A stretch of 64,000 nt of DNA, taken from the NCBI GenBank assembly GCA_016932505.1, contig JAFGCT010000035.1, positions 1-64,000 on the forward strand. The letters are read 5' to 3'. The first letter of the stretch is position 1. The number at the start of each line of letters is the position of its first letter. Made by a program: the position numbers and the translations under genes. This document shows positions 1 through 64,000 of this stretch, in pieces. The DNA is from Candidatus Peregrinibacteria bacterium. GTDB lineage: Bacteria > Patescibacteriota > Gracilibacteria > UM-FILTER-43-11. The notes under the pieces are model-generated. The model worked only from the letters and a program-made list of their open reading frames with translations, made no database searches and was not told the origin of the DNA.

Positions 1-88
1 AAATTCTAAATACTAAACAATATCTAATATCTAAATTCTAAATACTAAACAATATCTAATATCTAAATTCTAAATACTAAACAATATT
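1..88. repeat. 32-bp tandem repeat aaattctaaatactaaacaatatctaatatct, about 2.7 copies, truncated by window edge
   Basis: Copies at 1-32, 33-64, 65-88 read directly; same family recurs inverted at 58560-58623. Confidence 0.95.
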
Positions 89-339
89 GTTGTGCATACG
101 ATTGTTTGATATACGATTGGTTTAATAATTGTTGCACTACCAAGAAGCCGGTTGAATTTTGCACATTGTGAATTGATTTTTGTTTAGTATTTAGATATCA
201 GTATTTAGAATTTGAAATTCTATTACTTCAAAATATTTACCTCCCCTCGCTACCCTAAAAGATTGATAATCAAAATTTTATAACTTAATATTAATCCTAA
301 AATTTATTTATTATTTAACTTCCTCCAAATAAAAATAAA

Positions 340-1299
340 ATGACATTAGACCAGAATGAAATTCATGAAATAGGAAAATTGATTGAAAGATCAAACAAAA
401 TACTTATAATTCCCCATAAATCACCTGATGGTGACACAATGGGGTCTGCTTTGGCTATGTATCAGATGTTTAGGAATTTGCATAAAAATCCTGAGGTTAT
501 TTGTTTTGACGCTCCGCCTCCTGCTTTTTCATTTATGCCGAATATTGAAGTGGTGAAAACTGAAATTAAGCATCTGGATTATGATGCTATATTTATTTTG
601 GATGCTGGTGCTACACATTTAACCGGCCTAAATATAAGTCATCCTAAACTCTTTGATAAATCACTTGAAGTTGTAAATATAGATCACCATCCTTCAAACG
701 ATTTTTATGGCAGGTATAACATTGTTGTTACTTCTGCTGCTTCTACTACCGCAATTCTTTATGAGTTTATTACCGCTCTTAATTTACCTTTAGATAGGCA
801 TACTGCAACAAATTTACTTACCGGTATTTATACCGATACAGGTAGTTTTATGCATTCTAATACCGATTCTGAAACTATGAAAATTGCTGCAAGATTGCTT
901 GCAAAAGGGGCTAATTTAAGAGGGATATCAAAAGAAATTTTTAGAACAACAAATATCTCCACGATGCATCTTTGGGGGAGGGTAATGAAAAATACTTACC
1001 AAACGGATGATGGCGTTTCTATGTCCGTAGTGACAAAAAAGGATTTTGAGGATACAGGAGCGGATTATTCCGAGATGACAGGGGCAGTTGATTATGTTAA
1101 TTCCGTTCCGAATTCCTTATATAGTGTGATTCTTACTGAAAGGGATGGAAAAGTAAAAGGCTCTTTGCGTACATTACGGGATGAAGTAGATGTTGCGGAG
1201 ATTGCCGGTAATTATGGTGGCGGTGGGCATACAAAAGCCGCTGGATTTACAATACCCGGGCATCTTGAGAAGGAAATTCGGTGGAAAGTTGTTGAATAA
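340..1299 (+). CDS. nrnA: DHH-family phosphoesterase (NrnA-like oligoribonuclease/pAp phosphatase)
   Basis: HKSPDGDTMGSALA, IDHHPSN and C-terminal GGGGHTKAAGF (DHHA1) motifs. Confidence 0.85.
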   Translation: MTLDQNEIHEIGKLIERSNKILIIPHKSPDGDTMGSALAMYQMFRNLHKNPEVICFDAPPPAFSFMPNIEVVKTEIKHLDYDAIFILDAGATHLTGLNISHPKLFDKSLEVVNIDHHPSNDFYGRYNIVVTSAASTTAILYEFITALNLPLDRHTATNLLTGIYTDTGSFMHSNTDSETMKIAARLLAKGANLRGISKEIFRTTNISTMHLWGRVMKNTYQTDDGVSMSVVTKKDFEDTGADYSEMTGAVDYVNSVPNSLYSVILTERDGKVKGSLRTLRDEVDVAEIAGNYGGGGHTKAAGFTIPGHLEKEIRWKVVE

Positions 1300-1336
1300 A
1301 ATTTATTTTTTTGGTAAAGTTTAGGATGAATATGCC

Positions 1337-1365
1337 TTGACATTATTAGTTAAAATATGTTTTAA
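1337..1365 (+). promoter_or_regulatory. sigma70-like promoter TTGACA-N17-TTTTAA
   Basis: Hexamers and 17-bp spacing upstream of 1429 ORF. Confidence 0.5.
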
Positions 1366-1428
1366 TTGATTCGGAATTTTGAAAAATGAAATAAATTAGT
1401 TTTTTTGACAGTAATTTAAATAATATTT

Positions 1429-2424
1429 ATGAGCTTACTAGAGGCAACAACACCAGCTCCTAAATCACCCATAAAAATGGATTCACCATGTGCGATAATA
1501 GGCTTACGTAAATCTAACCATCCTGACGGATTTGGTTTTAGGGCAAACAAAGATGAGCAGAATATGTCGAATCTTGCAGAGCTAATGCCTGGTCTTGTTG
1601 GTGATTCTAATGAAAGATGGGGAGCAGAATGTGATGTTTTTAGAGAAATTATAGAGGATTTATTAAGCGCAAAAAATGAAAATGAAAAGCTCAGATGTTT
1701 ACATATGAGCCCTGAGACAGCAGTTGAAATTACTAATTTAAGAGAAGAGTACGGGGATAGATTAATTCATTATGCAAATGAGCCAAATGATTATATGAGG
1801 GATCTTTCTTTGGAATTTCTTAGGGGGCGAGGGCGTTCGACAATTAGGATGACTAATTTTAGATGGTCTGGTTTAGGAACGGTTTTAAAGAAAAGGTTTG
1901 ATTTAATAACCTCTATGAGTTCCAGATTTTCACGATTAAAAGACGACCATGCCCGTATGGTTGCGATGGGTAATTTTCATAACCTGTTGGAAGGTAGCGA
2001 ATCTCGAATGATATTAAGCATTCCTAATTTAGCTCCAACTGTAAAAAAGATTAAAAAAACCCGAAGACCCCTTACTACTGACGATGCACTTGATATGTCT
2101 CCATTATTTAATGGTAATGACACCCTTGTTATACCCGAAAGTTGGAATAAATCATCCGATAGCGTTCTTCTTAGATTTACCAGAGGTGATTCAGACTTAG
2201 AGGATACTGAAGATGATGCAAAGCTAAGATTGATGAATCTTACCCCAGACGAAGTAATTGATTTACACAGAAGGGCTCGAATAAAGGTTTTACGCGTTTT
2301 GGGTGATTGGGAAGAAATAGGAGCTTCTGAAGATGGTGAATATCCTGATATCAACGAAAAAGTATTGAAAAACGGCAAAGTACCAAATTTTTATCAGTTT
2401 ATAAGTCAAAGAGAACAAGAATAG
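1429..2424 (+). CDS. Degenerate class I SAM-methyltransferase-like protein (paralogue of next ORF)
   Basis: Co-linear similarity to 2556-3536 product, but motif I replaced by HMSPETAVEI. Confidence 0.55.
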   Translation: MSLLEATTPAPKSPIKMDSPCAIIGLRKSNHPDGFGFRANKDEQNMSNLAELMPGLVGDSNERWGAECDVFREIIEDLLSAKNENEKLRCLHMSPETAVEITNLREEYGDRLIHYANEPNDYMRDLSLEFLRGRGRSTIRMTNFRWSGLGTVLKKRFDLITSMSSRFSRLKDDHARMVAMGNFHNLLEGSESRMILSIPNLAPTVKKIKKTRRPLTTDDALDMSPLFNGNDTLVIPESWNKSSDSVLLRFTRGDSDLEDTEDDAKLRLMNLTPDEVIDLHRRARIKVLRVLGDWEEIGASEDGEYPDINEKVLKNGKVPNFYQFISQREQE

Positions 2425-2500
2425 AATTTTATCAAATTCGTAAATCAGTTTTGCTTTATGACATAGACATTTTTTAATGTATTGTTTTAGAAAAAATGTC

Positions 2501-2529
2501 TTGACAATTAGTTAGTAATTTGGTTTAAT
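2501..2529 (+). promoter_or_regulatory. sigma70-like promoter TTGACA-N17-TTTAAT
   Basis: Hexamers with 17-bp spacer upstream of 2556 ORF. Confidence 0.55.
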
Positions 2530-2555
2530 ATTCCTCCTAGTATATCATTTTTATA

Positions 2556-3536
2556 ATGAGCAGAAAAAAAGTACATGGTCGGCCTAATATTGAAATACCT
2601 AAACATGGATTTAATGATAATGTTGGTCAGAAGGCTTTATCTGAAATGTGGCCTTATTTTGTAGGTGATTGGGATAAAAGGTGGGGTAAAAGGGAAGATG
2701 GTGAATTTGTCGATGATAAAGTGCTTGAAGGAAAGTTTTTGGAAGAAAACGTAATTGTGCCGATTATTGAAAACTCTCGTGAAAAAATAAGATGTATGGA
2801 CCTTGCGGCAGGAATTGGACTAGAGGCAACGAGATTAGCTCAGGAGTATCCTGATTTTAGCATTTATGCCAATGAGCTTGATGACCACTTAAGATCAATT
2901 CTTGAGCAAAACCTTGCGGATAATAAAGTTAAACGTAGGGTAAATGTTCAAAAACGAATGTGGGAGGATATGTGTTTTGATTTCAATAAACGTTTCGATT
3001 TTCTTTTAAATTTAGGAAATGCATTCCCATATATAAATGGTGAAGCGGAACAACTTAAGGTTTTAAACCAATTCCGAAATTTGCTCAAGGAAAATGAAAG
3101 CTCACGTTTGGTAATTGATTTACGTAATTGGGGACCATTAGCCAGAAGAGCTTCAGCTTTATTAAACAAAGATAGGTTGCCGGATGCAAGTAATTTCAGT
3201 GCCTTTTCTGGTGGACCGATGTATAACGGAGATGGGGTTCATGGTTATCCTGTTGCTATTGACCGCAATACAAATAGCTTATTATTTAGATACGGTTTTA
3301 CTGATGAGGAAAAGGCAAGGGAATATGGAGACTCATATTTGAGAATGACAAAAATAAATATAAACCAAATGATACAGCTGCTATATTCTGCAAGACTTTA
3401 CACAAAGCAGATTTTTGGTGATTTTGTACCCATGGTTCCAAAAGAGCACGATAGAGGTATGGGAACTGAGTGGATAAGACCTGACGGAGTAAAACCTCAG
3501 TTTATCCAGTTTGTTGCAGGAATAATGAGGGATTAA
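2556..3536 (+). CDS. Class I SAM-dependent methyltransferase-like protein
   Basis: Motif I CMDLAAGIGLEATRLA and acidic loop IYANELDD. Confidence 0.65.
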   Translation: MSRKKVHGRPNIEIPKHGFNDNVGQKALSEMWPYFVGDWDKRWGKREDGEFVDDKVLEGKFLEENVIVPIIENSREKIRCMDLAAGIGLEATRLAQEYPDFSIYANELDDHLRSILEQNLADNKVKRRVNVQKRMWEDMCFDFNKRFDFLLNLGNAFPYINGEAEQLKVLNQFRNLLKENESSRLVIDLRNWGPLARRASALLNKDRLPDASNFSAFSGGPMYNGDGVHGYPVAIDRNTNSLLFRYGFTDEEKAREYGDSYLRMTKININQMIQLLYSARLYTKQIFGDFVPMVPKEHDRGMGTEWIRPDGVKPQFIQFVAGIMRD

Positions 3537-3539
3537 TTA

Positions 3540-4304
3540 CTATTTAGCTATATTCCAGCAAAATTGGTGTATACTTCTCATGGAATTTGCTACAGATCTG
3601 CTTTCGATAATAATCGCGAACATTTCTTCTTTTTTGTATGAGAAAAAGGCGGTTTTGTTGCCGTAAATATTAATTTCAATGTCAATTGGTATTATTACTT
3701 TTGTAAAGAATCTTGTTTCCCTGCAGAATTTTTTATCGTTTTTACGTGCTGCTATATGATCTTTATTTTCCGGACTTATTACCTGAATAAATATATCGTT
3801 TTCAGTTCTTTTCGGAATATAGTCATTAAAAATATAATCTTTAATTTCTGGTACCATATGTTCAACGTTTTCAAAGGCGTATATTGTTTCTCCCTCTTTT
3901 AAGGAATCTTTATATACATGTTTAACTCCTTCTACTCCTTCGTAATACTTTACGGCTGGCATTATCATTGTATCGCTTTTTGAGAGATTCTGAATAATTG
4001 GCAATATGTCTTGTAATTTTTCCTCAATTTCATCGAGGTTTTTTCTCCTTTTTTCTAACAACACCTGGATTCTTTTATCCGGTTCTTCCACAATAAAACA
4101 CTGTATCCCATGATTCATGGTTTTTCCGACTAATCCTAGTTTACTCAGCCTTAAAAGCACTTTGTAAACGGTAGTACGATTCATAGAAAGTTTACGTGCA
4201 ATTGAGCTAGCTGGCTGAGGACCACCTGTTTGCATTAACTGTAGATACACTTTTGTTTCTTTGTCACCAAGCTCTAATTGTTTTAAAAATTGTTCAATTT
4301 GCAT
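3540..4304 (-). CDS. TrmB-family winged-helix transcriptional regulator
   Basis: N-terminal HTH LGDKETKVYLQLMQTGGPQPASSIARKLSMNRTTVYKVLLRLSKLGLV. Confidence 0.8.
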   Translation of the reverse strand: MQIEQFLKQLELGDKETKVYLQLMQTGGPQPASSIARKLSMNRTTVYKVLLRLSKLGLVGKTMNHGIQCFIVEEPDKRIQVLLEKRRKNLDEIEEKLQDILPIIQNLSKSDTMIMPAVKYYEGVEGVKHVYKDSLKEGETIYAFENVEHMVPEIKDYIFNDYIPKRTENDIFIQVISPENKDHIAARKNDKKFCRETRFFTKVIIPIDIEINIYGNKTAFFSYKKEEMFAIIIESRSVANSMRSIHQFCWNIAK

Positions 4305-4393
4305 AATATTATATAATTATATGTTGTGAATTTGTATGAACACCTTAATATTACCTTATACCTAAGCAAAAATCAAGTCAATGTTATCATTCG

Positions 4394-4422
4394 TTGACAA
4401 TTTATTATATTTGCCTTAAAAT
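4394..4422 (+). promoter_or_regulatory. sigma70-like promoter TTGACA-N17-TAAAAT
   Basis: Read in the divergent region between the TrmB-like gene and the 4579 ORF. Confidence 0.5.
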
Positions 4423-4578
4423 TATCTTGTCAATTAGTCAAGAGTACATCGGACACACTTCCACATAGAAATTGACACTTGTTATACGGGAGGGCAACTT
4501 TATTAGGGAGAAGGGGGGTGGTTTCGATCACTTCCTTTTTCCTTAATTTATTTATATAAGTATGTTATATTAAGCACC

Positions 4579-5304
4579 ATGGTAACAAATCCTTTTTCAA
4601 CACTGCATATAACGAAGAAGAACAGAGAATTGGCTGAAAAGCTCCAAAGTGAAATGGATGCTAATTTTCTTGAACATACTATGTATGATATTAATGATGT
4701 TCTTACTTCAATCCTTGCTCTTTGTGACATGGAGCAGATGAAAAGTATCCCAAAAGTAAAGAATTATATTAATCGTATAAATGAGTTACTTAATGATGTT
4801 CAGATTTATCAGGATGAAAAGAATTATAATATAAATCATTTACTAAGAAATGTGATTGATATGCTAATGCATAACTTTAAGGATAAAGTTAAGATTTTAA
4901 CAAATTTTGTGCCGGTAAAAGCTCTTGCCAAGAGTAATCAAACCCGTATTGAAAGAATGCTTCTTTATCTATTTATAGAACTCATATTAACACCTGATAA
5001 GCTTGATAATAATATTATTAATGTTGAGCTTTTCCAGAAGGAGAAGGAGGCTGTGGTTAAAATCAAACGCGATGATTTCCATTTCTCACATGAGCAGATT
5101 AAAGAATTTACCGCATTAGCTGAGGATTTCATAGGAAGTCAAATTATAGAAAAGAAAGGTAATGGAGTTTTAATTACAATTAAAGTTCCCCTAAGTCTTA
5201 AAACTGCTGGAATTTTTAATCTTCCTCCAACACCAACAAGTACTGTTAAGGTTACATCTGCAAAATCTGCCAATAGATCTATTAAATCTTTTGCAAAAGA
5301 TTAG
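4579..5304 (+). CDS. Histidine-kinase-like protein, degenerate DHp/ATPase
   Basis: FLEHTMYDINDVLTSILALCDM resembles HisKA H-box with Tyr at the His position; ATPase-like C-terminus without clear N/G boxes. Confidence 0.45.
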   Translation: MVTNPFSTLHITKKNRELAEKLQSEMDANFLEHTMYDINDVLTSILALCDMEQMKSIPKVKNYINRINELLNDVQIYQDEKNYNINHLLRNVIDMLMHNFKDKVKILTNFVPVKALAKSNQTRIERMLLYLFIELILTPDKLDNNIINVELFQKEKEAVVKIKRDDFHFSHEQIKEFTALAEDFIGSQIIEKKGNGVLITIKVPLSLKTAGIFNLPPTPTSTVKVTSAKSANRSIKSFAKD

Positions 5305-5380
5305 ATATTTGAGATTTGTGATTTTTGAATTGTGATTCTTTTTTGGTTTAACTATACTCTTTTTGTTATAATTAAAATTT

Positions 5381-6202
5381 ATGCAAAAGATTAAAATTTC
5401 TTTAATATCATATATTGTTCTAATGATTGTTGCGCTTTTTGGCGGAATGGTAGGTGGTGCGATGATGTTTAGATATTTGGATATTGAGAGTGGAGGTTCA
5501 TCTGGAAACCAAACTCAAACTATAAAGAAATCTGTATATATCGAGGATTCTCAGATAATTCAAACAGTAAAAGATATCAGTCCAAGTATTGTTAGCATTG
5601 TAATTACGAAAAATCTTCCATTATATAAAGAGCAGGTTTTTTCCGGAAATGTTTATAAAAATACTATGATTGGTGGTGGCAGTGGTTTTATTGTTACTGC
5701 AGATGGGCTTGTGGTTACAAATACACATGTTGTGAATGATGATAACGCAAGATATACTGTTATTTTGAATGATAAAACAGAGTATAATGCCAAGGTAGTA
5801 TCAATTAGTCCGTTTAGTGATATTGCACTATTGCAGATTGAATCTGATGATAAAACAAATGTTGATGGCTTGCCTGTTGTTAAATTCGGAAGCATTGAAA
5901 AGCTTCAGGTCGGGCAAAAGGTGATTGCCGTGGGTAATGCTCTTGCTCAGTACGAGAATACTGTTACCTCAGGTATTGTAAGTGCTATTGGTCGTACTAT
6001 TCCCGCTGAATCATCCGGAAGCTTAAAAGAGCTTACAAACCTTATACAAACCGATGCGGCAATGAATCAAGGTAATAGTGGAGGACCGCTTGTTAATCTT
6101 AATGGTGAGGTAATTGGTGTTAATACTGCTGTTGCGACAGGTGCACAGGGTATTGGCTTTGCAATACCTGTTAGTGATGTTCTTTCTATGTTAGAGAATT
6201 AG
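5381..6202 (+). CDS. Membrane-anchored trypsin-like serine protease (HtrA/DegP family) without PDZ domain
   Basis: Catalytic motifs VVTNTHVV (H), FSDIALLQ (D), GNSGGPLVN (S); N-terminal TM; ends after protease domain. Confidence 0.88.
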   Translation: MQKIKISLISYIVLMIVALFGGMVGGAMMFRYLDIESGGSSGNQTQTIKKSVYIEDSQIIQTVKDISPSIVSIVITKNLPLYKEQVFSGNVYKNTMIGGGSGFIVTADGLVVTNTHVVNDDNARYTVILNDKTEYNAKVVSISPFSDIALLQIESDDKTNVDGLPVVKFGSIEKLQVGQKVIAVGNALAQYENTVTSGIVSAIGRTIPAESSGSLKELTNLIQTDAAMNQGNSGGPLVNLNGEVIGVNTAVATGAQGIGFAIPVSDVLSMLEN

Positions 6203-6209
6203 TTTATAT

Positions 6210-6300
6210 GCTCAGGTGGTGAAATTGGTAGACACGCTAGCTTGAGGGGCTAGTGGACAACATATCGTCCGTGGAGGTTCAAGTCCTCTCCTGAGCACCA
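6210..6300 (+). tRNA. tRNA-Leu (anticodon GAG), CCA encoded
   Basis: Acceptor GCTCAGG/CCTGAGC, anticodon stem CTAGC-TTGAGGG-GCTAG, long variable arm, GGTTCAAGTCC T-arm. Confidence 0.95.
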
Positions 6301-6336
6301 ATTTTTTTTAAATTGTGTTTTTTGTGATAAATACAA

Positions 6337-6366
6337 AGTAGGGTCACGCCATGGCGTGACCCTACT
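6337..6366. repeat. 30-bp perfect palindrome AGTAGGGTCACGCCATGGCGTGACCCTACT
   Basis: Read directly; related imperfect copy at 42968-42995. Confidence 0.95.
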
Positions 6367-6420
6367 ATTGATGAAAATCATATAAATCAATCAAATCACA
6401 AAAATCACAGTTCAGACATT

Positions 6421-8547
<2,127 letters not shown>

Positions 8548-8627
8548 TTATGCAAAGGGAAAGGCAAAGGCAAGGTCATATTTGTGGATTTTTCCCTTAT
8601 TTATGCTTTTATCTTTGGCTTATTTGC

Positions 8628-8656
8628 TTGATATTTAGGCTAAAATTTGGTATAAT
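8628..8656 (+). promoter_or_regulatory. sigma70-like promoter TTGATA-N17-TATAAT for pilT
   Basis: Consensus-like hexamers with 17-bp spacer. Confidence 0.65.
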
Positions 8657-8661
8657 ATATA

Positions 8662-8707
8662 GATCGAATGGGTGCTCGGATAGATGATCGAATGGGTGCT
8701 CGGATAG
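8662..8707. repeat. 24-bp direct repeat gatcgaatgggtgctcggatagat, two copies
   Basis: Copies begin at 8662 and 8686. Confidence 0.95.
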
Positions 8708-8722
8708 AATGACTTAATAATT

Positions 8723-8776
8723 AATACGATCCCCAATACGATCCCCAATACGATCCCCAATACGATCCCCAATACG
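8723..8776. repeat. 12-bp tandem repeat aatacgatcccc, 4 full copies plus a 6-nt partial
   Basis: 8723-8734, 8735-8746, 8747-8758, 8759-8770, partial aatacg 8771-8776. Confidence 0.97.
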
Positions 8777-8780
8777 AAAT

Positions 8781-9863
8781 ATGATAGAACTAAATCAAAT
8801 AATGAAAGGCGTAATAGATTCAGGGTCGCCAGATCTACATCTGCAAATTGGCCAACCTCCTGTTATACGAACAAAGAATGGTGAATTAGTCGCGCTTCCC
8901 GGTAGTACTTCGCTTTTAACCGAAGGTGATGTAAATAGTGTTGTTGATATGATTATGACCGAACAGCAAAAACAGATATTTGAGACAAGCCATCAGGTGG
9001 ATTTTTCTTATTCAATTCCGAATTTAAGTAGATTTAGGGTAAATGTTTATAAAGAAAAAAATGGTTCTGCAATTGCATTTAGAGTAATTAGTGAAGACAT
9101 TCCATCTATGGAGGATTTAGGGTTGGGTGATACTGCGAAATCACTTGCAATGCAACCAAATGGTCTTGTTCTTGTTACTGGTCCAACAGGTATGGGTAAA
9201 TCGACTGTTGTGGCATCGATTATTGATTATATTAATCAGAACAGAAGGGCTCATATTATTACAATAGAAGATCCGATTGAGTTTGTTTACAAGAATAAAC
9301 AGTGTCTTGTTACCCAAAGAGAACTTGGAAATCATACCCGTAGTTTTGCTGATGCAATAAAAGGAGCTCTTCGTCAGGATCCAGATGTTGTTCTTGTTGG
9401 TGAAATGCGTGACCTGGAAACAATCGCTGCAGCTATTACACTTGCGGAAACAGGTCATTTGGTTTTTTCAACTTTGCATACAACAGATGCAGCCCAGACA
9501 GTCGACAGAATTATCGATGTTTTTCCTTCATATCAACAACAGCAAATAAGAGCTCAACTTTCAAATACATTAAAAGGTGTTATTTCTCAGCTTTTATTAC
9601 CTAGAGCGGATGGAGATGGAAGAGTCGCTGCCAGAGAATACATGATTGTGAATGATGCAATTAGCAATTGTATTTCTAAAGGTGAAACACATCAAATCCC
9701 TTCTATAATGCAGATTAATGCTGATGAGGGAATGATTTTAATGGATACAGCACTTGAGAATTTATATAAAGAGGGATTAATCACTGCTGATGAGGCTTTA
9801 TCTAAAGCAAGCGATTCTGAATCTCTCCAAGCCAGACTTCAGTCTTTGCAAACAGTTTCTTAA
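8781..9863 (+). CDS. pilT: Type IV pilus retraction ATPase PilT-like
   Basis: Walker A GPTGMGKST, IITIEDPIEF, ALRQDPDVVLVGEMRD, FSTLHTTDAAQTVDRIIDVFP. Confidence 0.93.
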   Translation: MIELNQIMKGVIDSGSPDLHLQIGQPPVIRTKNGELVALPGSTSLLTEGDVNSVVDMIMTEQQKQIFETSHQVDFSYSIPNLSRFRVNVYKEKNGSAIAFRVISEDIPSMEDLGLGDTAKSLAMQPNGLVLVTGPTGMGKSTVVASIIDYINQNRRAHIITIEDPIEFVYKNKQCLVTQRELGNHTRSFADAIKGALRQDPDVVLVGEMRDLETIAAAITLAETGHLVFSTLHTTDAAQTVDRIIDVFPSYQQQQIRAQLSNTLKGVISQLLLPRADGDGRVAAREYMIVNDAISNCISKGETHQIPSIMQINADEGMILMDTALENLYKEGLITADEALSKASDSESLQARLQSLQTVS

Positions 9864-9881
9864 ATAAAAAATTATTATTTA

Positions 9882-10730
9882 ATGCCTACCCAGACAATTC
9901 AATCAAAGGGATTGATGAATATAAATGATATTCTTGATATAACTCATGAGGAAAAATATGAAACGGGAGGTTTTATATTTAAGGAGGGTGAAGAAGACAA
10001 AAATTTCTATCTTGTTATGAATGGGGAGATTGAAATTGCCAAAAAAACCTCAGATGGTAAAGAAAAAGTAATAGCTGAACTTAAGCCCGGTGAGATTCTT
10101 GGTGAAGGCGTTCTTTCCGGCATATTTATTAAACCTACTACAGCAAGAGCGGTAACCGATGTGACTTTACTTACTTTTTCAAAGGAGGATTTTGATAATT
10201 TATTAAAGGAAAATTCTCAGGCGGGTGTTGAATTTTTACTTTCAGTAATTGGCACTGTAAATGACAGACTCAATACTTCAAATATTATGCTTCTTTCGCT
10301 TTTTGAAATAAACAAACTTATGAGTATTTATAGAGATGATATAAATACGCTCTCTAAAGCCTTAATTGATAAGCTGATATTAATAACAAAAAGCAATCAT
10401 GGTGTTTTTATGTTGAAAAATCCTTTTGAAGAAAATTACAGAATAGTTTATTCAACTTCGCCCGATTTAACTACAGAAAGTTTTAAAGATTACGACAAGA
10501 CAAAGTCTCAGATAATTAAAAATACTAATCATCAATATATTTTTGTTGATTTAAAGGGTGTTGGTTTTATAGCTCTTTTAAGGGATAACACAGATCACCT
10601 TTATGAAGATGAAGATTTAAGATTAATGATTTTAATTGCAGATCAAGCCGGAAATGTCATTGAATCTGCTTCACGCAGGGCTTCGGATAAAGCAAGGGAC
10701 GTTTTACATCAAAGAAAAATTGTATTGTAG
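9882..10730 (+). CDS. Cyclic-nucleotide-binding-domain protein with GAF-like C-terminus
   Basis: cNBD signature FKEGEEDKNFYLVMNGEIEI...GEILGEGVLSG; no DNA-binding HTH evident. Confidence 0.7.
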   Translation: MPTQTIQSKGLMNINDILDITHEEKYETGGFIFKEGEEDKNFYLVMNGEIEIAKKTSDGKEKVIAELKPGEILGEGVLSGIFIKPTTARAVTDVTLLTFSKEDFDNLLKENSQAGVEFLLSVIGTVNDRLNTSNIMLLSLFEINKLMSIYRDDINTLSKALIDKLILITKSNHGVFMLKNPFEENYRIVYSTSPDLTTESFKDYDKTKSQIIKNTNHQYIFVDLKGVGFIALLRDNTDHLYEDEDLRLMILIADQAGNVIESASRRASDKARDVLHQRKIVL

Positions 10731-10853
10731 GGTAAGGACTAAGAACTAAGTTTGTTTAGCTTAATTTTCCATATTTCTTATTCTTTATTTAATTCGGTTT
10801 GACCCTTTTTTGTTAAACATATAATATAATTAAGAACAAATAATAGAATTCAT

Positions 10854-11567
10854 ATGGTTGCTAAAAAGAAATATAAAAGAGTAATGTTAAAAATCTCTGG
10901 TGAAGTTCTGGGTAATAACGGAGATGGGATAGATTCGAAAGCACTTAATAAGATAGCTCAGGAAATTGTATCGCTTAATAAAGCGGGAATTGAGGTGGTT
11001 ATTGTTAATGGAGGAGGGAATATATGGAGGTATAGAGATACAAAAGAAGCAGGTATAGAAAGGACTACTTCAGATTATATGGGAATGATGGCTACTATTA
11101 TGAATGGTGTTGCTCTTCAGAGTGCTATTGAAAGACATGGAGTTCATTGTAGAGTGGCATCATCTTTAGACTTGCCTCAGATTGCAGAGCCGTATATTCG
11201 CCGTCGTGCTATGAGACATCTTGAAAAGAAAAGAATAGTAATTTGTGCCGGAGGTACAGGTAATCCATATTTTACAACTGACACTGCGGCAGCGTTGCGC
11301 GCAGTTGAACTTGGATGTGAGATACTTTTAAAAGCCACTAATGTAGATGGGGTATATTCATCAGACCCTAATAAGGATAAAAAAGCAAAATTGTATAAAA
11401 ATCTTACTTATATGGATGCAATTTCCAAGGATTTAAAAGTTATGGATCAAACCGCATTTTCTATGTGTAGAGAAAGTGGGATGAAAGTTGTAGTATTTAA
11501 TATGTATAAAAAAGGAAACATTTTGAAGGCTGCTAAGGGTGAAAGTGTTGGAACTCTTGTTTCTTAA
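10854..11567 (+). CDS. pyrH: UMP kinase
   Basis: KRVMLKISGEVLG, VNGGGNIWR, TDTAAALRAVELGCEILLKATNVDGVY. Confidence 0.96.
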   Translation: MVAKKKYKRVMLKISGEVLGNNGDGIDSKALNKIAQEIVSLNKAGIEVVIVNGGGNIWRYRDTKEAGIERTTSDYMGMMATIMNGVALQSAIERHGVHCRVASSLDLPQIAEPYIRRRAMRHLEKKRIVICAGGTGNPYFTTDTAAALRAVELGCEILLKATNVDGVYSSDPNKDKKAKLYKNLTYMDAISKDLKVMDQTAFSMCRESGMKVVVFNMYKKGNILKAAKGESVGTLVS

Positions 11568-11595
11568 TAAAAAATTTATTTCATAAATATTTATT

Positions 11596-12153
11596 ATGTC
11601 AGATCAAATTTTAAATGATGCAAAAGGAAAGATGCAAAAGGCATACGATTATATGCATGAGGAATTCGCAAAATTACAAACAGGAAGAGCAAACGCCGCT
11701 TTAGTTGAAAACATTATGGTGGAAAGTTTTGGTACTACAATGCCACTTAAAGGTATTGCAAGTATTTCTATTCCTGAATCAAATCAAATTGCAATTCAAC
11801 CATGGAATAGAGATCAGCTTCCTAATGTAGAGAAGGCTATAACAAATGCAAATTTAGGATTGAACCCAAGTAATGATGGTCTGATGATAAGACTAATTCT
11901 TCCTCCTTTAACTGAAGATCGCAGAAAAGACCTTGTGAAACTTGTACATAAGTACGCTGAGGAATCTAAGATATCTATTCGTAATGCCAGACACGAAGCA
12001 AAAACTCAACTTGAGGCACTTGAGAAAAGCAAAGAGATAAGCGAAGACCAACTAGGTGTTTTCGAAAAAAAGCTTCAAGAAGTAGTAGATGAATATAATA
12101 AGAAAGTTGATGAGGCTTCTAAAAATAAGGAGCAGGATGTTATGACTGTTTAA
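11596..12153 (+). CDS. frr: Ribosome recycling factor
   Basis: LQTGRANAALVENI, LPPLTEDRRKDLVKLV, SIRNARHEA. Confidence 0.97.
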   Translation: MSDQILNDAKGKMQKAYDYMHEEFAKLQTGRANAALVENIMVESFGTTMPLKGIASISIPESNQIAIQPWNRDQLPNVEKAITNANLGLNPSNDGLMIRLILPPLTEDRRKDLVKLVHKYAEESKISIRNARHEAKTQLEALEKSKEISEDQLGVFEKKLQEVVDEYNKKVDEASKNKEQDVMTV

Positions 12154-12268
12154 GAAAGATTATTGTGATGATTGAGATTATTGGGATAGTTGGGAATGTA
12201 ATAAATTGCACACCATTTATCCCAATAACCTCAAAAATCCCAAGATCTCCAATAATCCCTAATTAATT

Positions 12269-13381
12269 ATGATAATAGTAACAATAATCGCATTTCTCGT
12301 TGTTTTTTCTGTTCTTATCCTCGTACACGAGATTGGACATTTTGTTATGGCAAGAAAAGCAGGTATAAAAGTAGAGGAGTTTGGAATTGGGCTACCCCCA
12401 AAAGCAAAAGTTCTTTTTAAGGATAAACACGGTACAGCCTATACATTAAACTGGATACCGTTTGGAGGATTTGTAAGAATGTATGGTGAGGATAGTTACG
12501 ACCCAAAAATAGTCAAAGATAACAAAAGTTTTGCATCAAAATCAATTCTTAGGCGTACATCGGTAATTGTTGCAGGTGTTGTAATGAATTTTATACTTGC
12601 GTGGGTGATTATTACTATTGGTTTTACTTTTGGAATGAAGCCTTTTCTTGTTACTGATTCTGATTTGGAGGTTGCAGTTGAAAGCGGTATTGTTGAGGTT
12701 CAGGATGTTTTGTATATTCACGAAATCATCCCTGAATCACCAATATCTTCAACGAATTTAAAAGAAGGTGATTTAATCCTTGAGATTAATGGTGATGCCG
12801 TTACTGGTTCAACTGATTTATCTTCAATGTTTTCAGCTAATCAGATGGTGGGTTTAAAGGCAATTGTTGATGGTGAGGAGCAAGTGATAAATGTAAATAC
12901 TAACGATAACGCAAAGCTTGGTTTTACATTATCAAATGAGCAGGTGGTCGTAGATGTAAAAAACATTTCATATCCAATTTATCAAGCACCTTATGAAGCG
13001 ATTAAGGAAGTTGGAAGACTTTCCGTTCTTACTGTTCAGATGCTTGGAGATGTAATTGTGAGTTTAGTTGCTAAATTTACTGTACCTGAAAATGTTGCGG
13101 GGCCGGTTGGCATAGCAAAAATGACTCATTACTTTGTTCAGCAGGGGCTTATGGCCGTGTTACAATTTACTGCACTTATATCCATATCACTTGGAGTAAT
13201 AAATATCATGCCTTTTCCTGCTTTGGATGGCGGTCGTTTTCTTTTTATAGTATTTGAGGCTATTACGAGAAAAAAACCAAGTGCTAAATGGGAAGCATTA
13301 ATTCATTCTACCGGATTTGTTTTGCTTATGGGATTGATTTTTATTATTACTTGGAATGATATATTGAATTTGTTTAAGTAA
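12269..13381 (+). CDS. rseP: RseP/site-2-type M50 membrane metalloprotease with PDZ
   Basis: LVHEIGHFVMARKAGIKVEEFGIGLPP; NIMPFPALDGG. Confidence 0.93.
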   Translation: MIIVTIIAFLVVFSVLILVHEIGHFVMARKAGIKVEEFGIGLPPKAKVLFKDKHGTAYTLNWIPFGGFVRMYGEDSYDPKIVKDNKSFASKSILRRTSVIVAGVVMNFILAWVIITIGFTFGMKPFLVTDSDLEVAVESGIVEVQDVLYIHEIIPESPISSTNLKEGDLILEINGDAVTGSTDLSSMFSANQMVGLKAIVDGEEQVINVNTNDNAKLGFTLSNEQVVVDVKNISYPIYQAPYEAIKEVGRLSVLTVQMLGDVIVSLVAKFTVPENVAGPVGIAKMTHYFVQQGLMAVLQFTALISISLGVINIMPFPALDGGRFLFIVFEAITRKKPSAKWEALIHSTGFVLLMGLIFIITWNDILNLFK

Positions 13382-13384
13382 CAG

Positions 13385-13461
13385 TTATCATTTATCACTT
13401 ATCATTTATCACTTATCATTTATCACTTATCATTTATCAATTATCATTTAACATTTATCAT
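13385..13461. repeat. Eleven consecutive heptamers TTATCA(T/C/A) (one TTAACAT)
   Basis: Counted directly, ~200 bp upstream of dnaA. Confidence 0.97.
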
Positions 13462-13664
13462 TTTTTTTAAGGTTTAATAAATTGTTTATCTTTATCCAAA
13501 ATGACGAATCTCACATGTTAAATGATAATTGTATTCTTACGTCAATCTAAATACTCTTTTAAATTGATGAGAAATCGTTTAGTATAAGTTTCTCCAAAAA
13601 AAATAAATATATCATCTCGCACTGGACAAAACTCTATTTTTTTATTTTTCGAAGTTCTTAAATT

Positions 13665-15077
13665 ATGAACCTTAAAGATCTCTGGGTCTCAATCATAAAG
13701 AAATTATCTGAAGAGTTGGATAGGGCTCAGATTATTACATGGTTTAAGAATACGGCTGCGCTTTCTTTTGAAGATGGTATTTTGGTTATAGGTTTACCTA
13801 CTCCTTTTTACTCAAATTGGCATATGACTCATTTTGCCAAAATGACATTTAAAGCAGCTCAAAGTGTAGAGCCTAATGTTAAAGAAGTAACATATTCAGT
13901 CGATAATTCACTAAATGATTCAGATTCCCGTACAGTTGATATTCTTAAATATTTCCCCGAGAATCAAGCAAGAAAGCTACCTAACAAAAATGAAAGGGTG
14001 ACTAAAGAAGGAGTTGTTACTAAGATCTTCAATCAAAAATATACCCTTGATAACTTTATTATTGCACCAGAAAACAGACTTGCTCATGCAGCTTGCCAGA
14101 ATGTTGCTAAGTATCCAGGTCAAAACTATAACCCTTTATTTATTTATGGAGGAGTTGGACTAGGAAAGACACATTTATTACAAGGTACTGGTAATGAGAT
14201 TATGAGGAATGACCCAAGTCGATTTGTAGTATATACAACTACTGAAAACTTTGTTAATGAGGTTGTTGGAGCTATTCAGGCAAGAAATATGAACGCAATT
14301 CGTAATAAATACAGAAGGGTTGATTGCTTAATTATTGATGATGTTCAGTTTATAGCTAATAAAGACAGAACGCAGGAAGAATTTTTTCACACTTTTAATG
14401 CACTGTATGAATCTGGAAAGCAGATAATTATTAGTTCAGATAGACCTCCACAGGAATTAAAACTTTTGAACGAAAGACTTATTTCTCGTTTTGAATCAGG
14501 AATGACTGTTGATGTAAAAATGCCTGATTATGAAACAAGACTCGCTATTTTGCATAATAAATGTCAGGAAGCGCAGGTTTTCATTAATTCTGATGTGCTT
14601 GAATTTATTGCATTTAATGTAACAAGTTCAGTTCGCTCCCTAGAGGGTGTTTTAAAAAGAGCGATTGCTAGATATGAGCTTGAAAGAACTTCACCAACAA
14701 TAAAAGCCATTGCAGAAATGCTTCGTGAAACAAAGAATGAAGTTAAGATGATTGGTTTTACAACTCAGGATCCGGCACCAAGATGTGCGGTTACAATTGA
14801 TTCACTTATAGATTCGGTCTCCAGTTATTTTTCAGTTCCAAAAAGCGAAGTTGTCGGCACATCACGTGCACGTGAATGTATGGTTCCTCGTCAGGTTATT
14901 ATGTATCTGGCAAAAACTAAGTTAAGAATGTCACTTTCTAAAATAGGGGATTTACTTGGCAACAGAAACCACACAACCGTTATGCATTCAGTTAACAGAA
15001 TTAATGACCAATTAAAAAACGATCGACAGCTATTGCGCGATATGAATGCAATTACTAAAGAAGTTGGAATACATTAA
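13665..15077 (+). CDS. dnaA: Chromosomal replication initiator DnaA
   Basis: Walker A GGVGLGKTHLLQ, LIIDDVQFI, domain IV GDLLGNRNHTTVMHSVNRI. Confidence 0.98.
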   Translation: MNLKDLWVSIIKKLSEELDRAQIITWFKNTAALSFEDGILVIGLPTPFYSNWHMTHFAKMTFKAAQSVEPNVKEVTYSVDNSLNDSDSRTVDILKYFPENQARKLPNKNERVTKEGVVTKIFNQKYTLDNFIIAPENRLAHAACQNVAKYPGQNYNPLFIYGGVGLGKTHLLQGTGNEIMRNDPSRFVVYTTTENFVNEVVGAIQARNMNAIRNKYRRVDCLIIDDVQFIANKDRTQEEFFHTFNALYESGKQIIISSDRPPQELKLLNERLISRFESGMTVDVKMPDYETRLAILHNKCQEAQVFINSDVLEFIAFNVTSSVRSLEGVLKRAIARYELERTSPTIKAIAEMLRETKNEVKMIGFTTQDPAPRCAVTIDSLIDSVSSYFSVPKSEVVGTSRARECMVPRQVIMYLAKTKLRMSLSKIGDLLGNRNHTTVMHSVNRINDQLKNDRQLLRDMNAITKEVGIH

Positions 15078-15124
15078 GATTTGTGATTTGTGAATCTTGA
15101 TTTGAGATTTTTCTTTTAATAAAA

Positions 15125-15151
15125 AATCCCGAAGATATTTCTTACGGGATT
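15125..15151. terminator. Hairpin AATCCCG...CGGGATT between dnaA and convergent ORF
   Basis: Inverted repeat flanked by A/T-rich tracts. Confidence 0.55.
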
Positions 15152-15187
15152 AGTTTGTAAATTTATAAATTACAAATCTCAAATTCA

Positions 15188-15592
15188 TTAGTATCTGCAG
15201 AACGTTTCAATAAAAGAGCCACAGAAGTGTTTTAGTTCATCCTTGATGGCTTTTACCTCCCATTCTGTAATTCCTTCTTCTACAACGTTGTCGTGCATAA
15301 TTTGAGAACTTCTGTTATATGTTTTAGCTGCATCAGTTGTGTTTTTTTCAATCTGTGCAGAAAGAGTCATTTCTGCGTTGCATTTATGACAATTAACATC
15401 AAACAGGCATTCGTTATCTACAATATCGTTTATACGAATATTATGTGGAAGTATCTGCGAGTTGCATTGAGGGCAGTTTAATGTTTGTGAAATCTGTGTA
15501 TAGATTTCGTGTATGTCATGATGGTTCAAATTTTTCATTTTATTTTTTTTGTGAAATCCCTCCATTATAGCAGAAATATAATGAAAAATCAA
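15188..15592 (-). CDS. Zinc-ribbon hypothetical protein
   Basis: CPQC...CHKC pairs; family not recognised. Confidence 0.6.
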   Translation of the reverse strand: MIFHYISAIMEGFHKKNKMKNLNHHDIHEIYTQISQTLNCPQCNSQILPHNIRINDIVDNECLFDVNCHKCNAEMTLSAQIEKNTTDAAKTYNRSSQIMHDNVVEEGITEWEVKAIKDELKHFCGSFIETFCRY

Positions 15593-15652
15593 TACGCATA
15601 AGGTATAATCATGTAATGATGTGATGACGAAATGACGAATTATGTCATATCG

Positions 15653-16240
15653 TTATTTATTACTTTTTTCAATTTTCTCCATTTTTGCCGGATTCCATTT
15701 ACTTATAGGATTAGATTTACCCCTTTCTTGTCCTTTCCGCTTTTTATTTGTGGTATATATCTGACCATCGACTTTAACTTTTACATACCCACTTGGGTGA
15801 TGACCTTCAATTGTACCTGTAAGAATCCTTCCAATTCCTGGTCTATTTATAAACTCATTTGTTGTTACCCTTGTACCAATTACATCTAACCCTTTTTCTA
15901 AAATTATTTTAGCTCTATTTTGATTTAAATAATGTTTTGGCGTTATTTGATTAAGAGGCGTTACGCCTGTTTTTTTGCAGTATTCCATGTATATTTTCTG
16001 AGCATCACTTACGGTATTTATACATTTATCATAAGCATTCCTTACTTCATTTTTAAAAGGCACTCTACCTTTATTTAAGGACATTATTGTTTTTACCTTT
16101 TTACGTATTTCTTCAAGTTGATCAGATGTGATAATGGTTTCGTTTTGCTTAGCTACCTCTAAAATCTCAGCATCAATTTCCGAGTCATTTGGTAATTCGA
16201 ATTCTATTGTCTTTGGAATAATCGAAGCCATACAAAACAA
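15653..16240 (-). CDS. Hypothetical protein
   Basis: Long ORF with coding-like composition; no recognised domain. Confidence 0.6.
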   Translation of the reverse strand: MFCMASIIPKTIEFELPNDSEIDAEILEVAKQNETIITSDQLEEIRKKVKTIMSLNKGRVPFKNEVRNAYDKCINTVSDAQKIYMEYCKKTGVTPLNQITPKHYLNQNRAKIILEKGLDVIGTRVTTNEFINRPGIGRILTGTIEGHHPSGYVKVKVDGQIYTTNKKRKGQERGKSNPISKWNPAKMEKIEKSNK

Positions 16241-16342
16241 TTTTTAAAAAGGATATTATAATATCATATAATACAACTTGTGATAAATTACTTTAAATAG
16301 AAAGATAAAACCTACTAAATCAGTTAATTCAATATTAAACTC

Positions 16343-17614
16343 TTAATTCTCAAAAACCATTCCTTTTACCAATGTCATAACCGGCCAGCCTTTAAGCACC
16401 TTTCCATTAAAAGGTGAGTTTTTGCCTTTAGAAACAAAAAGGGATGTGCTTACTTTTTCATCAGTTTCAATATCCAAAACTGTAATATCAGCTTGGAATC
16501 CAGTTTGAAGCCGTCCAACTGGGAGGTTTGCAAGTTTGGCTGGTTTAATAGTCATTAGTCCTATAACGTCTACCAATTCCATTCCTTGTTTAAAATGTAA
16601 TTCGGTTATAGTAGCAGGCACAGAAATCTCAAGCCCAGAAAAACCAAAAGCAGAAGAAGCTAGATCATGATTCTTATCAATAGCGGTGTGTGGTGCGTGA
16701 TCGGTTACTATGCAGTCCAATGTACCGTCTTTAAGTCCTCCTATAACAGCTAATCTGTCTTCCTCGGTACGAAGTGGGGGGTTAACCTTTGCTTGTGAGC
16801 CTTGGACTAATACTTCGTCTTCTGTGAATGTAATGTGATGTGGTGTTGCGTCTGCTGTAATCAATGCGGATTCCATTTTAGCTTTACGTATTAAATCGAC
16901 TGATTCTTTTGTGCTAAGGTGAGTAAAATGAGCTCTAGCGCCGGTTTTTAAAGCAAGGCGAATTCCACGTTCTACTGCTTTCCATTCTTTTTCATTTGGC
17001 TGACCTTCTACATTTAATTGTTCGCTAACTTTACCTTTGTTTATAAGGCCATTGGGAGCTATAGACATTATTTCGGGATGAGTCATTACTATAAGGTCAA
17101 ACTGCTTTGCTTTTTCGTATGCTTTTTCCAATAGGCCTTCGTCATCTATATCAAATCCATCATCCGTAATGAATTTAATGCCAAACCTAGGATATCTGAT
17201 TATATCAGCAAGTTCTTCGCCCATTAATTTTTTTGTAATTGCTCCCACTATTTGAACATTTATTCTGGCATCTTGAATTAACTTTAAATATCTGTCGATA
17301 TTTTCCATACAATCTAACTTTGGGCTTGTGTTAGGCATACAGAAAACAGTTGTAATTCCGCCATTGCGAGCAGCTCTTGTACCTGTTTCTATTGTTTCTT
17401 TATCCGCCTGATCCATGTCCCTTAAATGAACGTGCAAATCGATGACACCCGGAATCACCAATTTACCTGTGACGTCTATAACGTTCATTCCCATTTCTGG
17501 TTCAATTTTTCCTATCGCTGATATTTTATCGTCTTCAATCAAAATATCCGTGACTTCATCGCGTTTTGTTTCAGGGTCAATTATTCGGCCGTTTTTTAAT
17601 AGTATTTTACTCAT
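16343..17614 (-). CDS. pyrC: Dihydroorotase
   Basis: GVIDLHVHLRDMDQADKETIETGTRAARNGGITTVFCMPNT; CIVTDHAPHT. Confidence 0.95.
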   Translation of the reverse strand: MSKILLKNGRIIDPETKRDEVTDILIEDDKISAIGKIEPEMGMNVIDVTGKLVIPGVIDLHVHLRDMDQADKETIETGTRAARNGGITTVFCMPNTSPKLDCMENIDRYLKLIQDARINVQIVGAITKKLMGEELADIIRYPRFGIKFITDDGFDIDDEGLLEKAYEKAKQFDLIVMTHPEIMSIAPNGLINKGKVSEQLNVEGQPNEKEWKAVERGIRLALKTGARAHFTHLSTKESVDLIRKAKMESALITADATPHHITFTEDEVLVQGSQAKVNPPLRTEEDRLAVIGGLKDGTLDCIVTDHAPHTAIDKNHDLASSAFGFSGLEISVPATITELHFKQGMELVDVIGLMTIKPAKLANLPVGRLQTGFQADITVLDIETDEKVSTSLFVSKGKNSPFNGKVLKGWPVMTLVKGMVFEN

Positions 17615-17681
17615 TATTTGTGTATTGCGATGTGCGTAGTGTGATGTGCGTAAAAAGCATTACGCAAGACGCAAATCGAAT

Positions 17682-18596
17682 TTATTTGTAATAGTTTTTA
17701 GATAAATTCTTAAGTAATGCCATTCTCATGTAAACTCCATTTTCAACTTGCCTAAAGCAAGCGGATTGTATCATGTCGTCTACTTCCGGAGTGATTTCAT
17801 CTACCCGAGGAAGGGGATGAAGTATGCGAAGAGATTCTTTTCCAAGCTTTACCGTTTCCGGTGTCATTATGTAGGAACCCTTCAATTTTACATATTCTGC
17901 TTCACTCTCAAATCTTTCCTGTTGGATTCTTGTCATATATACAACGTCTATTTCTGGCATTTTGGCATCCAGATCGTTTGTTTCTTCGAATTCAATACCT
18001 TTATCTTTAAGCATTTGAATGTATTTTTCCGGTACTCTAAGTTCATTCGGACTTATATAAATGACTTTTTTTGGATTATATAAGCAAAGTATATAAGTAA
18101 GGCTATGAACAGTTCGTCCATACTTTAGGTCTCCAATAAATGCGATAGTTTTTCCGTCTATTCCACCGACTTCACGCTTAATTGTATAAATATCCAATAG
18201 AGATTGAGTTGGGTGTTGGTTCGGGCCGTCACCAGCGTTAAGGAAAGGTTTATCTGTATAATTTATAGCTTCCTCAGCTGCGCCTGAGGTGGGATGGCGC
18301 ATTACAATTATATCGGCATATTTATCTACAACTCTAATTGTATCCGCCAGGGTTTCACCTTTAGTTACTGAAGAGGTTTTTGGATCAGCTATGGTAATTA
18401 CAGATGAGCCAAGTCGGTGGGCAGCTGTTTCAAATGAAAGTCTCGTTCTTGTTGATGGCTCAAGGAATACCGTTGCTACAACCTTTCCTTTTAAATCTTC
18501 TGTGTTTTTCCCTCTAAGTCTTTCGGCTTCTTCCATAAAAAAATCAACTTCTTCGCGTGTAAGATTCGCGGAAGTTGTAAGTTGAGTACGTTCCAT
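17682..18596 (-). CDS. pyrB: Aspartate carbamoyltransferase catalytic subunit
   Basis: FLEPSTRTRLSFETA; MRHPTSGAAEEA; GDGPNQHPTQSLLDIYTI; HPLPRVDEI. Confidence 0.96.
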   Translation of the reverse strand: MERTQLTTSANLTREEVDFFMEEAERLRGKNTEDLKGKVVATVFLEPSTRTRLSFETAAHRLGSSVITIADPKTSSVTKGETLADTIRVVDKYADIIVMRHPTSGAAEEAINYTDKPFLNAGDGPNQHPTQSLLDIYTIKREVGGIDGKTIAFIGDLKYGRTVHSLTYILCLYNPKKVIYISPNELRVPEKYIQMLKDKGIEFEETNDLDAKMPEIDVVYMTRIQQERFESEAEYVKLKGSYIMTPETVKLGKESLRILHPLPRVDEITPEVDDMIQSACFRQVENGVYMRMALLKNLSKNYYK

Positions 18597-18719
18597 AGTT
18601 TTGTGATTAGTTTTCTATACTATTGTATTACAATTTTTTAAAATTACAAGATTACAAAATCAACTGGCGTTTTTTGTGTTATATACTACAATGAGTGTAC
18701 TTTTTTAATTTGAATCAAA

Positions 18720-20000
18720 ATGCATTTTGCAGATGAAGCTGAAATCAATGTAAAAGCCGGTAAGGGTGGAGATGGGTGTATGTCTTTCCGTCGAGAAAAG
18801 TTTGTAGAAAGAGGTGGACCGGACGGAGGTAATGGTGGTTACGGTGGTAGTATAATTTTTGAAGCAGATGGGAATCTGAATACTTTGGTTAATTTTGTCA
18901 GTAAGAAACATTTTGAAGCGAAAAAGGGGACGCAAGGAATGGGTAAAAATATGGCTGGTAAAGACGGAGAAGACATTCTTTTAAAAGTTCCAATGGGAAC
19001 ACTTATATACGATAAAATCGACAATAGCCTGATTGCTGACCTTACTAGGCATGGACAACAAGTAATTGTTGCTCGTGGAGGAATTGGAGGAAAAGGGAAT
19101 GCTAATTTTGTTTCTTCTATCCGTAGGTCACCTGATTTTGCGGAAGTTGGTGAACCGGGAGAAGAGAAGGATTTAAGGCTTGAGTTAAAATTGATTGCTG
19201 ATGTGGCAATTATTGGTTACCCAAGTGTTGGTAAATCCACTTTAATATCTCGTATTTCAAATGCTCGTCCTAAAATTGCCGATTATCCGTTTACAACACT
19301 TGTCCCAAACCTTGGAGTTGTAAATGTTGATAAAACAGATTTTCTTGTAGCCGATATTCCAGGATTGATTGAAGGAGCTCATGAAGGGAAGGGGTTGGGG
19401 ATTGAATTCTTAAGACATATTGAAAGAACGAAAATTCTTGTTCACATTTTAGATGTTAATCATGAGAATCTTCGTGATGAATACAATAAGCTTAATGAAG
19501 AACTTAAGCTTTATAGCAATGAACTGGCTAAGAAGCCTCAATTACTTGTTATTAATAAAACTGACACTACAATACCGGAGATCATTGATGAAATTAAAAA
19601 GGAATTTAAAAAAGAAAAACCAATTTTTATTTCTGCCGTAACGGGTGAGGGGATTGATAAATTTTTATATAAACTGAAAGATGAAGTTGTTAAGCTACGG
19701 ACCAAGAAAGTTTCAGATTCTACGACCAAGATTGCAAAAAAAGTATTTAGACCACATTTGGATTTGCCAGATACTAAACAATATACTATTGAGAAAACTG
19801 ATGATGGATTTAGAATTATTGGTAAGCGCATTGAACAACTCGCTATTATGACAGATATGAGTAAAAGAGGCGGAATTTTTCGTATGCATGATATTCTCAA
19901 TAAGATTGGTGTATATAAAAAAATCATAAATATGGGTGCTAAAACCGGTGATAAGATTTATATTGGTGAGCGTATATTTGATTTTACAGAAATTGATTGA
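18720..20000 (+). CDS. obgE: GTPase ObgE/CgtA
   Basis: Obg fold GKGGDGCMSFRREKFVERGGPDGG; G1 GYPSVGKST; DIPGLIEGA; C-terminal OCT domain. Confidence 0.97.
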   Translation: MHFADEAEINVKAGKGGDGCMSFRREKFVERGGPDGGNGGYGGSIIFEADGNLNTLVNFVSKKHFEAKKGTQGMGKNMAGKDGEDILLKVPMGTLIYDKIDNSLIADLTRHGQQVIVARGGIGGKGNANFVSSIRRSPDFAEVGEPGEEKDLRLELKLIADVAIIGYPSVGKSTLISRISNARPKIADYPFTTLVPNLGVVNVDKTDFLVADIPGLIEGAHEGKGLGIEFLRHIERTKILVHILDVNHENLRDEYNKLNEELKLYSNELAKKPQLLVINKTDTTIPEIIDEIKKEFKKEKPIFISAVTGEGIDKFLYKLKDEVVKLRTKKVSDSTTKIAKKVFRPHLDLPDTKQYTIEKTDDGFRIIGKRIEQLAIMTDMSKRGGIFRMHDILNKIGVYKKIINMGAKTGDKIYIGERIFDFTEID

Positions 20001-20091
20001 AAACGTGAAAATAAAGTAATTAGTATATTATTTTTACTTTTTCACACTTTCAAGTTTTCACTTTTTCACATTTTCAATGTATATTAATGTT

Positions 20092-20658
20092 ATGAAATTA
20101 ATAGTTGGACTTGGAAATCCTGGAAAACAATATGAAAAGACTCGGCATAATGCGGGGTTTATTGCTATTGATTATTTGGCTAGGCATTTTGGTTTTGAGA
20201 AATTTAAGAAAATGGATAAATTTAGTTCCGAAATTGCAGAAGGTGTAATTGCTGGCGAGAAATCCATGCTTGTAAAACCTCTGACTTATATGAATTTATC
20301 AGGACAGGCTGTTTCATCTATTTTGAATTTTTATAAAATACCTATTGAAGACTTTATTTTGATTTATGACGATGCTTATGTTGATTTTGGTTCAATGCGA
20401 ATTAAGCCTGATGGTTCATCTGGTGGACATAATGGAGTTCAATCTGTAATTGATAGTCTTGCAACTCAGGGCTTTACCAGAATAAGATTAGGAATAAAAC
20501 AGATTACTCCATTTGCAGGGCCTTTGGAGGCTTATGTACTTGGTAAGCTTTCGGATAACGAACATGAGAGGCTTAATGATATAACAGAGAAATTACCTGA
20601 AATATTGAAAAGTTTATTCGATGGAAAGATTGAAGAAGTGATGAATGAAAATAATTAG
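20092..20658 (+). CDS. pth: Peptidyl-tRNA hydrolase (track ORF starts at 20077; M at 20092 more likely)
   Basis: MKLIVGLGNPGKQYEKTRHNAGF; GGHNGVQSV. Confidence 0.95.
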   Translation: MKLIVGLGNPGKQYEKTRHNAGFIAIDYLARHFGFEKFKKMDKFSSEIAEGVIAGEKSMLVKPLTYMNLSGQAVSSILNFYKIPIEDFILIYDDAYVDFGSMRIKPDGSSGGHNGVQSVIDSLATQGFTRIRLGIKQITPFAGPLEAYVLGKLSDNEHERLNDITEKLPEILKSLFDGKIEEVMNENN

Positions 20659-20705
20659 TTCTTCCAAAAAAATTGCCACTGACTTGATGTCAGAAACAAT
20701 TTCTT

Positions 20706-20780
20706 TGGCTCGGGAGGAGGGATTCGAACCCCCGAATGCCGGTACCAAAAACCGGTGCCTTACCACTTGGCGACTCCCGA
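20706..20780 (-). tRNA. tRNA-Gln (anticodon TTG), CCA encoded
   Basis: Minus strand TCGGGAG...CTCCCGA acceptor, anticodon loop TTTTGGT, GGTTCGAATCC T-arm, CCA. Confidence 0.95.
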
Positions 20781-20890
20781 ACGATTGTGTAATTCTCTAT
20801 TCGGTGCCTTATCCCGCTGAGCGGGACGACTCCGAACGATTGTGTAATTCTCTATTCGGTGCCTTATCCCGCTGAGCGGGACGACTCCGA
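20781..20890. repeat. Perfect 55-bp tandem duplication abutting tRNA-Gln; each unit resembles the tRNA 5' half with a hairpin insert
   Basis: 20781-20835 and 20836-20890 identical; shares cggtgcctta and cgactcc(c)gaacg with tRNA. Confidence 0.93.
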
Positions 20891-21021
20891 ACGTTTTTTG
20901 CTTAATCAGTTTATCAGAAAGCAATTTGCAGTCAAACAGTTTTTATTATTAAAATCTTGGCAAGAGGTACAGCTTAATGTAGAATTCACATTGTATCTTT
21001 CGAATTAAAATAAATATTTAC

Positions 21022-21690
21022 ATGAGATTCTGTTCTCTAATTATAGCTTCGCTTTTCCTTTTGAGCGCTTGTGGCAACTCACTAGGCTCAAATATTGCTG
21101 AAGATAACATTCGTAAGCCTAAAATTCCTGCTAAGGCTAGTATGATTGATTATAGAAATGTGGATACTTCCAATATGAATATTGATGAAATGGAAGTTCT
21201 TCTCGATGAAATAGAAAAAGATATAGAGAGGCCGAATATTACTGAGGATGACATTAGGAGGGGTTGGTATTATGGCGGAGAAGAGAATATTAAATATGGT
21301 ACTCCTTCTTCCTGGTTATGGGTAAACGAGGGGGGGAAATCAAAATGGATCAGTCCGAGTATAATTGAGGAAACCGATTATCAAGCAGAAAGTATTCTAT
21401 GTGAAGAAACATCAGGTGAATATATTGTTAGCTGTATTGATACGGAAATTGCTGATTGTAAATATATTCCAGAAACAGTTTGCAAATGTATTGAGGATTC
21501 TAAATGGGTAAAAACCCAAGGTTGTATTTTAACTGATGAAGATGGTGAGTTTATACAGGTTTCCCAAGAAGAATTAAATCAAGGTTGGTACAAGGGTTTA
21601 CCAAATGAGAAAAAACTTGATACTCCACCTTCATGGATCTGGATAGACGCCGGTTTTGAGTCACAATGGCAGAATCCTGCTCCAAAATAA
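21022..21690 (+). CDS. Lipoprotein with two internal GWYxG...TPxSWxW repeats
   Basis: Lipobox LLSAC; duplicated motif read from translation. Confidence 0.75.
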   Translation: MRFCSLIIASLFLLSACGNSLGSNIAEDNIRKPKIPAKASMIDYRNVDTSNMNIDEMEVLLDEIEKDIERPNITEDDIRRGWYYGGEENIKYGTPSSWLWVNEGGKSKWISPSIIEETDYQAESILCEETSGEYIVSCIDTEIADCKYIPETVCKCIEDSKWVKTQGCILTDEDGEFIQVSQEELNQGWYKGLPNEKKLDTPPSWIWIDAGFESQWQNPAPK

Positions 21691-21815
21691 TAGTAGATTT
21701 TAGATAATTTAATAAATATATAATTAAAAACCATAAAATTATCACTAAAGGCATAACAATTATACTAATTCTGACTTTCAGTCTTATTCCATTAAATATT
21801 CAAGTAAGTGCTCAA

Positions 21816-23108
21816 GTGCCTTTTCAGTTTGCAAGAGAATACAGGCTTGTAGTACACGAGATGAATATTAATAGGCCTATAGAAAGGATAAAGATGCTTT
21901 CAGTTTTGTTAAAATTTTTCTCTAACGCTGTACCACATATCGACTTATCCGAAGACTCTTCAGTCTGTAAACTTGAATTCCTTGAATGTGATGATTTTTT
22001 TTATAGATACCGAGGTGCTTCTCAAAAAGACCTACTAGTATGGATGTATCAATTAAGCAGATTGGATTCTGGAAAAGAAATTTCTACTGAGGATAGTGAG
22101 AATTTATATAGAAGATTATGGCTGGAAGCCAGAAATAATAATTGGATAGGAGATACCGAACTTACGTATGGGGTTTTTCAGGATTTTTTATACCGTTATA
22201 TGATTACTGAAAAATTCAATACTCCTTATTACGAAGGTCTTGTTCTTGATTCTAATGAAATAAATGTAAGGAATTTCAGTGATCCCGATGTTATTTCTAC
22301 TTATGAGGGTAATTTGTTTGAGCATATACTTAAGCTTAAATCTAAAAAAACTCGCTCAAAACATGAAACAGCAGTACTTAATATACTAACTGGCTACTAT
22401 CAGGAATTTAAAAATGTTAAAACTGAAATTGTAAGGATGAATCATCCGGCAAATAAGTTTCCTAAAATGCCTGAAAGTATTAGGCAAGCTATTTTGGATA
22501 ATAACCTTAATGAGGTTCTTAGCTCCGTAACCTATGATTATTCCCATGATACCAGTAACAGAAGATTTAATGTTGTTACAGGTGCCAGTAAATTAAATGG
22601 AGATGTAATTCAACCCGGGCAGGTAATTGATTTTATGTATGAGCTTTCGGATAAAAAGTGGTATGACTATAAATGGGGTTGGGTTATTTTGGAAGGTATT
22701 AGCCAATGGCAATTAGGTGGTGGTCTTTGTGGTTCGGCAACACTTATCTACAATCCATCGTGGAAAGCTGGTCTTGAGATAGTTACCAGATACCCACATA
22801 GTCTTTATTATTCATCACTTTATCCCGAAAATGGAGTTGGTCTTGATGCGACAATTTATAGAAATAGTCACAAGAATCTAAGGATAAAGAATAATACAAA
22901 CTCACCGATAATTTATTACGTGGAAGATGACACTGAAAACGAAAATGTTAGTGTTTATCTTATTGGAAATTCACCTTATGAAAAAGTTGAAGTTGAAGGA
23001 CCTATACAAATAAATAGAACTACATACAAGTGGGTAAGAAAGATGTATTATTCTGACGGAACAGTGAATGCTGAAGAGTTAATCTCAAAATATGGAGCAA
23101 TTTATTAA
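21816..23108 (+). CDS. VanW-like protein, probably secreted (reading frame opens upstream, see findings)
   Basis: VIQPGQVIDF...GWVILEG...LGGGLCGSATLIYN...AGLEIVTRYPHS...GLDATIY...LRIKNNTNSPI. Confidence 0.8.
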   Translation: MPFQFAREYRLVVHEMNINRPIERIKMLSVLLKFFSNAVPHIDLSEDSSVCKLEFLECDDFFYRYRGASQKDLLVWMYQLSRLDSGKEISTEDSENLYRRLWLEARNNNWIGDTELTYGVFQDFLYRYMITEKFNTPYYEGLVLDSNEINVRNFSDPDVISTYEGNLFEHILKLKSKKTRSKHETAVLNILTGYYQEFKNVKTEIVRMNHPANKFPKMPESIRQAILDNNLNEVLSSVTYDYSHDTSNRRFNVVTGASKLNGDVIQPGQVIDFMYELSDKKWYDYKWGWVILEGISQWQLGGGLCGSATLIYNPSWKAGLEIVTRYPHSLYYSSLYPENGVGLDATIYRNSHKNLRIKNNTNSPIIYYVEDDTENENVSVYLIGNSPYEKVEVEGPIQINRTTYKWVRKMYYSDGTVNAEELISKYGAIY

Positions 23109-23124
23109 GAATCAATACTAAGTT

Positions 23125-23268
23125 ATGAATAAATTATTACTGATTATTTTTACATTATTTTTTCTTACCGCTTGTGCAGATAAGATTATTCTACCTGACC
23201 CAGATATGGCACTTCCAACTAATCCTCCTGATGCCGATTTGATGCAACCTGTAACTGACCCACAATAA
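23125..23268 (+). CDS. Small 47-aa lipoprotein, absent from the ORF track
   Basis: MNKLLLIIFTLFFLTACADKIILPDPDMALPTNPPDADLMQPVTDPQ; stop overlaps next ATG (TAATG). Confidence 0.7.
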   Translation: MNKLLLIIFTLFFLTACADKIILPDPDMALPTNPPDADLMQPVTDPQ

Positions 23269-23969
23269 TGCCATTAGTTCGACTTAATAAGTATCTTTCA
23301 GAAATGGGTATAGCTTCCCGACGCGAGTCGGATGTTTTAATATCTAAAGGAAAAGTAAAAGTTAATGGAAAAGTGGTTACTGAAATGGGAATTAAAGTTG
23401 ATACAGAGAAAGACAAAGTTGAAGTTAATGATTCTGTCGCAAAGGATCGTGAAAAACTTATTTATATTGCTCTGAATAAACCTAAGGGTTATGTATGCTC
23501 AGTTAAGCCAACCAGAATGGATCCAAATACCGTACTTGATTTAATAGATATAGATGAGCGCATTTATCCTGTTGGAAGATTGGATAAGGAGACTACTGGC
23601 CTTTTGTTGCTTACAAATGATGGTACATTCGTAAATGCGATCATTCATCCATCATCCGAATCAGAGAAAGAATATGAAGTAACTTTTTATCAGCAAATTC
23701 CACTGGGAGCTATTTTTAAGCTTGAGGAAGGTGTAAAACTGGAGGGTGTTCGGACTCTGCCGACAAGAGTAAAGAAAATTGCTCCAGCCAAAATTCGCAT
23801 TATTTTAAGAGAGGGTAAAAACAGACAAGTCAGACGAATCTGTCAGAAAGTTGGGTATCCCGTTAAATCTCTTAAAAGAGTAAGAATAAAAGGGCTTAGC
23901 TTGGGGAATTTAAAACTTGGGGAATGGAGGTATCTTACTAAAAAGGAGGTTGAGAACCTAAAAGCTTAA
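23268..23969 (+). CDS. RsuA/RluB-family rRNA pseudouridine synthase
   Basis: S4 domain MPLVRLNKYLSEMGIASRRESD; YPVGRLDKETTGLLLLTNDG. Confidence 0.92.
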   Translation: MPLVRLNKYLSEMGIASRRESDVLISKGKVKVNGKVVTEMGIKVDTEKDKVEVNDSVAKDREKLIYIALNKPKGYVCSVKPTRMDPNTVLDLIDIDERIYPVGRLDKETTGLLLLTNDGTFVNAIIHPSSESEKEYEVTFYQQIPLGAIFKLEEGVKLEGVRTLPTRVKKIAPAKIRIILREGKNRQVRRICQKVGYPVKSLKRVRIKGLSLGNLKLGEWRYLTKKEVENLKA

Positions 23970-23978
23970 GAATATTTA

Positions 23979-24755
23979 ATGACTTACTATTTCAAACAAA
24001 AATTATTGGGTGATCTTGCTTCAACGATTAAAGGTATGTTGCATTTTCAGCAATCCGTAGAAAGTTGGATGGATGATGCGGGAATTGATATTTCTGATTC
24101 ACAATATAAGAAGCTCGCAAAGTATGTTGATTTATTAAAGGGTAAAAATGAACAGCTTAATTTAACAAGAATAGTAGATAGTCAGGAGGTATGGATAAAA
24201 CATATTCTTGATTCTCTTATTGCTGCACCTTTTTTTAAGATAGAAGCGGGGATGAAGGTGATTGATATTGGTACTGGTGGAGGGCTTCCGGGTATACCTC
24301 TTGCAATATTATTTCCTTCTGTTCAATTTACATTAGTTGACGCCACTCAGAAGAAAATTGATGCCGTACGTGAATTTGCCCATGAGCTAAATCTAAATAA
24401 TGTAAATTGTATTGCAGAGCGTATTGAAGTTCTTGGACAAAATCCCGATTATCGTGATCAATTTGATTTGGTTCTATCACGTGCGCTGGCACCGCTTAGA
24501 GTCTTAATTGAACTTTCAGTTCCTTTAATACATTTATATGGAAATGTTGTTGCCTATAAAGGTCCTGAATATATTTCCGAACTTTCTGATGCTAGAAATG
24601 CGGTTGCGAAACTACAGTGTGAACAGCCAAAAGTTCTTCAGTATTCACTTCCAGAAAATAAGGGGAATAGAACTATAATCCTTATTACAAAAAAGCGTGT
24701 TACACCTAATATTTACCCCCGACGTGATGGCATGCCTGCTAATCGGCCACTTTAA
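23979..24755 (+). CDS. rsmG: 16S rRNA (guanine527-N7)-methyltransferase RsmG
   Basis: HILDSL, VIDIGTGGGLPGIPLAI, C-terminal YPRRDGMPANRPL. Confidence 0.92.
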   Translation: MTYYFKQKLLGDLASTIKGMLHFQQSVESWMDDAGIDISDSQYKKLAKYVDLLKGKNEQLNLTRIVDSQEVWIKHILDSLIAAPFFKIEAGMKVIDIGTGGGLPGIPLAILFPSVQFTLVDATQKKIDAVREFAHELNLNNVNCIAERIEVLGQNPDYRDQFDLVLSRALAPLRVLIELSVPLIHLYGNVVAYKGPEYISELSDARNAVAKLQCEQPKVLQYSLPENKGNRTIILITKKRVTPNIYPRRDGMPANRPL

Positions 24756-24784
24756 TTTAACATTTATCATTTAATATTTTTCAT

Positions 24785-25369
24785 TTGTCACGATTTGATA
24801 CTCAAGATAAGTATTTTCAAAAAGCAAAGCAACTTGGCTATAGAGCGCGAAGTGTTTTTAAATTGGAAGAAATTCAGACCAAATTTAATTTAATTAAACA
24901 CGGAGATAATGTATTGGATTTAGGTGCTGCCCCTGGTAGTTTTTTGCAGTATATATCCAAAATAGTAGGAGAAAAAGGGAGCGCAGTAGGAATCGATTTG
25001 CAGAAAATTGAAAGTTTTCCTCAGCCAAATATTAAGACGTACGTAGGTGATATTTTTGATGATAAGGTTTATAAGGAAATTGGAATCAGAAGATTTGAAG
25101 TAATTACTTCTGATTTAGCACCAAAAACAAGCGGAGTCGCTTTTTTGGATGGTGGAAGATCACTTGATCTCAGTTTAAAAGTGTTGGATGTTTGTGATAA
25201 ATATTTAAAAAAGGGCGGAAATGCACTTATAAAAATTCTTCCTGGTTTTAATGAAGGGGATTTGGTTGGAGAACTTAAAAAGAAATTTAAGTCTGTAAAA
25301 AAATGTAGACCAAAGGCTATTCGTAAAACTAGTGGTGAGAGTTATTTGGTTTGTATGCGTTTTATATAA
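24785..25369 (+). CDS. rlmE: 23S rRNA 2'-O-methyltransferase RlmE/FtsJ (TTG start)
   Basis: YRARSVFKLEEI, VLDLGAAPGSFLQY, SDLAPKTSG. Confidence 0.92.
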   Translation: MSRFDTQDKYFQKAKQLGYRARSVFKLEEIQTKFNLIKHGDNVLDLGAAPGSFLQYISKIVGEKGSAVGIDLQKIESFPQPNIKTYVGDIFDDKVYKEIGIRRFEVITSDLAPKTSGVAFLDGGRSLDLSLKVLDVCDKYLKKGGNALIKILPGFNEGDLVGELKKKFKSVKKCRPKAIRKTSGESYLVCMRFI

Positions 25370-25389
25370 AACAATAAGTCTCTGCTTAT

Positions 25390-26982
25390 TTATAACGCAG
25401 CTTTTATAAACTCACGGAAAAGAGGATGAGGTCTATTTGGTCTACTCTTAAATTCAGGATGGAATTGTGAGCCAATCATAAATGGGTGATCTTTTATTTC
25501 CACAATTTCCATCAACTCCCTATCCGGTGATATTCCCGAGAATATAAGACCTTTTGATTCAAGTTGTTTTTTAAATGCATTGTTGAATTCATATCGGTGT
25601 CTGTGTCTTTCATCAATTCTTTCCTTTTTGTAACACTTCCAGGCCAAAGTCCCTTTTGTTATTTTACATGGCCATGATCCTAATCTGAGTGTTCCTCCTT
25701 TTGCACGTTTTTCATGCTGACCAGGAAGGAAATGGATTATTTTGTTTTTTGCTTTAGGACTGAATTCTTCTGATGTGGCATTTTTTATTTCAGCCACATT
25801 TTGTGCGAATTCAATTGCCATTATTTGTGAGCCTAAACACAATCCAAGGTAAGGTACACTTTCTTCTCGGCAGTATTGTGCAACCAATATCTTTCCTTCC
25901 GTACCCCTATGACCAAAACCTCCAGGTACAACAACGCCATCGACATGATGAAGTTTTTTCCATTCTTTTTTGTCTTCTGATTCAATTTTTTCAGCATCTA
26001 TCCATACAATTTTAGCTTTTCTATTATGAAAGAAGCTTGCTGATTTAATTGCTTCGATTACAGATAGATAAGCGTCATCTAATTCATTGTATTTTCCTGC
26101 CAGTCCAATTTTAATTTCTTCTGTTGTTGTATGAATTTTGTCCACTACTTTTTCCCATTCAGTAAGGTTAGGTTTTTTGTAATTTAAATTAAGTTTTGTA
26201 AGAATAGTTTTGGTAATATCGTATTTTTCAAAATTTAATGGACATTCATAAATCGAACTTACGGTTGGTGCAGGAATAACTGAATCTATGCCAACATCAC
26301 AGAAGTGAGATATTTTAACCAAATGTTTTTTTTCAATTTTGTCATCCGCTCTTAACATTATTAAATCCGGATGAATACCCATGCTCTGAAGTGTTCTTAC
26401 AGAAAGCTGTGTTGGTTTTGTCTTTAGTTCGTTTGACGCTTTAAGGAATGGGAGTAAAGTTAGGTGAATAAAAAGTGTATTTCCTCTGCCTTCTTCTGTC
26501 CTCATTTGTCTCATTGCTTCTGTAAATGGTTGACCTTCGATATCCCCAATAGTTCCTCCTATTTCACAAAGCATTATGTCACATTTTGATTCTTTACCTG
26601 CAAGCCTTACTCTTCTTTTAATTTCATCAGTAATGTGCGGGATAATCTGAATAGTACCACCTAGATAATCTCCCTTTCTTTCTCTGTCTAAAACTGTTTG
26701 ATAAACCTGACCAGTAGAAAAGCTACTTAGTTTACTTAAAGGAACATCGATAAATCTTTCGTAATGTCCTAAATCCAAATCTGTTTCCGCTCCGTCATCC
26801 GTTACAAATACTTCACCATGCTGAAATGGACTCATTGTACCTGGATCCACATTTAGATAAGGGTCAAGCTTTTGTGTAAAGACTTTGAATCCAGCCGCTT
26901 TAAGAAGATTTCCAATCGACGCAGATGCAATACCTTTACCTAGAGATGAACAAACTCCTCCTGTGATAAATATGTATTTCAT
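25390..26982 (-). CDS. pyrG: CTP synthase
   Basis: KYIFITGGVCSSLGKGIASASIG; GVVVPGGFGHRGTEGK; YLGLCLGSQ. Confidence 0.98.
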   Translation of the reverse strand: MKYIFITGGVCSSLGKGIASASIGNLLKAAGFKVFTQKLDPYLNVDPGTMSPFQHGEVFVTDDGAETDLDLGHYERFIDVPLSKLSSFSTGQVYQTVLDRERKGDYLGGTIQIIPHITDEIKRRVRLAGKESKCDIMLCEIGGTIGDIEGQPFTEAMRQMRTEEGRGNTLFIHLTLLPFLKASNELKTKPTQLSVRTLQSMGIHPDLIMLRADDKIEKKHLVKISHFCDVGIDSVIPAPTVSSIYECPLNFEKYDITKTILTKLNLNYKKPNLTEWEKVVDKIHTTTEEIKIGLAGKYNELDDAYLSVIEAIKSASFFHNRKAKIVWIDAEKIESEDKKEWKKLHHVDGVVVPGGFGHRGTEGKILVAQYCREESVPYLGLCLGSQIMAIEFAQNVAEIKNATSEEFSPKAKNKIIHFLPGQHEKRAKGGTLRLGSWPCKITKGTLAWKCYKKERIDERHRHRYEFNNAFKKQLESKGLIFSGISPDRELMEIVEIKDHPFMIGSQFHPEFKSRPNRPHPLFREFIKAAL

Positions 26983-27016
26983 AATTTAGATTTAGATTAA
27001 AGATTAAAGATTTGTA

Positions 27017-27988
27017 TTAGTACTTCAATCCTGTGGCTTGGCGTACTTTATTAAGTGTTGAGAGAGATATTTTTTTTACTTTTTCAGCTCCTTCTTCCAG
27101 AATTTTTTCTACTTTTTTAGGGTTCGCTTCTAGTTCTACTCTTTTTTCCCTATATGGTTTAAATTCATTTAGAATTTTTTCCAATAATAACTTTTTTGCA
27201 TCTCCGTATCCCATTCCACCTTTTTCAAAATTCTTTTTAAATATCAAAGCTTCATCATTGGGTACGAAAAGTTTATACAATTCATAAATAACATTTCCTT
27301 TTGCAATTTTTGGTTCATCTACACCTTTTGAATCAGTAATAATACCCATAACTGCTTTTTTTATTACTTTTTCATCATCAAAAATCGGTATTGTATTGTT
27401 GTAAGACTTAGACATTTTTTGTCCATCTGTTCCTGGTATTGTAGCTACTTCCGGTGGAATCTCCGGTTCCGGTATAACAAATGTTTCACCAAAGGAATTA
27501 TTAAACTTAATCGCAATATCCCGTGCCATTTCTACATGTTGTTTTTGATCCTTGCCAACAGGTACTATATTTGATTGATTTATAAGAATATCGGCTGTCA
27601 TAAGTGCAGGGTAGCAGAAAAGGCCTAGATTAGGTGATATACCTTTTGTAACTTTATCCTTATAACTATGTGCCCTTTCCATCAATCCAATAGGTGTAAT
27701 ACAGGAAAGTATCCATGTGAGTTCCGCAACTTCGGGCACATCCGATTGTACCCAAAAATGACACTTATCCGGTTCTATTCCAAGTGCGAGCATATCCATT
27801 GCAGCATCTAGGGTAAGTTTTTTCATTGTATCTGCATCCGAAATTGTAGTGAGGGAATGCAGGTTTGCTATAAAACAAAAAAGGTCGCTGGAATTCTGGT
27901 ACTCGACCATTCTTTTTATCATCCCGAAGTAATTCCCTATATGGAGCTTACCGGAGGGTTGTATTCCAGAGAGAACTCGTTTTTTCAT
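27017..27988 (-). CDS. trpS: Tryptophanyl-tRNA synthetase
   Basis: SGIQPSGKLHIGNYFG and KMSKSYNNTI. Confidence 0.97.
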   Translation of the reverse strand: MKKRVLSGIQPSGKLHIGNYFGMIKRMVEYQNSSDLFCFIANLHSLTTISDADTMKKLTLDAAMDMLALGIEPDKCHFWVQSDVPEVAELTWILSCITPIGLMERAHSYKDKVTKGISPNLGLFCYPALMTADILINQSNIVPVGKDQKQHVEMARDIAIKFNNSFGETFVIPEPEIPPEVATIPGTDGQKMSKSYNNTIPIFDDEKVIKKAVMGIITDSKGVDEPKIAKGNVIYELYKLFVPNDEALIFKKNFEKGGMGYGDAKKLLLEKILNEFKPYREKRVELEANPKKVEKILEEGAEKVKKISLSTLNKVRQATGLKY

Positions 27989-28215
27989 TTTTTTTATAAT
28001 TTATTAACACATTATCAGATTCTAACTTGAGTGGTCAATTAATTAAATAAAAAACGAAATGACGAAATGACAATATAATGTGATGACGAATTCTGACTTC
28101 TAGCATGTAAATTGGAAGACATATTTTATTAATAATATTCAATTTAAGAAAGGGTTGCGCCTTTCGACATTTCTAAAGTAAAATATAATCGAAATAAATC
28201 TTAAATATAAAAATT

Positions 28216-28569
28216 ATGCCATCAGATTTTTCAGCCGTAATTACAGATTCGGCAAAACCATCCGCTAAAGTTATTTCTTTAAAGGGCGAATTAGACGAGT
28301 CCGTTTTGGATGGATTGAAAACACAGTTAGATCCAATTTTAAATGATACTACAGTTTCAACTATAGTATTTAATTTACAGGAACTTGAGTTTATAAACAG
28401 TAAAGGAATTGGTTTTATTGTGTCTATTCATACTCATTTATCTAAAGATGCCAGAAAAATGATTATGGTTGCTGCCTCAGAGGAAGTAATGGATGTGATT
28501 AGTCTTGTGGGACTAACTTCAATTATTCCGTATTTTGCGACTATGGAGGAGGCTACAGCTACTTTATAA
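28216..28569 (+). CDS. STAS-domain anti-sigma-factor antagonist-like protein
   Basis: FNLQELEFINSKGIGFIVSIH. Confidence 0.82.
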   Translation: MPSDFSAVITDSAKPSAKVISLKGELDESVLDGLKTQLDPILNDTTVSTIVFNLQELEFINSKGIGFIVSIHTHLSKDARKMIMVAASEEVMDVISLVGLTSIIPYFATMEEATATL

Positions 28570-28593
28570 TAATTGTAGTGTGATGGGTGCTAA

Positions 28594-30429
28594 ATGCATC
28601 CCGCAATAATCAATACGCATACTATGGAATCACTTTTTTTCGAACTTGGACTTGTAATAATTGCTGCTTCGATAGTTGGCGTAATTTGTTATTATCTTAA
28701 ACAACCCTTAATTCTTGCTTATATTGCTGCAGGTGTTTTAATTGGACCTTCTGGACTTGGACTTGTACATGATATTGAAACAATACATATTATTGCTCAG
28801 GTTGGCATTATGCTGATGTTGTTTTTAGTAGGCTTGGAAATGAATCCTACACGCTTGAAGGATCTTGGGGCTGTTGCTTTTATAACGGGGATTGGACAGG
28901 TTGTTTTTACTGGTTTATTCGGGTATCTAATTGCTTCTATATTTGGATTCCCGTTTATTCAAGCTATGTATATTGCTGTTGCATTAACTTTAAGTAGTAC
29001 GGTTATAGCTTTAAAAATTATATATGACAAGCGAGATAACAATGCTTTATATGGTCAGGTGGCAATTAGTATTCTACTGGTACAGGACGTAATAGCTATT
29101 CTTGCACTTCTTGCACTTACTGGTTTTGAGGCTGGTTCTTTCTCTTTTGATTATATAAGATTTGGGGGAATTTTAGTTAAAGGTATTATTCTTTCTGCTC
29201 TTGCTATTCTTATTGCAAGAAAATTGCTTGGATATCTATATAATAAAATCGCAACATCACATGAACTCCTAATACTATTTAGCCTTGGTTGGGCTTTTTT
29301 AGTTGCGCTTGCGTGTGAATATATTGGTTTTAATATTGAAATAGGTGCCTTTATTGCAGGTCTATCTCTCGCAAGTCTTCCATATACGTTTGAGATTAAT
29401 GCCAAAGCTAAAGTTTTACGTGATTTTTTCATTACAATTTTCTTTGTTGCTCTTGGTGCCGGTATGATGTTTGCTTCAATGGGGCCAATGGTTGTGAAGT
29501 TTGTAGTGCTAACTTTATTTGTTTTAATCGGCAATCCTCTTATTGTAATGACAATTATGGGGTTACTTGGTTATGATAAACGAACTTCATTTTTTACAGG
29601 CTTATCCATTGCAAATATTAGTGAGTTTTCTTTGATTCTAATAACTATGGGTGGAACGCTTGGTCATGTAGATCAGAATGTAATTTCTATGGTTACAATT
29701 ATTGGTATTCTTACAATGACAATCTCTTCCTATTTAATGACATACAACAATCAAATCTACAATAAAATCAGAGGAGTGCTTACAATCTTTGAGTTCAGGA
29801 AATCCAAAACAGAGTTATCTACAAAAAAATCCGGTATGGCTAATCATATAATACTTTTGGGTTGCGGTCAGATGGGACATACCGTACTTGAGCAGATTAA
29901 GAATTTTAAAGAAGATTATCTTGTTGTAGACCATGACAATAGTGTTATTAAGGATTTAATAGAGAAGGGGATTACCTGCATATTTGGAGATATTGAGGAC
30001 GATGAACTCGTTAACGAATTGGATTTAGATAAAGCGGAGTTGATAATAAGTACACTTTCTAGTACGGAAGATAATATCTTTTTAATTAATCATATTGAAA
30101 AATTACCACGAGATAAGAGGCCAATAATTATAGTAACATCAGATTCTGGTCGTGAGGGTGTTATGCTATTTAACAGAGGGGCTGACTACGTTATTCTTAA
30201 GCCTTATCTTGGCGGGGAGCATATAAATGATATAAATAAACAGCTTTATGGTCTTGAGGCGGAAACACCTTTATCGCTTGTTCAAGAAATTGCAGTAGAT
30301 GGTAAGTCAAAATTTAAAAGTGACCATGATTATGCGAGGGTACTCCACAACTTGAACAAGCTTCGCTTGAGGGAAATTAAGCAGAAGATTGAAAAGAGGC
30401 ATATTGTTTTAAATTCTAAATCTATATAG
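28594..30429 (+). CDS. Kef-type cation/proton antiporter with C-terminal TrkA-N (RCK) domain
   Basis: Na/H exchanger TM region; ILLGCGQMGHTVLEQI...DHD Rossmann domain. Confidence 0.88.
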   Translation: MHPAIINTHTMESLFFELGLVIIAASIVGVICYYLKQPLILAYIAAGVLIGPSGLGLVHDIETIHIIAQVGIMLMLFLVGLEMNPTRLKDLGAVAFITGIGQVVFTGLFGYLIASIFGFPFIQAMYIAVALTLSSTVIALKIIYDKRDNNALYGQVAISILLVQDVIAILALLALTGFEAGSFSFDYIRFGGILVKGIILSALAILIARKLLGYLYNKIATSHELLILFSLGWAFLVALACEYIGFNIEIGAFIAGLSLASLPYTFEINAKAKVLRDFFITIFFVALGAGMMFASMGPMVVKFVVLTLFVLIGNPLIVMTIMGLLGYDKRTSFFTGLSIANISEFSLILITMGGTLGHVDQNVISMVTIIGILTMTISSYLMTYNNQIYNKIRGVLTIFEFRKSKTELSTKKSGMANHIILLGCGQMGHTVLEQIKNFKEDYLVVDHDNSVIKDLIEKGITCIFGDIEDDELVNELDLDKAELIISTLSSTEDNIFLINHIEKLPRDKRPIIIVTSDSGREGVMLFNRGADYVILKPYLGGEHINDINKQLYGLEAETPLSLVQEIAVDGKSKFKSDHDYARVLHNLNKLRLREIKQKIEKRHIVLNSKSI

Positions 30430-30486
30430 TACTCCGTGCTCTCGCTGTCGCTCGCCTCCTCCGATTTAGGATTGATTTAGAATTGA

Positions 30487-31815
30487 TTAGTTATTTCGTT
30501 CAATAAATCTGAATTTCCTCACGTTTTTTAATTTTACCATATTTACAACTGATATTTGTGCTGATTTGGGTAGTTTTTTTCCTATTTCGATTTTAATATA
30601 TTTTTTTATTTCATTAATATATCTATGAGTTCTGCATACAATATTTATTTTTATTTCATTGGCTGATTTTTGTTCAATTTGAGATTCAATAATTTCGTTA
30701 TTGAATTTTGTATTAGATTTATTGATTATTTGTCTGAATAATGTTGGATAAAACCTTTTATTTTCTATTAATACATAATCATCTACTCTTCCATCAACGC
30801 TAGTAAGCTTTAGTCCTTCAATTCCACATTTACACTTATTGAATTCCACTTTTCCAAGGTCACCTATCTGATAGTTAATAATTGGCATATCAAATGAGTC
30901 ATATCTGGTAAATATCAAATTTGATTTGTTTGACGTAACTTTAACAATATCTTCATAAATATGCATACCATTATGATATTTGCATTCGTGCGCAATTACC
31001 CCGATTTCGATTGAACCATAGTTGTCATAGATTTTTGTTTTGAATTCTCTTTCTGCATTTAGCCTCTGATGTTTGAATAATGTTTCTCCGCTAACCTCAA
31101 TTCCCTTAGGGTAATGATCAATTTTTATTTTATTTTCTTGTATTGTTCTGGCAACATCATTTATATATGAAGGAAAAGTAACTATAAAATCAGGCTTATA
31201 TTTATTATTTACATTAATAAACTTTGTAACTGTTTCTTTATCGAGTTGATCAAAAAAGAATAGTTTTATTCCGAATAAACAGCTTATTTTATTTATCCAA
31301 ATCAAATCATAATCATAATATGAATTATAAAGTACCAATACTTTATCGCCAACTTTGTAGCCCATAAATTTCCAACCTCTTATAAATAAAAATGCATCTT
31401 CGATTATTGAATTCTTATTTTTACTGATAGAAAGAGGTGACCCCGAAGTGCCACCAGTGGTCATTGTAAAAGTAAAATCCCTACCAAAAATTATTCTAAA
31501 GAGATTTTTAATAGGGGAGTCATCTAATCTTATTTGATATATATCTAAATTTCTTTTGTATTCATCTGCCAGTGCTCCATCTGATGTTTCCTTTAGTAAT
31601 TTTCTTGTAATAATTTCTTCTTTTATCTCATGCGTGGTTTTAGTTTTATAGTTCCCTACATGATTTCTTGCGAAATTAACAATTTTATCAATTTTTTCAT
31701 CTAATATTTTTTTAGATGGACTTACGGTTCTAATACAAACGGTTTCGTTAAACAGTTTATTTTGCCTACTAATTAGTAAGAGTATTTTCCAACAGAGTAA
31801 TCTAAATAATCTCAT
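30487..31815 (-). CDS. PaaK/CapK-like adenylate-forming enzyme
   Basis: TTGGTSGSPLSIS, VSGETLFKHQR, IYDNYGSIEIGVIAHEC. Confidence 0.75.
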   Translation of the reverse strand: MRLFRLLCWKILLLISRQNKLFNETVCIRTVSPSKKILDEKIDKIVNFARNHVGNYKTKTTHEIKEEIITRKLLKETSDGALADEYKRNLDIYQIRLDDSPIKNLFRIIFGRDFTFTMTTGGTSGSPLSISKNKNSIIEDAFLFIRGWKFMGYKVGDKVLVLYNSYYDYDLIWINKISCLFGIKLFFFDQLDKETVTKFINVNNKYKPDFIVTFPSYINDVARTIQENKIKIDHYPKGIEVSGETLFKHQRLNAEREFKTKIYDNYGSIEIGVIAHECKYHNGMHIYEDIVKVTSNKSNLIFTRYDSFDMPIINYQIGDLGKVEFNKCKCGIEGLKLTSVDGRVDDYVLIENKRFYPTLFRQIINKSNTKFNNEIIESQIEQKSANEIKINIVCRTHRYINEIKKYIKIEIGKKLPKSAQISVVNMVKLKNVRKFRFIERNN

Positions 31816-31827
31816 TTGGTTATTGGT

Positions 31828-32730
31828 TTATTTCATCCACCTTTCCAAATACTCCTTCCTCCTATCATTATTGTGAAACTTTAGCATATCATCCGATACA
31901 ATTACACTTGCTTCTGGGCCAAGGTGTTTCATTTTTCGTAACGTACGTTTTTTAAATGTGTTTTTTAGTAATTTTTCAAAGTAGTCACCCATTTTTCCTT
32001 TAAGTAAGAATTCAAAAAACTTTTTACCCTTACTTTTATTATTTACATACATGTGCTTTTTTGTTCTTTCGGAAAAATTAAGACCGTATTGTTCTTTTAG
32101 CCAGACTTCATTCTCTGTCTTAAATTCTTCATATGTTTCTTCACCATAAATAGGGCATAGTAGCTTTGTCCAGTATGCAAGATATGGGTCCTCCGGCTTA
32201 ATCTGAAGCTTGCCCATATTCAGTTCATTAGTAGTAACAAAAAAACTTAAGCAGAACCTGCCGGCTATTTTATCCTTATAACGCCTTACACCGTAAAAAT
32301 GGAGAACTAGGGTTAGGATAAATCTTGCAATCCACATTCTACCCGGTTTAATTACTATAAATAAGTCGATATCGGATTGTTCACTTGAGTTATCGTAAGC
32401 AAGGTTATTACAAATGCCTACCATTTTTACAAAGGGAACATCCCTCATATATATTCCGTATAGTTTTACTCTGTTCCAGTATTTTTCTGCGATGAATTTT
32501 CTGGTTTTTCTTGTTTCCAGAATATTTCTTCGACCTTTTAAAATGTAATGTTCTTTAATCTCTTCAATCGTTTCTGCTTCAACCATTTCTTTCAATGTTC
32601 CTTTAATTTCTTTAATGTGAACCGGCTTATCGTATTCATATAAATACTCCAAAATCTCTTCTGCAGTAAGAGGGAAGTCGAATAAATCGAAGTATTTTAT
32701 TGTTTTAATAATTGAGTCTTTGAGATTCAT
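31828..32730 (-). CDS. Nucleotidyltransferase-fold protein with N-terminal winged-helix-like region
   Basis: NNLAYDNSSEQSDIDLFIV (DxD of NTase fold). Confidence 0.6.
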   Translation of the reverse strand: MNLKDSIIKTIKYFDLFDFPLTAEEILEYLYEYDKPVHIKEIKGTLKEMVEAETIEEIKEHYILKGRRNILETRKTRKFIAEKYWNRVKLYGIYMRDVPFVKMVGICNNLAYDNSSEQSDIDLFIVIKPGRMWIARFILTLVLHFYGVRRYKDKIAGRFCLSFFVTTNELNMGKLQIKPEDPYLAYWTKLLCPIYGEETYEEFKTENEVWLKEQYGLNFSERTKKHMYVNNKSKGKKFFEFLLKGKMGDYFEKLLKNTFKKRTLRKMKHLGPEASVIVSDDMLKFHNNDRRKEYLERWMK

Positions 32731-32963
32731 GATTTAACTATACATTTTACTTTTTACTGGGGCAATCAATTGACCAGCTTATGATATTGATGATAAGATT
32801 ACACCTTAAATAAGGTGCTTATAATCCCACTTATGGTGATAGATGTCCTTATTTGATATTTAACATTTAGCGGATTTTTGATTGCGGAGTTTAGATGTTT
32901 ATGACGTTTGAATCCTGCAATCAAATCAAGGTCATAGCGACCTTTATCAAAAGGAGAATAGTG

Positions 32964-33566
32964 ATGAATAATAATTATGCAAAAAGTGAGACGTCTGTTA
33001 ATACTGTAATATTTTGGACAGTGGTTGTTACGTTTGCAGCAACATCCTTTATTTCGGCGTTCATTGGCTTTTTATTTGTTCAGAGTGAGACGGCTGATGT
33101 AAGGGTGAACATGGAACAGCGTTGTCAGAAGTCCAGTTTGTCTTGTAGTTCACAAAATGCTGAGCTTACTGATAATCTGGAAAAATCCCAAGCAGAGATA
33201 AAAACTCTAAAAGCTGAATTACTGAAGGCAAATGAGGGTTGTATTGTTGAGGTCGTAGAAGCTGGGGAGTGTAATGCACTGATTGAAAGAAGCGGGTATA
33301 AAGTAATAAGAGGAATTGGAATAACATATCAGAAAAGAACTATTTCTTCATTTAATAAGGGTATGCCTGCTGAGAAATCTGGACTTGAGGCTGGAGACGA
33401 GATGGTCGAAATCGATGGGGTGAAAGTTGATGACAAAAACAGTGATGATGTCCCGGAACTTATAGCCGGAGGTAACCCCGACAGTGTTTCTATTAAAGTA
33501 AAAAAGTCTGACGGGAGCGAGTCAACTTACCAAGTAGAGAAGGCAAATCTAATAGTTACCAAATAA
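32964..33566 (+). CDS. Membrane-anchored PDZ-domain protein (track start 32895; SD-preceded ATG at 32964 preferred)
   Basis: aaaggag upstream of ATG 32964; TM; PDZ MPAEKSGLEAGDEMVEIDGVKV. Confidence 0.75.
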   Translation: MNNNYAKSETSVNTVIFWTVVVTFAATSFISAFIGFLFVQSETADVRVNMEQRCQKSSLSCSSQNAELTDNLEKSQAEIKTLKAELLKANEGCIVEVVEAGECNALIERSGYKVIRGIGITYQKRTISSFNKGMPAEKSGLEAGDEMVEIDGVKVDDKNSDDVPELIAGGNPDSVSIKVKKSDGSESTYQVEKANLIVTK

Positions 33567-33605
33567 GGACTAATATCCGCTTAATGTTCTGCCGACTTGT
33601 CGGCT

Positions 33606-33648
33606 AAAAACCTCTTTCACTTAATATATGCTTATGAAGGAGGTTTTT
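33606..33648 (+). terminator. Hairpin AAAAACCTC...GAGGTTTTT
   Basis: Inverted repeat followed by T tract, downstream of PDZ gene; preceded by GCCGACTTGTCGGC hairpin 33591-33604. Confidence 0.65.
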
Positions 33649-33664
33649 GATATAATCATTTCAT

Positions 33665-35968
33665 ATGAAAACAAAACTTTCCAAAATCATAGCTAAAGCA
33701 CCGCAAAAGCCAGGTGTTTATAAATTTTTGGATGATGAGAAGGCAGTTATTTATGTTGGAAAGGCAAAAGATCTTCGTAAAAGATTGCAAAGCTATGTCC
33801 GTCCATCCGCAAAGAATGGAATTAAGACAGAAAAGATGATTGAGTCTGCGGAGTCGGTAGAATGGATAGAAACTAATAGTGAGCTAGAGGCTTTGATACT
33901 GGAAGATAATATTATTAAAGAACTTCGACCTAAATATAATATTCTCTTAAAGGACAGTAAGACTTTTCAATATATTAAAATAACAATCCAAGACGAGTAT
34001 CCGGAGGTAACAACAGTTCGTAAGATTGAAAAAGACGGTGCTAAATACATTGGACCAAAAACAAGCGGTTCCGATGTTCAGCATTTAATGGAATCTGTTA
34101 AAAAGATATTTAAATTATGTAGTACGAAGAATATTTCCGTAGACCCAAAGGGTACTCCGTTAATTGGCGCAAAGGTGGCTGTAAAAATTGGTAATGTCCC
34201 TGCCAAAAGACCATGTTTGGATTATCATATAAAAAGATGTACTGGACCTTGTGCAGGCATAGTAACGCCGGAGGAATACAAAGAACAGATCAATCAGGCT
34301 ATAGAGTTTCTTTCTGGCGACTATAAGCCGGCTAAGGAGGCACTAACTAAACAGATGCACCAGTTTGCACTGGAAAAAAAGTTCGAAAGAGCTGGATCAC
34401 TTCGTGATCAGATTCAGGCCATTGAAAGACAGGCTGAAAAGCAATTAATTACTGATACAAATTTAACACAAAGAGATGTAATCGCTTATGTTGAAGATTT
34501 GGGAAAGAATTACTTTGTATTGTTTCAAATAAGAGGTGGTAAATTAATCAATCAAGAAAAATTTGTATCGGAGGGAGGTGATACTCCAGGGGAAGTAATG
34601 GAATCTTTTCTTGTTGATTATTATGGTCGAGCCGCTGATATTCCAAAGGAAGTCATTATTTCTATGGAAATTGATGAAACTAAGATGATTGGTGAATTTA
34701 TTACTTCACAAACCGACCACAAAGTTAAGTTGATTCATCCAACAAAAGGACAAAAAGATAAATTAATTGAACTTGCAGAAAAAAATGCCCGAAGCTTTGC
34801 CCAGCAATCACGAGTAAAATGGATGGCCGATGGAAGAAAGGGGGAGAAGGCTCTTGAGGAGTTACAGAAGGCTCTTAGAATCAAGGAATCACTCAAGAGA
34901 ATTGAATGCTATGACATCTCACATCTTTCTGGCACAGAGACTGTTGGAAGCATGGTAGTATTTAAAAAAGGTGAGGCATATAAACCGGACTATCGTCAAT
35001 TCCGCTTAAAATCTACCGTCGGTAAAATAGACGACTTTAAAAGTATGGAAGAAGTAATAACTCGACGATTAAATTATTTACCAGCTCAGCTACCTAATGA
35101 ATATAAAATTCGAAAAGCAAAAAAAACTGATGCGGATTTTATTTTGAAATCTTATTCGGAAGTTAAAGATTTTGATTTTGACATTAAACAGTTTTATGTA
35201 ATTGAAAAAAATATAAAAAAGAAGAGCTCAATTGTAGGCTTTGGACGTACTCATAAATTATCTGAGAAAGTTGAAGAAATAGGTGCGATTTGGGTTGACG
35301 ATAAAGAGCGTGGTATAAAACTTGGTCATCATATAATGACTACTCTGATTGAAAAATCAAAAGCCAAGCGTTTGTATTTACTCGCTCATCCACATCTGGA
35401 AGACTATTATTTAAGATTTGGCTTTGATTCACTTCGTGACGCTCCATCTGAACTTAAAGATGTTTATAAAAAAATTATTAAAGTTGTTGGTGATAAAACT
35501 CAACCTGTTTATATGGCTTATCAAAAAAAGAAAAAAGATACATCTTTTGAAAGCTATCCAGACTTGATTGTAATTGATGGTGGCAAAGGACAACTAAGTA
35601 CTGCACATCAGGTTTTGTTTGAAAAGGGATTGAATGTACCAATTATTGGACTAGCGAAACGGGAAGAAGAAGTTTTTATTCCAGGCAAATCTGAACCAAT
35701 CGATTTAAAAAAGAATTCAGAAGCAGGTTATTTGCTTCAGAGAATACGTGATGAAGCCCATCGATTTGCAATTGAGCATAACCGAGCAAGTCGGGATAAA
35801 AAAATGGTGAAATCCGGACTAGACTCAATACCTGGTGTTGGTCCTAAGATGAGAAAAAAATTACTTACATATTTTGGTTCAGTACACCAAATTAAAGAAG
35901 CACCACAGGTAGTTTTAGAGCAAGTAGCCGGTGAGGAATTGGCTAAGATAATTAAAGAGAATCTGTAA
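33665..35968 (+). CDS. uvrC: UvrABC system protein C with GNAT-like insertion
   Basis: GIY-YIG KPGVYKFLDDEKAVIYVGKAKDLRKR; UVR domain; ECYDISHLSG, LIVIDGGKGQLS, IRDEAHRFAI; HhH C-terminus. Confidence 0.95.
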   Translation: MKTKLSKIIAKAPQKPGVYKFLDDEKAVIYVGKAKDLRKRLQSYVRPSAKNGIKTEKMIESAESVEWIETNSELEALILEDNIIKELRPKYNILLKDSKTFQYIKITIQDEYPEVTTVRKIEKDGAKYIGPKTSGSDVQHLMESVKKIFKLCSTKNISVDPKGTPLIGAKVAVKIGNVPAKRPCLDYHIKRCTGPCAGIVTPEEYKEQINQAIEFLSGDYKPAKEALTKQMHQFALEKKFERAGSLRDQIQAIERQAEKQLITDTNLTQRDVIAYVEDLGKNYFVLFQIRGGKLINQEKFVSEGGDTPGEVMESFLVDYYGRAADIPKEVIISMEIDETKMIGEFITSQTDHKVKLIHPTKGQKDKLIELAEKNARSFAQQSRVKWMADGRKGEKALEELQKALRIKESLKRIECYDISHLSGTETVGSMVVFKKGEAYKPDYRQFRLKSTVGKIDDFKSMEEVITRRLNYLPAQLPNEYKIRKAKKTDADFILKSYSEVKDFDFDIKQFYVIEKNIKKKSSIVGFGRTHKLSEKVEEIGAIWVDDKERGIKLGHHIMTTLIEKSKAKRLYLLAHPHLEDYYLRFGFDSLRDAPSELKDVYKKIIKVVGDKTQPVYMAYQKKKKDTSFESYPDLIVIDGGKGQLSTAHQVLFEKGLNVPIIGLAKREEEVFIPGKSEPIDLKKNSEAGYLLQRIRDEAHRFAIEHNRASRDKKMVKSGLDSIPGVGPKMRKKLLTYFGSVHQIKEAPQVVLEQVAGEELAKIIKENL
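35081..35557 (+). other. GNAT-acetyltransferase-like domain inserted inside UvrC RNase H-like domain
   Basis: YKIRKAKKTDADFILK...IGAIWVDDKERGIKLGHHIMTTLIEKS...HPHLEDYYLRFGFDSL. Confidence 0.8.
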
Positions 35969-37169
35969 ATTTGTCTTTATATATTTCTGAAAGAATTTCT
36001 TCACCCACTCCACTTAATCCAAAATTTTCTGGTGTTGTATTTCTATAATAATCATTAATTAATCCCAAATAAGCTTCTGCTTCTTCAATTTCACTTGTAA
36101 TTGTTTTTGGTCTTGCACCTTTATATAGTAATGAATTCAAATCTTCCTGTGAAATGTTTCCACCGTTTTTGATAGTTTGCCTGAACTTATTATGTGATAA
36201 GATATTCAATACTTCAAATTCACCTGCATAGCAAATTAATTCTTCATTAAGAAATTGATTTCTGTTCATGCCAGAGTTATCAATTTTCCAATGCTCCTCT
36301 GGGCTTGCTTTTCTGCCTAATTGGTTTTCAAATCTTTCATGCTTGTCCTTTGTAATTAATGCATGATTTGATTCATGAAACATGACTAAGGAAGCATATA
36401 CTAAAACTATTTCGGGGTTAATTTCACTTGAAATGATAGCGCCGTTCACTTCATAGGTGGGCATCTTCGTTGTTTTTGAAGTATCAAATAACTGAAACAT
36501 CACATGGTCATATTTTGTTGTATCAAGAGCCCTAGTTCCATCTGTTACGATATTCCTTCCCTTCATTGCCTCGTAAATTGTTTTTAAACTGTTTTCTCTA
36601 GTATCTGGATTTTTAACTTTTTCAATTTCAAATACTATCTGCCAACCATTATTGTCTTCCTGAGATAACTGCTTAATTATGAATTTGAAATTTCTATCCA
36701 CATAACCTCTTACTATTTCGTTTGGAATAATATCTGGATTAGACTTAAAAAGTTCATACCATTTTTCTAATACTTCTTTATATATACTTATTTGTTTATC
36801 AGTAGCTTCAGCTTGATGTTTAATTTCAGCTTCATAATCTATTTCTGTTTCAGGAGCATATTTAATTTGATTTACTTCACTGGGTTTTTTATCTTTTTTG
36901 CCTTCAATCGCTTTTGCTCCAGCCCATATTCCCAATCCTAAAATAAGTGTACCTGTTAGTACTTTTCTTATCGTTTTTCTTTTTATACCAATTACTGTCG
37001 AAAGATCGTTAAGTACTTTTTCTTCCTTTTTCTTAAGTGATTTCTTAGCCTTTTTTTCTAGTAACATTGTCTTTAGCTCTGACCTAGCTATTTCATTAAA
37101 AGATGATGGATTTTCTATATATTCATCAACTAATATTTTGAGCTCAGATTTGTCCTTTTTTTTAGCCAT
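35952..37169 (-). CDS. Putative membrane-anchored HExxH metallopeptidase-like protein
   Basis: TM after basic N-terminus; VYASLVMFHESNHALI; downstream NEELICYAGEFEVL. Confidence 0.5.
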   Translation of the reverse strand: MAKKKDKSELKILVDEYIENPSSFNEIARSELKTMLLEKKAKKSLKKKEEKVLNDLSTVIGIKRKTIRKVLTGTLILGLGIWAGAKAIEGKKDKKPSEVNQIKYAPETEIDYEAEIKHQAEATDKQISIYKEVLEKWYELFKSNPDIIPNEIVRGYVDRNFKFIIKQLSQEDNNGWQIVFEIEKVKNPDTRENSLKTIYEAMKGRNIVTDGTRALDTTKYDHVMFQLFDTSKTTKMPTYEVNGAIISSEINPEIVLVYASLVMFHESNHALITKDKHERFENQLGRKASPEEHWKIDNSGMNRNQFLNEELICYAGEFEVLNILSHNKFRQTIKNGGNISQEDLNSLLYKGARPKTITSEIEEAEAYLGLINDYYRNTTPENFGLSGVGEEILSEIYKDKFTDSL

Positions 37170-37311
37170 TATTCTGTATTATGAATAGCATATAATTATA
37201 ATAAATTTAACAATAATGTCAACGTTTAGCTAATCCAAATACAATCTCTTGATTTATAGTTTTTTTCAATTTAAAGTGTATTCATAATTTTAAAAAATAA
37301 GAATAAGTTTT

Positions 37312-37815
37312 ATGTCAAAAGTCCTCTCTGTAATAGCATCTGAAGATTTTCAGGATAAAGAGTATGAAGATTCAAAGGATGCAATTGAAGCAGCTGGTCA
37401 TGAAGTTATTACTACAAGCACAATGAACATCGCTACTGGTAAGTTTGGACTTGAAGTTGAAGTTGATATTTTATTAAGTGATGTAGATGTTGATGATTTC
37501 GATGCTATATTATTTGTTGGTGGACCAGGTTCTGAGGAATATTTTGATGATCCAACAGCACTTAACCTAGCTCAGGATTTTTATAATGCAGGTAAGCTTA
37601 CAACTGCGATTTGTGCTGCACCGGCTATTTTAGCAAATGCAGGTGTGCTAGATGAGAAAAATGCGACATGTTGGGATGGTGTTTCTGATATACTTATTGA
37701 TAATGGTGCTAATTACACTGGTAAATCGGTTGAAATTGATGGATTGGTTATTACGGCAGATGGTCCAATGTCTGCTTCTAAATTTGGAATGGCAATTTCT
37801 GATAATCTGAATTGA
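37312..37815 (+). CDS. DJ-1/PfpI family protein
   Basis: ILFVGGPGSEEYFDD and AICAAPAILANAGVLDEKNATCW. Confidence 0.88.
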   Translation: MSKVLSVIASEDFQDKEYEDSKDAIEAAGHEVITTSTMNIATGKFGLEVEVDILLSDVDVDDFDAILFVGGPGSEEYFDDPTALNLAQDFYNAGKLTTAICAAPAILANAGVLDEKNATCWDGVSDILIDNGANYTGKSVEIDGLVITADGPMSASKFGMAISDNLN

Positions 37816-37883
37816 TATTAGTTTATTTGCTTTTTTAATAAGGAATGTATTAAAATACAGTACTAATATTTTTTAAGGTTGCC

Positions 37884-38243
37884 ATGAAAACTCTCTCAAA
37901 ACTTGATACTCATTCCAATGGAAGATTCACTATACCTGTTTATCCGTTAAGTGGTGATAATTTTAATATGGGACCTTTTAGCAGAGAAAAGGTCTTAGAG
38001 CTTTTTAAATTGGCAGTTGATGAGACTCAAACCAAGCTTATTGGTACTGGATCTTCTGAAGAGGTTGCTTTTCGTTTTAAGGTGTCACAAGTAATAAGCG
38101 AAATTGTAATGTCAGATACATATATTCCCGGATTTACAGAAGTTATAACCGAAAAACAGACAGGTTCAATAGTGACTCTTTTAATTAAAATACTGCATGA
38201 TCGTCGTAGTGAAATTCTCCGTAGTCTTATATACCTTAAATAG
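37884..38243 (+). CDS. Hypothetical protein
   Basis: ORF only. Confidence 0.5.
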   Translation: MKTLSKLDTHSNGRFTIPVYPLSGDNFNMGPFSREKVLELFKLAVDETQTKLIGTGSSEEVAFRFKVSQVISEIVMSDTYIPGFTEVITEKQTGSIVTLLIKILHDRRSEILRSLIYLK

Positions 38244-39339
38244 AATTTCCACTTAAAAATCGTAATGGATTTTCTTGGTAGATTTTTTTAAGCACTTTAT
38301 TGCTAAGATTTAACCCTTTTAGTCTTTTTGTTTCTGTGTACCAGCCATAGAATGAGTCAGCTTTTTCGTTTTGGCTTTTACAGTATTTTCCCTCTTGTGG
38401 TTTACAGTCATCAGCAATTTTAATATATTTTTCAGCTTCATTTTTATAATATTCATTTGCTCTTTTACATATGTAGCTTTCTTTTTCCAGCATATCTCGG
38501 TAACACTGAAGAGTTTTTTCCATAAATTCTAAGTCTTTAGAACCTACTTCTGTTATTACCATATCCGTGCCAAATAAAATTCTATCTGGAAATTTATTTA
38601 TAAAATCTGTGTATTTTTGCGAATTATTACTAATTCTACGCAATCCTGCGGCCATAAATTGTGGTGAGCCGAAACTTACATCAGTGTAAAGATTAGGATA
38701 CTTATCAAACATCTCTTCCACTTGCTGAATATTAATACTTGAAACCATAAAATGAGGTATGGATATAACAAGATCTGGATATTTATTTAGAATATTTTCA
38801 AGTTCACTTCCATACTTTGTAATATTTATATGATATAGAATTGGAATTTTATTTCTTTCTGCATATGCATATATAGGCATCATTCTTGCGGAATCAAGTG
38901 GCTGTTTAAATACTTCATAGTAATACGAATGACCATTGTATAGCTTTAGCCCCTTTCCACCTCTCTTAATACAATCATCAAAATATTCCAAGGCGTCTGG
39001 ATCTAGCGGGCTAATTGTGCAAAGCGGAATGAATTTGTCTGGATACTTCTGAGCAATTGCCAATATTTCATCTACATTTTTTCTGTAATCTGTAAAACTG
39101 TTATTTCCATTAAGTGTAATTGTCTCAATTGGAGATGGGAGGAGTATGGTTTTTTCGATACTTGAATTTTTATTCGCAATTTTAAGAATTTCAGCTTTGT
39201 TAAGAGTTTCTATATGTTCATGAGTATCTATGGCGTTTATTGAAGGTGAGCCAATATTTTTAAAAATCAATAATGCAATACAAATTCCAATTATAGCACC
39301 TAATGTCCTGCGGTTCATTTCGTTAAATTTACTAAGCAT
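38236..39339 (-). CDS. Membrane-anchored amidohydrolase-2-like TIM-barrel protein
   Basis: AIDTHEHIE, FIPLCTISPLDPDALEYFDDCIKRGGKGLKLY, ILFGTDMVITE. Confidence 0.75.
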   Translation of the reverse strand: MLSKFNEMNRRTLGAIIGICIALLIFKNIGSPSINAIDTHEHIETLNKAEILKIANKNSSIEKTILLPSPIETITLNGNNSFTDYRKNVDEILAIAQKYPDKFIPLCTISPLDPDALEYFDDCIKRGGKGLKLYNGHSYYYEVFKQPLDSARMMPIYAYAERNKIPILYHINITKYGSELENILNKYPDLVISIPHFMVSSINIQQVEEMFDKYPNLYTDVSFGSPQFMAAGLRRISNNSQKYTDFINKFPDRILFGTDMVITEVGSKDLEFMEKTLQCYRDMLEKESYICKRANEYYKNEAEKYIKIADDCKPQEGKYCKSQNEKADSFYGWYTETKRLKGLNLSNKVLKKIYQENPLRFLSGNSI

Positions 39340-39567
39340 TTTATTGTTATTAATCGGCTTTTAATATATATATTTTTTGTGTTGATGTCGATGTTTTTAA
39401 GTAGAAGAGACTAATAACTGAGGAATAAGAACTAAGAACAAAGAATAAAGAACAAAGCTGTGGTACATAATTCTATTTTAATTTTAATATTTTTTTTACC
39501 TCTTAATTATTGATAAATAATAGTATATTTGTTACATTATAATTAGTATTAATAACAAAAAAATAAT

Positions 39568-40143
39568 ATGAAAATTGGAAAATATATAATTGGAATAGTG
39601 AGCGGGCTAACTTTCGGCATGCTCTTTGCTCCAAAAAAAGGAAGGGATTTAAGAGATGAAATAATGAAGAAGTCTTCTAAGTCAGGAGCAGATGGTTTAA
39701 AGGAGCTTGGAAATGCTTTTTTAAATGCAGGAGAAGAAGCTTGGTCGGAGATTAAAAATTTATCAGAAAATGAACAAATTGAGGCTTTCCTTGATTTATC
39801 AAAAGATAAATTACAGACATACTTATCTGGTCTTGAAGATAAAGGTTATGATGTTGCAAGTATTGCTCAATCTAAATTAGAAGAAATTGCAGCTGTTGCT
39901 ACAAAGAAGGCTAATGAATATAAAAGTATTGCAAAAACAAAAAAAACTTCTATAAGAAAGGCGGTAAAAACTGCTAAAAAGAAGACTACTAAGAAAGCAG
40001 TGAAAAATGCTGTGAAGAAGGCTGTAAAAAAGGCGTCTAATACTATTTCTGAGAAGAAAGTAAAATTTTCCAAAAAGAAAGTTTCTTCTACAAAGAGTAA
40101 GCCAAAAACTGTTACCAAAAGGAAATCGACAAAAAAGAAATAG
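39568..40143 (+). CDS. YtxH-like protein with long Lys/Ala-rich histone H1-like tail
   Basis: MKIGKYIIGIVSGLTFGMLFAPKKGRDLRDEI; tail KKTTKKAVKNAVKKAVKKASN... Confidence 0.72.
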   Translation: MKIGKYIIGIVSGLTFGMLFAPKKGRDLRDEIMKKSSKSGADGLKELGNAFLNAGEEAWSEIKNLSENEQIEAFLDLSKDKLQTYLSGLEDKGYDVASIAQSKLEEIAAVATKKANEYKSIAKTKKTSIRKAVKTAKKKTTKKAVKNAVKKAVKKASNTISEKKVKFSKKKVSSTKSKPKTVTKRKSTKKK

Positions 40144-40213
40144 AATTTACTTGTTTTTTATTTATTATTCTATAAAATTTTTTCATACTTTTTAATTTTT
40201 AATTTTATTTGTA

Positions 40214-42214
40214 ATGATTCCACTTTACGTGTCACTCGCGATTGCAGTGCTCAGTCTTATCTATGCTGGCTACAATACATATCGCGTGTTAAGTTATGAT
40301 GCAGGTACCCCTAAAATGAAGGAGATTTCTCTTGCAATTCAGGAAGGTGCTATGGCTTATATGAATCGTCAATTCAAAACCATCGCTGTTTTTGCAGTTA
40401 TTATTGCTGTATTAATGTGGTTTGGACTTGGATCATATGTTGCTTGTACTTTTATTGCCGGTGCTTTGTTTTCCGGACTTGCAGGCTATATAGGAATGAA
40501 TGTTTCTGTACGTGCAAATGTACGAACTGCTTCTGCTGCAAAAGACGGAGTTTCTTCAGCGCTTAATGTTGCTTTTAAAGGTGGTTCAGTAACAGGTCTT
40601 TCTGTTGTTGGTCTTTCTTTATTTGGAGTAACAGGTGCATATATAATATTGTTTTATATGGGTGTACCTCAAGATGAGATCCCACATCTTTTAATTGGAT
40701 TTGGATTTGGTGCTTCACTTATTTCACTTTTTGCTCGTTTAGGTGGTGGAATTTTTACAAAAGCTGCTGATGTTGGTGCTGATTTAGTTGGTAAGGTGGA
40801 AGCTGGTATACCGGAGGACGATCCAAGAAATCCAGCAACTATTGCTGACAATGTTGGAGATAATGTTGGAGATTGTGCTGGTATGGGTGCTGATTTGTTT
40901 GAAACATATGCAGTTACTTTAATAGCTGCAATGATACTTGGACTAACTGAAAACCAGTCAGTATTATTCCCAATTCTTCTTGGTGCTGTGGCTGTTGTAG
41001 CAAGTATGGTCGCAATTAATTTTGTTAAGACAAAATCCAAAGCTAAAATTATGACTGCGCTTTATACAGGTATGGCAGTTGCACAGGTTTTATCTTTAGT
41101 AGGTTTTTATTTCGTTACAAAGTATTACGCATCCGATATTAACTTGTTTTGGACAACTGTAGTTGGTGCTGTACTAACTGTTTTAGTTATTATAATTACT
41201 GAATACTACACTGCTACAAAATTCAAGCCAGTACGTGATGTTGCTAAAGCTTCTGAAACAGGCGCAGGAACTAATATTATTATTGGTCTTGCCGCTGGAC
41301 TTGAAAGTACAATTGCAATTGTTATTGTTATTTGTGCTGCAATTATCGTTTCTTATAATTTAGCTGGTCTTTACGGAATAGCTATTGCTGCTGTTTCTAT
41401 GCTTAGTACTACCGGTATGGTTATAGCAATGGATTCTTATGGTCCTATAACAGACAATGCTGGTGGAATTGCAGAAATGTCTAATCTTCCGGAGAAAGTG
41501 AGAAATACTACTGATGCGCTTGACGCAGTAGGTAATACTACAAAAGCTGTTACAAAAGGATATGCAATTGGTTCTGCTGCACTTGCTGCTCTTGTTCTAT
41601 TCCAGGATTATAACGGAGCTTTAATTACTGAGGGTCGAGTTCTTTCTTTTGATATTACTGACTATAGAGTATTAGTCGGTTTATTTTTGGGTGGACTCAT
41701 TCCTTATGCGTTCTCATCAGTTACAATGCGTGCTGTTGGACGAGCAGCTCATTCAGTTGTTACTGAAGTTCGAAGACAGTTCAAATCTATTAAAGGAATA
41801 ATGGAAGGTACTGCTAAGCCTGAATATAGAAGATGTGTTGATATTGTTACTAAAGCGGCACTTATTGAAATGATTGTGCCTGCTCTTATAGCTGTAATTT
41901 CACCAATTGCTGTTGGCTTCTTACTTGGGCCTCTTGCTCTTGGTGGTCTTTTAATTGGTGTAATCGTTTCCGGATTGCTTATGGCTATTTCTATGGCGAA
42001 TGGTGGTGCTACTTGGGATAATGCAAAGAAATACATCGAGGATGGTCACCATGGAGGTAAAGGTTCTGAGGCTCATAAAGCTGCAGTAGTGGGGGATACA
42101 GTTGGTGATCCTTATAAAGATACTGCCGGTCCTGCTCTTAATGCTCTTATTAAGGTAATTAATATGATTGCTCTATTAATTGCTGCAAGTGTGGCTAGCT
42201 GGAGTCTTTTTTAA
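40214..42214 (+). CDS. hppA: Membrane-bound proton-translocating pyrophosphatase (K+-independent type predicted)
   Basis: [54 protein letters not shown] motif; [13 protein letters not shown]. Confidence 0.95.
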
Positions 42215-42234
42215 TCAACCAATTTATTTACTAA

Positions 42235-42264
42235 AAAGCTCCGATGTATTTCGGAGCTTTTTTT
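42235..42264 (+). terminator. Rho-independent terminator after hppA
   Basis: AAAGCTCCGA/TCGGAGCTTT hairpin followed by T run. Confidence 0.85.
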
Positions 42265-42310
42265 GATTGTGGGGTGAAGGCCTGCTTATATGCGGGAGGC
42301 CTTAGAACCG

Positions 42311-42559
42311 CTAGAATGTTAGTGGAAGAGTAGTGATGTACTCACTGCCCTTTGGCTTTTTGTGCCTTTTTTTTACTAGTAGCCTGATACCAGCTATTAG
42401 TGACGTTCCACCAACAATGGTTTGGAGGAAGATTTCCTTAAATTCAGCTTCTTCGTAGTGAAGAAACGTGAAGGTCAAATACAATATGCCAAGTAATATA
42501 AAAAATGTTCCTTGGAATATATTCCATTTAGATACTTCACGATTGTAAAGAAGACTCAT
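42311..42559 (-). CDS. Small membrane protein
   Basis: Two hydrophobic segments; gaggg SD-like sequence upstream. Confidence 0.55.
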   Translation of the reverse strand: MSLLYNREVSKWNIFQGTFFILLGILYLTFTFLHYEEAEFKEIFLQTIVGGTSLIAGIRLLVKKRHKKPKGSEYITTLPLTF

Positions 42560-42592
42560 TATTTTCCCTCCTTTCTATACAGTCAAATCTGC

Positions 42593-42835
42593 TTAATTAC
42601 GATTTTTTTCATTCGTAATGCAGAAAATCGATGCTATGAAAAGCAATACAGCGAAACATAAGAAGACTACAAATACTTTAATTAACTTCCCATTACCGTT
42701 CTGAATACCTTGCACTAGACCTATTATTGAAACTCCTATTCCAATGCAAACGGTTCCAATTAGCAATGCTATCCACCAATTTCCTTTCATTGAATCCAAG
42801 ATTGTTTTTTTCATTTGAATCAAATGCACTTTCAT
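42593..42835 (-). CDS. Small membrane protein
   Basis: Two hydrophobic segments. Confidence 0.5.
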   Translation of the reverse strand: MKVHLIQMKKTILDSMKGNWWIALLIGTVCIGIGVSIIGLVQGIQNGNGKLIKVFVVFLCFAVLLFIASIFCITNEKNRN

Positions 42836-42967
42836 CTTTACTTCCCCTGTATTGTTGCCCTGAGCAAAATGCTCATTTACCGATTCCCTTTGTTGTTAAG
42901 GATTTGTGACTGGTCGTGTATGTTACCCTATATATAGGTATATGTCAATTTGATTGATTAATTATAA

Positions 42968-42995
42968 GTAGGGACGCGCCATAGCACGTCCCTAC
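42968..42995. repeat. Imperfect palindrome GTAGGGACGCGCCATAGCACGTCCCTAC
   Basis: Same family as 6337-6366. Confidence 0.85.
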
Positions 42996-43025
42996 GTTTC
43001 ATAATTATACGTTTTTATTCTGTGT

Positions 43026-45437
43026 TTACTTCGTTAAATCTACCATTGTTTTAATAACTGTATCGGGATTAAGTGACATACTATCAATTCCTTCCTTCGC
43101 TAAGAATCTAGCAAATTCTGGATAATCACTTGGAGCCTGACCACAAATGCCGACTTTGCGATTTTTCTTTTTACCTACTTCGATTATTTTTTTAATCATT
43201 GATTTTACAGCATCATTCCTTTCATCAAATACATGACGTACTAATGCGGAATCTCTATCTACACCTAATGTTAATTGAGTAAGGTCATTAGAACCTATTG
43301 AAAAGCCGTCAAAGATTTCACAGAACTCTTCTGCAAGGATTACATTACTCGGAATCTCACACATGACATAAAGCTTTAATCCATTTTTACCACGTTCAAG
43401 ACCATTCTTCTTCATTTCTGCTTGAACTTTTAAACCTTCCTCAATAGTTCTGCAGAACGGAATCATTAATTTTAAGTTTGTTAATCCCATTTCTTCGCGG
43501 ACTTTCTTCATTGCTTTGCACTCAAGGGCAAAAGCATCGCGGTATTTAGGGTCGTAGTATCTACTTGCTCCACGCCACCCAATCATAGGATTTTCTTCGT
43601 GAGGTTCGTATTCAGTTCCACCAATAAGGTTGGCATATTCATTTGATTTAAAATCACTTAGTCTTACTATTACCGGCTTTGGATAAAAGGCAGCTGCGAT
43701 TGTCCCAACGCCCATTGCAAGCTTATCTACAAAGAAGTCAGCCTTGTTGGTATAGCCAGCTGTGATGTTATCGATTTTATCAATCACATGCTTATCCTCC
43801 AGTTTTTTATAATTCAAAAGTGCTTGTGGATGAATTTTAATATATTCATTAATTATAAATTCAAGGCGAGCTAGACCTACTCCGTCATTTGGAATAAATG
43901 AAGATTCAAAAGCCATATCTGGATTACCAAGATTCATCATTATTTTTGTCTTAGGTTTTTTGAGATTTTTTAAAGACGTTCTTTTTACTTTGAATTTCAA
44001 TTCACCTTCATAGATATTACCAATTTCACCTTCGCAGGCTACTGTGATTTTTGACTTATTTTTAATTACGGAGGTCGCATTGTTTGTTCCTACAATACAA
44101 GGGATACCAAGTTCACGAGAGACAATAGCTGCATGACAAGTCCTTCCTCCTCGATCGGTTACGATAGCTGAAGCGATTTTCATAATAGGCACCCAATCTG
44201 GGTCCGTCATATCTGTAACTAAAATATCACCTTTTTTGAAGTCAGAAATTTGTTCAGGATCTAGAATTACACTTGCTTTGCCCGATGCAATTTTAGAGCC
44301 CACAGGTGCACCTGAGGCTATTATGTTTCCTTTTTTCAACAGAATGTAATCCTCTAATACACTTTGGTCTTTCTGAGATTGTACGGTTTCTGGTCTTGCT
44401 TGAACTATATATAATTTGCCGTCTTTACCATCTTTTGCCCATTCCATATCCATTGGTTTGAAATGACCAGCTTCAGCACTATAGTGGTCTTCAATTATAC
44501 TGGCCCACTTTGCTAGTTGAAGTACTTCATCATCTGTAATACTGAATTTTGCCTGGTCTTGTTTAGGTACAGGAATATTCTTAACAGGGGATTTACTTCC
44601 ACCTTCTGAGTAAATCATTTTAATCTTTTTTGAACCGAGTTTTTTTGTAAGAATAGGTTTAAAGCCTTCTTTAAGGGTTGGTTTAAATACATAAAATTCA
44701 TCAGGATTTACAGCTCCTTGTACTACGTTCTCACCAAGACCATAAGCAGAATTAATTAATACTGCATCTTTAAATCCACTTTCAGTATCTATGCTGAACA
44801 TTACACCGCTTGATCCTATATCTGAGCGAACCATTTTTTGAACAGCTATAGAAAGGCCAATTGAAAAATGGTCATAGCCTTTTTCTTCGCGGTAGGCGAT
44901 TGCCCTATCTGTAAATAATGAAGCAAAACATTTTTTACAGGCCTCTAAAACAGCGAAGTCTCCTCTGATATTTAAAAATGTTTCTTGCTGACCGGCAAAA
45001 GATGCATCAGGTAAGTCTTCTGCTGTTGCCGATGACCTAATGGCAGTGTCGCAATTCTTTCCATACATCTTTTCCATTTTCCTATAAGAATCCAAAATTG
45101 CCTTATTTAAATCTTCAGGAAAAGTTGCATTTAAAATAATCTGTCTTACGTTATGACCTTTTTTATGAAGGTCGTGCATATCTTTTGCATTAAGTCCTTT
45201 AAGGGCTTTTTTTACATCATCTTTAATACCGGCAGATTCCAATAAATAATGATAAGCATAAGCTGTTACTGCAAAGCCGTTTGGAATCTTAACCTTTTTT
45301 TTGGTTAGCTTTTGATACATTTCCCCAAGGGAAGCGTTTTTTCCGCCTACTAATGGGACATCTTTAATACCAAGCTCCTTAAACCATAATATAAGAGCAG
45401 TATTGCGCGATTTGCGCTTAAAAAGTTTCTTTAACAT
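43026..45437 (-). CDS. ppsA: Phosphoenolpyruvate synthase
   Basis: PPDK N-term LVGGKNASLGEMY; TDRGGRTCHAAIVSRELGIPCIVG; FSIGSNDLTQLTLGVDRDS; GICGQAPSDYPEFA. Confidence 0.96.
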   Translation of the reverse strand: MLKKLFKRKSRNTALILWFKELGIKDVPLVGGKNASLGEMYQKLTKKKVKIPNGFAVTAYAYHYLLESAGIKDDVKKALKGLNAKDMHDLHKKGHNVRQIILNATFPEDLNKAILDSYRKMEKMYGKNCDTAIRSSATAEDLPDASFAGQQETFLNIRGDFAVLEACKKCFASLFTDRAIAYREEKGYDHFSIGLSIAVQKMVRSDIGSSGVMFSIDTESGFKDAVLINSAYGLGENVVQGAVNPDEFYVFKPTLKEGFKPILTKKLGSKKIKMIYSEGGSKSPVKNIPVPKQDQAKFSITDDEVLQLAKWASIIEDHYSAEAGHFKPMDMEWAKDGKDGKLYIVQARPETVQSQKDQSVLEDYILLKKGNIIASGAPVGSKIASGKASVILDPEQISDFKKGDILVTDMTDPDWVPIMKIASAIVTDRGGRTCHAAIVSRELGIPCIVGTNNATSVIKNKSKITVACEGEIGNIYEGELKFKVKRTSLKNLKKPKTKIMMNLGNPDMAFESSFIPNDGVGLARLEFIINEYIKIHPQALLNYKKLEDKHVIDKIDNITAGYTNKADFFVDKLAMGVGTIAAAFYPKPVIVRLSDFKSNEYANLIGGTEYEPHEENPMIGWRGASRYYDPKYRDAFALECKAMKKVREEMGLTNLKLMIPFCRTIEEGLKVQAEMKKNGLERGKNGLKLYVMCEIPSNVILAEEFCEIFDGFSIGSNDLTQLTLGVDRDSALVRHVFDERNDAVKSMIKKIIEVGKKKNRKVGICGQAPSDYPEFARFLAKEGIDSMSLNPDTVIKTMVDLTK

Positions 45438-45557
45438 ATTTTGTTTTTGTTAATTTTTTTATCAAAAATAGTTTAGCACAATCAAAAACATAGTACAAAT
45501 AATTTATTCAATAAATTTAATGTATTGCGATAACTACAAAAATAACAGTTCAGACAA

Positions 45558-45986
45558 TTATTCCGTTTTTTCCAGACTAGCTTGGACAAGATCTCTTATA
45601 TTGTGAATACCGACTTCTTCTGCGGTTTCATTTTTAGTAGCTGCTCTTTGTGCGATTCTTTGCGAAAGTGCTTCCAGTGTTTCAACTTTGCTTACCGGAG
45701 GTAATAGATGACTACCTCCTCCGTATCTGTAATTTAAAAATTCAGTTCTAATTAATTTTAATACTTCTTCCGATCCGCCTGATTTAAGCATGGCATCAGC
45801 ACAGAAATCTATGATTGTATCAAGCAGTTTAGGATGCAGTTCTTCGCGACGTTTTATGTCATTCATATCTGCGTTACGGCCAAACGTTATATATTTTGTT
45901 TTTGCATATATTTCCACCATTTCCTTAAATTCTTCGGTAAGTGCCTCTATATCGATTCCCGATGTTGATTCGTTGTTTTCGTTCAT
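45558..45986 (-). CDS. Hypothetical protein
   Basis: ORF; start overlaps stop of upstream M23 gene (TAATG). Confidence 0.55.
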   Translation of the reverse strand: MNENNESTSGIDIEALTEEFKEMVEIYAKTKYITFGRNADMNDIKRREELHPKLLDTIIDFCADAMLKSGGSEEVLKLIRTEFLNYRYGGGSHLLPPVSKVETLEALSQRIAQRAATKNETAEEVGIHNIRDLVQASLEKTE

Positions 45987-48274
45987 TATTTGGAATATGT
46001 TACTAAGTTATTATCCAAAACATACTTCATTCTGTAAATAGTTTCTGCTACTTCACCACGTGTCATCCCCATATCTGGTTTTAACAAATTGTTGACTACA
46101 GTAAGAAGATTTTTTCTGTTAGTCATATATGCATATGGAGCATACCATTCGTCTTTAGGTACATCCGCATAAGGATTTGCTGTAATAGTATCTGTTAACT
46201 CAATGCCATTCGTTTTAAATAGCATTTTTAAATATTCAGCTTTATTTACCATAGTATCTGGTCTAAAGGTTCCGTCGTCATAACCTTTTACTATTCCTTT
46301 GCTTACTGCTGTTCCTAACGTTGTAGAATACCATTCACTATTACTAGTGTCTGTAAATGTCAATTCTTGAGTAGGTCCTGTTCCTGCGTTAAACGCAAGC
46401 ATTAACATCTTTAACGCTTCAACTCTATTAACTGTATTATTTGGTTTAAATGTACCGTCTGAGTATCCATTTATTACTCCGTTATCACTTAAATATTTTA
46501 TTGCTTCGTAATTTGGATGCCCCTTGCTTACATCCGCAAATGCTTTAACTTCCTCCATATATATTGGAGTACTTTCTCCGACCAAACTTCCGTTTTGAGC
46601 CCTTAATACTATTCGGCTTTCATCTTGTGCCGTTACTCTGATAGTTGCAATTCCATTCTTAAAATCATTAACTGCTATTCTATTCGGAATAATATTGGCC
46701 TTGCCTTCTTTGGCAACGATTGTAATTGTACCTGCAAAATTAACTACAGGTGTAGGATTACCATTTGAATCAATAGCTAATATTTTCACTTCTTCAACTG
46801 AATTTTTCTGAAAGTACCCATCGTGGTCAATTCTTAAACTAGCAATACCTTCAACCTTATCAACAAAACTAATCTGATGACTGGATTTACCAATAAGAAT
46901 ATTTGAAATACCAGCACTTGAACTGTTTACTACAATTTTAATCGCATTATTGTTGAAGTCTGATTTTTTGAATACTTTTTTAAGTAATGTTCCGACTCCA
47001 TTTACTTCAACTCTGATTTCATCAGCATCACTCATTTTACTAAGCTGATTTTTTTCATCTATAGCGGTAATAGTAATTCCATTGTTTACCAAACTAACAG
47101 ATTCTCCAATTAAATTAAATTCAAACAGTGAAGTATCTATCTTTGAGTCCGGAATTGGATTACTTACAACAACTACAGGTGGTTCTGGAGGAGCTACAGG
47201 TTTTGTTTCTACGACAGGAGTGCTTTCGACTGGTTCCGAATTTTCTGTATCATTAACATCTTCCTGAGTTTGATTATTATCGTTGTTATTACTGACAATT
47301 GAATTATTGTCGACACCACCAGAATTACTACTGGCCAAACTATAAGAACCAAGATACTTGTATACATACTGCATTGGGTTAATGGTATATTTTCTTGCAT
47401 TATTCATTCCAAGGCTGGCATTTACCGCTTCAAAAAAGCTCAATCCTGCATTTTGTGATTCCGCCCATGTAAAAGGCCAATATGGATGCCATGGAGCTTC
47501 ATCATTATCAATTTGAAAATGTAGATGGGGGGTTGTTGATGTACCAGTATTACCACTTGTTCCAATAATATCTCCTTTTAAAACATTCTGACCTTCGCTT
47601 ACATCTAACCTATCCATGTGAACATAATTTGAGTAAATTGTTGTTGTTCCTCCATTTCCATCTGGTGCGCCGATATGTTTTATTACAATATGATGACCAA
47701 ATCCTGTTGAATCTAAAGATGCTTTAATTACTTTTCCATTAGCAATTGCGTGAATAGGAGTACCGACTGGCATCCTTATATCCACTGCTAAATGACTTCC
47801 ATGATTTTCCAAATGGTCATATTCATAGTTTCCTAAATAAACCACTGGATAGGTAATTTTTGTATTTCTGATTCCATCGTGTGATGCGTTTCCCCAAATA
47901 AGTTGAGTATCCGGAAATTGCATTTTTTCTAAATCATATCTTGGTAAATCAATCAATTTTGACTGATCTACCTCTGAATATTTTGTTGTTTTGTTATCTC
48001 CACCCCAATTTGTCCAATCGGGAACTTTACTAACAGGTAGCACAGATCCGTTAAATGGCTGAGGTGCATCTAGAACACTCGCCTTAAACCATTCTCCTGT
48101 TTGCTGTTGAAAATATACCGCAAACATCATCAGAATCGTAAAAAGTGCCATTCCACTATATCTGAAATATCTAATTGTTTGTGGACTGAAAAACAAACTT
48201 TTTATTGCGTTTTTAGCTCTGCCACCTTTTCGAATCTTTCTGATTTTGAATTTTGGTTTCTTTTCTTTTGGCAT
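45986..48274 (-). CDS. M23 peptidase-like protein with C-terminal SLH repeats
   Basis: SHLAVDIRMPVGTPIHAIANGKVI...HLHFQID; FADVSKGHPNYEAIKYLSDNGVINGYSDGTFKPNNTVNRVEALKM and two more SLH-like repeats. Confidence 0.88.
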   Translation of the reverse strand: MPKEKKPKFKIRKIRKGGRAKNAIKSLFFSPQTIRYFRYSGMALFTILMMFAVYFQQQTGEWFKASVLDAPQPFNGSVLPVSKVPDWTNWGGDNKTTKYSEVDQSKLIDLPRYDLEKMQFPDTQLIWGNASHDGIRNTKITYPVVYLGNYEYDHLENHGSHLAVDIRMPVGTPIHAIANGKVIKASLDSTGFGHHIVIKHIGAPDGNGGTTTIYSNYVHMDRLDVSEGQNVLKGDIIGTSGNTGTSTTPHLHFQIDNDEAPWHPYWPFTWAESQNAGLSFFEAVNASLGMNNARKYTINPMQYVYKYLGSYSLASSNSGGVDNNSIVSNNNDNNQTQEDVNDTENSEPVESTPVVETKPVAPPEPPVVVVSNPIPDSKIDTSLFEFNLIGESVSLVNNGITITAIDEKNQLSKMSDADEIRVEVNGVGTLLKKVFKKSDFNNNAIKIVVNSSSAGISNILIGKSSHQISFVDKVEGIASLRIDHDGYFQKNSVEEVKILAIDSNGNPTPVVNFAGTITIVAKEGKANIIPNRIAVNDFKNGIATIRVTAQDESRIVLRAQNGSLVGESTPIYMEEVKAFADVSKGHPNYEAIKYLSDNGVINGYSDGTFKPNNTVNRVEALKMLMLAFNAGTGPTQELTFTDTSNSEWYSTTLGTAVSKGIVKGYDDGTFRPDTMVNKAEYLKMLFKTNGIELTDTITANPYADVPKDEWYAPYAYMTNRKNLLTVVNNLLKPDMGMTRGEVAETIYRMKYVLDNNLVTYSK

Positions 48275-48394
48275 TTTTGCTTTTTAGTTATCATATTATT
48301 ATAGCAAATTTTGGCTTAAAAATCAATAGCGGATAACTAGATATCGAAGTAACATTGTTTTAGTTTACTGTTGTTTCGTTTATAATCTATATCG

Positions 48395-49486
48395 ATGAAA
48401 ATATCCCATATTAAAATCAAAGGCTTTCGTAACTTAAAACCACTTGAGTTAAAAATCGATAAAGATAAGGATGTTTTTGCTTTTATTGGTTCAAATGGGC
48501 ATGGAAAAACTAACTTACTTGAAGCTATCTATCTTTGTGCACTTTCAAAATCATTTAGAACAAGAACCAATTCCGATTTGGTTAACTTTGAAGTAGATTT
48601 TTGTAAGATTGAGTGTGCTGTCGATATGGAAGATCCAAAAATTCTTGAAATTATCGTAACTAAAGAGCCACCACAGAAAGTATTAAAAGTGAATGGTGTA
48701 AAGCGAAATGCTTCCGATTTTATTGGTGTATTAAAAGCTGTTTTTTTCTCACCAGACGACCTTTCTGAAATGGCTTTTGCGCCTAAATTACGTCGTAGAT
48801 ATCTGGATGTAATGCTTTCTCAGCTTGACCACGAGTATTTGAATATTCTTTTAAGGTATCAGGAAGTTGCTCGCCAAAGAAACGCTTTGCTAAAAAAAAT
48901 TCGAGAAAAACTAGCCAAAAAGGAAGAGCTGATATTTTGGGATGAACAGATTGCTGATTTTGGTCTTTCCATTACCCAAAAAAGAGCTGATTTGATAATC
49001 CAGCTTCAGGATTTAATAAATACTATGTATAAATCAATTTCACAGACTGAGGATGAACTAAAAATTATCTATCAATCCAATATTGGCGAATTTGATGATA
49101 AGCAATCTTTTTTACTTAAAATGACTCAGAATATTGATCGGGATATTGCAACAGGAACTACTCAGCTCGGTCCTCATCGTGATGATTTGCAGTTTTTAAT
49201 CAATGGTCATGATATGGTTTATTTTGCATCAAGAGGGGAGTGGAGGAGCCTTGTTCTTGCTCTTAAGTTTGCTGAGATACAATTAATCGAAAATAAGACC
49301 GGTGAAAAACCAATATTATTACTTGATGACGTATTCTCGGAGCTTGATGAAATTCGCCAAAAATACTTATTCGAAGCAATAAAAGGCACTCAGACATTTA
49401 TTACCACAACTCATAAGGAGTTTTTAGATGGCTTAGATGTTGAAAGGGTGGTTTATAAAGTTGGGCATGGAGAAGTGATTATTTGA
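48395..49486 (+). CDS. recF: DNA replication/repair protein RecF
   Basis: FIGSNGHGKTNLLEAIYLCALSKSFRT; LGPHRDDLQF; LLLDDVFSELDEIRQKYL. Confidence 0.95.
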   Translation: MKISHIKIKGFRNLKPLELKIDKDKDVFAFIGSNGHGKTNLLEAIYLCALSKSFRTRTNSDLVNFEVDFCKIECAVDMEDPKILEIIVTKEPPQKVLKVNGVKRNASDFIGVLKAVFFSPDDLSEMAFAPKLRRRYLDVMLSQLDHEYLNILLRYQEVARQRNALLKKIREKLAKKEELIFWDEQIADFGLSITQKRADLIIQLQDLINTMYKSISQTEDELKIIYQSNIGEFDDKQSFLLKMTQNIDRDIATGTTQLGPHRDDLQFLINGHDMVYFASRGEWRSLVLALKFAEIQLIENKTGEKPILLLDDVFSELDEIRQKYLFEAIKGTQTFITTTHKEFLDGLDVERVVYKVGHGEVII

Positions 49487-49714
49487 TTTATATCTATGTT
49501 TGAGATAAAATTATATCTTAATATTTATTTAAGAATTATATTGAATCCTTTAAAACTTCTGCCCCATTGGCCTTTAAAGAAAGTCAGTTTATATCTATGT
49601 TAGATGATGGTTTTTTTTGAGAGATACTGAAGAATTAGTTGTTGGTCAGTTTATAATTCCTAAAGAAATTGCCGATAAAAAATCGTTAGCAATCAGTTAA
49701 AATTTAAACGAAAT

Positions 49715-50062
49715 TTGCCAATGCCCACTAATCCTAATGACCCATTTGGAGTAAAAGAAATAGTAGTCACTAGTGGTAATGATGGTTTGCAAAGACTTTC
49801 TCGTACGAAGGCTTCAAATTTCTTAAAACTGAAACGAGCCGTTTTACAAGACTCAAGGACACGTATTTTTCAACTTAGCAATGGTTCAATCCTACATATG
49901 TATGAGCGACCTGATGGTGGTATTTTTGTAGTTGAATGTCGTTCAAATAGTTCTAATGGCGACGCGTTACATTTTATTCTTCCTAATAAGGTTGAAGAAT
50001 CCAGAAGAACAGGAATTTTATCCTTACTAAACGGACATGGGGGATATACTGAGATAAAGTAA
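49715..50062 (+). CDS. Hypothetical protein
   Basis: ORF only. Confidence 0.45.
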   Translation: MPMPTNPNDPFGVKEIVVTSGNDGLQRLSRTKASNFLKLKRAVLQDSRTRIFQLSNGSILHMYERPDGGIFVVECRSNSSNGDALHFILPNKVEESRRTGILSLLNGHGGYTEIK

Positions 50063-50183
50063 AAAAGATTTGACTTATATATAGGATAGAGTAAAATACA
50101 TCCGCAATGTTGATTTTTGCCTCCAGCAGAGGAAACAATCACTTTGTACTATTAAAATTAACTTATCTGCTAAATTTTTGCGT

Positions 50184-51458
50184 ATGTTTAAAATTATTGA
50201 CGACAATTTAACAATGGATGACCTACTGGGTGCATCTAAAGAACTTACTAAGCCAGAGCTTGGAAGTGTTATAACCGGTACAGTTGTTAGCGTTGCTAAA
50301 AATAAACTGGTTGTGGATTTGAATGGTGTAGCTGTTGGTATCGCTTCAGGACGTGAGACTCATGATAGTTCAGGTACAATCAATGACCTTAAAGAAGGTG
50401 ATGAAGTAAAAACTGTTGTAATTGAAGAAGAAAATGATGACGGTATGGTTGTTCTTTCACTCAAAAAAGCTTCTCAGGCAACTACTTGGGATAAATTTGA
50501 AAAGGGTTATAAAGAAGGTACTATAATTGAAATTACTGTAAGTGAGGCTAATAAAGGTGGTTTACTTATCGATATTGATGGTATTAAAGGATTTATACCA
50601 GTATCTCAACTTGCTCCAGTCCATTACCCTCGTGTTGAAGACGCAAATGCAGGTCAAATTCTTACTCGTCTTAATAAATTGATTGGAATAAAGATGAACG
50701 TTAAGATTATTAATCTAGATAGAGCAAGTGGTAAGATGATTTTGTCCGAAAAAGCTGCAATGGAAACAGATGCTAAGAAATCACTAGGTGAACTTAAAGT
50801 AGGTTCTAGAGTTAAAGGTAGAGTTAGTGGAGTAGTTAAGTTTGGTATATTCGTTACTTTCGATGGTCTTGAAGGTCTTGTTCATATTTCTGAAATCGCA
50901 TGGGGACACGTTAGTAATCCACATCAATATGCTAAAACAGGCGATACTGTTGAGGTTGAAATAATTGGAATTGAAGGTGAAAAACTATCACTAAGTATGA
51001 AAAGATTAATTCCTGATCCATGGTCAGAAATTGAAGCTAAATATCCAATCGGCACTAAAGTAAAAGGTGTAATTAACCGCTTTTCTCCATTCGGTGCTTT
51101 TGTACAACTTGAAGATGATATCAATGGACTTATCCACCTTTCTGAAATTTCTAATCAGAAAGTTGATGATCCTGCTGATTTCCTTAAAACTGGTGAAGAA
51201 GTTGAAGCTCAGGTTATTAATATTGATAGAGATGAACACAGAATTGGACTTAGTTTAAAAGCACTTTCACCTAATAAAAAAGCAACTGCAAAAGCAAAAG
51301 ATGTTGATGCTGAAGAAAAACCTAAGAAAAAGGAGTCAAAAAAAGAGGAAAAGGAGGAAGTAGCTGAAGAAGTAGTTGAAGATAAGGCTGAAAAAGAAGA
51401 AAAAGAAGAGAAGCCTAAGAAGAAAGCTGCTGCTAAAAAGACTGCCAAAAAGAAATAG
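50184..51458 (+). CDS. rpsA: S1 RNA-binding protein, 30S ribosomal protein S1-like (4 S1 repeats, K/E-rich tail)
   Basis: GSRVKGRVSGVVKFGIFVTFDGLEGLVHISEIAWGHVSNP and further S1 repeats; track start 50178 is TTG, ATG at 50184. Confidence 0.92.
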   Translation: MFKIIDDNLTMDDLLGASKELTKPELGSVITGTVVSVAKNKLVVDLNGVAVGIASGRETHDSSGTINDLKEGDEVKTVVIEEENDDGMVVLSLKKASQATTWDKFEKGYKEGTIIEITVSEANKGGLLIDIDGIKGFIPVSQLAPVHYPRVEDANAGQILTRLNKLIGIKMNVKIINLDRASGKMILSEKAAMETDAKKSLGELKVGSRVKGRVSGVVKFGIFVTFDGLEGLVHISEIAWGHVSNPHQYAKTGDTVEVEIIGIEGEKLSLSMKRLIPDPWSEIEAKYPIGTKVKGVINRFSPFGAFVQLEDDINGLIHLSEISNQKVDDPADFLKTGEEVEAQVINIDRDEHRIGLSLKALSPNKKATAKAKDVDAEEKPKKKESKKEEKEEVAEEVVEDKAEKEEKEEKPKKKAAAKKTAKKK

Positions 51459-51480
51459 GTTCTATTACAAGATTACAAAC

Positions 51481-51497
51481 GCCCCGCTTAGCGGGGC
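51481..51497. terminator. Hairpin GCCCCGC-TTA-GCGGGGC
   Basis: Perfect 7-bp GC-rich stem after rpsA. Confidence 0.7.
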
Positions 51498-51574
51498 TAT
51501 TATATATTACAAGATTATCATTTATGGTTTATAATAATCTTGTAATTTTGTAATAATTAATTTTGTAATAAATT

Positions 51575-54457
51575 GTGAGTGAACTAAACAAACAACAACA
51601 AGACGCAGTAGAACATAAGGATGGCCCCATACTGGTTATTGCTGGCGCAGGAACCGGTAAAACCCGCGTTATAACCGAGCGTATTGCTCATATATTAAAA
51701 GAAAAATGGTGCGATAATACCCAAATATTAGCTTTAACATTTACGGATAAAGCTGCAGGCGAGATGGAAGAAAGGCTCGATACGCTTATGCCGATAGGAT
51801 ACGAAACAATTCAAATTAGCACTTTCCATTCATTCTGTGAAAAGTTGCTCAGACAATACGGAATTGATATTGGAATAAGTCCTAGTTTTCAAATTCTTGA
51901 GGGCGTAAGACAATGGCAATACTTAAAGGAAAAGCTATATGATTTTGATTTAAAGTATTATCGACCTCTAGGCAATCCAAATAAGTTTATCTCTGCTTTA
52001 ATAAGTCATTTTAGTAAGGTTAAAGAGGAATTAAATTCACCTGAAGACTATATCCGTTATGCGGAAAATTCGAAGAACGAAGCTCAAGACTCGAAATCTG
52101 AAGACGAATTAATCGAATCAGAAAGACTAATTGAGCTTGCAAATGCTTATAAAAAGTATCAGGAGCTACTTGCTAAGGATAATTATCTGGATTTCTCCGA
52201 TTTGCAATATCAGTTGATTACTCTTCTTAAAAAACGGCCAAACATTCTCCATCATCTTCAAAGTAAATTCAAATATATATTGGTCGATGAGTATCAAGAT
52301 ACAAATATCGCTCAAAATACCATTGTTGATTTACTAGCAGGTGAACAGAAGAACATAATGGTTGTAGGAGACGACGACCAATCTATTTACAAATTTAGAG
52401 GCGCTGCAATTTCTAACATCCTCCAATTCGAAGAAAAATACCCTGATTTAAAAAAGGTTGTCTTAACAAATAACTACCGCTCCAATCAGCGCATTTTAGA
52501 TTTTTCTTATACCTCTATTCAAAAGAACAATCCGGATAGGCTAGAGGTAAAATCCAATGTAAATAAAAAGCTTACTGCGCTTCGTCCAGGCGAAGATGAT
52601 TCTATTTGTTTGGTACACTCTTCAACAATTGATCAGGAGGTTGAATACGTTATTGAAACTATTAAGAAATCAGATGTAAATCTTTCTGAAATTGCAATTC
52701 TTGTGCGAGCAAATAATCATGCTAAACCTTTTATTGATGCTCTAAAAAAGGAAAATATTCCTTATCAGTTTCTATCCGAAAGAGGGCTATATAATAAGAA
52801 TGAAGTGAAAGATTTGATTTCAGTTTTGCGATGTATTGCCAATCAAACTGATGATATCAGTTTCTTCCGTGTTTTAAGAATGCCGATTTTTAACATTTCA
52901 ATGGAAACGATTCTTGGGTTGATCGCTCAGACAAAAAAAGACCATAATTCACTTTGGTCACATATTAAAAAGTCTCCAGAATGCAAGGTTTTAGCTAAGC
53001 TTCTTTCGGAAATAATCGAATACTCCAAAAACCATTCTGTTGGTGAGGTTTTGTATAAATTCACCAACGATATAAGTCTTTATGAAAGTCTTCTTAGCCA
53101 TGGAACAATCGAAGCTGAAGAACAAATTACTAATATTGCCACCTATTTTAATAAAATTCGTGAGTTTGAAAGGGGCGCAGATGACCCTAATACTAGGGCA
53201 TATATTGATTATTTAGATATGGCAGAGGAAGCAGGGGATAATCCTTCAGCAAAGTTTGATATAGAAGGCAAGGAAGGTGTTCAGATATCAACTGTACATG
53301 GCGCAAAAGGTCTTGAATTCCATACCGTCTTTCTACCCAGTTTAGTAAGCGGAAGGTTCCCATCAACTAATCGTTCGGATTTAATCCCTGTACCAAATGA
53401 ACTTGTTTCCGAGATACTAAATGAAAAAGATAGTAATTTAGAGGAAGAAAGAAGATTATTTTATGTTGCTGTAACACGTGCAAAGGAAAAACTTCATTTG
53501 CTACATAGCAATTTTTATACGTCATCAAATGCTAAGAATCCACGTTCAAAGAAACGTTCGGTATTTATTGATGAAATTATCGATGAGGTAGATGTTGTAA
53601 ATATTGAGAAAACAGTTGAGGGTGTAGAGCGTTTTATTAAGCCTAAGCCAACTACTGAAAGCGCGGATTATCATCCGCGCCTACAAGAGGCTAATAAACG
53701 CGAAATTCTTCGATTTTCTCACTCTGCTCTGGATACCTTTGAAACTTGTCCTCGTAAATACGAATATGGAAATATTCTTAATATTCCGCAAGAAATGAAT
53801 GGGGCAGCGAGTTTTGGTTCGTCACTTCATAATACCCTAAATGAATTCTATAAACTTGTAACTCAATCTAAGCAAGCTAGCCTTTTTGAAAGCTATGAAG
53901 AGGATTTATCACTCAAGAAACTCCTTGAGATTTACGAAGATAAATGGATTCCATACGGATTTGATTCTAAGGAACATCACGACACATTAAAAAAGAGGGG
54001 GAAAGAGATACTAGAGGGGTTCTACGAACATTTTAAGGATGAGGTTTCTAATATCGAATTTTTGGAAAAAGGATTTAAGTTAAAAGCTGGTAAATACACG
54101 ATTACCGGTCGTATTGATAGAGCCGACAAATTGCCAGACGGAACACTTGAGGTTATCGATTATAAATCCGGAAAAGCAAAATCCCAGAAAGACGTTGATA
54201 AAGACCAACAGCTAATGATTTATGCAATGGCTGTTAAAGAATGTTTTAATCAAACTGCTAGCAAGTTGACCTTATACTTTTTGGATGAGGATATTAAAGT
54301 TAGCACAGAGCCAGATGAGGAAAAACTCGAAAAATTTAAAGATAAAATCATTGAAATTGCTGACAAGGTAAACGAATCCGACTTTGCTCCAACGCCATCA
54401 AAATACATCTGCCAATTCTGTGCTTATAGGAAGATTTGTGATAAGGCGGAGCTGTAA
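51575..54457 (+). CDS. UvrD/PcrA-type helicase fused to C-terminal PD-(D/E)XK RecB-like nuclease with Cys cluster
   Basis: GAGTGKTRVITERI, VDEYQDTN, VVGDDDQSIYKFRGA; GRIDRADKLPDGTLEVIDYKSGK; CPRKYEY and CQFCAYRKIC. Confidence 0.92.
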   Translation: MSELNKQQQDAVEHKDGPILVIAGAGTGKTRVITERIAHILKEKWCDNTQILALTFTDKAAGEMEERLDTLMPIGYETIQISTFHSFCEKLLRQYGIDIGISPSFQILEGVRQWQYLKEKLYDFDLKYYRPLGNPNKFISALISHFSKVKEELNSPEDYIRYAENSKNEAQDSKSEDELIESERLIELANAYKKYQELLAKDNYLDFSDLQYQLITLLKKRPNILHHLQSKFKYILVDEYQDTNIAQNTIVDLLAGEQKNIMVVGDDDQSIYKFRGAAISNILQFEEKYPDLKKVVLTNNYRSNQRILDFSYTSIQKNNPDRLEVKSNVNKKLTALRPGEDDSICLVHSSTIDQEVEYVIETIKKSDVNLSEIAILVRANNHAKPFIDALKKENIPYQFLSERGLYNKNEVKDLISVLRCIANQTDDISFFRVLRMPIFNISMETILGLIAQTKKDHNSLWSHIKKSPECKVLAKLLSEIIEYSKNHSVGEVLYKFTNDISLYESLLSHGTIEAEEQITNIATYFNKIREFERGADDPNTRAYIDYLDMAEEAGDNPSAKFDIEGKEGVQISTVHGAKGLEFHTVFLPSLVSGRFPSTNRSDLIPVPNELVSEILNEKDSNLEEERRLFYVAVTRAKEKLHLLHSNFYTSSNAKNPRSKKRSVFIDEIIDEVDVVNIEKTVEGVERFIKPKPTTESADYHPRLQEANKREILRFSHSALDTFETCPRKYEYGNILNIPQEMNGAASFGSSLHNTLNEFYKLVTQSKQASLFESYEEDLSLKKLLEIYEDKWIPYGFDSKEHHDTLKKRGKEILEGFYEHFKDEVSNIEFLEKGFKLKAGKYTITGRIDRADKLPDGTLEVIDYKSGKAKSQKDVDKDQQLMIYAMAVKECFNQTASKLTLYFLDEDIKVSTEPDEEKLEKFKDKIIEIADKVNESDFAPTPSKYICQFCAYRKICDKAEL

Positions 54458-54517
54458 TTTGTGATTTGCGATTTTTGATTTGTGATTTATACTATTAATC
54501 TAGTAATAAATATAAAT

Positions 54518-55678
54518 ATGGACATTCTTTCAATTTTTATCCTAATCGGCATCGGTGCAGTATTATTTGTTGGCTACAAGATACTTGATACTATGAAATC
54601 GGCTCCTAAGGAGGATCAGTCAATGAAAATGCTTCAGGAGCAGTTATTTGAGCTTCAGAGGTCACTCAAGACACAAGACAAGACTATAAATGAACAGATG
54701 AGTAAATCTCAACAAATCCTTTCTGAATCACTTCAGAAGCAATTTGCATCGAGTCAGAAGATCATTAAAGAAGTAGCTGATAATAGTAGAGAGGTTACTG
54801 AAAAGCTTACAAAACTCGATGAAACTAATAAACAAGTAGTTGGTTTTGCAGAACAGATGAAGTCACTTGAAAATATTCTTAAAAATCCAAAACAACGTGG
54901 TATTTTGGGTGAATTTTTCCTTGAAAACTTGCTTTCACAGCAATTACCTCCGGATCATTTTAAAATGCAGTACCCATTTAAAAATGGAGAGATTGTTGAT
55001 GCGGTTATTTTTGTTCGAGATAATATCATCCCAATCGATGCAAAATTCAGTTTAGAGAACTATAATGCGATGATGGAAACAAAAGATGACACTGAAAAAG
55101 CTCGAATTGAGAAGGAATTCAAATCTGATTTGAAAAAGAGGATTGATGAAACTAGTAAATATGTAAGACCGGCAGAGGGAACTACTGAATTCGCTTTTAT
55201 GTTTATACCTGCGGATGGTGTGTTTTATAATCTTTTAAATCAGAAAATTGGAACTTTAGATGTTAATTCCCATGATTTAATCGAGTATGCATTTAAAAAG
55301 CATGTAATTATGGTTTCTCCTATGACATTTTATGCTTATCTGCAAACAGTTATGCAGGCGCTAAAGGCTTTAACTATTGAAAAACAAGCTGTTGAAATAC
55401 AGAAAAGAGTAGGGGATTTAGGTAGGCACCTTAATGCTTATCAAGACCATATGAATAAAGTTGGTAATCACCTTTCTACAACTGTTAATGCTTATAATAA
55501 TGCTGGTAAAGAATACGGAAAAATCGACAAAGATGTAATTCGTGTAACTGATGGTAAATCTCAAATAGATGCTGATATTCCTGTTATTGAAAAACCAAAA
55601 AGTTTTGATGAAATGAATTCAAGCATTAATGTAAAACTTAATCCTGCCGATGTTAAAGTGGAGGTTGAGTCGGATTAA
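54518..55678 (+). CDS. rmuC: DNA recombination protein RmuC-like (track start 54482)
   Basis: N-terminal TM MDILSIFILIGIGAVLFVGYKIL, coiled coil, GILGEFFLENLL...VDAVIFVRDNIIPIDAKFSLENY...FMFIPADGVF. Confidence 0.9.
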   Translation: MDILSIFILIGIGAVLFVGYKILDTMKSAPKEDQSMKMLQEQLFELQRSLKTQDKTINEQMSKSQQILSESLQKQFASSQKIIKEVADNSREVTEKLTKLDETNKQVVGFAEQMKSLENILKNPKQRGILGEFFLENLLSQQLPPDHFKMQYPFKNGEIVDAVIFVRDNIIPIDAKFSLENYNAMMETKDDTEKARIEKEFKSDLKKRIDETSKYVRPAEGTTEFAFMFIPADGVFYNLLNQKIGTLDVNSHDLIEYAFKKHVIMVSPMTFYAYLQTVMQALKALTIEKQAVEIQKRVGDLGRHLNAYQDHMNKVGNHLSTTVNAYNNAGKEYGKIDKDVIRVTDGKSQIDADIPVIEKPKSFDEMNSSINVKLNPADVKVEVESD

Positions 55679-55765
55679 TTCTATTGAAGATTAATTTTTC
55701 AATATACCATTGCCTTTTGTGTGGTTTTTTGGTATAATAAATAGATAAAAATAAAAAACAAACCG

Positions 55766-56224
55766 ATGTCCAAAAGGTTACTAACAATAATTTCATCAAT
55801 ACTCACTTTATTTGCTGTATGTATTTTACTATCTAGTTATTCTGATATTAATTTAGCAGATACTGTTTATGCTCAGACCGGAGACCTTGAATCGCCAGAT
55901 TTTATGTTTAGCTTAAGTGGTTCGGGTGACCCGCATGATACTAGTATTGTTCATCCTGATATTGATCCGGGTAGCTGGATAAAAGGTGGTATTAATTACG
56001 TTTTTGAAAGAGTAATTACTTTAATGGCCGCAGTTATTGGTGGTCTTTCTGTTCTTGTTATGAGTTACGGGGGTTTTATGATTCTTTCTTCCGCTGGTGA
56101 TGAAAATATGGTTACAAAAGGGAAAGGCTATATTAAATATGCCTTAATTGGTCTTGCTGTAGCACTTAGTGCTTATATTCTTGTTACAGCTGTTCAGATA
56201 TTAATTAAAAGTATTTATGCTTAA
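55766..56224 (+). CDS. Two-TM VirB2/TrbC (T4SS pilin)-like protein 1
   Basis: Signal peptide, then VITLMAAVIGGLSVLVMSYGGFMILSSAGDENMVTKGKGYIKYALIGLAVALSAYILV. Confidence 0.65.
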   Translation: MSKRLLTIISSILTLFAVCILLSSYSDINLADTVYAQTGDLESPDFMFSLSGSGDPHDTSIVHPDIDPGSWIKGGINYVFERVITLMAAVIGGLSVLVMSYGGFMILSSAGDENMVTKGKGYIKYALIGLAVALSAYILVTAVQILIKSIYA

Positions 56225-56933
56225 AATTGTTAATAAAATCATTGCTGTAATTATTTTAGCTGTAAGCTTTGCTTCAGTTAGTGTATATGCACAGGGTGGT
56301 GATCCAGGTACGCCCACTGAGGCATCTTTTGAAAGTAGGTGTGCACAGATATCGGCAGCTCAAAGTGACCCAAATAGTAATTATTATCTTTTCCCGCCTT
56401 GTGCTAGTAGCCCAAGCGATTGTGGAACTGTAAAGAAGACTGACGCAAATAAAATTGATCACTGGAACTCACCATTAAATTGTCTATTCCTAGAAGAGCC
56501 TATTGGAGGAACAAGGGGCTATGATTTATTTAAGGTTGAATGTTATCCAAATCCAACAAAGTCTAGTCAATCCGCTTGTGAATATACACTCTGGCATGGT
56601 GAAGCGCTAAGTAGTGGAGGTGATGTTAATAGAACTGTACGTGGACCGGTCCAGGCTATTCTTACCTTTGAAGAAGGAAAGGAATATCAAGGACCATTTG
56701 GTCTTTTATATAATTACATTGGACTTATCTACAAGTATTTATCTGGTGTAATAGTAGGTTTTGTAATTCTTATGTCCATAGTTGGCGGAATAAGAATGAC
56801 TACATCAAATGGTAATTCAGAAGCTTTTGATGGTGGTAAGAAGATGATTATAAAAGCATTAACAGGAATGGTGCTTTGGTTTATGTCTTCTTTAATTTTA
56901 TATACAATTAATCCAACATTCTTTGCATTTTAA
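56217..56933 (+). CDS. Two-TM pilin-like protein 2 with Cys-containing ectodomain
   Basis: Signal peptide; eight Cys in ectodomain; YKYLSGVIVGFVILMSIVGGIRMTTSNGNSEAFDGGKKMIIKALTGMVLWF. Confidence 0.6.
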   Translation: MLKIVNKIIAVIILAVSFASVSVYAQGGDPGTPTEASFESRCAQISAAQSDPNSNYYLFPPCASSPSDCGTVKKTDANKIDHWNSPLNCLFLEEPIGGTRGYDLFKVECYPNPTKSSQSACEYTLWHGEALSSGGDVNRTVRGPVQAILTFEEGKEYQGPFGLLYNYIGLIYKYLSGVIVGFVILMSIVGGIRMTTSNGNSEAFDGGKKMIIKALTGMVLWFMSSLILYTINPTFFAF

Positions 56934-57315
56934 ACGTATTATTACATCATTAATTCTTTCTCTTTTATCAGTTCAGTCTGTTATGGCAGCTTCGATATAC
57001 GACAGAGATTCCGTGCTCTCACCTCCTGTAGGAAGAGACATTTTGCCAGGTGGCGGGCTTCAGGCTGATGAGGTTAAAAGTAGTTTTATCTTTTCCAAAC
57101 TAATTCCTTTTGTAATCGATTATGCTCTTAAAATAGCTATCGGACTTGCTGTAATTGTTATTATTATTGGTGGTTATCAATATATGACAGCTTATGGCGA
57201 TACTGAAAAACAAGAAACTGCTCGAAAAACACTTACGTATGCTGTTATTGGTCTAGTCATTGCACTTACTGCTTATGGAATAGTGTCCATTGTTACAAGT
57301 ATAAGACTTTCGTAA
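56923..57315 (+). CDS. Two-TM pilin-like protein 3 (TTG start, overlaps previous gene)
   Basis: LKIAIGLAVIVIIIGGYQYMTAYGDTEKQETARKTLTYAVIGLVIALTAYGIV. Confidence 0.65.
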   Translation: MHFKRIITSLILSLLSVQSVMAASIYDRDSVLSPPVGRDILPGGGLQADEVKSSFIFSKLIPFVIDYALKIAIGLAVIVIIIGGYQYMTAYGDTEKQETARKTLTYAVIGLVIALTAYGIVSIVTSIRLS

Positions 57316-57326
57316 TCTACCACATT

Positions 57327-58058
57327 ATGTTTCACAAAATCATTAAATCATTAACTGTAATTGGTTTGTTCCTTACTCTAGCTATTCCATCCACTTATGC
57401 TTTAAATAAATCACAAGCAAAGGATGCTTATATTGATGCTCATCCTGGTGGTTACGAATATTATCCAGATCAAATCGACGATCAAATAGATTCAGTTATT
57501 TCCAGTATGGAGGCAAGTCAGGCGGAAGTTGTAGATACTGTTGATGGATTAGAGGAAAGAATCCGAAATATTAATAGTAATGACCCTAAAAAGGATCCAT
57601 TAACATCCCAAATGAAAAAGGCTAAAGATGCAGCCGATGATTTTAGCGACATCGAACCAAAAAATCATTTAATAGTTGTAGATGGTCCAGAAGGAGTTCT
57701 ACCTCAAATATTGCCTGATAATGCCTTTCAGGATGCACAAGATAAAGCAATTAGCGAACTCAATATGACGAATAGAATGATAATAAATCCTCCTAAGCCT
57801 GGTGCTGTTCCCGAGGGTGATATTATCGAAGACTTCTTACCTCAGTTAATCCGCCAATTATTCCGTTTTGCCTGGCTTGCAATATTAGTTGCATTTGTAG
57901 TTTCCGGTTTTATGTTTATTACCTCTTTTGATAACGATGAGAAAATTACGAAAGCAAAACATATGATTTACTATACATTAGTCGGCTTTGCAGCAGTTAC
58001 TTTAGCATTTGCTATTGTTAAGGCTGTTACAGATATTGATTTCTTCAGATTTATTTAA
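57327..58058 (+). CDS. Two-TM pilin-like protein 4 with coiled-coil-like ectodomain
   Basis: LAILVAFVVSGFMFITSFDNDEKITKAKHMIYYTLVGFAAVTLAFAIV. Confidence 0.55.
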   Translation: MFHKIIKSLTVIGLFLTLAIPSTYALNKSQAKDAYIDAHPGGYEYYPDQIDDQIDSVISSMEASQAEVVDTVDGLEERIRNINSNDPKKDPLTSQMKKAKDAADDFSDIEPKNHLIVVDGPEGVLPQILPDNAFQDAQDKAISELNMTNRMIINPPKPGAVPEGDIIEDFLPQLIRQLFRFAWLAILVAFVVSGFMFITSFDNDEKITKAKHMIYYTLVGFAAVTLAFAIVKAVTDIDFFRFI

Positions 58059-58078
58059 TAACGAGATAGCGAACAATT

Positions 58079-58471
58079 ATGAAGAAAATATTTAGCATCA
58101 TCTTAGGTTCAATAATTCTTATGCCGTTTTGGGTTGCAGATGCTTTTGGTATAAGTGTAACTGATTTTGAGCATGAGGTGTATAGGCCTGAAAATTTACC
58201 TGCAGGGAGGCTTGGAGATGCAACTCCGGAGACAAAAATAAACGATATACTTGGTTTTGCTACCGATCTTATACTATATGCTTCAGGTAGTGTTGCTGTT
58301 TTAATGTTAATTGTTGGTGGAATCAGATACATCAGTTCACTTGGTAATCAAGAAGCTATGGAGGGTGCTAAAAAGACTATAAAGTTTGCAGCAATTGGAC
58401 TATTCGCAGTAATACTTGCTTATGCAGTTGTAACAAATGTAATTGATTTGATATTCCGCGCTACTACGTAA
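58079..58471 (+). CDS. Two-TM pilin-like protein 5
   Basis: GSVAVLMLIVGGIRYISSLGNQEAMEGAKKTIKFAAIGLFAVILAYAVV. Confidence 0.68.
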   Translation: MKKIFSIILGSIILMPFWVADAFGISVTDFEHEVYRPENLPAGRLGDATPETKINDILGFATDLILYASGSVAVLMLIVGGIRYISSLGNQEAMEGAKKTIKFAAIGLFAVILAYAVVTNVIDLIFRATT

Positions 58472-58559
58472 TCAAATACTAAATTCTAATATCTAAATTC
58501 TAAACAAATACCAAATCACAATTCTCTAAATTCTAAATTTGCTTGTGGAGTAAAGATAT

Positions 58560-58623
58560 AGATATTAGATATTGTTTAGTATTTAGGATTTAGATATTAG
58601 ATATTGTTTAGTATTTAGGATTT
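58560..58623. repeat. Two perfect 32-bp copies agatattagatattgtttagtatttaggattt
   Basis: 58560-58591 = 58592-58623; reverse complement of the 1-88 unit with one mismatch. Confidence 0.95.
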
Positions 58624-58674
58624 AGAGTTTAGTTTTTTTAGTATATAATTATCACGTTATAATGTAATTCAACG

Positions 58675-60198
58675 ATGCTAAATAAAAATAAGTTTTACCT
58701 CACTACTGCCATTGCTTACGTAAACGCACCTCCTCACCTTGGTCATGCGATGGAATTTGTTGAAACTGATACTATTGCAAGATATAAACGATTAATGGGC
58801 TTTGACACCTTTTTTTTAACTGGTACAGACGAGCATGGAGTAAAGATATATAACACTGCAAAAAAGGAGAATATAGGTACTCAGGAACTTGTTGATAAAT
58901 ACTCTCAAAACTTTAAAGAATTGAAATCTATTCTGAATTTATCTAATGATGATTTTATTCAGACTTCTGACAAAGAAAGACATTGGCCTGCTTGCCAAAA
59001 ATTATGGAGGAAATTAGCTGAAAATGGTGATATTTTTAAAAAGGAATATGAAGGAAAGTACTGCGAAGGTTGTGAAATGTTTATGAAAGAAAGCGAACTT
59101 TTGGATGGAAAGTGTCCTACCCATAAAACTGAACCTGTTTTACTAAAGGAGGAAAACTACTTTTTTAGACTTTCAAAGTATAGTGAACAAATCGTTGAAC
59201 TAATTGAATCTAAAAAACTGAGGATCCTACCTGAGTTCAGAGAAGCTGAATTCCTAAATTTAGCGAAAGAAGGCTTAACGGATATCAGCTTTTCCCGTCC
59301 TCGTAACATACTTCCGTGGGGGGTGGATGTTCCAGATGACCCAAGTCAGGTTATGTATGTATGGTGTGACGCTTTAACTAATTATATATCCGGCATTGGA
59401 TATGCAACTGATTCCGATACATTTAATAAATATTGGCCTGCAGATATGCATGTAATAGGAAAAGATATTGTCCGTTTCCACGCTGGTTATTGGATTGGCA
59501 TGCTTCTTTCTGCCGGTATTGAGCTGCCTAAATCAATACTAATTCACGGATTTATTACTCACAATGGTGAGAAAATGAGTAAAACACTTGGTAACGTTGT
59601 AAACCCTGTTGAGGTAGCCAATAAATACGGCACTGATGCACTCAGATACTATTTATTACGTGAAATACCAGTAGGACGTGATGGAGATTTTAACGATAAA
59701 TTATTTAAGGAAAGATATAATTCCGATCTCGCCAATAATCTAGGAAACCTTTTAAACCGTGTATATACACTTATAAGTAAGAATAATATCAGTGATTTTA
59801 AATTTAATTTGTATTCCGATATTTATAAAGAGAAAACAGATGAAACTTGGAAGAAATATATTGATGATATGGAAGGATATAACTTACACGAAGCCATTTT
59901 TCATGTATTTAGGTTGGTAGATTTTGCCAATAAAATGATTGAAGATGAGAAACCTTGGGCTTTAATAAAAGAGAATTCAGAGAAGGGGAGGGCAATATTG
60001 TGTAATTTATTAGAGGTACTAAGGCATATCAGTATTATGCTGTATCCATTTATTCCTGAATCAGCGGTAAAAATTCGAAGGCAAATAGGCTTGTCTGAAG
60101 ATATTGATGCTAAAAATGAAAACGGTTGGGGGGTAAAGACTGGATGGCTTAAGCTAGGGGAGCAGGAGATTCTTTTTCCAAGAATTGATGTTGAATAA
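58675..60198 (+). CDS. metG: Methionyl-tRNA synthetase
   Basis: TAIAYVNAPPHLGHAME; CEGCEMF...CPTH; GEKMSKTLGNVVNP. Confidence 0.96.
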   Translation: MLNKNKFYLTTAIAYVNAPPHLGHAMEFVETDTIARYKRLMGFDTFFLTGTDEHGVKIYNTAKKENIGTQELVDKYSQNFKELKSILNLSNDDFIQTSDKERHWPACQKLWRKLAENGDIFKKEYEGKYCEGCEMFMKESELLDGKCPTHKTEPVLLKEENYFFRLSKYSEQIVELIESKKLRILPEFREAEFLNLAKEGLTDISFSRPRNILPWGVDVPDDPSQVMYVWCDALTNYISGIGYATDSDTFNKYWPADMHVIGKDIVRFHAGYWIGMLLSAGIELPKSILIHGFITHNGEKMSKTLGNVVNPVEVANKYGTDALRYYLLREIPVGRDGDFNDKLFKERYNSDLANNLGNLLNRVYTLISKNNISDFKFNLYSDIYKEKTDETWKKYIDDMEGYNLHEAIFHVFRLVDFANKMIEDEKPWALIKENSEKGRAILCNLLEVLRHISIMLYPFIPESAVKIRRQIGLSEDIDAKNENGWGVKTGWLKLGEQEILFPRIDVE

Positions 60199-60293
60199 TT
60201 CCATTATTATGTGTAATGTAATGACTCAATTTTAGTGTGAATTTGTATTTGACAAAACACGCAAATAATGTTAGTATTTGCTTAGCTTATGTA

Positions 60294-60322
60294 TTGAGTT
60301 TTTCCTCAAAATTTGCTATAAT
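60294..60322 (+). promoter_or_regulatory. sigma70-like promoter TTGAGT-N17-TATAAT for the sortase gene
   Basis: 17-bp spacing; -10 ends 11 nt before ATG; a second candidate TTGACA-N17-TAGTAT at 60249-60277. Confidence 0.6.
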
Positions 60323-60333
60323 ATAAGGAATAA

Positions 60334-61107
60334 ATGGAAATTACGTACGAAAATAACAGGGGAGCCGAATTTCAAAAAATCACAGTAGGTGATAGGATTT
60401 GGCAATTTATAAGATTTACCGTTGTAACCGGTATGATTTTTGCTATTTCATTTTTAGCAATAAACTTTACAGCCTACAAGAATATACTAATAAGCGCTTT
60501 TAACCCCGAAGCTCAAGCACAAGCGGAACAAGTATTAAAAGTTGCTACTGGTACAGAAACAATTGAAAACAATGGCTCAGGACTTCTTCCCGTACTTCCT
60601 GATAAAAAAGAGGTCAGAAAAAAGTTTACATGGATTGATTTTCCAATAGCTCCAACGGATAACAGAATAATTATACCAAAATTAGGAAAAAGTGTTCCTT
60701 TGGTTGATATGTCAACTGAGCATATTGAGGGTGAAAATTGGGTCGATTTAGAAAAACAGATTCAGGATGGATTACGTGAAGGTGTTGTTCATTATCCCGG
60801 TACAGCAAAACCCGGCCAATACGGCAATGTATTCATGACAGGACATAGTTCTTACTATCCATGGGATCCAGGCCAATTTAAGGACGTTTTTGCTCTTTTA
60901 GGACAACTAGAGCCCAATGATGAATTTATCGTCTATTATAACCAGGTAAGACATAAATATAGAATATACGAGAAATTAGAGGTAATGCCTGATAATGTTG
61001 AGGTATTAGAACAACCGAAGGATAAAAAGATAGCAACATTAATGACATGTACACCAGTTGGTACAGCATTAAGACGCTTAATAATCAAAGCTGAGGAAAT
61101 AAGCTAA
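60334..61107 (+). CDS. Sortase
   Basis: N-terminal TM; VFMTGHSSY (His), TLMTCTPVGTALRRLII (Cys, Arg). Confidence 0.88.
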   Translation: MEITYENNRGAEFQKITVGDRIWQFIRFTVVTGMIFAISFLAINFTAYKNILISAFNPEAQAQAEQVLKVATGTETIENNGSGLLPVLPDKKEVRKKFTWIDFPIAPTDNRIIIPKLGKSVPLVDMSTEHIEGENWVDLEKQIQDGLREGVVHYPGTAKPGQYGNVFMTGHSSYYPWDPGQFKDVFALLGQLEPNDEFIVYYNQVRHKYRIYEKLEVMPDNVEVLEQPKDKKIATLMTCTPVGTALRRLIIKAEEIS

Positions 61108-61135
61108 TATAGGCTATTAAATAGTTATTTAAATA

Positions 61136-61165
61136 AATCCCGCACAAGATACATTGTACGGGATT
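61136..61165. terminator. Hairpin AATCCCGCACAA...TTGTACGGGATT
   Basis: Inverted repeat after sortase gene; like 15125-15151. Confidence 0.5.
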
Positions 61166-61172
61166 AAATCAA

Positions 61173-62141
61173 ATGATTAATAATCCCCCTATCCATAATA
61201 ACTTTGAAGAAATAGGTCTAACAATAGATTCTGTTAAATTTAGATTATCTGAAACAAGAAAAAATCTCTGCCATGCTCTTGATTCTGGTTGTCAGTTAAT
61301 TTCTTTTACAGATGTCCTCTATTACAATAGCTCAGACCCCGTTAATATATTAAACAATGAGATTGGAGATATTCGCGGTCAATCTGTTTTATCAATAGCA
61401 GGTAGTGGAGAATTTGCTCAGGTTTTTATGAATAATGGCGCAAGTAAGGTAAATATTATTGATATATCCTCACATGGTATTTTTTACAATGAATTAAAGC
61501 TTATAGCCCTTCGTAATCTTGATTTTATTAATTATCGAGCGCTATTTTCGTCACAAGATGGATTATTTAATAAAGATATATACCAAGTAATCTCATACCT
61601 TCTTTCTCCTCAGGCTAAAGTATATTTTGACACACTTATCGCTCCTGAAAATAACTTGCTTTTCAATGGTGGTTTAATTGCAAAGAGAAGAGAGTCGCGA
61701 GATGGTCAATATTTTGAATTTATGAAAGATGTTATTGATGATAATGAAGCTTATGAATTACTTCAAACTAAAGTTCGCACTACTGATGTAAACTTTAAAA
61801 TAGCTGATATACTAGACCAATCAAAAGAAAAAGAGCCTAATGACATAGTATATTTAAGTAATATTCCTGAGCTACAATTTAATTATACTATGCTGGCTGA
61901 TTTTATAAAATCTGGTAGTAAGCGAGTTTTATATACAAGTCTACTTCCACATTGTAATGCTTTCGAAGGTAATAAAGCTCAAATAATGGATTCTGCGGAA
62001 GGTTATAAGTATATTAAACCTGGTGAAACCTTTAGGTTGGATGGTATGAATGCTAGGCTTTTTGGTTTTGATCCAAATAGCCGTTTCCAAATAATTAATG
62101 AAATACGTGCTGAAGATAATCCAGAAATTATACCTTCATAA
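61173..62141 (+). CDS. SAM-binding-like protein of unclear specificity
   Basis: RGQSVLSIAGSGEFAQVFMNNGASKVNIIDIS resembles Rossmann SAM motif I/II. Confidence 0.45.
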   Translation: MINNPPIHNNFEEIGLTIDSVKFRLSETRKNLCHALDSGCQLISFTDVLYYNSSDPVNILNNEIGDIRGQSVLSIAGSGEFAQVFMNNGASKVNIIDISSHGIFYNELKLIALRNLDFINYRALFSSQDGLFNKDIYQVISYLLSPQAKVYFDTLIAPENNLLFNGGLIAKRRESRDGQYFEFMKDVIDDNEAYELLQTKVRTTDVNFKIADILDQSKEKEPNDIVYLSNIPELQFNYTMLADFIKSGSKRVLYTSLLPHCNAFEGNKAQIMDSAEGYKYIKPGETFRLDGMNARLFGFDPNSRFQIINEIRAEDNPEIIPS

Positions 62142-63357
62142 TTCCAATTACTTTTCTAAGTGCCTTTTGTATAACGGTCTCCTCCCCTGCTAGTTCTATA
62201 CCTAGATTTACAAGTGATAATGGAATTATATCCTGCTGATCTTTTATTTTCTTGGTTTCATCAATAATATTATTTAAATCGTTAGGATGCATAAATGTTG
62301 CCTGAGGGGTATTTGCAAAATGAAGTTTTTTATACCATTTTGTGTTATTTATTGCTTCCTTGATTTCAGGAAGATTAGTACCTCCGCCACATAAAAGTAT
62401 TTTGGATGGAAGTACATCCATTGATTTGAATTCAGAAAGAGCAAGCATTACTCCTTCAAGCCATATATCAATGTCATTATTTATTATATCACTGATGATT
62501 TTCTTTGATTTTTGCTCAAGTTTATCATCTGTATAAGCTATTTTTAACTTTTCAGCTTCATCAAATGAAATATTCAACTCAACTGCTATCCTTTTAGTAA
62601 ATGTTCTTCCTCCTATTGCAAACATTTTTGTTCCAATTACTGAGCCATCCGCTACCATCGCTATATCTGTTGTACCTCCGCCAACATCTATATATATTGC
62701 AGACATGCTTCCGTTATGTTCTGAGTCAAGACATCTGGAAAGAGCGTATGGCTCTGAGATAATACTTAGGAGCTCAAGTTCAAGTTCATCTGCTATATTT
62801 TGTAATGCAGTAAAGTGAACATGCGGAGCAAAAGAGTTAAAAATTGACATCTGCACTTCCCTACCCTGAAAACCAAGTGGATTGGTTACCTTATAACCAT
62901 CTATTCTTACTTCTACAATTGAGCTACTTACCAATTTTACATCTATTTCCGGGTATCCTGTTTCTTCACTCATTTGTTTGCGTACTTCGTCAAATGCTCT
63001 CCATTCAAGTTTATGCACAATATTCCTTAGCTCAGATAAATTAATTTTTGCATCGTGCTCTTCTCTTTTATATTTAATTGTTGATGTTGAACCTTTTACA
63101 AATTCACCTGCAATTCCCATAACCATCTGAGATGCACGAATACCAGCTTCGTTAGTTGCGATACGAATGGACTCCTTGCAGTTATTGACCACGCTTGCTA
63201 TGTCCGTTACTGCTCCATTTTTTATATCTCCTTGACGTTGTTTAACTCCGCCAACACCACGTATTATGGCTCGTTTACCAATAATTTCGCCACCTGCACT
63301 TAGTTTTTCTTCAATTGTAAAAATAATTGCTTTCACAATTTCTGTACCTATATCCAA
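62128..63357 (-). CDS. FtsA-like actin-fold ATPase; true N-terminus probably extends to about 63396
   Basis: LDIGTEIVKA, NGAVTDIASVVNNCKESIRIATNEAG, YIDVGGGTTDIAMV, ILLCGGGTNLPEI. Confidence 0.8.
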   Translation of the reverse strand: MDIGTEIVKAIIFTIEEKLSAGGEIIGKRAIIRGVGGVKQRQGDIKNGAVTDIASVVNNCKESIRIATNEAGIRASQMVMGIAGEFVKGSTSTIKYKREEHDAKINLSELRNIVHKLEWRAFDEVRKQMSEETGYPEIDVKLVSSSIVEVRIDGYKVTNPLGFQGREVQMSIFNSFAPHVHFTALQNIADELELELLSIISEPYALSRCLDSEHNGSMSAIYIDVGGGTTDIAMVADGSVIGTKMFAIGGRTFTKRIAVELNISFDEAEKLKIAYTDDKLEQKSKKIISDIINNDIDIWLEGVMLALSEFKSMDVLPSKILLCGGGTNLPEIKEAINNTKWYKKLHFANTPQATFMHPNDLNNIIDETKKIKDQQDIIPLSLVNLGIELAGEETVIQKALRKVIGIMKV

Positions 63358-63424
63358 TGCAAGTACCGCCTTTTCCCTCTGCTTTCTTTTAAATATATTG
63401 AAAATTGAAAATTAAAATTAAAAA

Positions 63425-63940
63425 TTATTTATTTAGAAGCATATCAAGATAATATTTCTTCTCGAAATCCTTATGACTGTATCCTAATTTTTTAAACATA
63501 TCAATAAGTTCTTTCTTGGCTTTGAGTATTTCTTTTTTGCTTTTAACGACTCTTTCAATTTCTATAAAATATCCGAGCTTAGAAACAAAATTAAGTTCAA
63601 TGATAAAATTATCCAAAATATATGCTTCAGTTTTTTTATTTTTTCGTATAAAGGGCTTAATATCAATATTATTTAATATCTTATTCCATTTTTTTGCATC
63701 TTTAATCCCCCACTCTATTTCTGTATTTGCTTCGATGCCTCCATGCAAGCCTTTATCCTTTAGTCCAAATATAATATCGCCATTTTCATCTCTTACTCTT
63801 ATAAATGCCCCCTTGGAGTTATTGTAATATGTATCCTTTTTTTCATATATACCTTTAAATACTGCAATATTTTTAAGCTTTTTTTGTAACTTACAAAAAT
63901 CCCCTTTGCTAATAGCCACTTTGGCTTCGACTTCAAACAT
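63425..63940 (-). CDS. CYTH-domain (class IV adenylate cyclase/ThTPase-like) protein
   Basis: MFEVEAKVAI; KKDTYYNNSKGAFIRVRDENG; EANTEIEWGI; FIIELNFVSKLGYFIEIERVV. Confidence 0.75.
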   Translation of the reverse strand: MFEVEAKVAISKGDFCKLQKKLKNIAVFKGIYEKKDTYYNNSKGAFIRVRDENGDIIFGLKDKGLHGGIEANTEIEWGIKDAKKWNKILNNIDIKPFIRKNKKTEAYILDNFIIELNFVSKLGYFIEIERVVKSKKEILKAKKELIDMFKKLGYSHKDFEKKYYLDMLLNK

Positions 63941-64000
63941 ATGCTATTTGCGTATTGCGTTATGCGTATTGCGATTGCATTTTCGCACAACGCACGTCGC

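Follow-up and report, generated by a model that had tools for sequence, protein, structure and literature searches.

UvrC is a conserved repair enzyme, and the protein described here has all domains and catalytic residues in common with the UvrC family (TIGR00194) and the UvrC structures 2nrt, 1yd6, and 8b0q. It differs from those structures in a predicted extra GNAT-fold domain of about 150 residues, which lies before the strand carrying Asp638. This domain shares the order of the fold, the position of the P-loop, a tyrosine, and a GF motif with the GNATs ElaA (5z6n), 3d8p, and ArgA/Rv2747 (5yge, 5yo2), but compared to the GNAT superfamily, such UvrC inserts are nested in a nuclease, have lost the P-loop in many cases, and contain a helix in a variable a4-b7 region. 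Two further systems invite comparison: antizyme, a GNAT-fold protein that acts by binding, and the in-frame palindromic elements within genes that have been described for Rickettsia. A search of the open-access literature, with subscription papers outside its scope, returned no paper on a GNAT domain in UvrC. New here are the age of the insertion, the repeated loss of the P-loop, the exchange of the domain within families f1 and f5, and the presence of unrelated domains and repeats in the same loop. It is unusual for a conserved repair enzyme to carry a class-wide domain that appears to pass between genera when the enzyme itself does not. A large group of ultra-small bacteria carries in its UvrC a foldable domain with a repeatedly lost cofactor loop, which makes the insert a clean test case for the persistence of domain insertions and marks a UvrC loop able to take whole domains.

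The window, i.e. the whole stretch of 64,000 nucleotides that was analyzed, comes from a Candidatus Peregrinibacteria bacterium (contig JAFGCT010000035.1, positions 1 to 64,000). Its uvrC reading frame (Table 1) contains no internal stops, and the encoded protein exceeds the cut-offs of the full-length UvrC profiles TIGR00194 (525 bits, cut-off 285) and NF001824 (500 bits, cut-off 451), with Pfam matches to GIY-YIG, UVR, two RNase H-type domains of UvrC, and helix-hairpin-helix. This agrees with the initial annotation, which had called the frame uninterrupted and otherwise canonical, and the two aspartates and the histidine of the RNase H-like fold that it had listed as kept are indeed found as D417, D638, and H699. 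These residues, as well as H420, E80, and N92, are invariant in 121-122 of the 122 insert-bearing UvrCs, where aligned; likewise, the GIY-YIG residues Y19, Y30, R40, E80, and N92 are invariant across the 122, where aligned. UvrA and UvrB genes are also present in the genome, in which there is one UvrC match only. The dual-incision nuclease part thus appears unchanged around the GNAT-fold insert.

Table 1. Features of the window UvrC, and loci of other genomes with different contents in the equivalent loop.
Feature	Position	Strand	Evidence or remarks
UvrC ORF, 767 aa	33665..35968	+	TIGR00194 2.4e-157; stop included in coordinates
GIY-YIG nuclease domain, aa 16-92	33710..33940	+	PF01541 8.4e-10
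UVR motif, aa 225-256	34337..34432	+	PF02151 1.8e-5
UvrC RNase H-like domain PF22920, aa 270-380	34472..34804	+	1.3e-28
RNase H endonuclease domain, first half, ending at the insertion point after RRLNY	34805..35083	+	PF08459 1.4e-51 in two stretches
Catalytic Asp417, RNase H first half	34913-34915	+	
GNAT-fold insert (predicted), about aa 474-623	35084..35533	+	Pfam, NCBIfam, PDB profile search, AlphaFold2, Foldseek
Putative acyl-CoA P-loop, R550-G-I-K-L-G555	35312..35329	+	Lys for usual Gly
YYLRFGF, aa 582-588	35408..35428	+	Tyr583 at usual GNAT general-acid position, then GF motif
RNase H endonuclease domain, second half	35534..35773	+	PF08459 stretch 621-703
Asp638, RNase H second half	35576-35578	+	
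His699, RNase H second half	35759-35761	+	
Helix-hairpin-helix region, aa 719-754	35819..35926	+	PF14520 2.5e-5, just under curated cut-off
Unrelated domains or GNATs of another type in UvrC loop			L128, L133, L134, L135, L165-L167, L170
Short in-frame inserts with inverted repeats in UvrC loop, other Patescibacteria			L213, L214, L217, L219, L221, L223, L226

The insert is located in a surface loop preceding the strand with the catalytic Asp638. Between RRL (residues 468-470) and PDLIVIDGG (from residue 632 on) lie 161 residues, in line with the insertion of about 159 residues initially placed at 35081-35557; the KKDTSF before PDL is ordinary UvrC, which limits the insert proper to about residues 474-623. 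The GC content of the region is about 0.30-0.33 in 300-base windows, below that of much of the surrounding gene. PF00583 is matched at 5.5e-7 in the whole protein and at 6.2e-8 by the segment alone, which exceeds the Pfam cut-offs for Acetyltransf_1 (PF00583; 33.4 bits, cut-off 20.7), Acetyltransf_7 (PF13508; 30, cut-off 27), and Acetyltransf_10 (PF13673; 24.6, cut-off 23.6). NCBIfam PRK07922 is matched at 1.7e-10, and a PDB search using a profile of 46 inserts, whose conserved columns are biased because the set was chosen for kept motifs, returned 3d8p (2.6e-11) and ElaA (5z6n, 1.4e-9); the P-loop counts below use all inserts. The insert misses the equivalog cut-offs of PRK07922, an amino-acid N-acetyltransferase (40.8 versus 180 bits), and of ElaA PRK10314 (27.4 versus 171).

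An AlphaFold2 model calculated with 63 UvrCs has a mean pLDDT of 86, and of about 90 over the insert, for which it predicts the GNAT order of strands and helices, b1-a1-a2-b2-b3-b4-a3-b5-a4-(helix)-b7. Foldseek matched this model to the C-terminal half of UvrC (2nrt, 4.7e-14) and to UvrC GIY-YIG structures, as well as to the GNATs 5yge (ArgA with AcCoA, 1.1e-6) and ElaA (3.8e-5). Profile searches and structure prediction, both proposed as checks in the initial annotation, agree on the GNAT layout it had described, and support a nested GNAT fold within an otherwise intact UvrC. Also confirmed is the lysine it had pointed out: compared to the GNAT P-loop consensus Q/R-x-x-G-x-G/A (PMC4964394), the window motif RGIKLG has lysine in place of the middle glycine. 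That such a lysine kills the P-loop was dropped as a rule, as ElaA and 3d8p carry the same residue in the printed PDB profile alignments; it therefore does not rule out CoA binding. With this lysine variant, and with Tyr583 and the GF motif kept, the motif is plausible as a CoA loop.

Twenty-seven families of the class, which groups with Candidatus Peregrinibacteria/Peribacteria (named loci), were sampled, and 21 of them have homologous inserts of 106-316 residues at this position; in the window's own family, every member with a contig covering the loop carries one. More than 100 other genomes, including single-contig ones, have such inserts in the same frame, which rules out the assembly chimera that the initial annotation had named as a danger to its claim. 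The same recurrence at one position, the continuous frame, and the GNAT profile match rule out an intein or intron, and in the Pfam and NCBIfam profile searches, the insert was not covered by any family of inteins or introns. No point in favor of any of these artefacts was found, and we give them next to no weight.

In the sampled UvrCs of other phyla, the equivalent loop measures 6-16 residues; in other classes of Patescibacteria, it is mostly 6-51 residues long. No GNAT insert was seen outside Patescibacteria among a few dozen UvrCs. Inside the class, the insert is missing in families f3, f13, f7, f10, and f14 and in one f5 genome, and decay has left a handful of inserts in families f15, f17, and f2 with weak profile matches. 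In one family of another class (f49), two genera carry the GNAT insert (L211/G549), so that it is either older than the class or was transferred; the other profile matches outside the class in 380 genomes of the phylum are free-standing GNATs in short frames. On a core UvrC tree built without the loop, 6 changes of the GNAT label are needed, as compared to 53.8 for shuffled labels, and the insertion is therefore ancient. The homologue search and tree mapping that had been proposed for the insertion thus find it recurring across the class. In one genome (L113, G141), the loop is 316 residues long and holds two GNAT-like units in tandem. The UvrCs of families that read TGA as Gly (table 25; L136-L140) have a loop of 8-18 residues without insert.

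Of the 122 inserts, 12 have a canonical P-loop, 53 a Lys/Arg variant of it, and 15 another variant; the remaining 42 have lost it. On the core tree, the P-loop switches between kept and lost 21 times, and at least 14 of these switches are forced by starred branches. Where the P-loop is kept, Y583, G587, and F588 are 95-99% conserved, and R-G-x-K-[LI]-G and Tyr583 are found in the window and in most f1, f5, and f18 inserts. Judged by sequence, CoA binding by the insert appears to be dispensable across the group. For an insert lacking both the P-loop and helices a1-a2 (L008), a small GNAT-like fold is nonetheless predicted (mean pLDDT 84, pTM 0.75), to which Foldseek matched GNATs and antizyme (5bwa, 4zgy) in the PDB. 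As antizyme is a eukaryotic ornithine decarboxylase regulator, this is a structural likeness only, and no homology is claimed. In pairs with the same variant, the pN of the insert is 0.03-0.12 versus a pS of 0.19-0.73; the insert is under purifying selection where neighbors have the same variant.

The histories of insert and core conflict in at least families f1 and f5. Sequence identity within genus g10 is 82-89% in the flanks and 53-62% in the inserts, whose closest counterparts are found outside the genus, pairing L059 with L001, L055 with L012, and L057 with the window. The insert data reject a g10 clade (p-AU 4.9e-8), and the core data reject the cross-genus pairs L059+L001 (AU 1.3e-47) and L057+window (4e-62); these and the following AU values are descriptive, some tested groups having been noticed beforehand. 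Ten genera of family f5 have at least two members and are testable. All 10 form clades, both in the whole core and in every one of four core segments of comparable length, whereas 6 of the 10 are not clades in the insert tree, which derives from short and diverged alignments (AU p: g99, 1e-113; g119, 4e-5; g59, 0.0016; g114, 0.016; g110, 0.042). Over 13 pairs selected for their discordance, mean identity drops at the left border from 88% just outside to 47% inside the edge, is 20-21% at a1-a2 and b6-b7, and rises at the right border from 58% at the edge to 96% just beyond.

That the insert merely evolves fast was rejected for f1 and f5, where cross-genus pairs of the same variant diverge like the core (insert versus core 73 v 74, 55 v 54, and 64 v 63% in three cases) and core segments of equal length keep all genera as clades. 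The rejection does not extend to family f18, in which insert and core identities are correlated (r = 0.80) and no conflict is seen; because the two track each other there, exchange is not universal. Synonymous divergence is mostly saturated and of little use as an exchange test. In f1 and f5, the incongruent histories show a domain that appears to have been exchanged like a cassette across genera, which points to a partner that varies or just to easy recombination via the conserved flanks.

Different domains occupy the same UvrC loop in genomes of families f7 and f9: one resembling a DUF559 nuclease (8e-35) and flanked by inverted palindromes, one resembling a nucleotidyltransferase (1.7e-6), a serine hydrolase of the alpha/beta type (7.5e-12), and other GNATs (2.4e-16). 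Elements resembling the palindromic ones of Rickettsia are likewise in frame in the loop of other Patescibacteria, and the repeat in L221 has further partial copies elsewhere in its genome. The window insert differs from these elements in being a folded domain in which no such repeat was seen. The loop before the Asp638 strand is a hot spot accepting whole domains. In L212 (G290), it contains 125 residues with a charged insert that is unrelated to GNAT by profile and is probably coiled.

The explanation we favor, with a probability of roughly 0.55, is that the insert is an accessory domain, domesticated and exchangeable, in a permissive UvrC loop, more likely providing a binding surface than repair chemistry. 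A GNAT domain would have entered this surface loop a single time, no later than the base of the Peregrinibacteria-type lineages, and have become an accessory domain that, going by profile and model, folds on its own atop the unchanged nuclease. The P-loop would have been lost many times with the insert retained, CoA binding being dispensable, and in at least two families, those with incongruent trees, the domain would have been replaced as a unit across genera, with homologous recombination in the conserved UvrC flanks as the simplest route. It would most likely offer a variable partner a binding surface on UvrC, with or without acyl-CoA, and would not perform a chemical step of excision repair. 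Counting against this is the P-loop-like motif plus tyrosine in about two thirds of the inserts, which an active enzyme seems to explain better than a binding role. Such an acetyltransferase, modifying UvrC, UvrB, another protein, or a small molecule and tying repair to acetyl-CoA, could draw on the motifs kept in the window and most f1, f5, and f18 inserts, on the shared lysine of ElaA and 3d8p, on the 12 canonical P-loops, and on best structural matches that are CoA-bound ArgA/Rv2747 structures. Activity is possible for the window insert; as an account of the domain we consider it unlikely, since inserts were retained through at least 14 losses of the P-loop, and since variants swapped between genera, varying most in the acceptor-side regions a1-a2 and b6-b7, are ill suited to one fixed repair substrate. 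Given these losses, the GNAT-like fold of a lost-loop insert, and the unrelated domains in the same loop of relatives, a fixed catalytic repair role does not generally account for the domain. According to the initial annotation, a nested acetyltransferase could link incision to acyl-CoA status, or could modify UvrB or other repair partners; the nested GNAT fold stands, but the coupling and the modification find no support.

Less probable than an active enzyme is diversifying selection on the insert as an allele-like recognition module, in which deep variants would be kept and swapped as a varying factor, e.g. a UvrC-targeting phage or mobile-element protein, favors rare ones. Slightly more doubtful still is a neutral passenger, with a loop that tolerates any in-frame DNA and GNAT, nuclease, nucleotidyltransferase, hydrolase, and palindromic repeats all as debris. 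The diverse loop contents of the f7 and f9 genomes, the palindromic repeats of other Patescibacteria, with partial copies of one in the same genome, and the families without insert would fit such debris. The insert was kept through most of the class with few losses, however, and its fold is retained even without the P-loop; pN is also far below pS in same-variant pairs, and this purifying selection speaks against pure debris.

A free-standing GNAT of 151 residues with the motifs RGKKLG and YYKELGF is encoded in genome G027 (L239:2418-2873, plus strand). Its match to the insert profile (E 1.9e-23) spans positions 12-156, almost the full length, and, unlike the insert, it is a separate gene outside uvrC.
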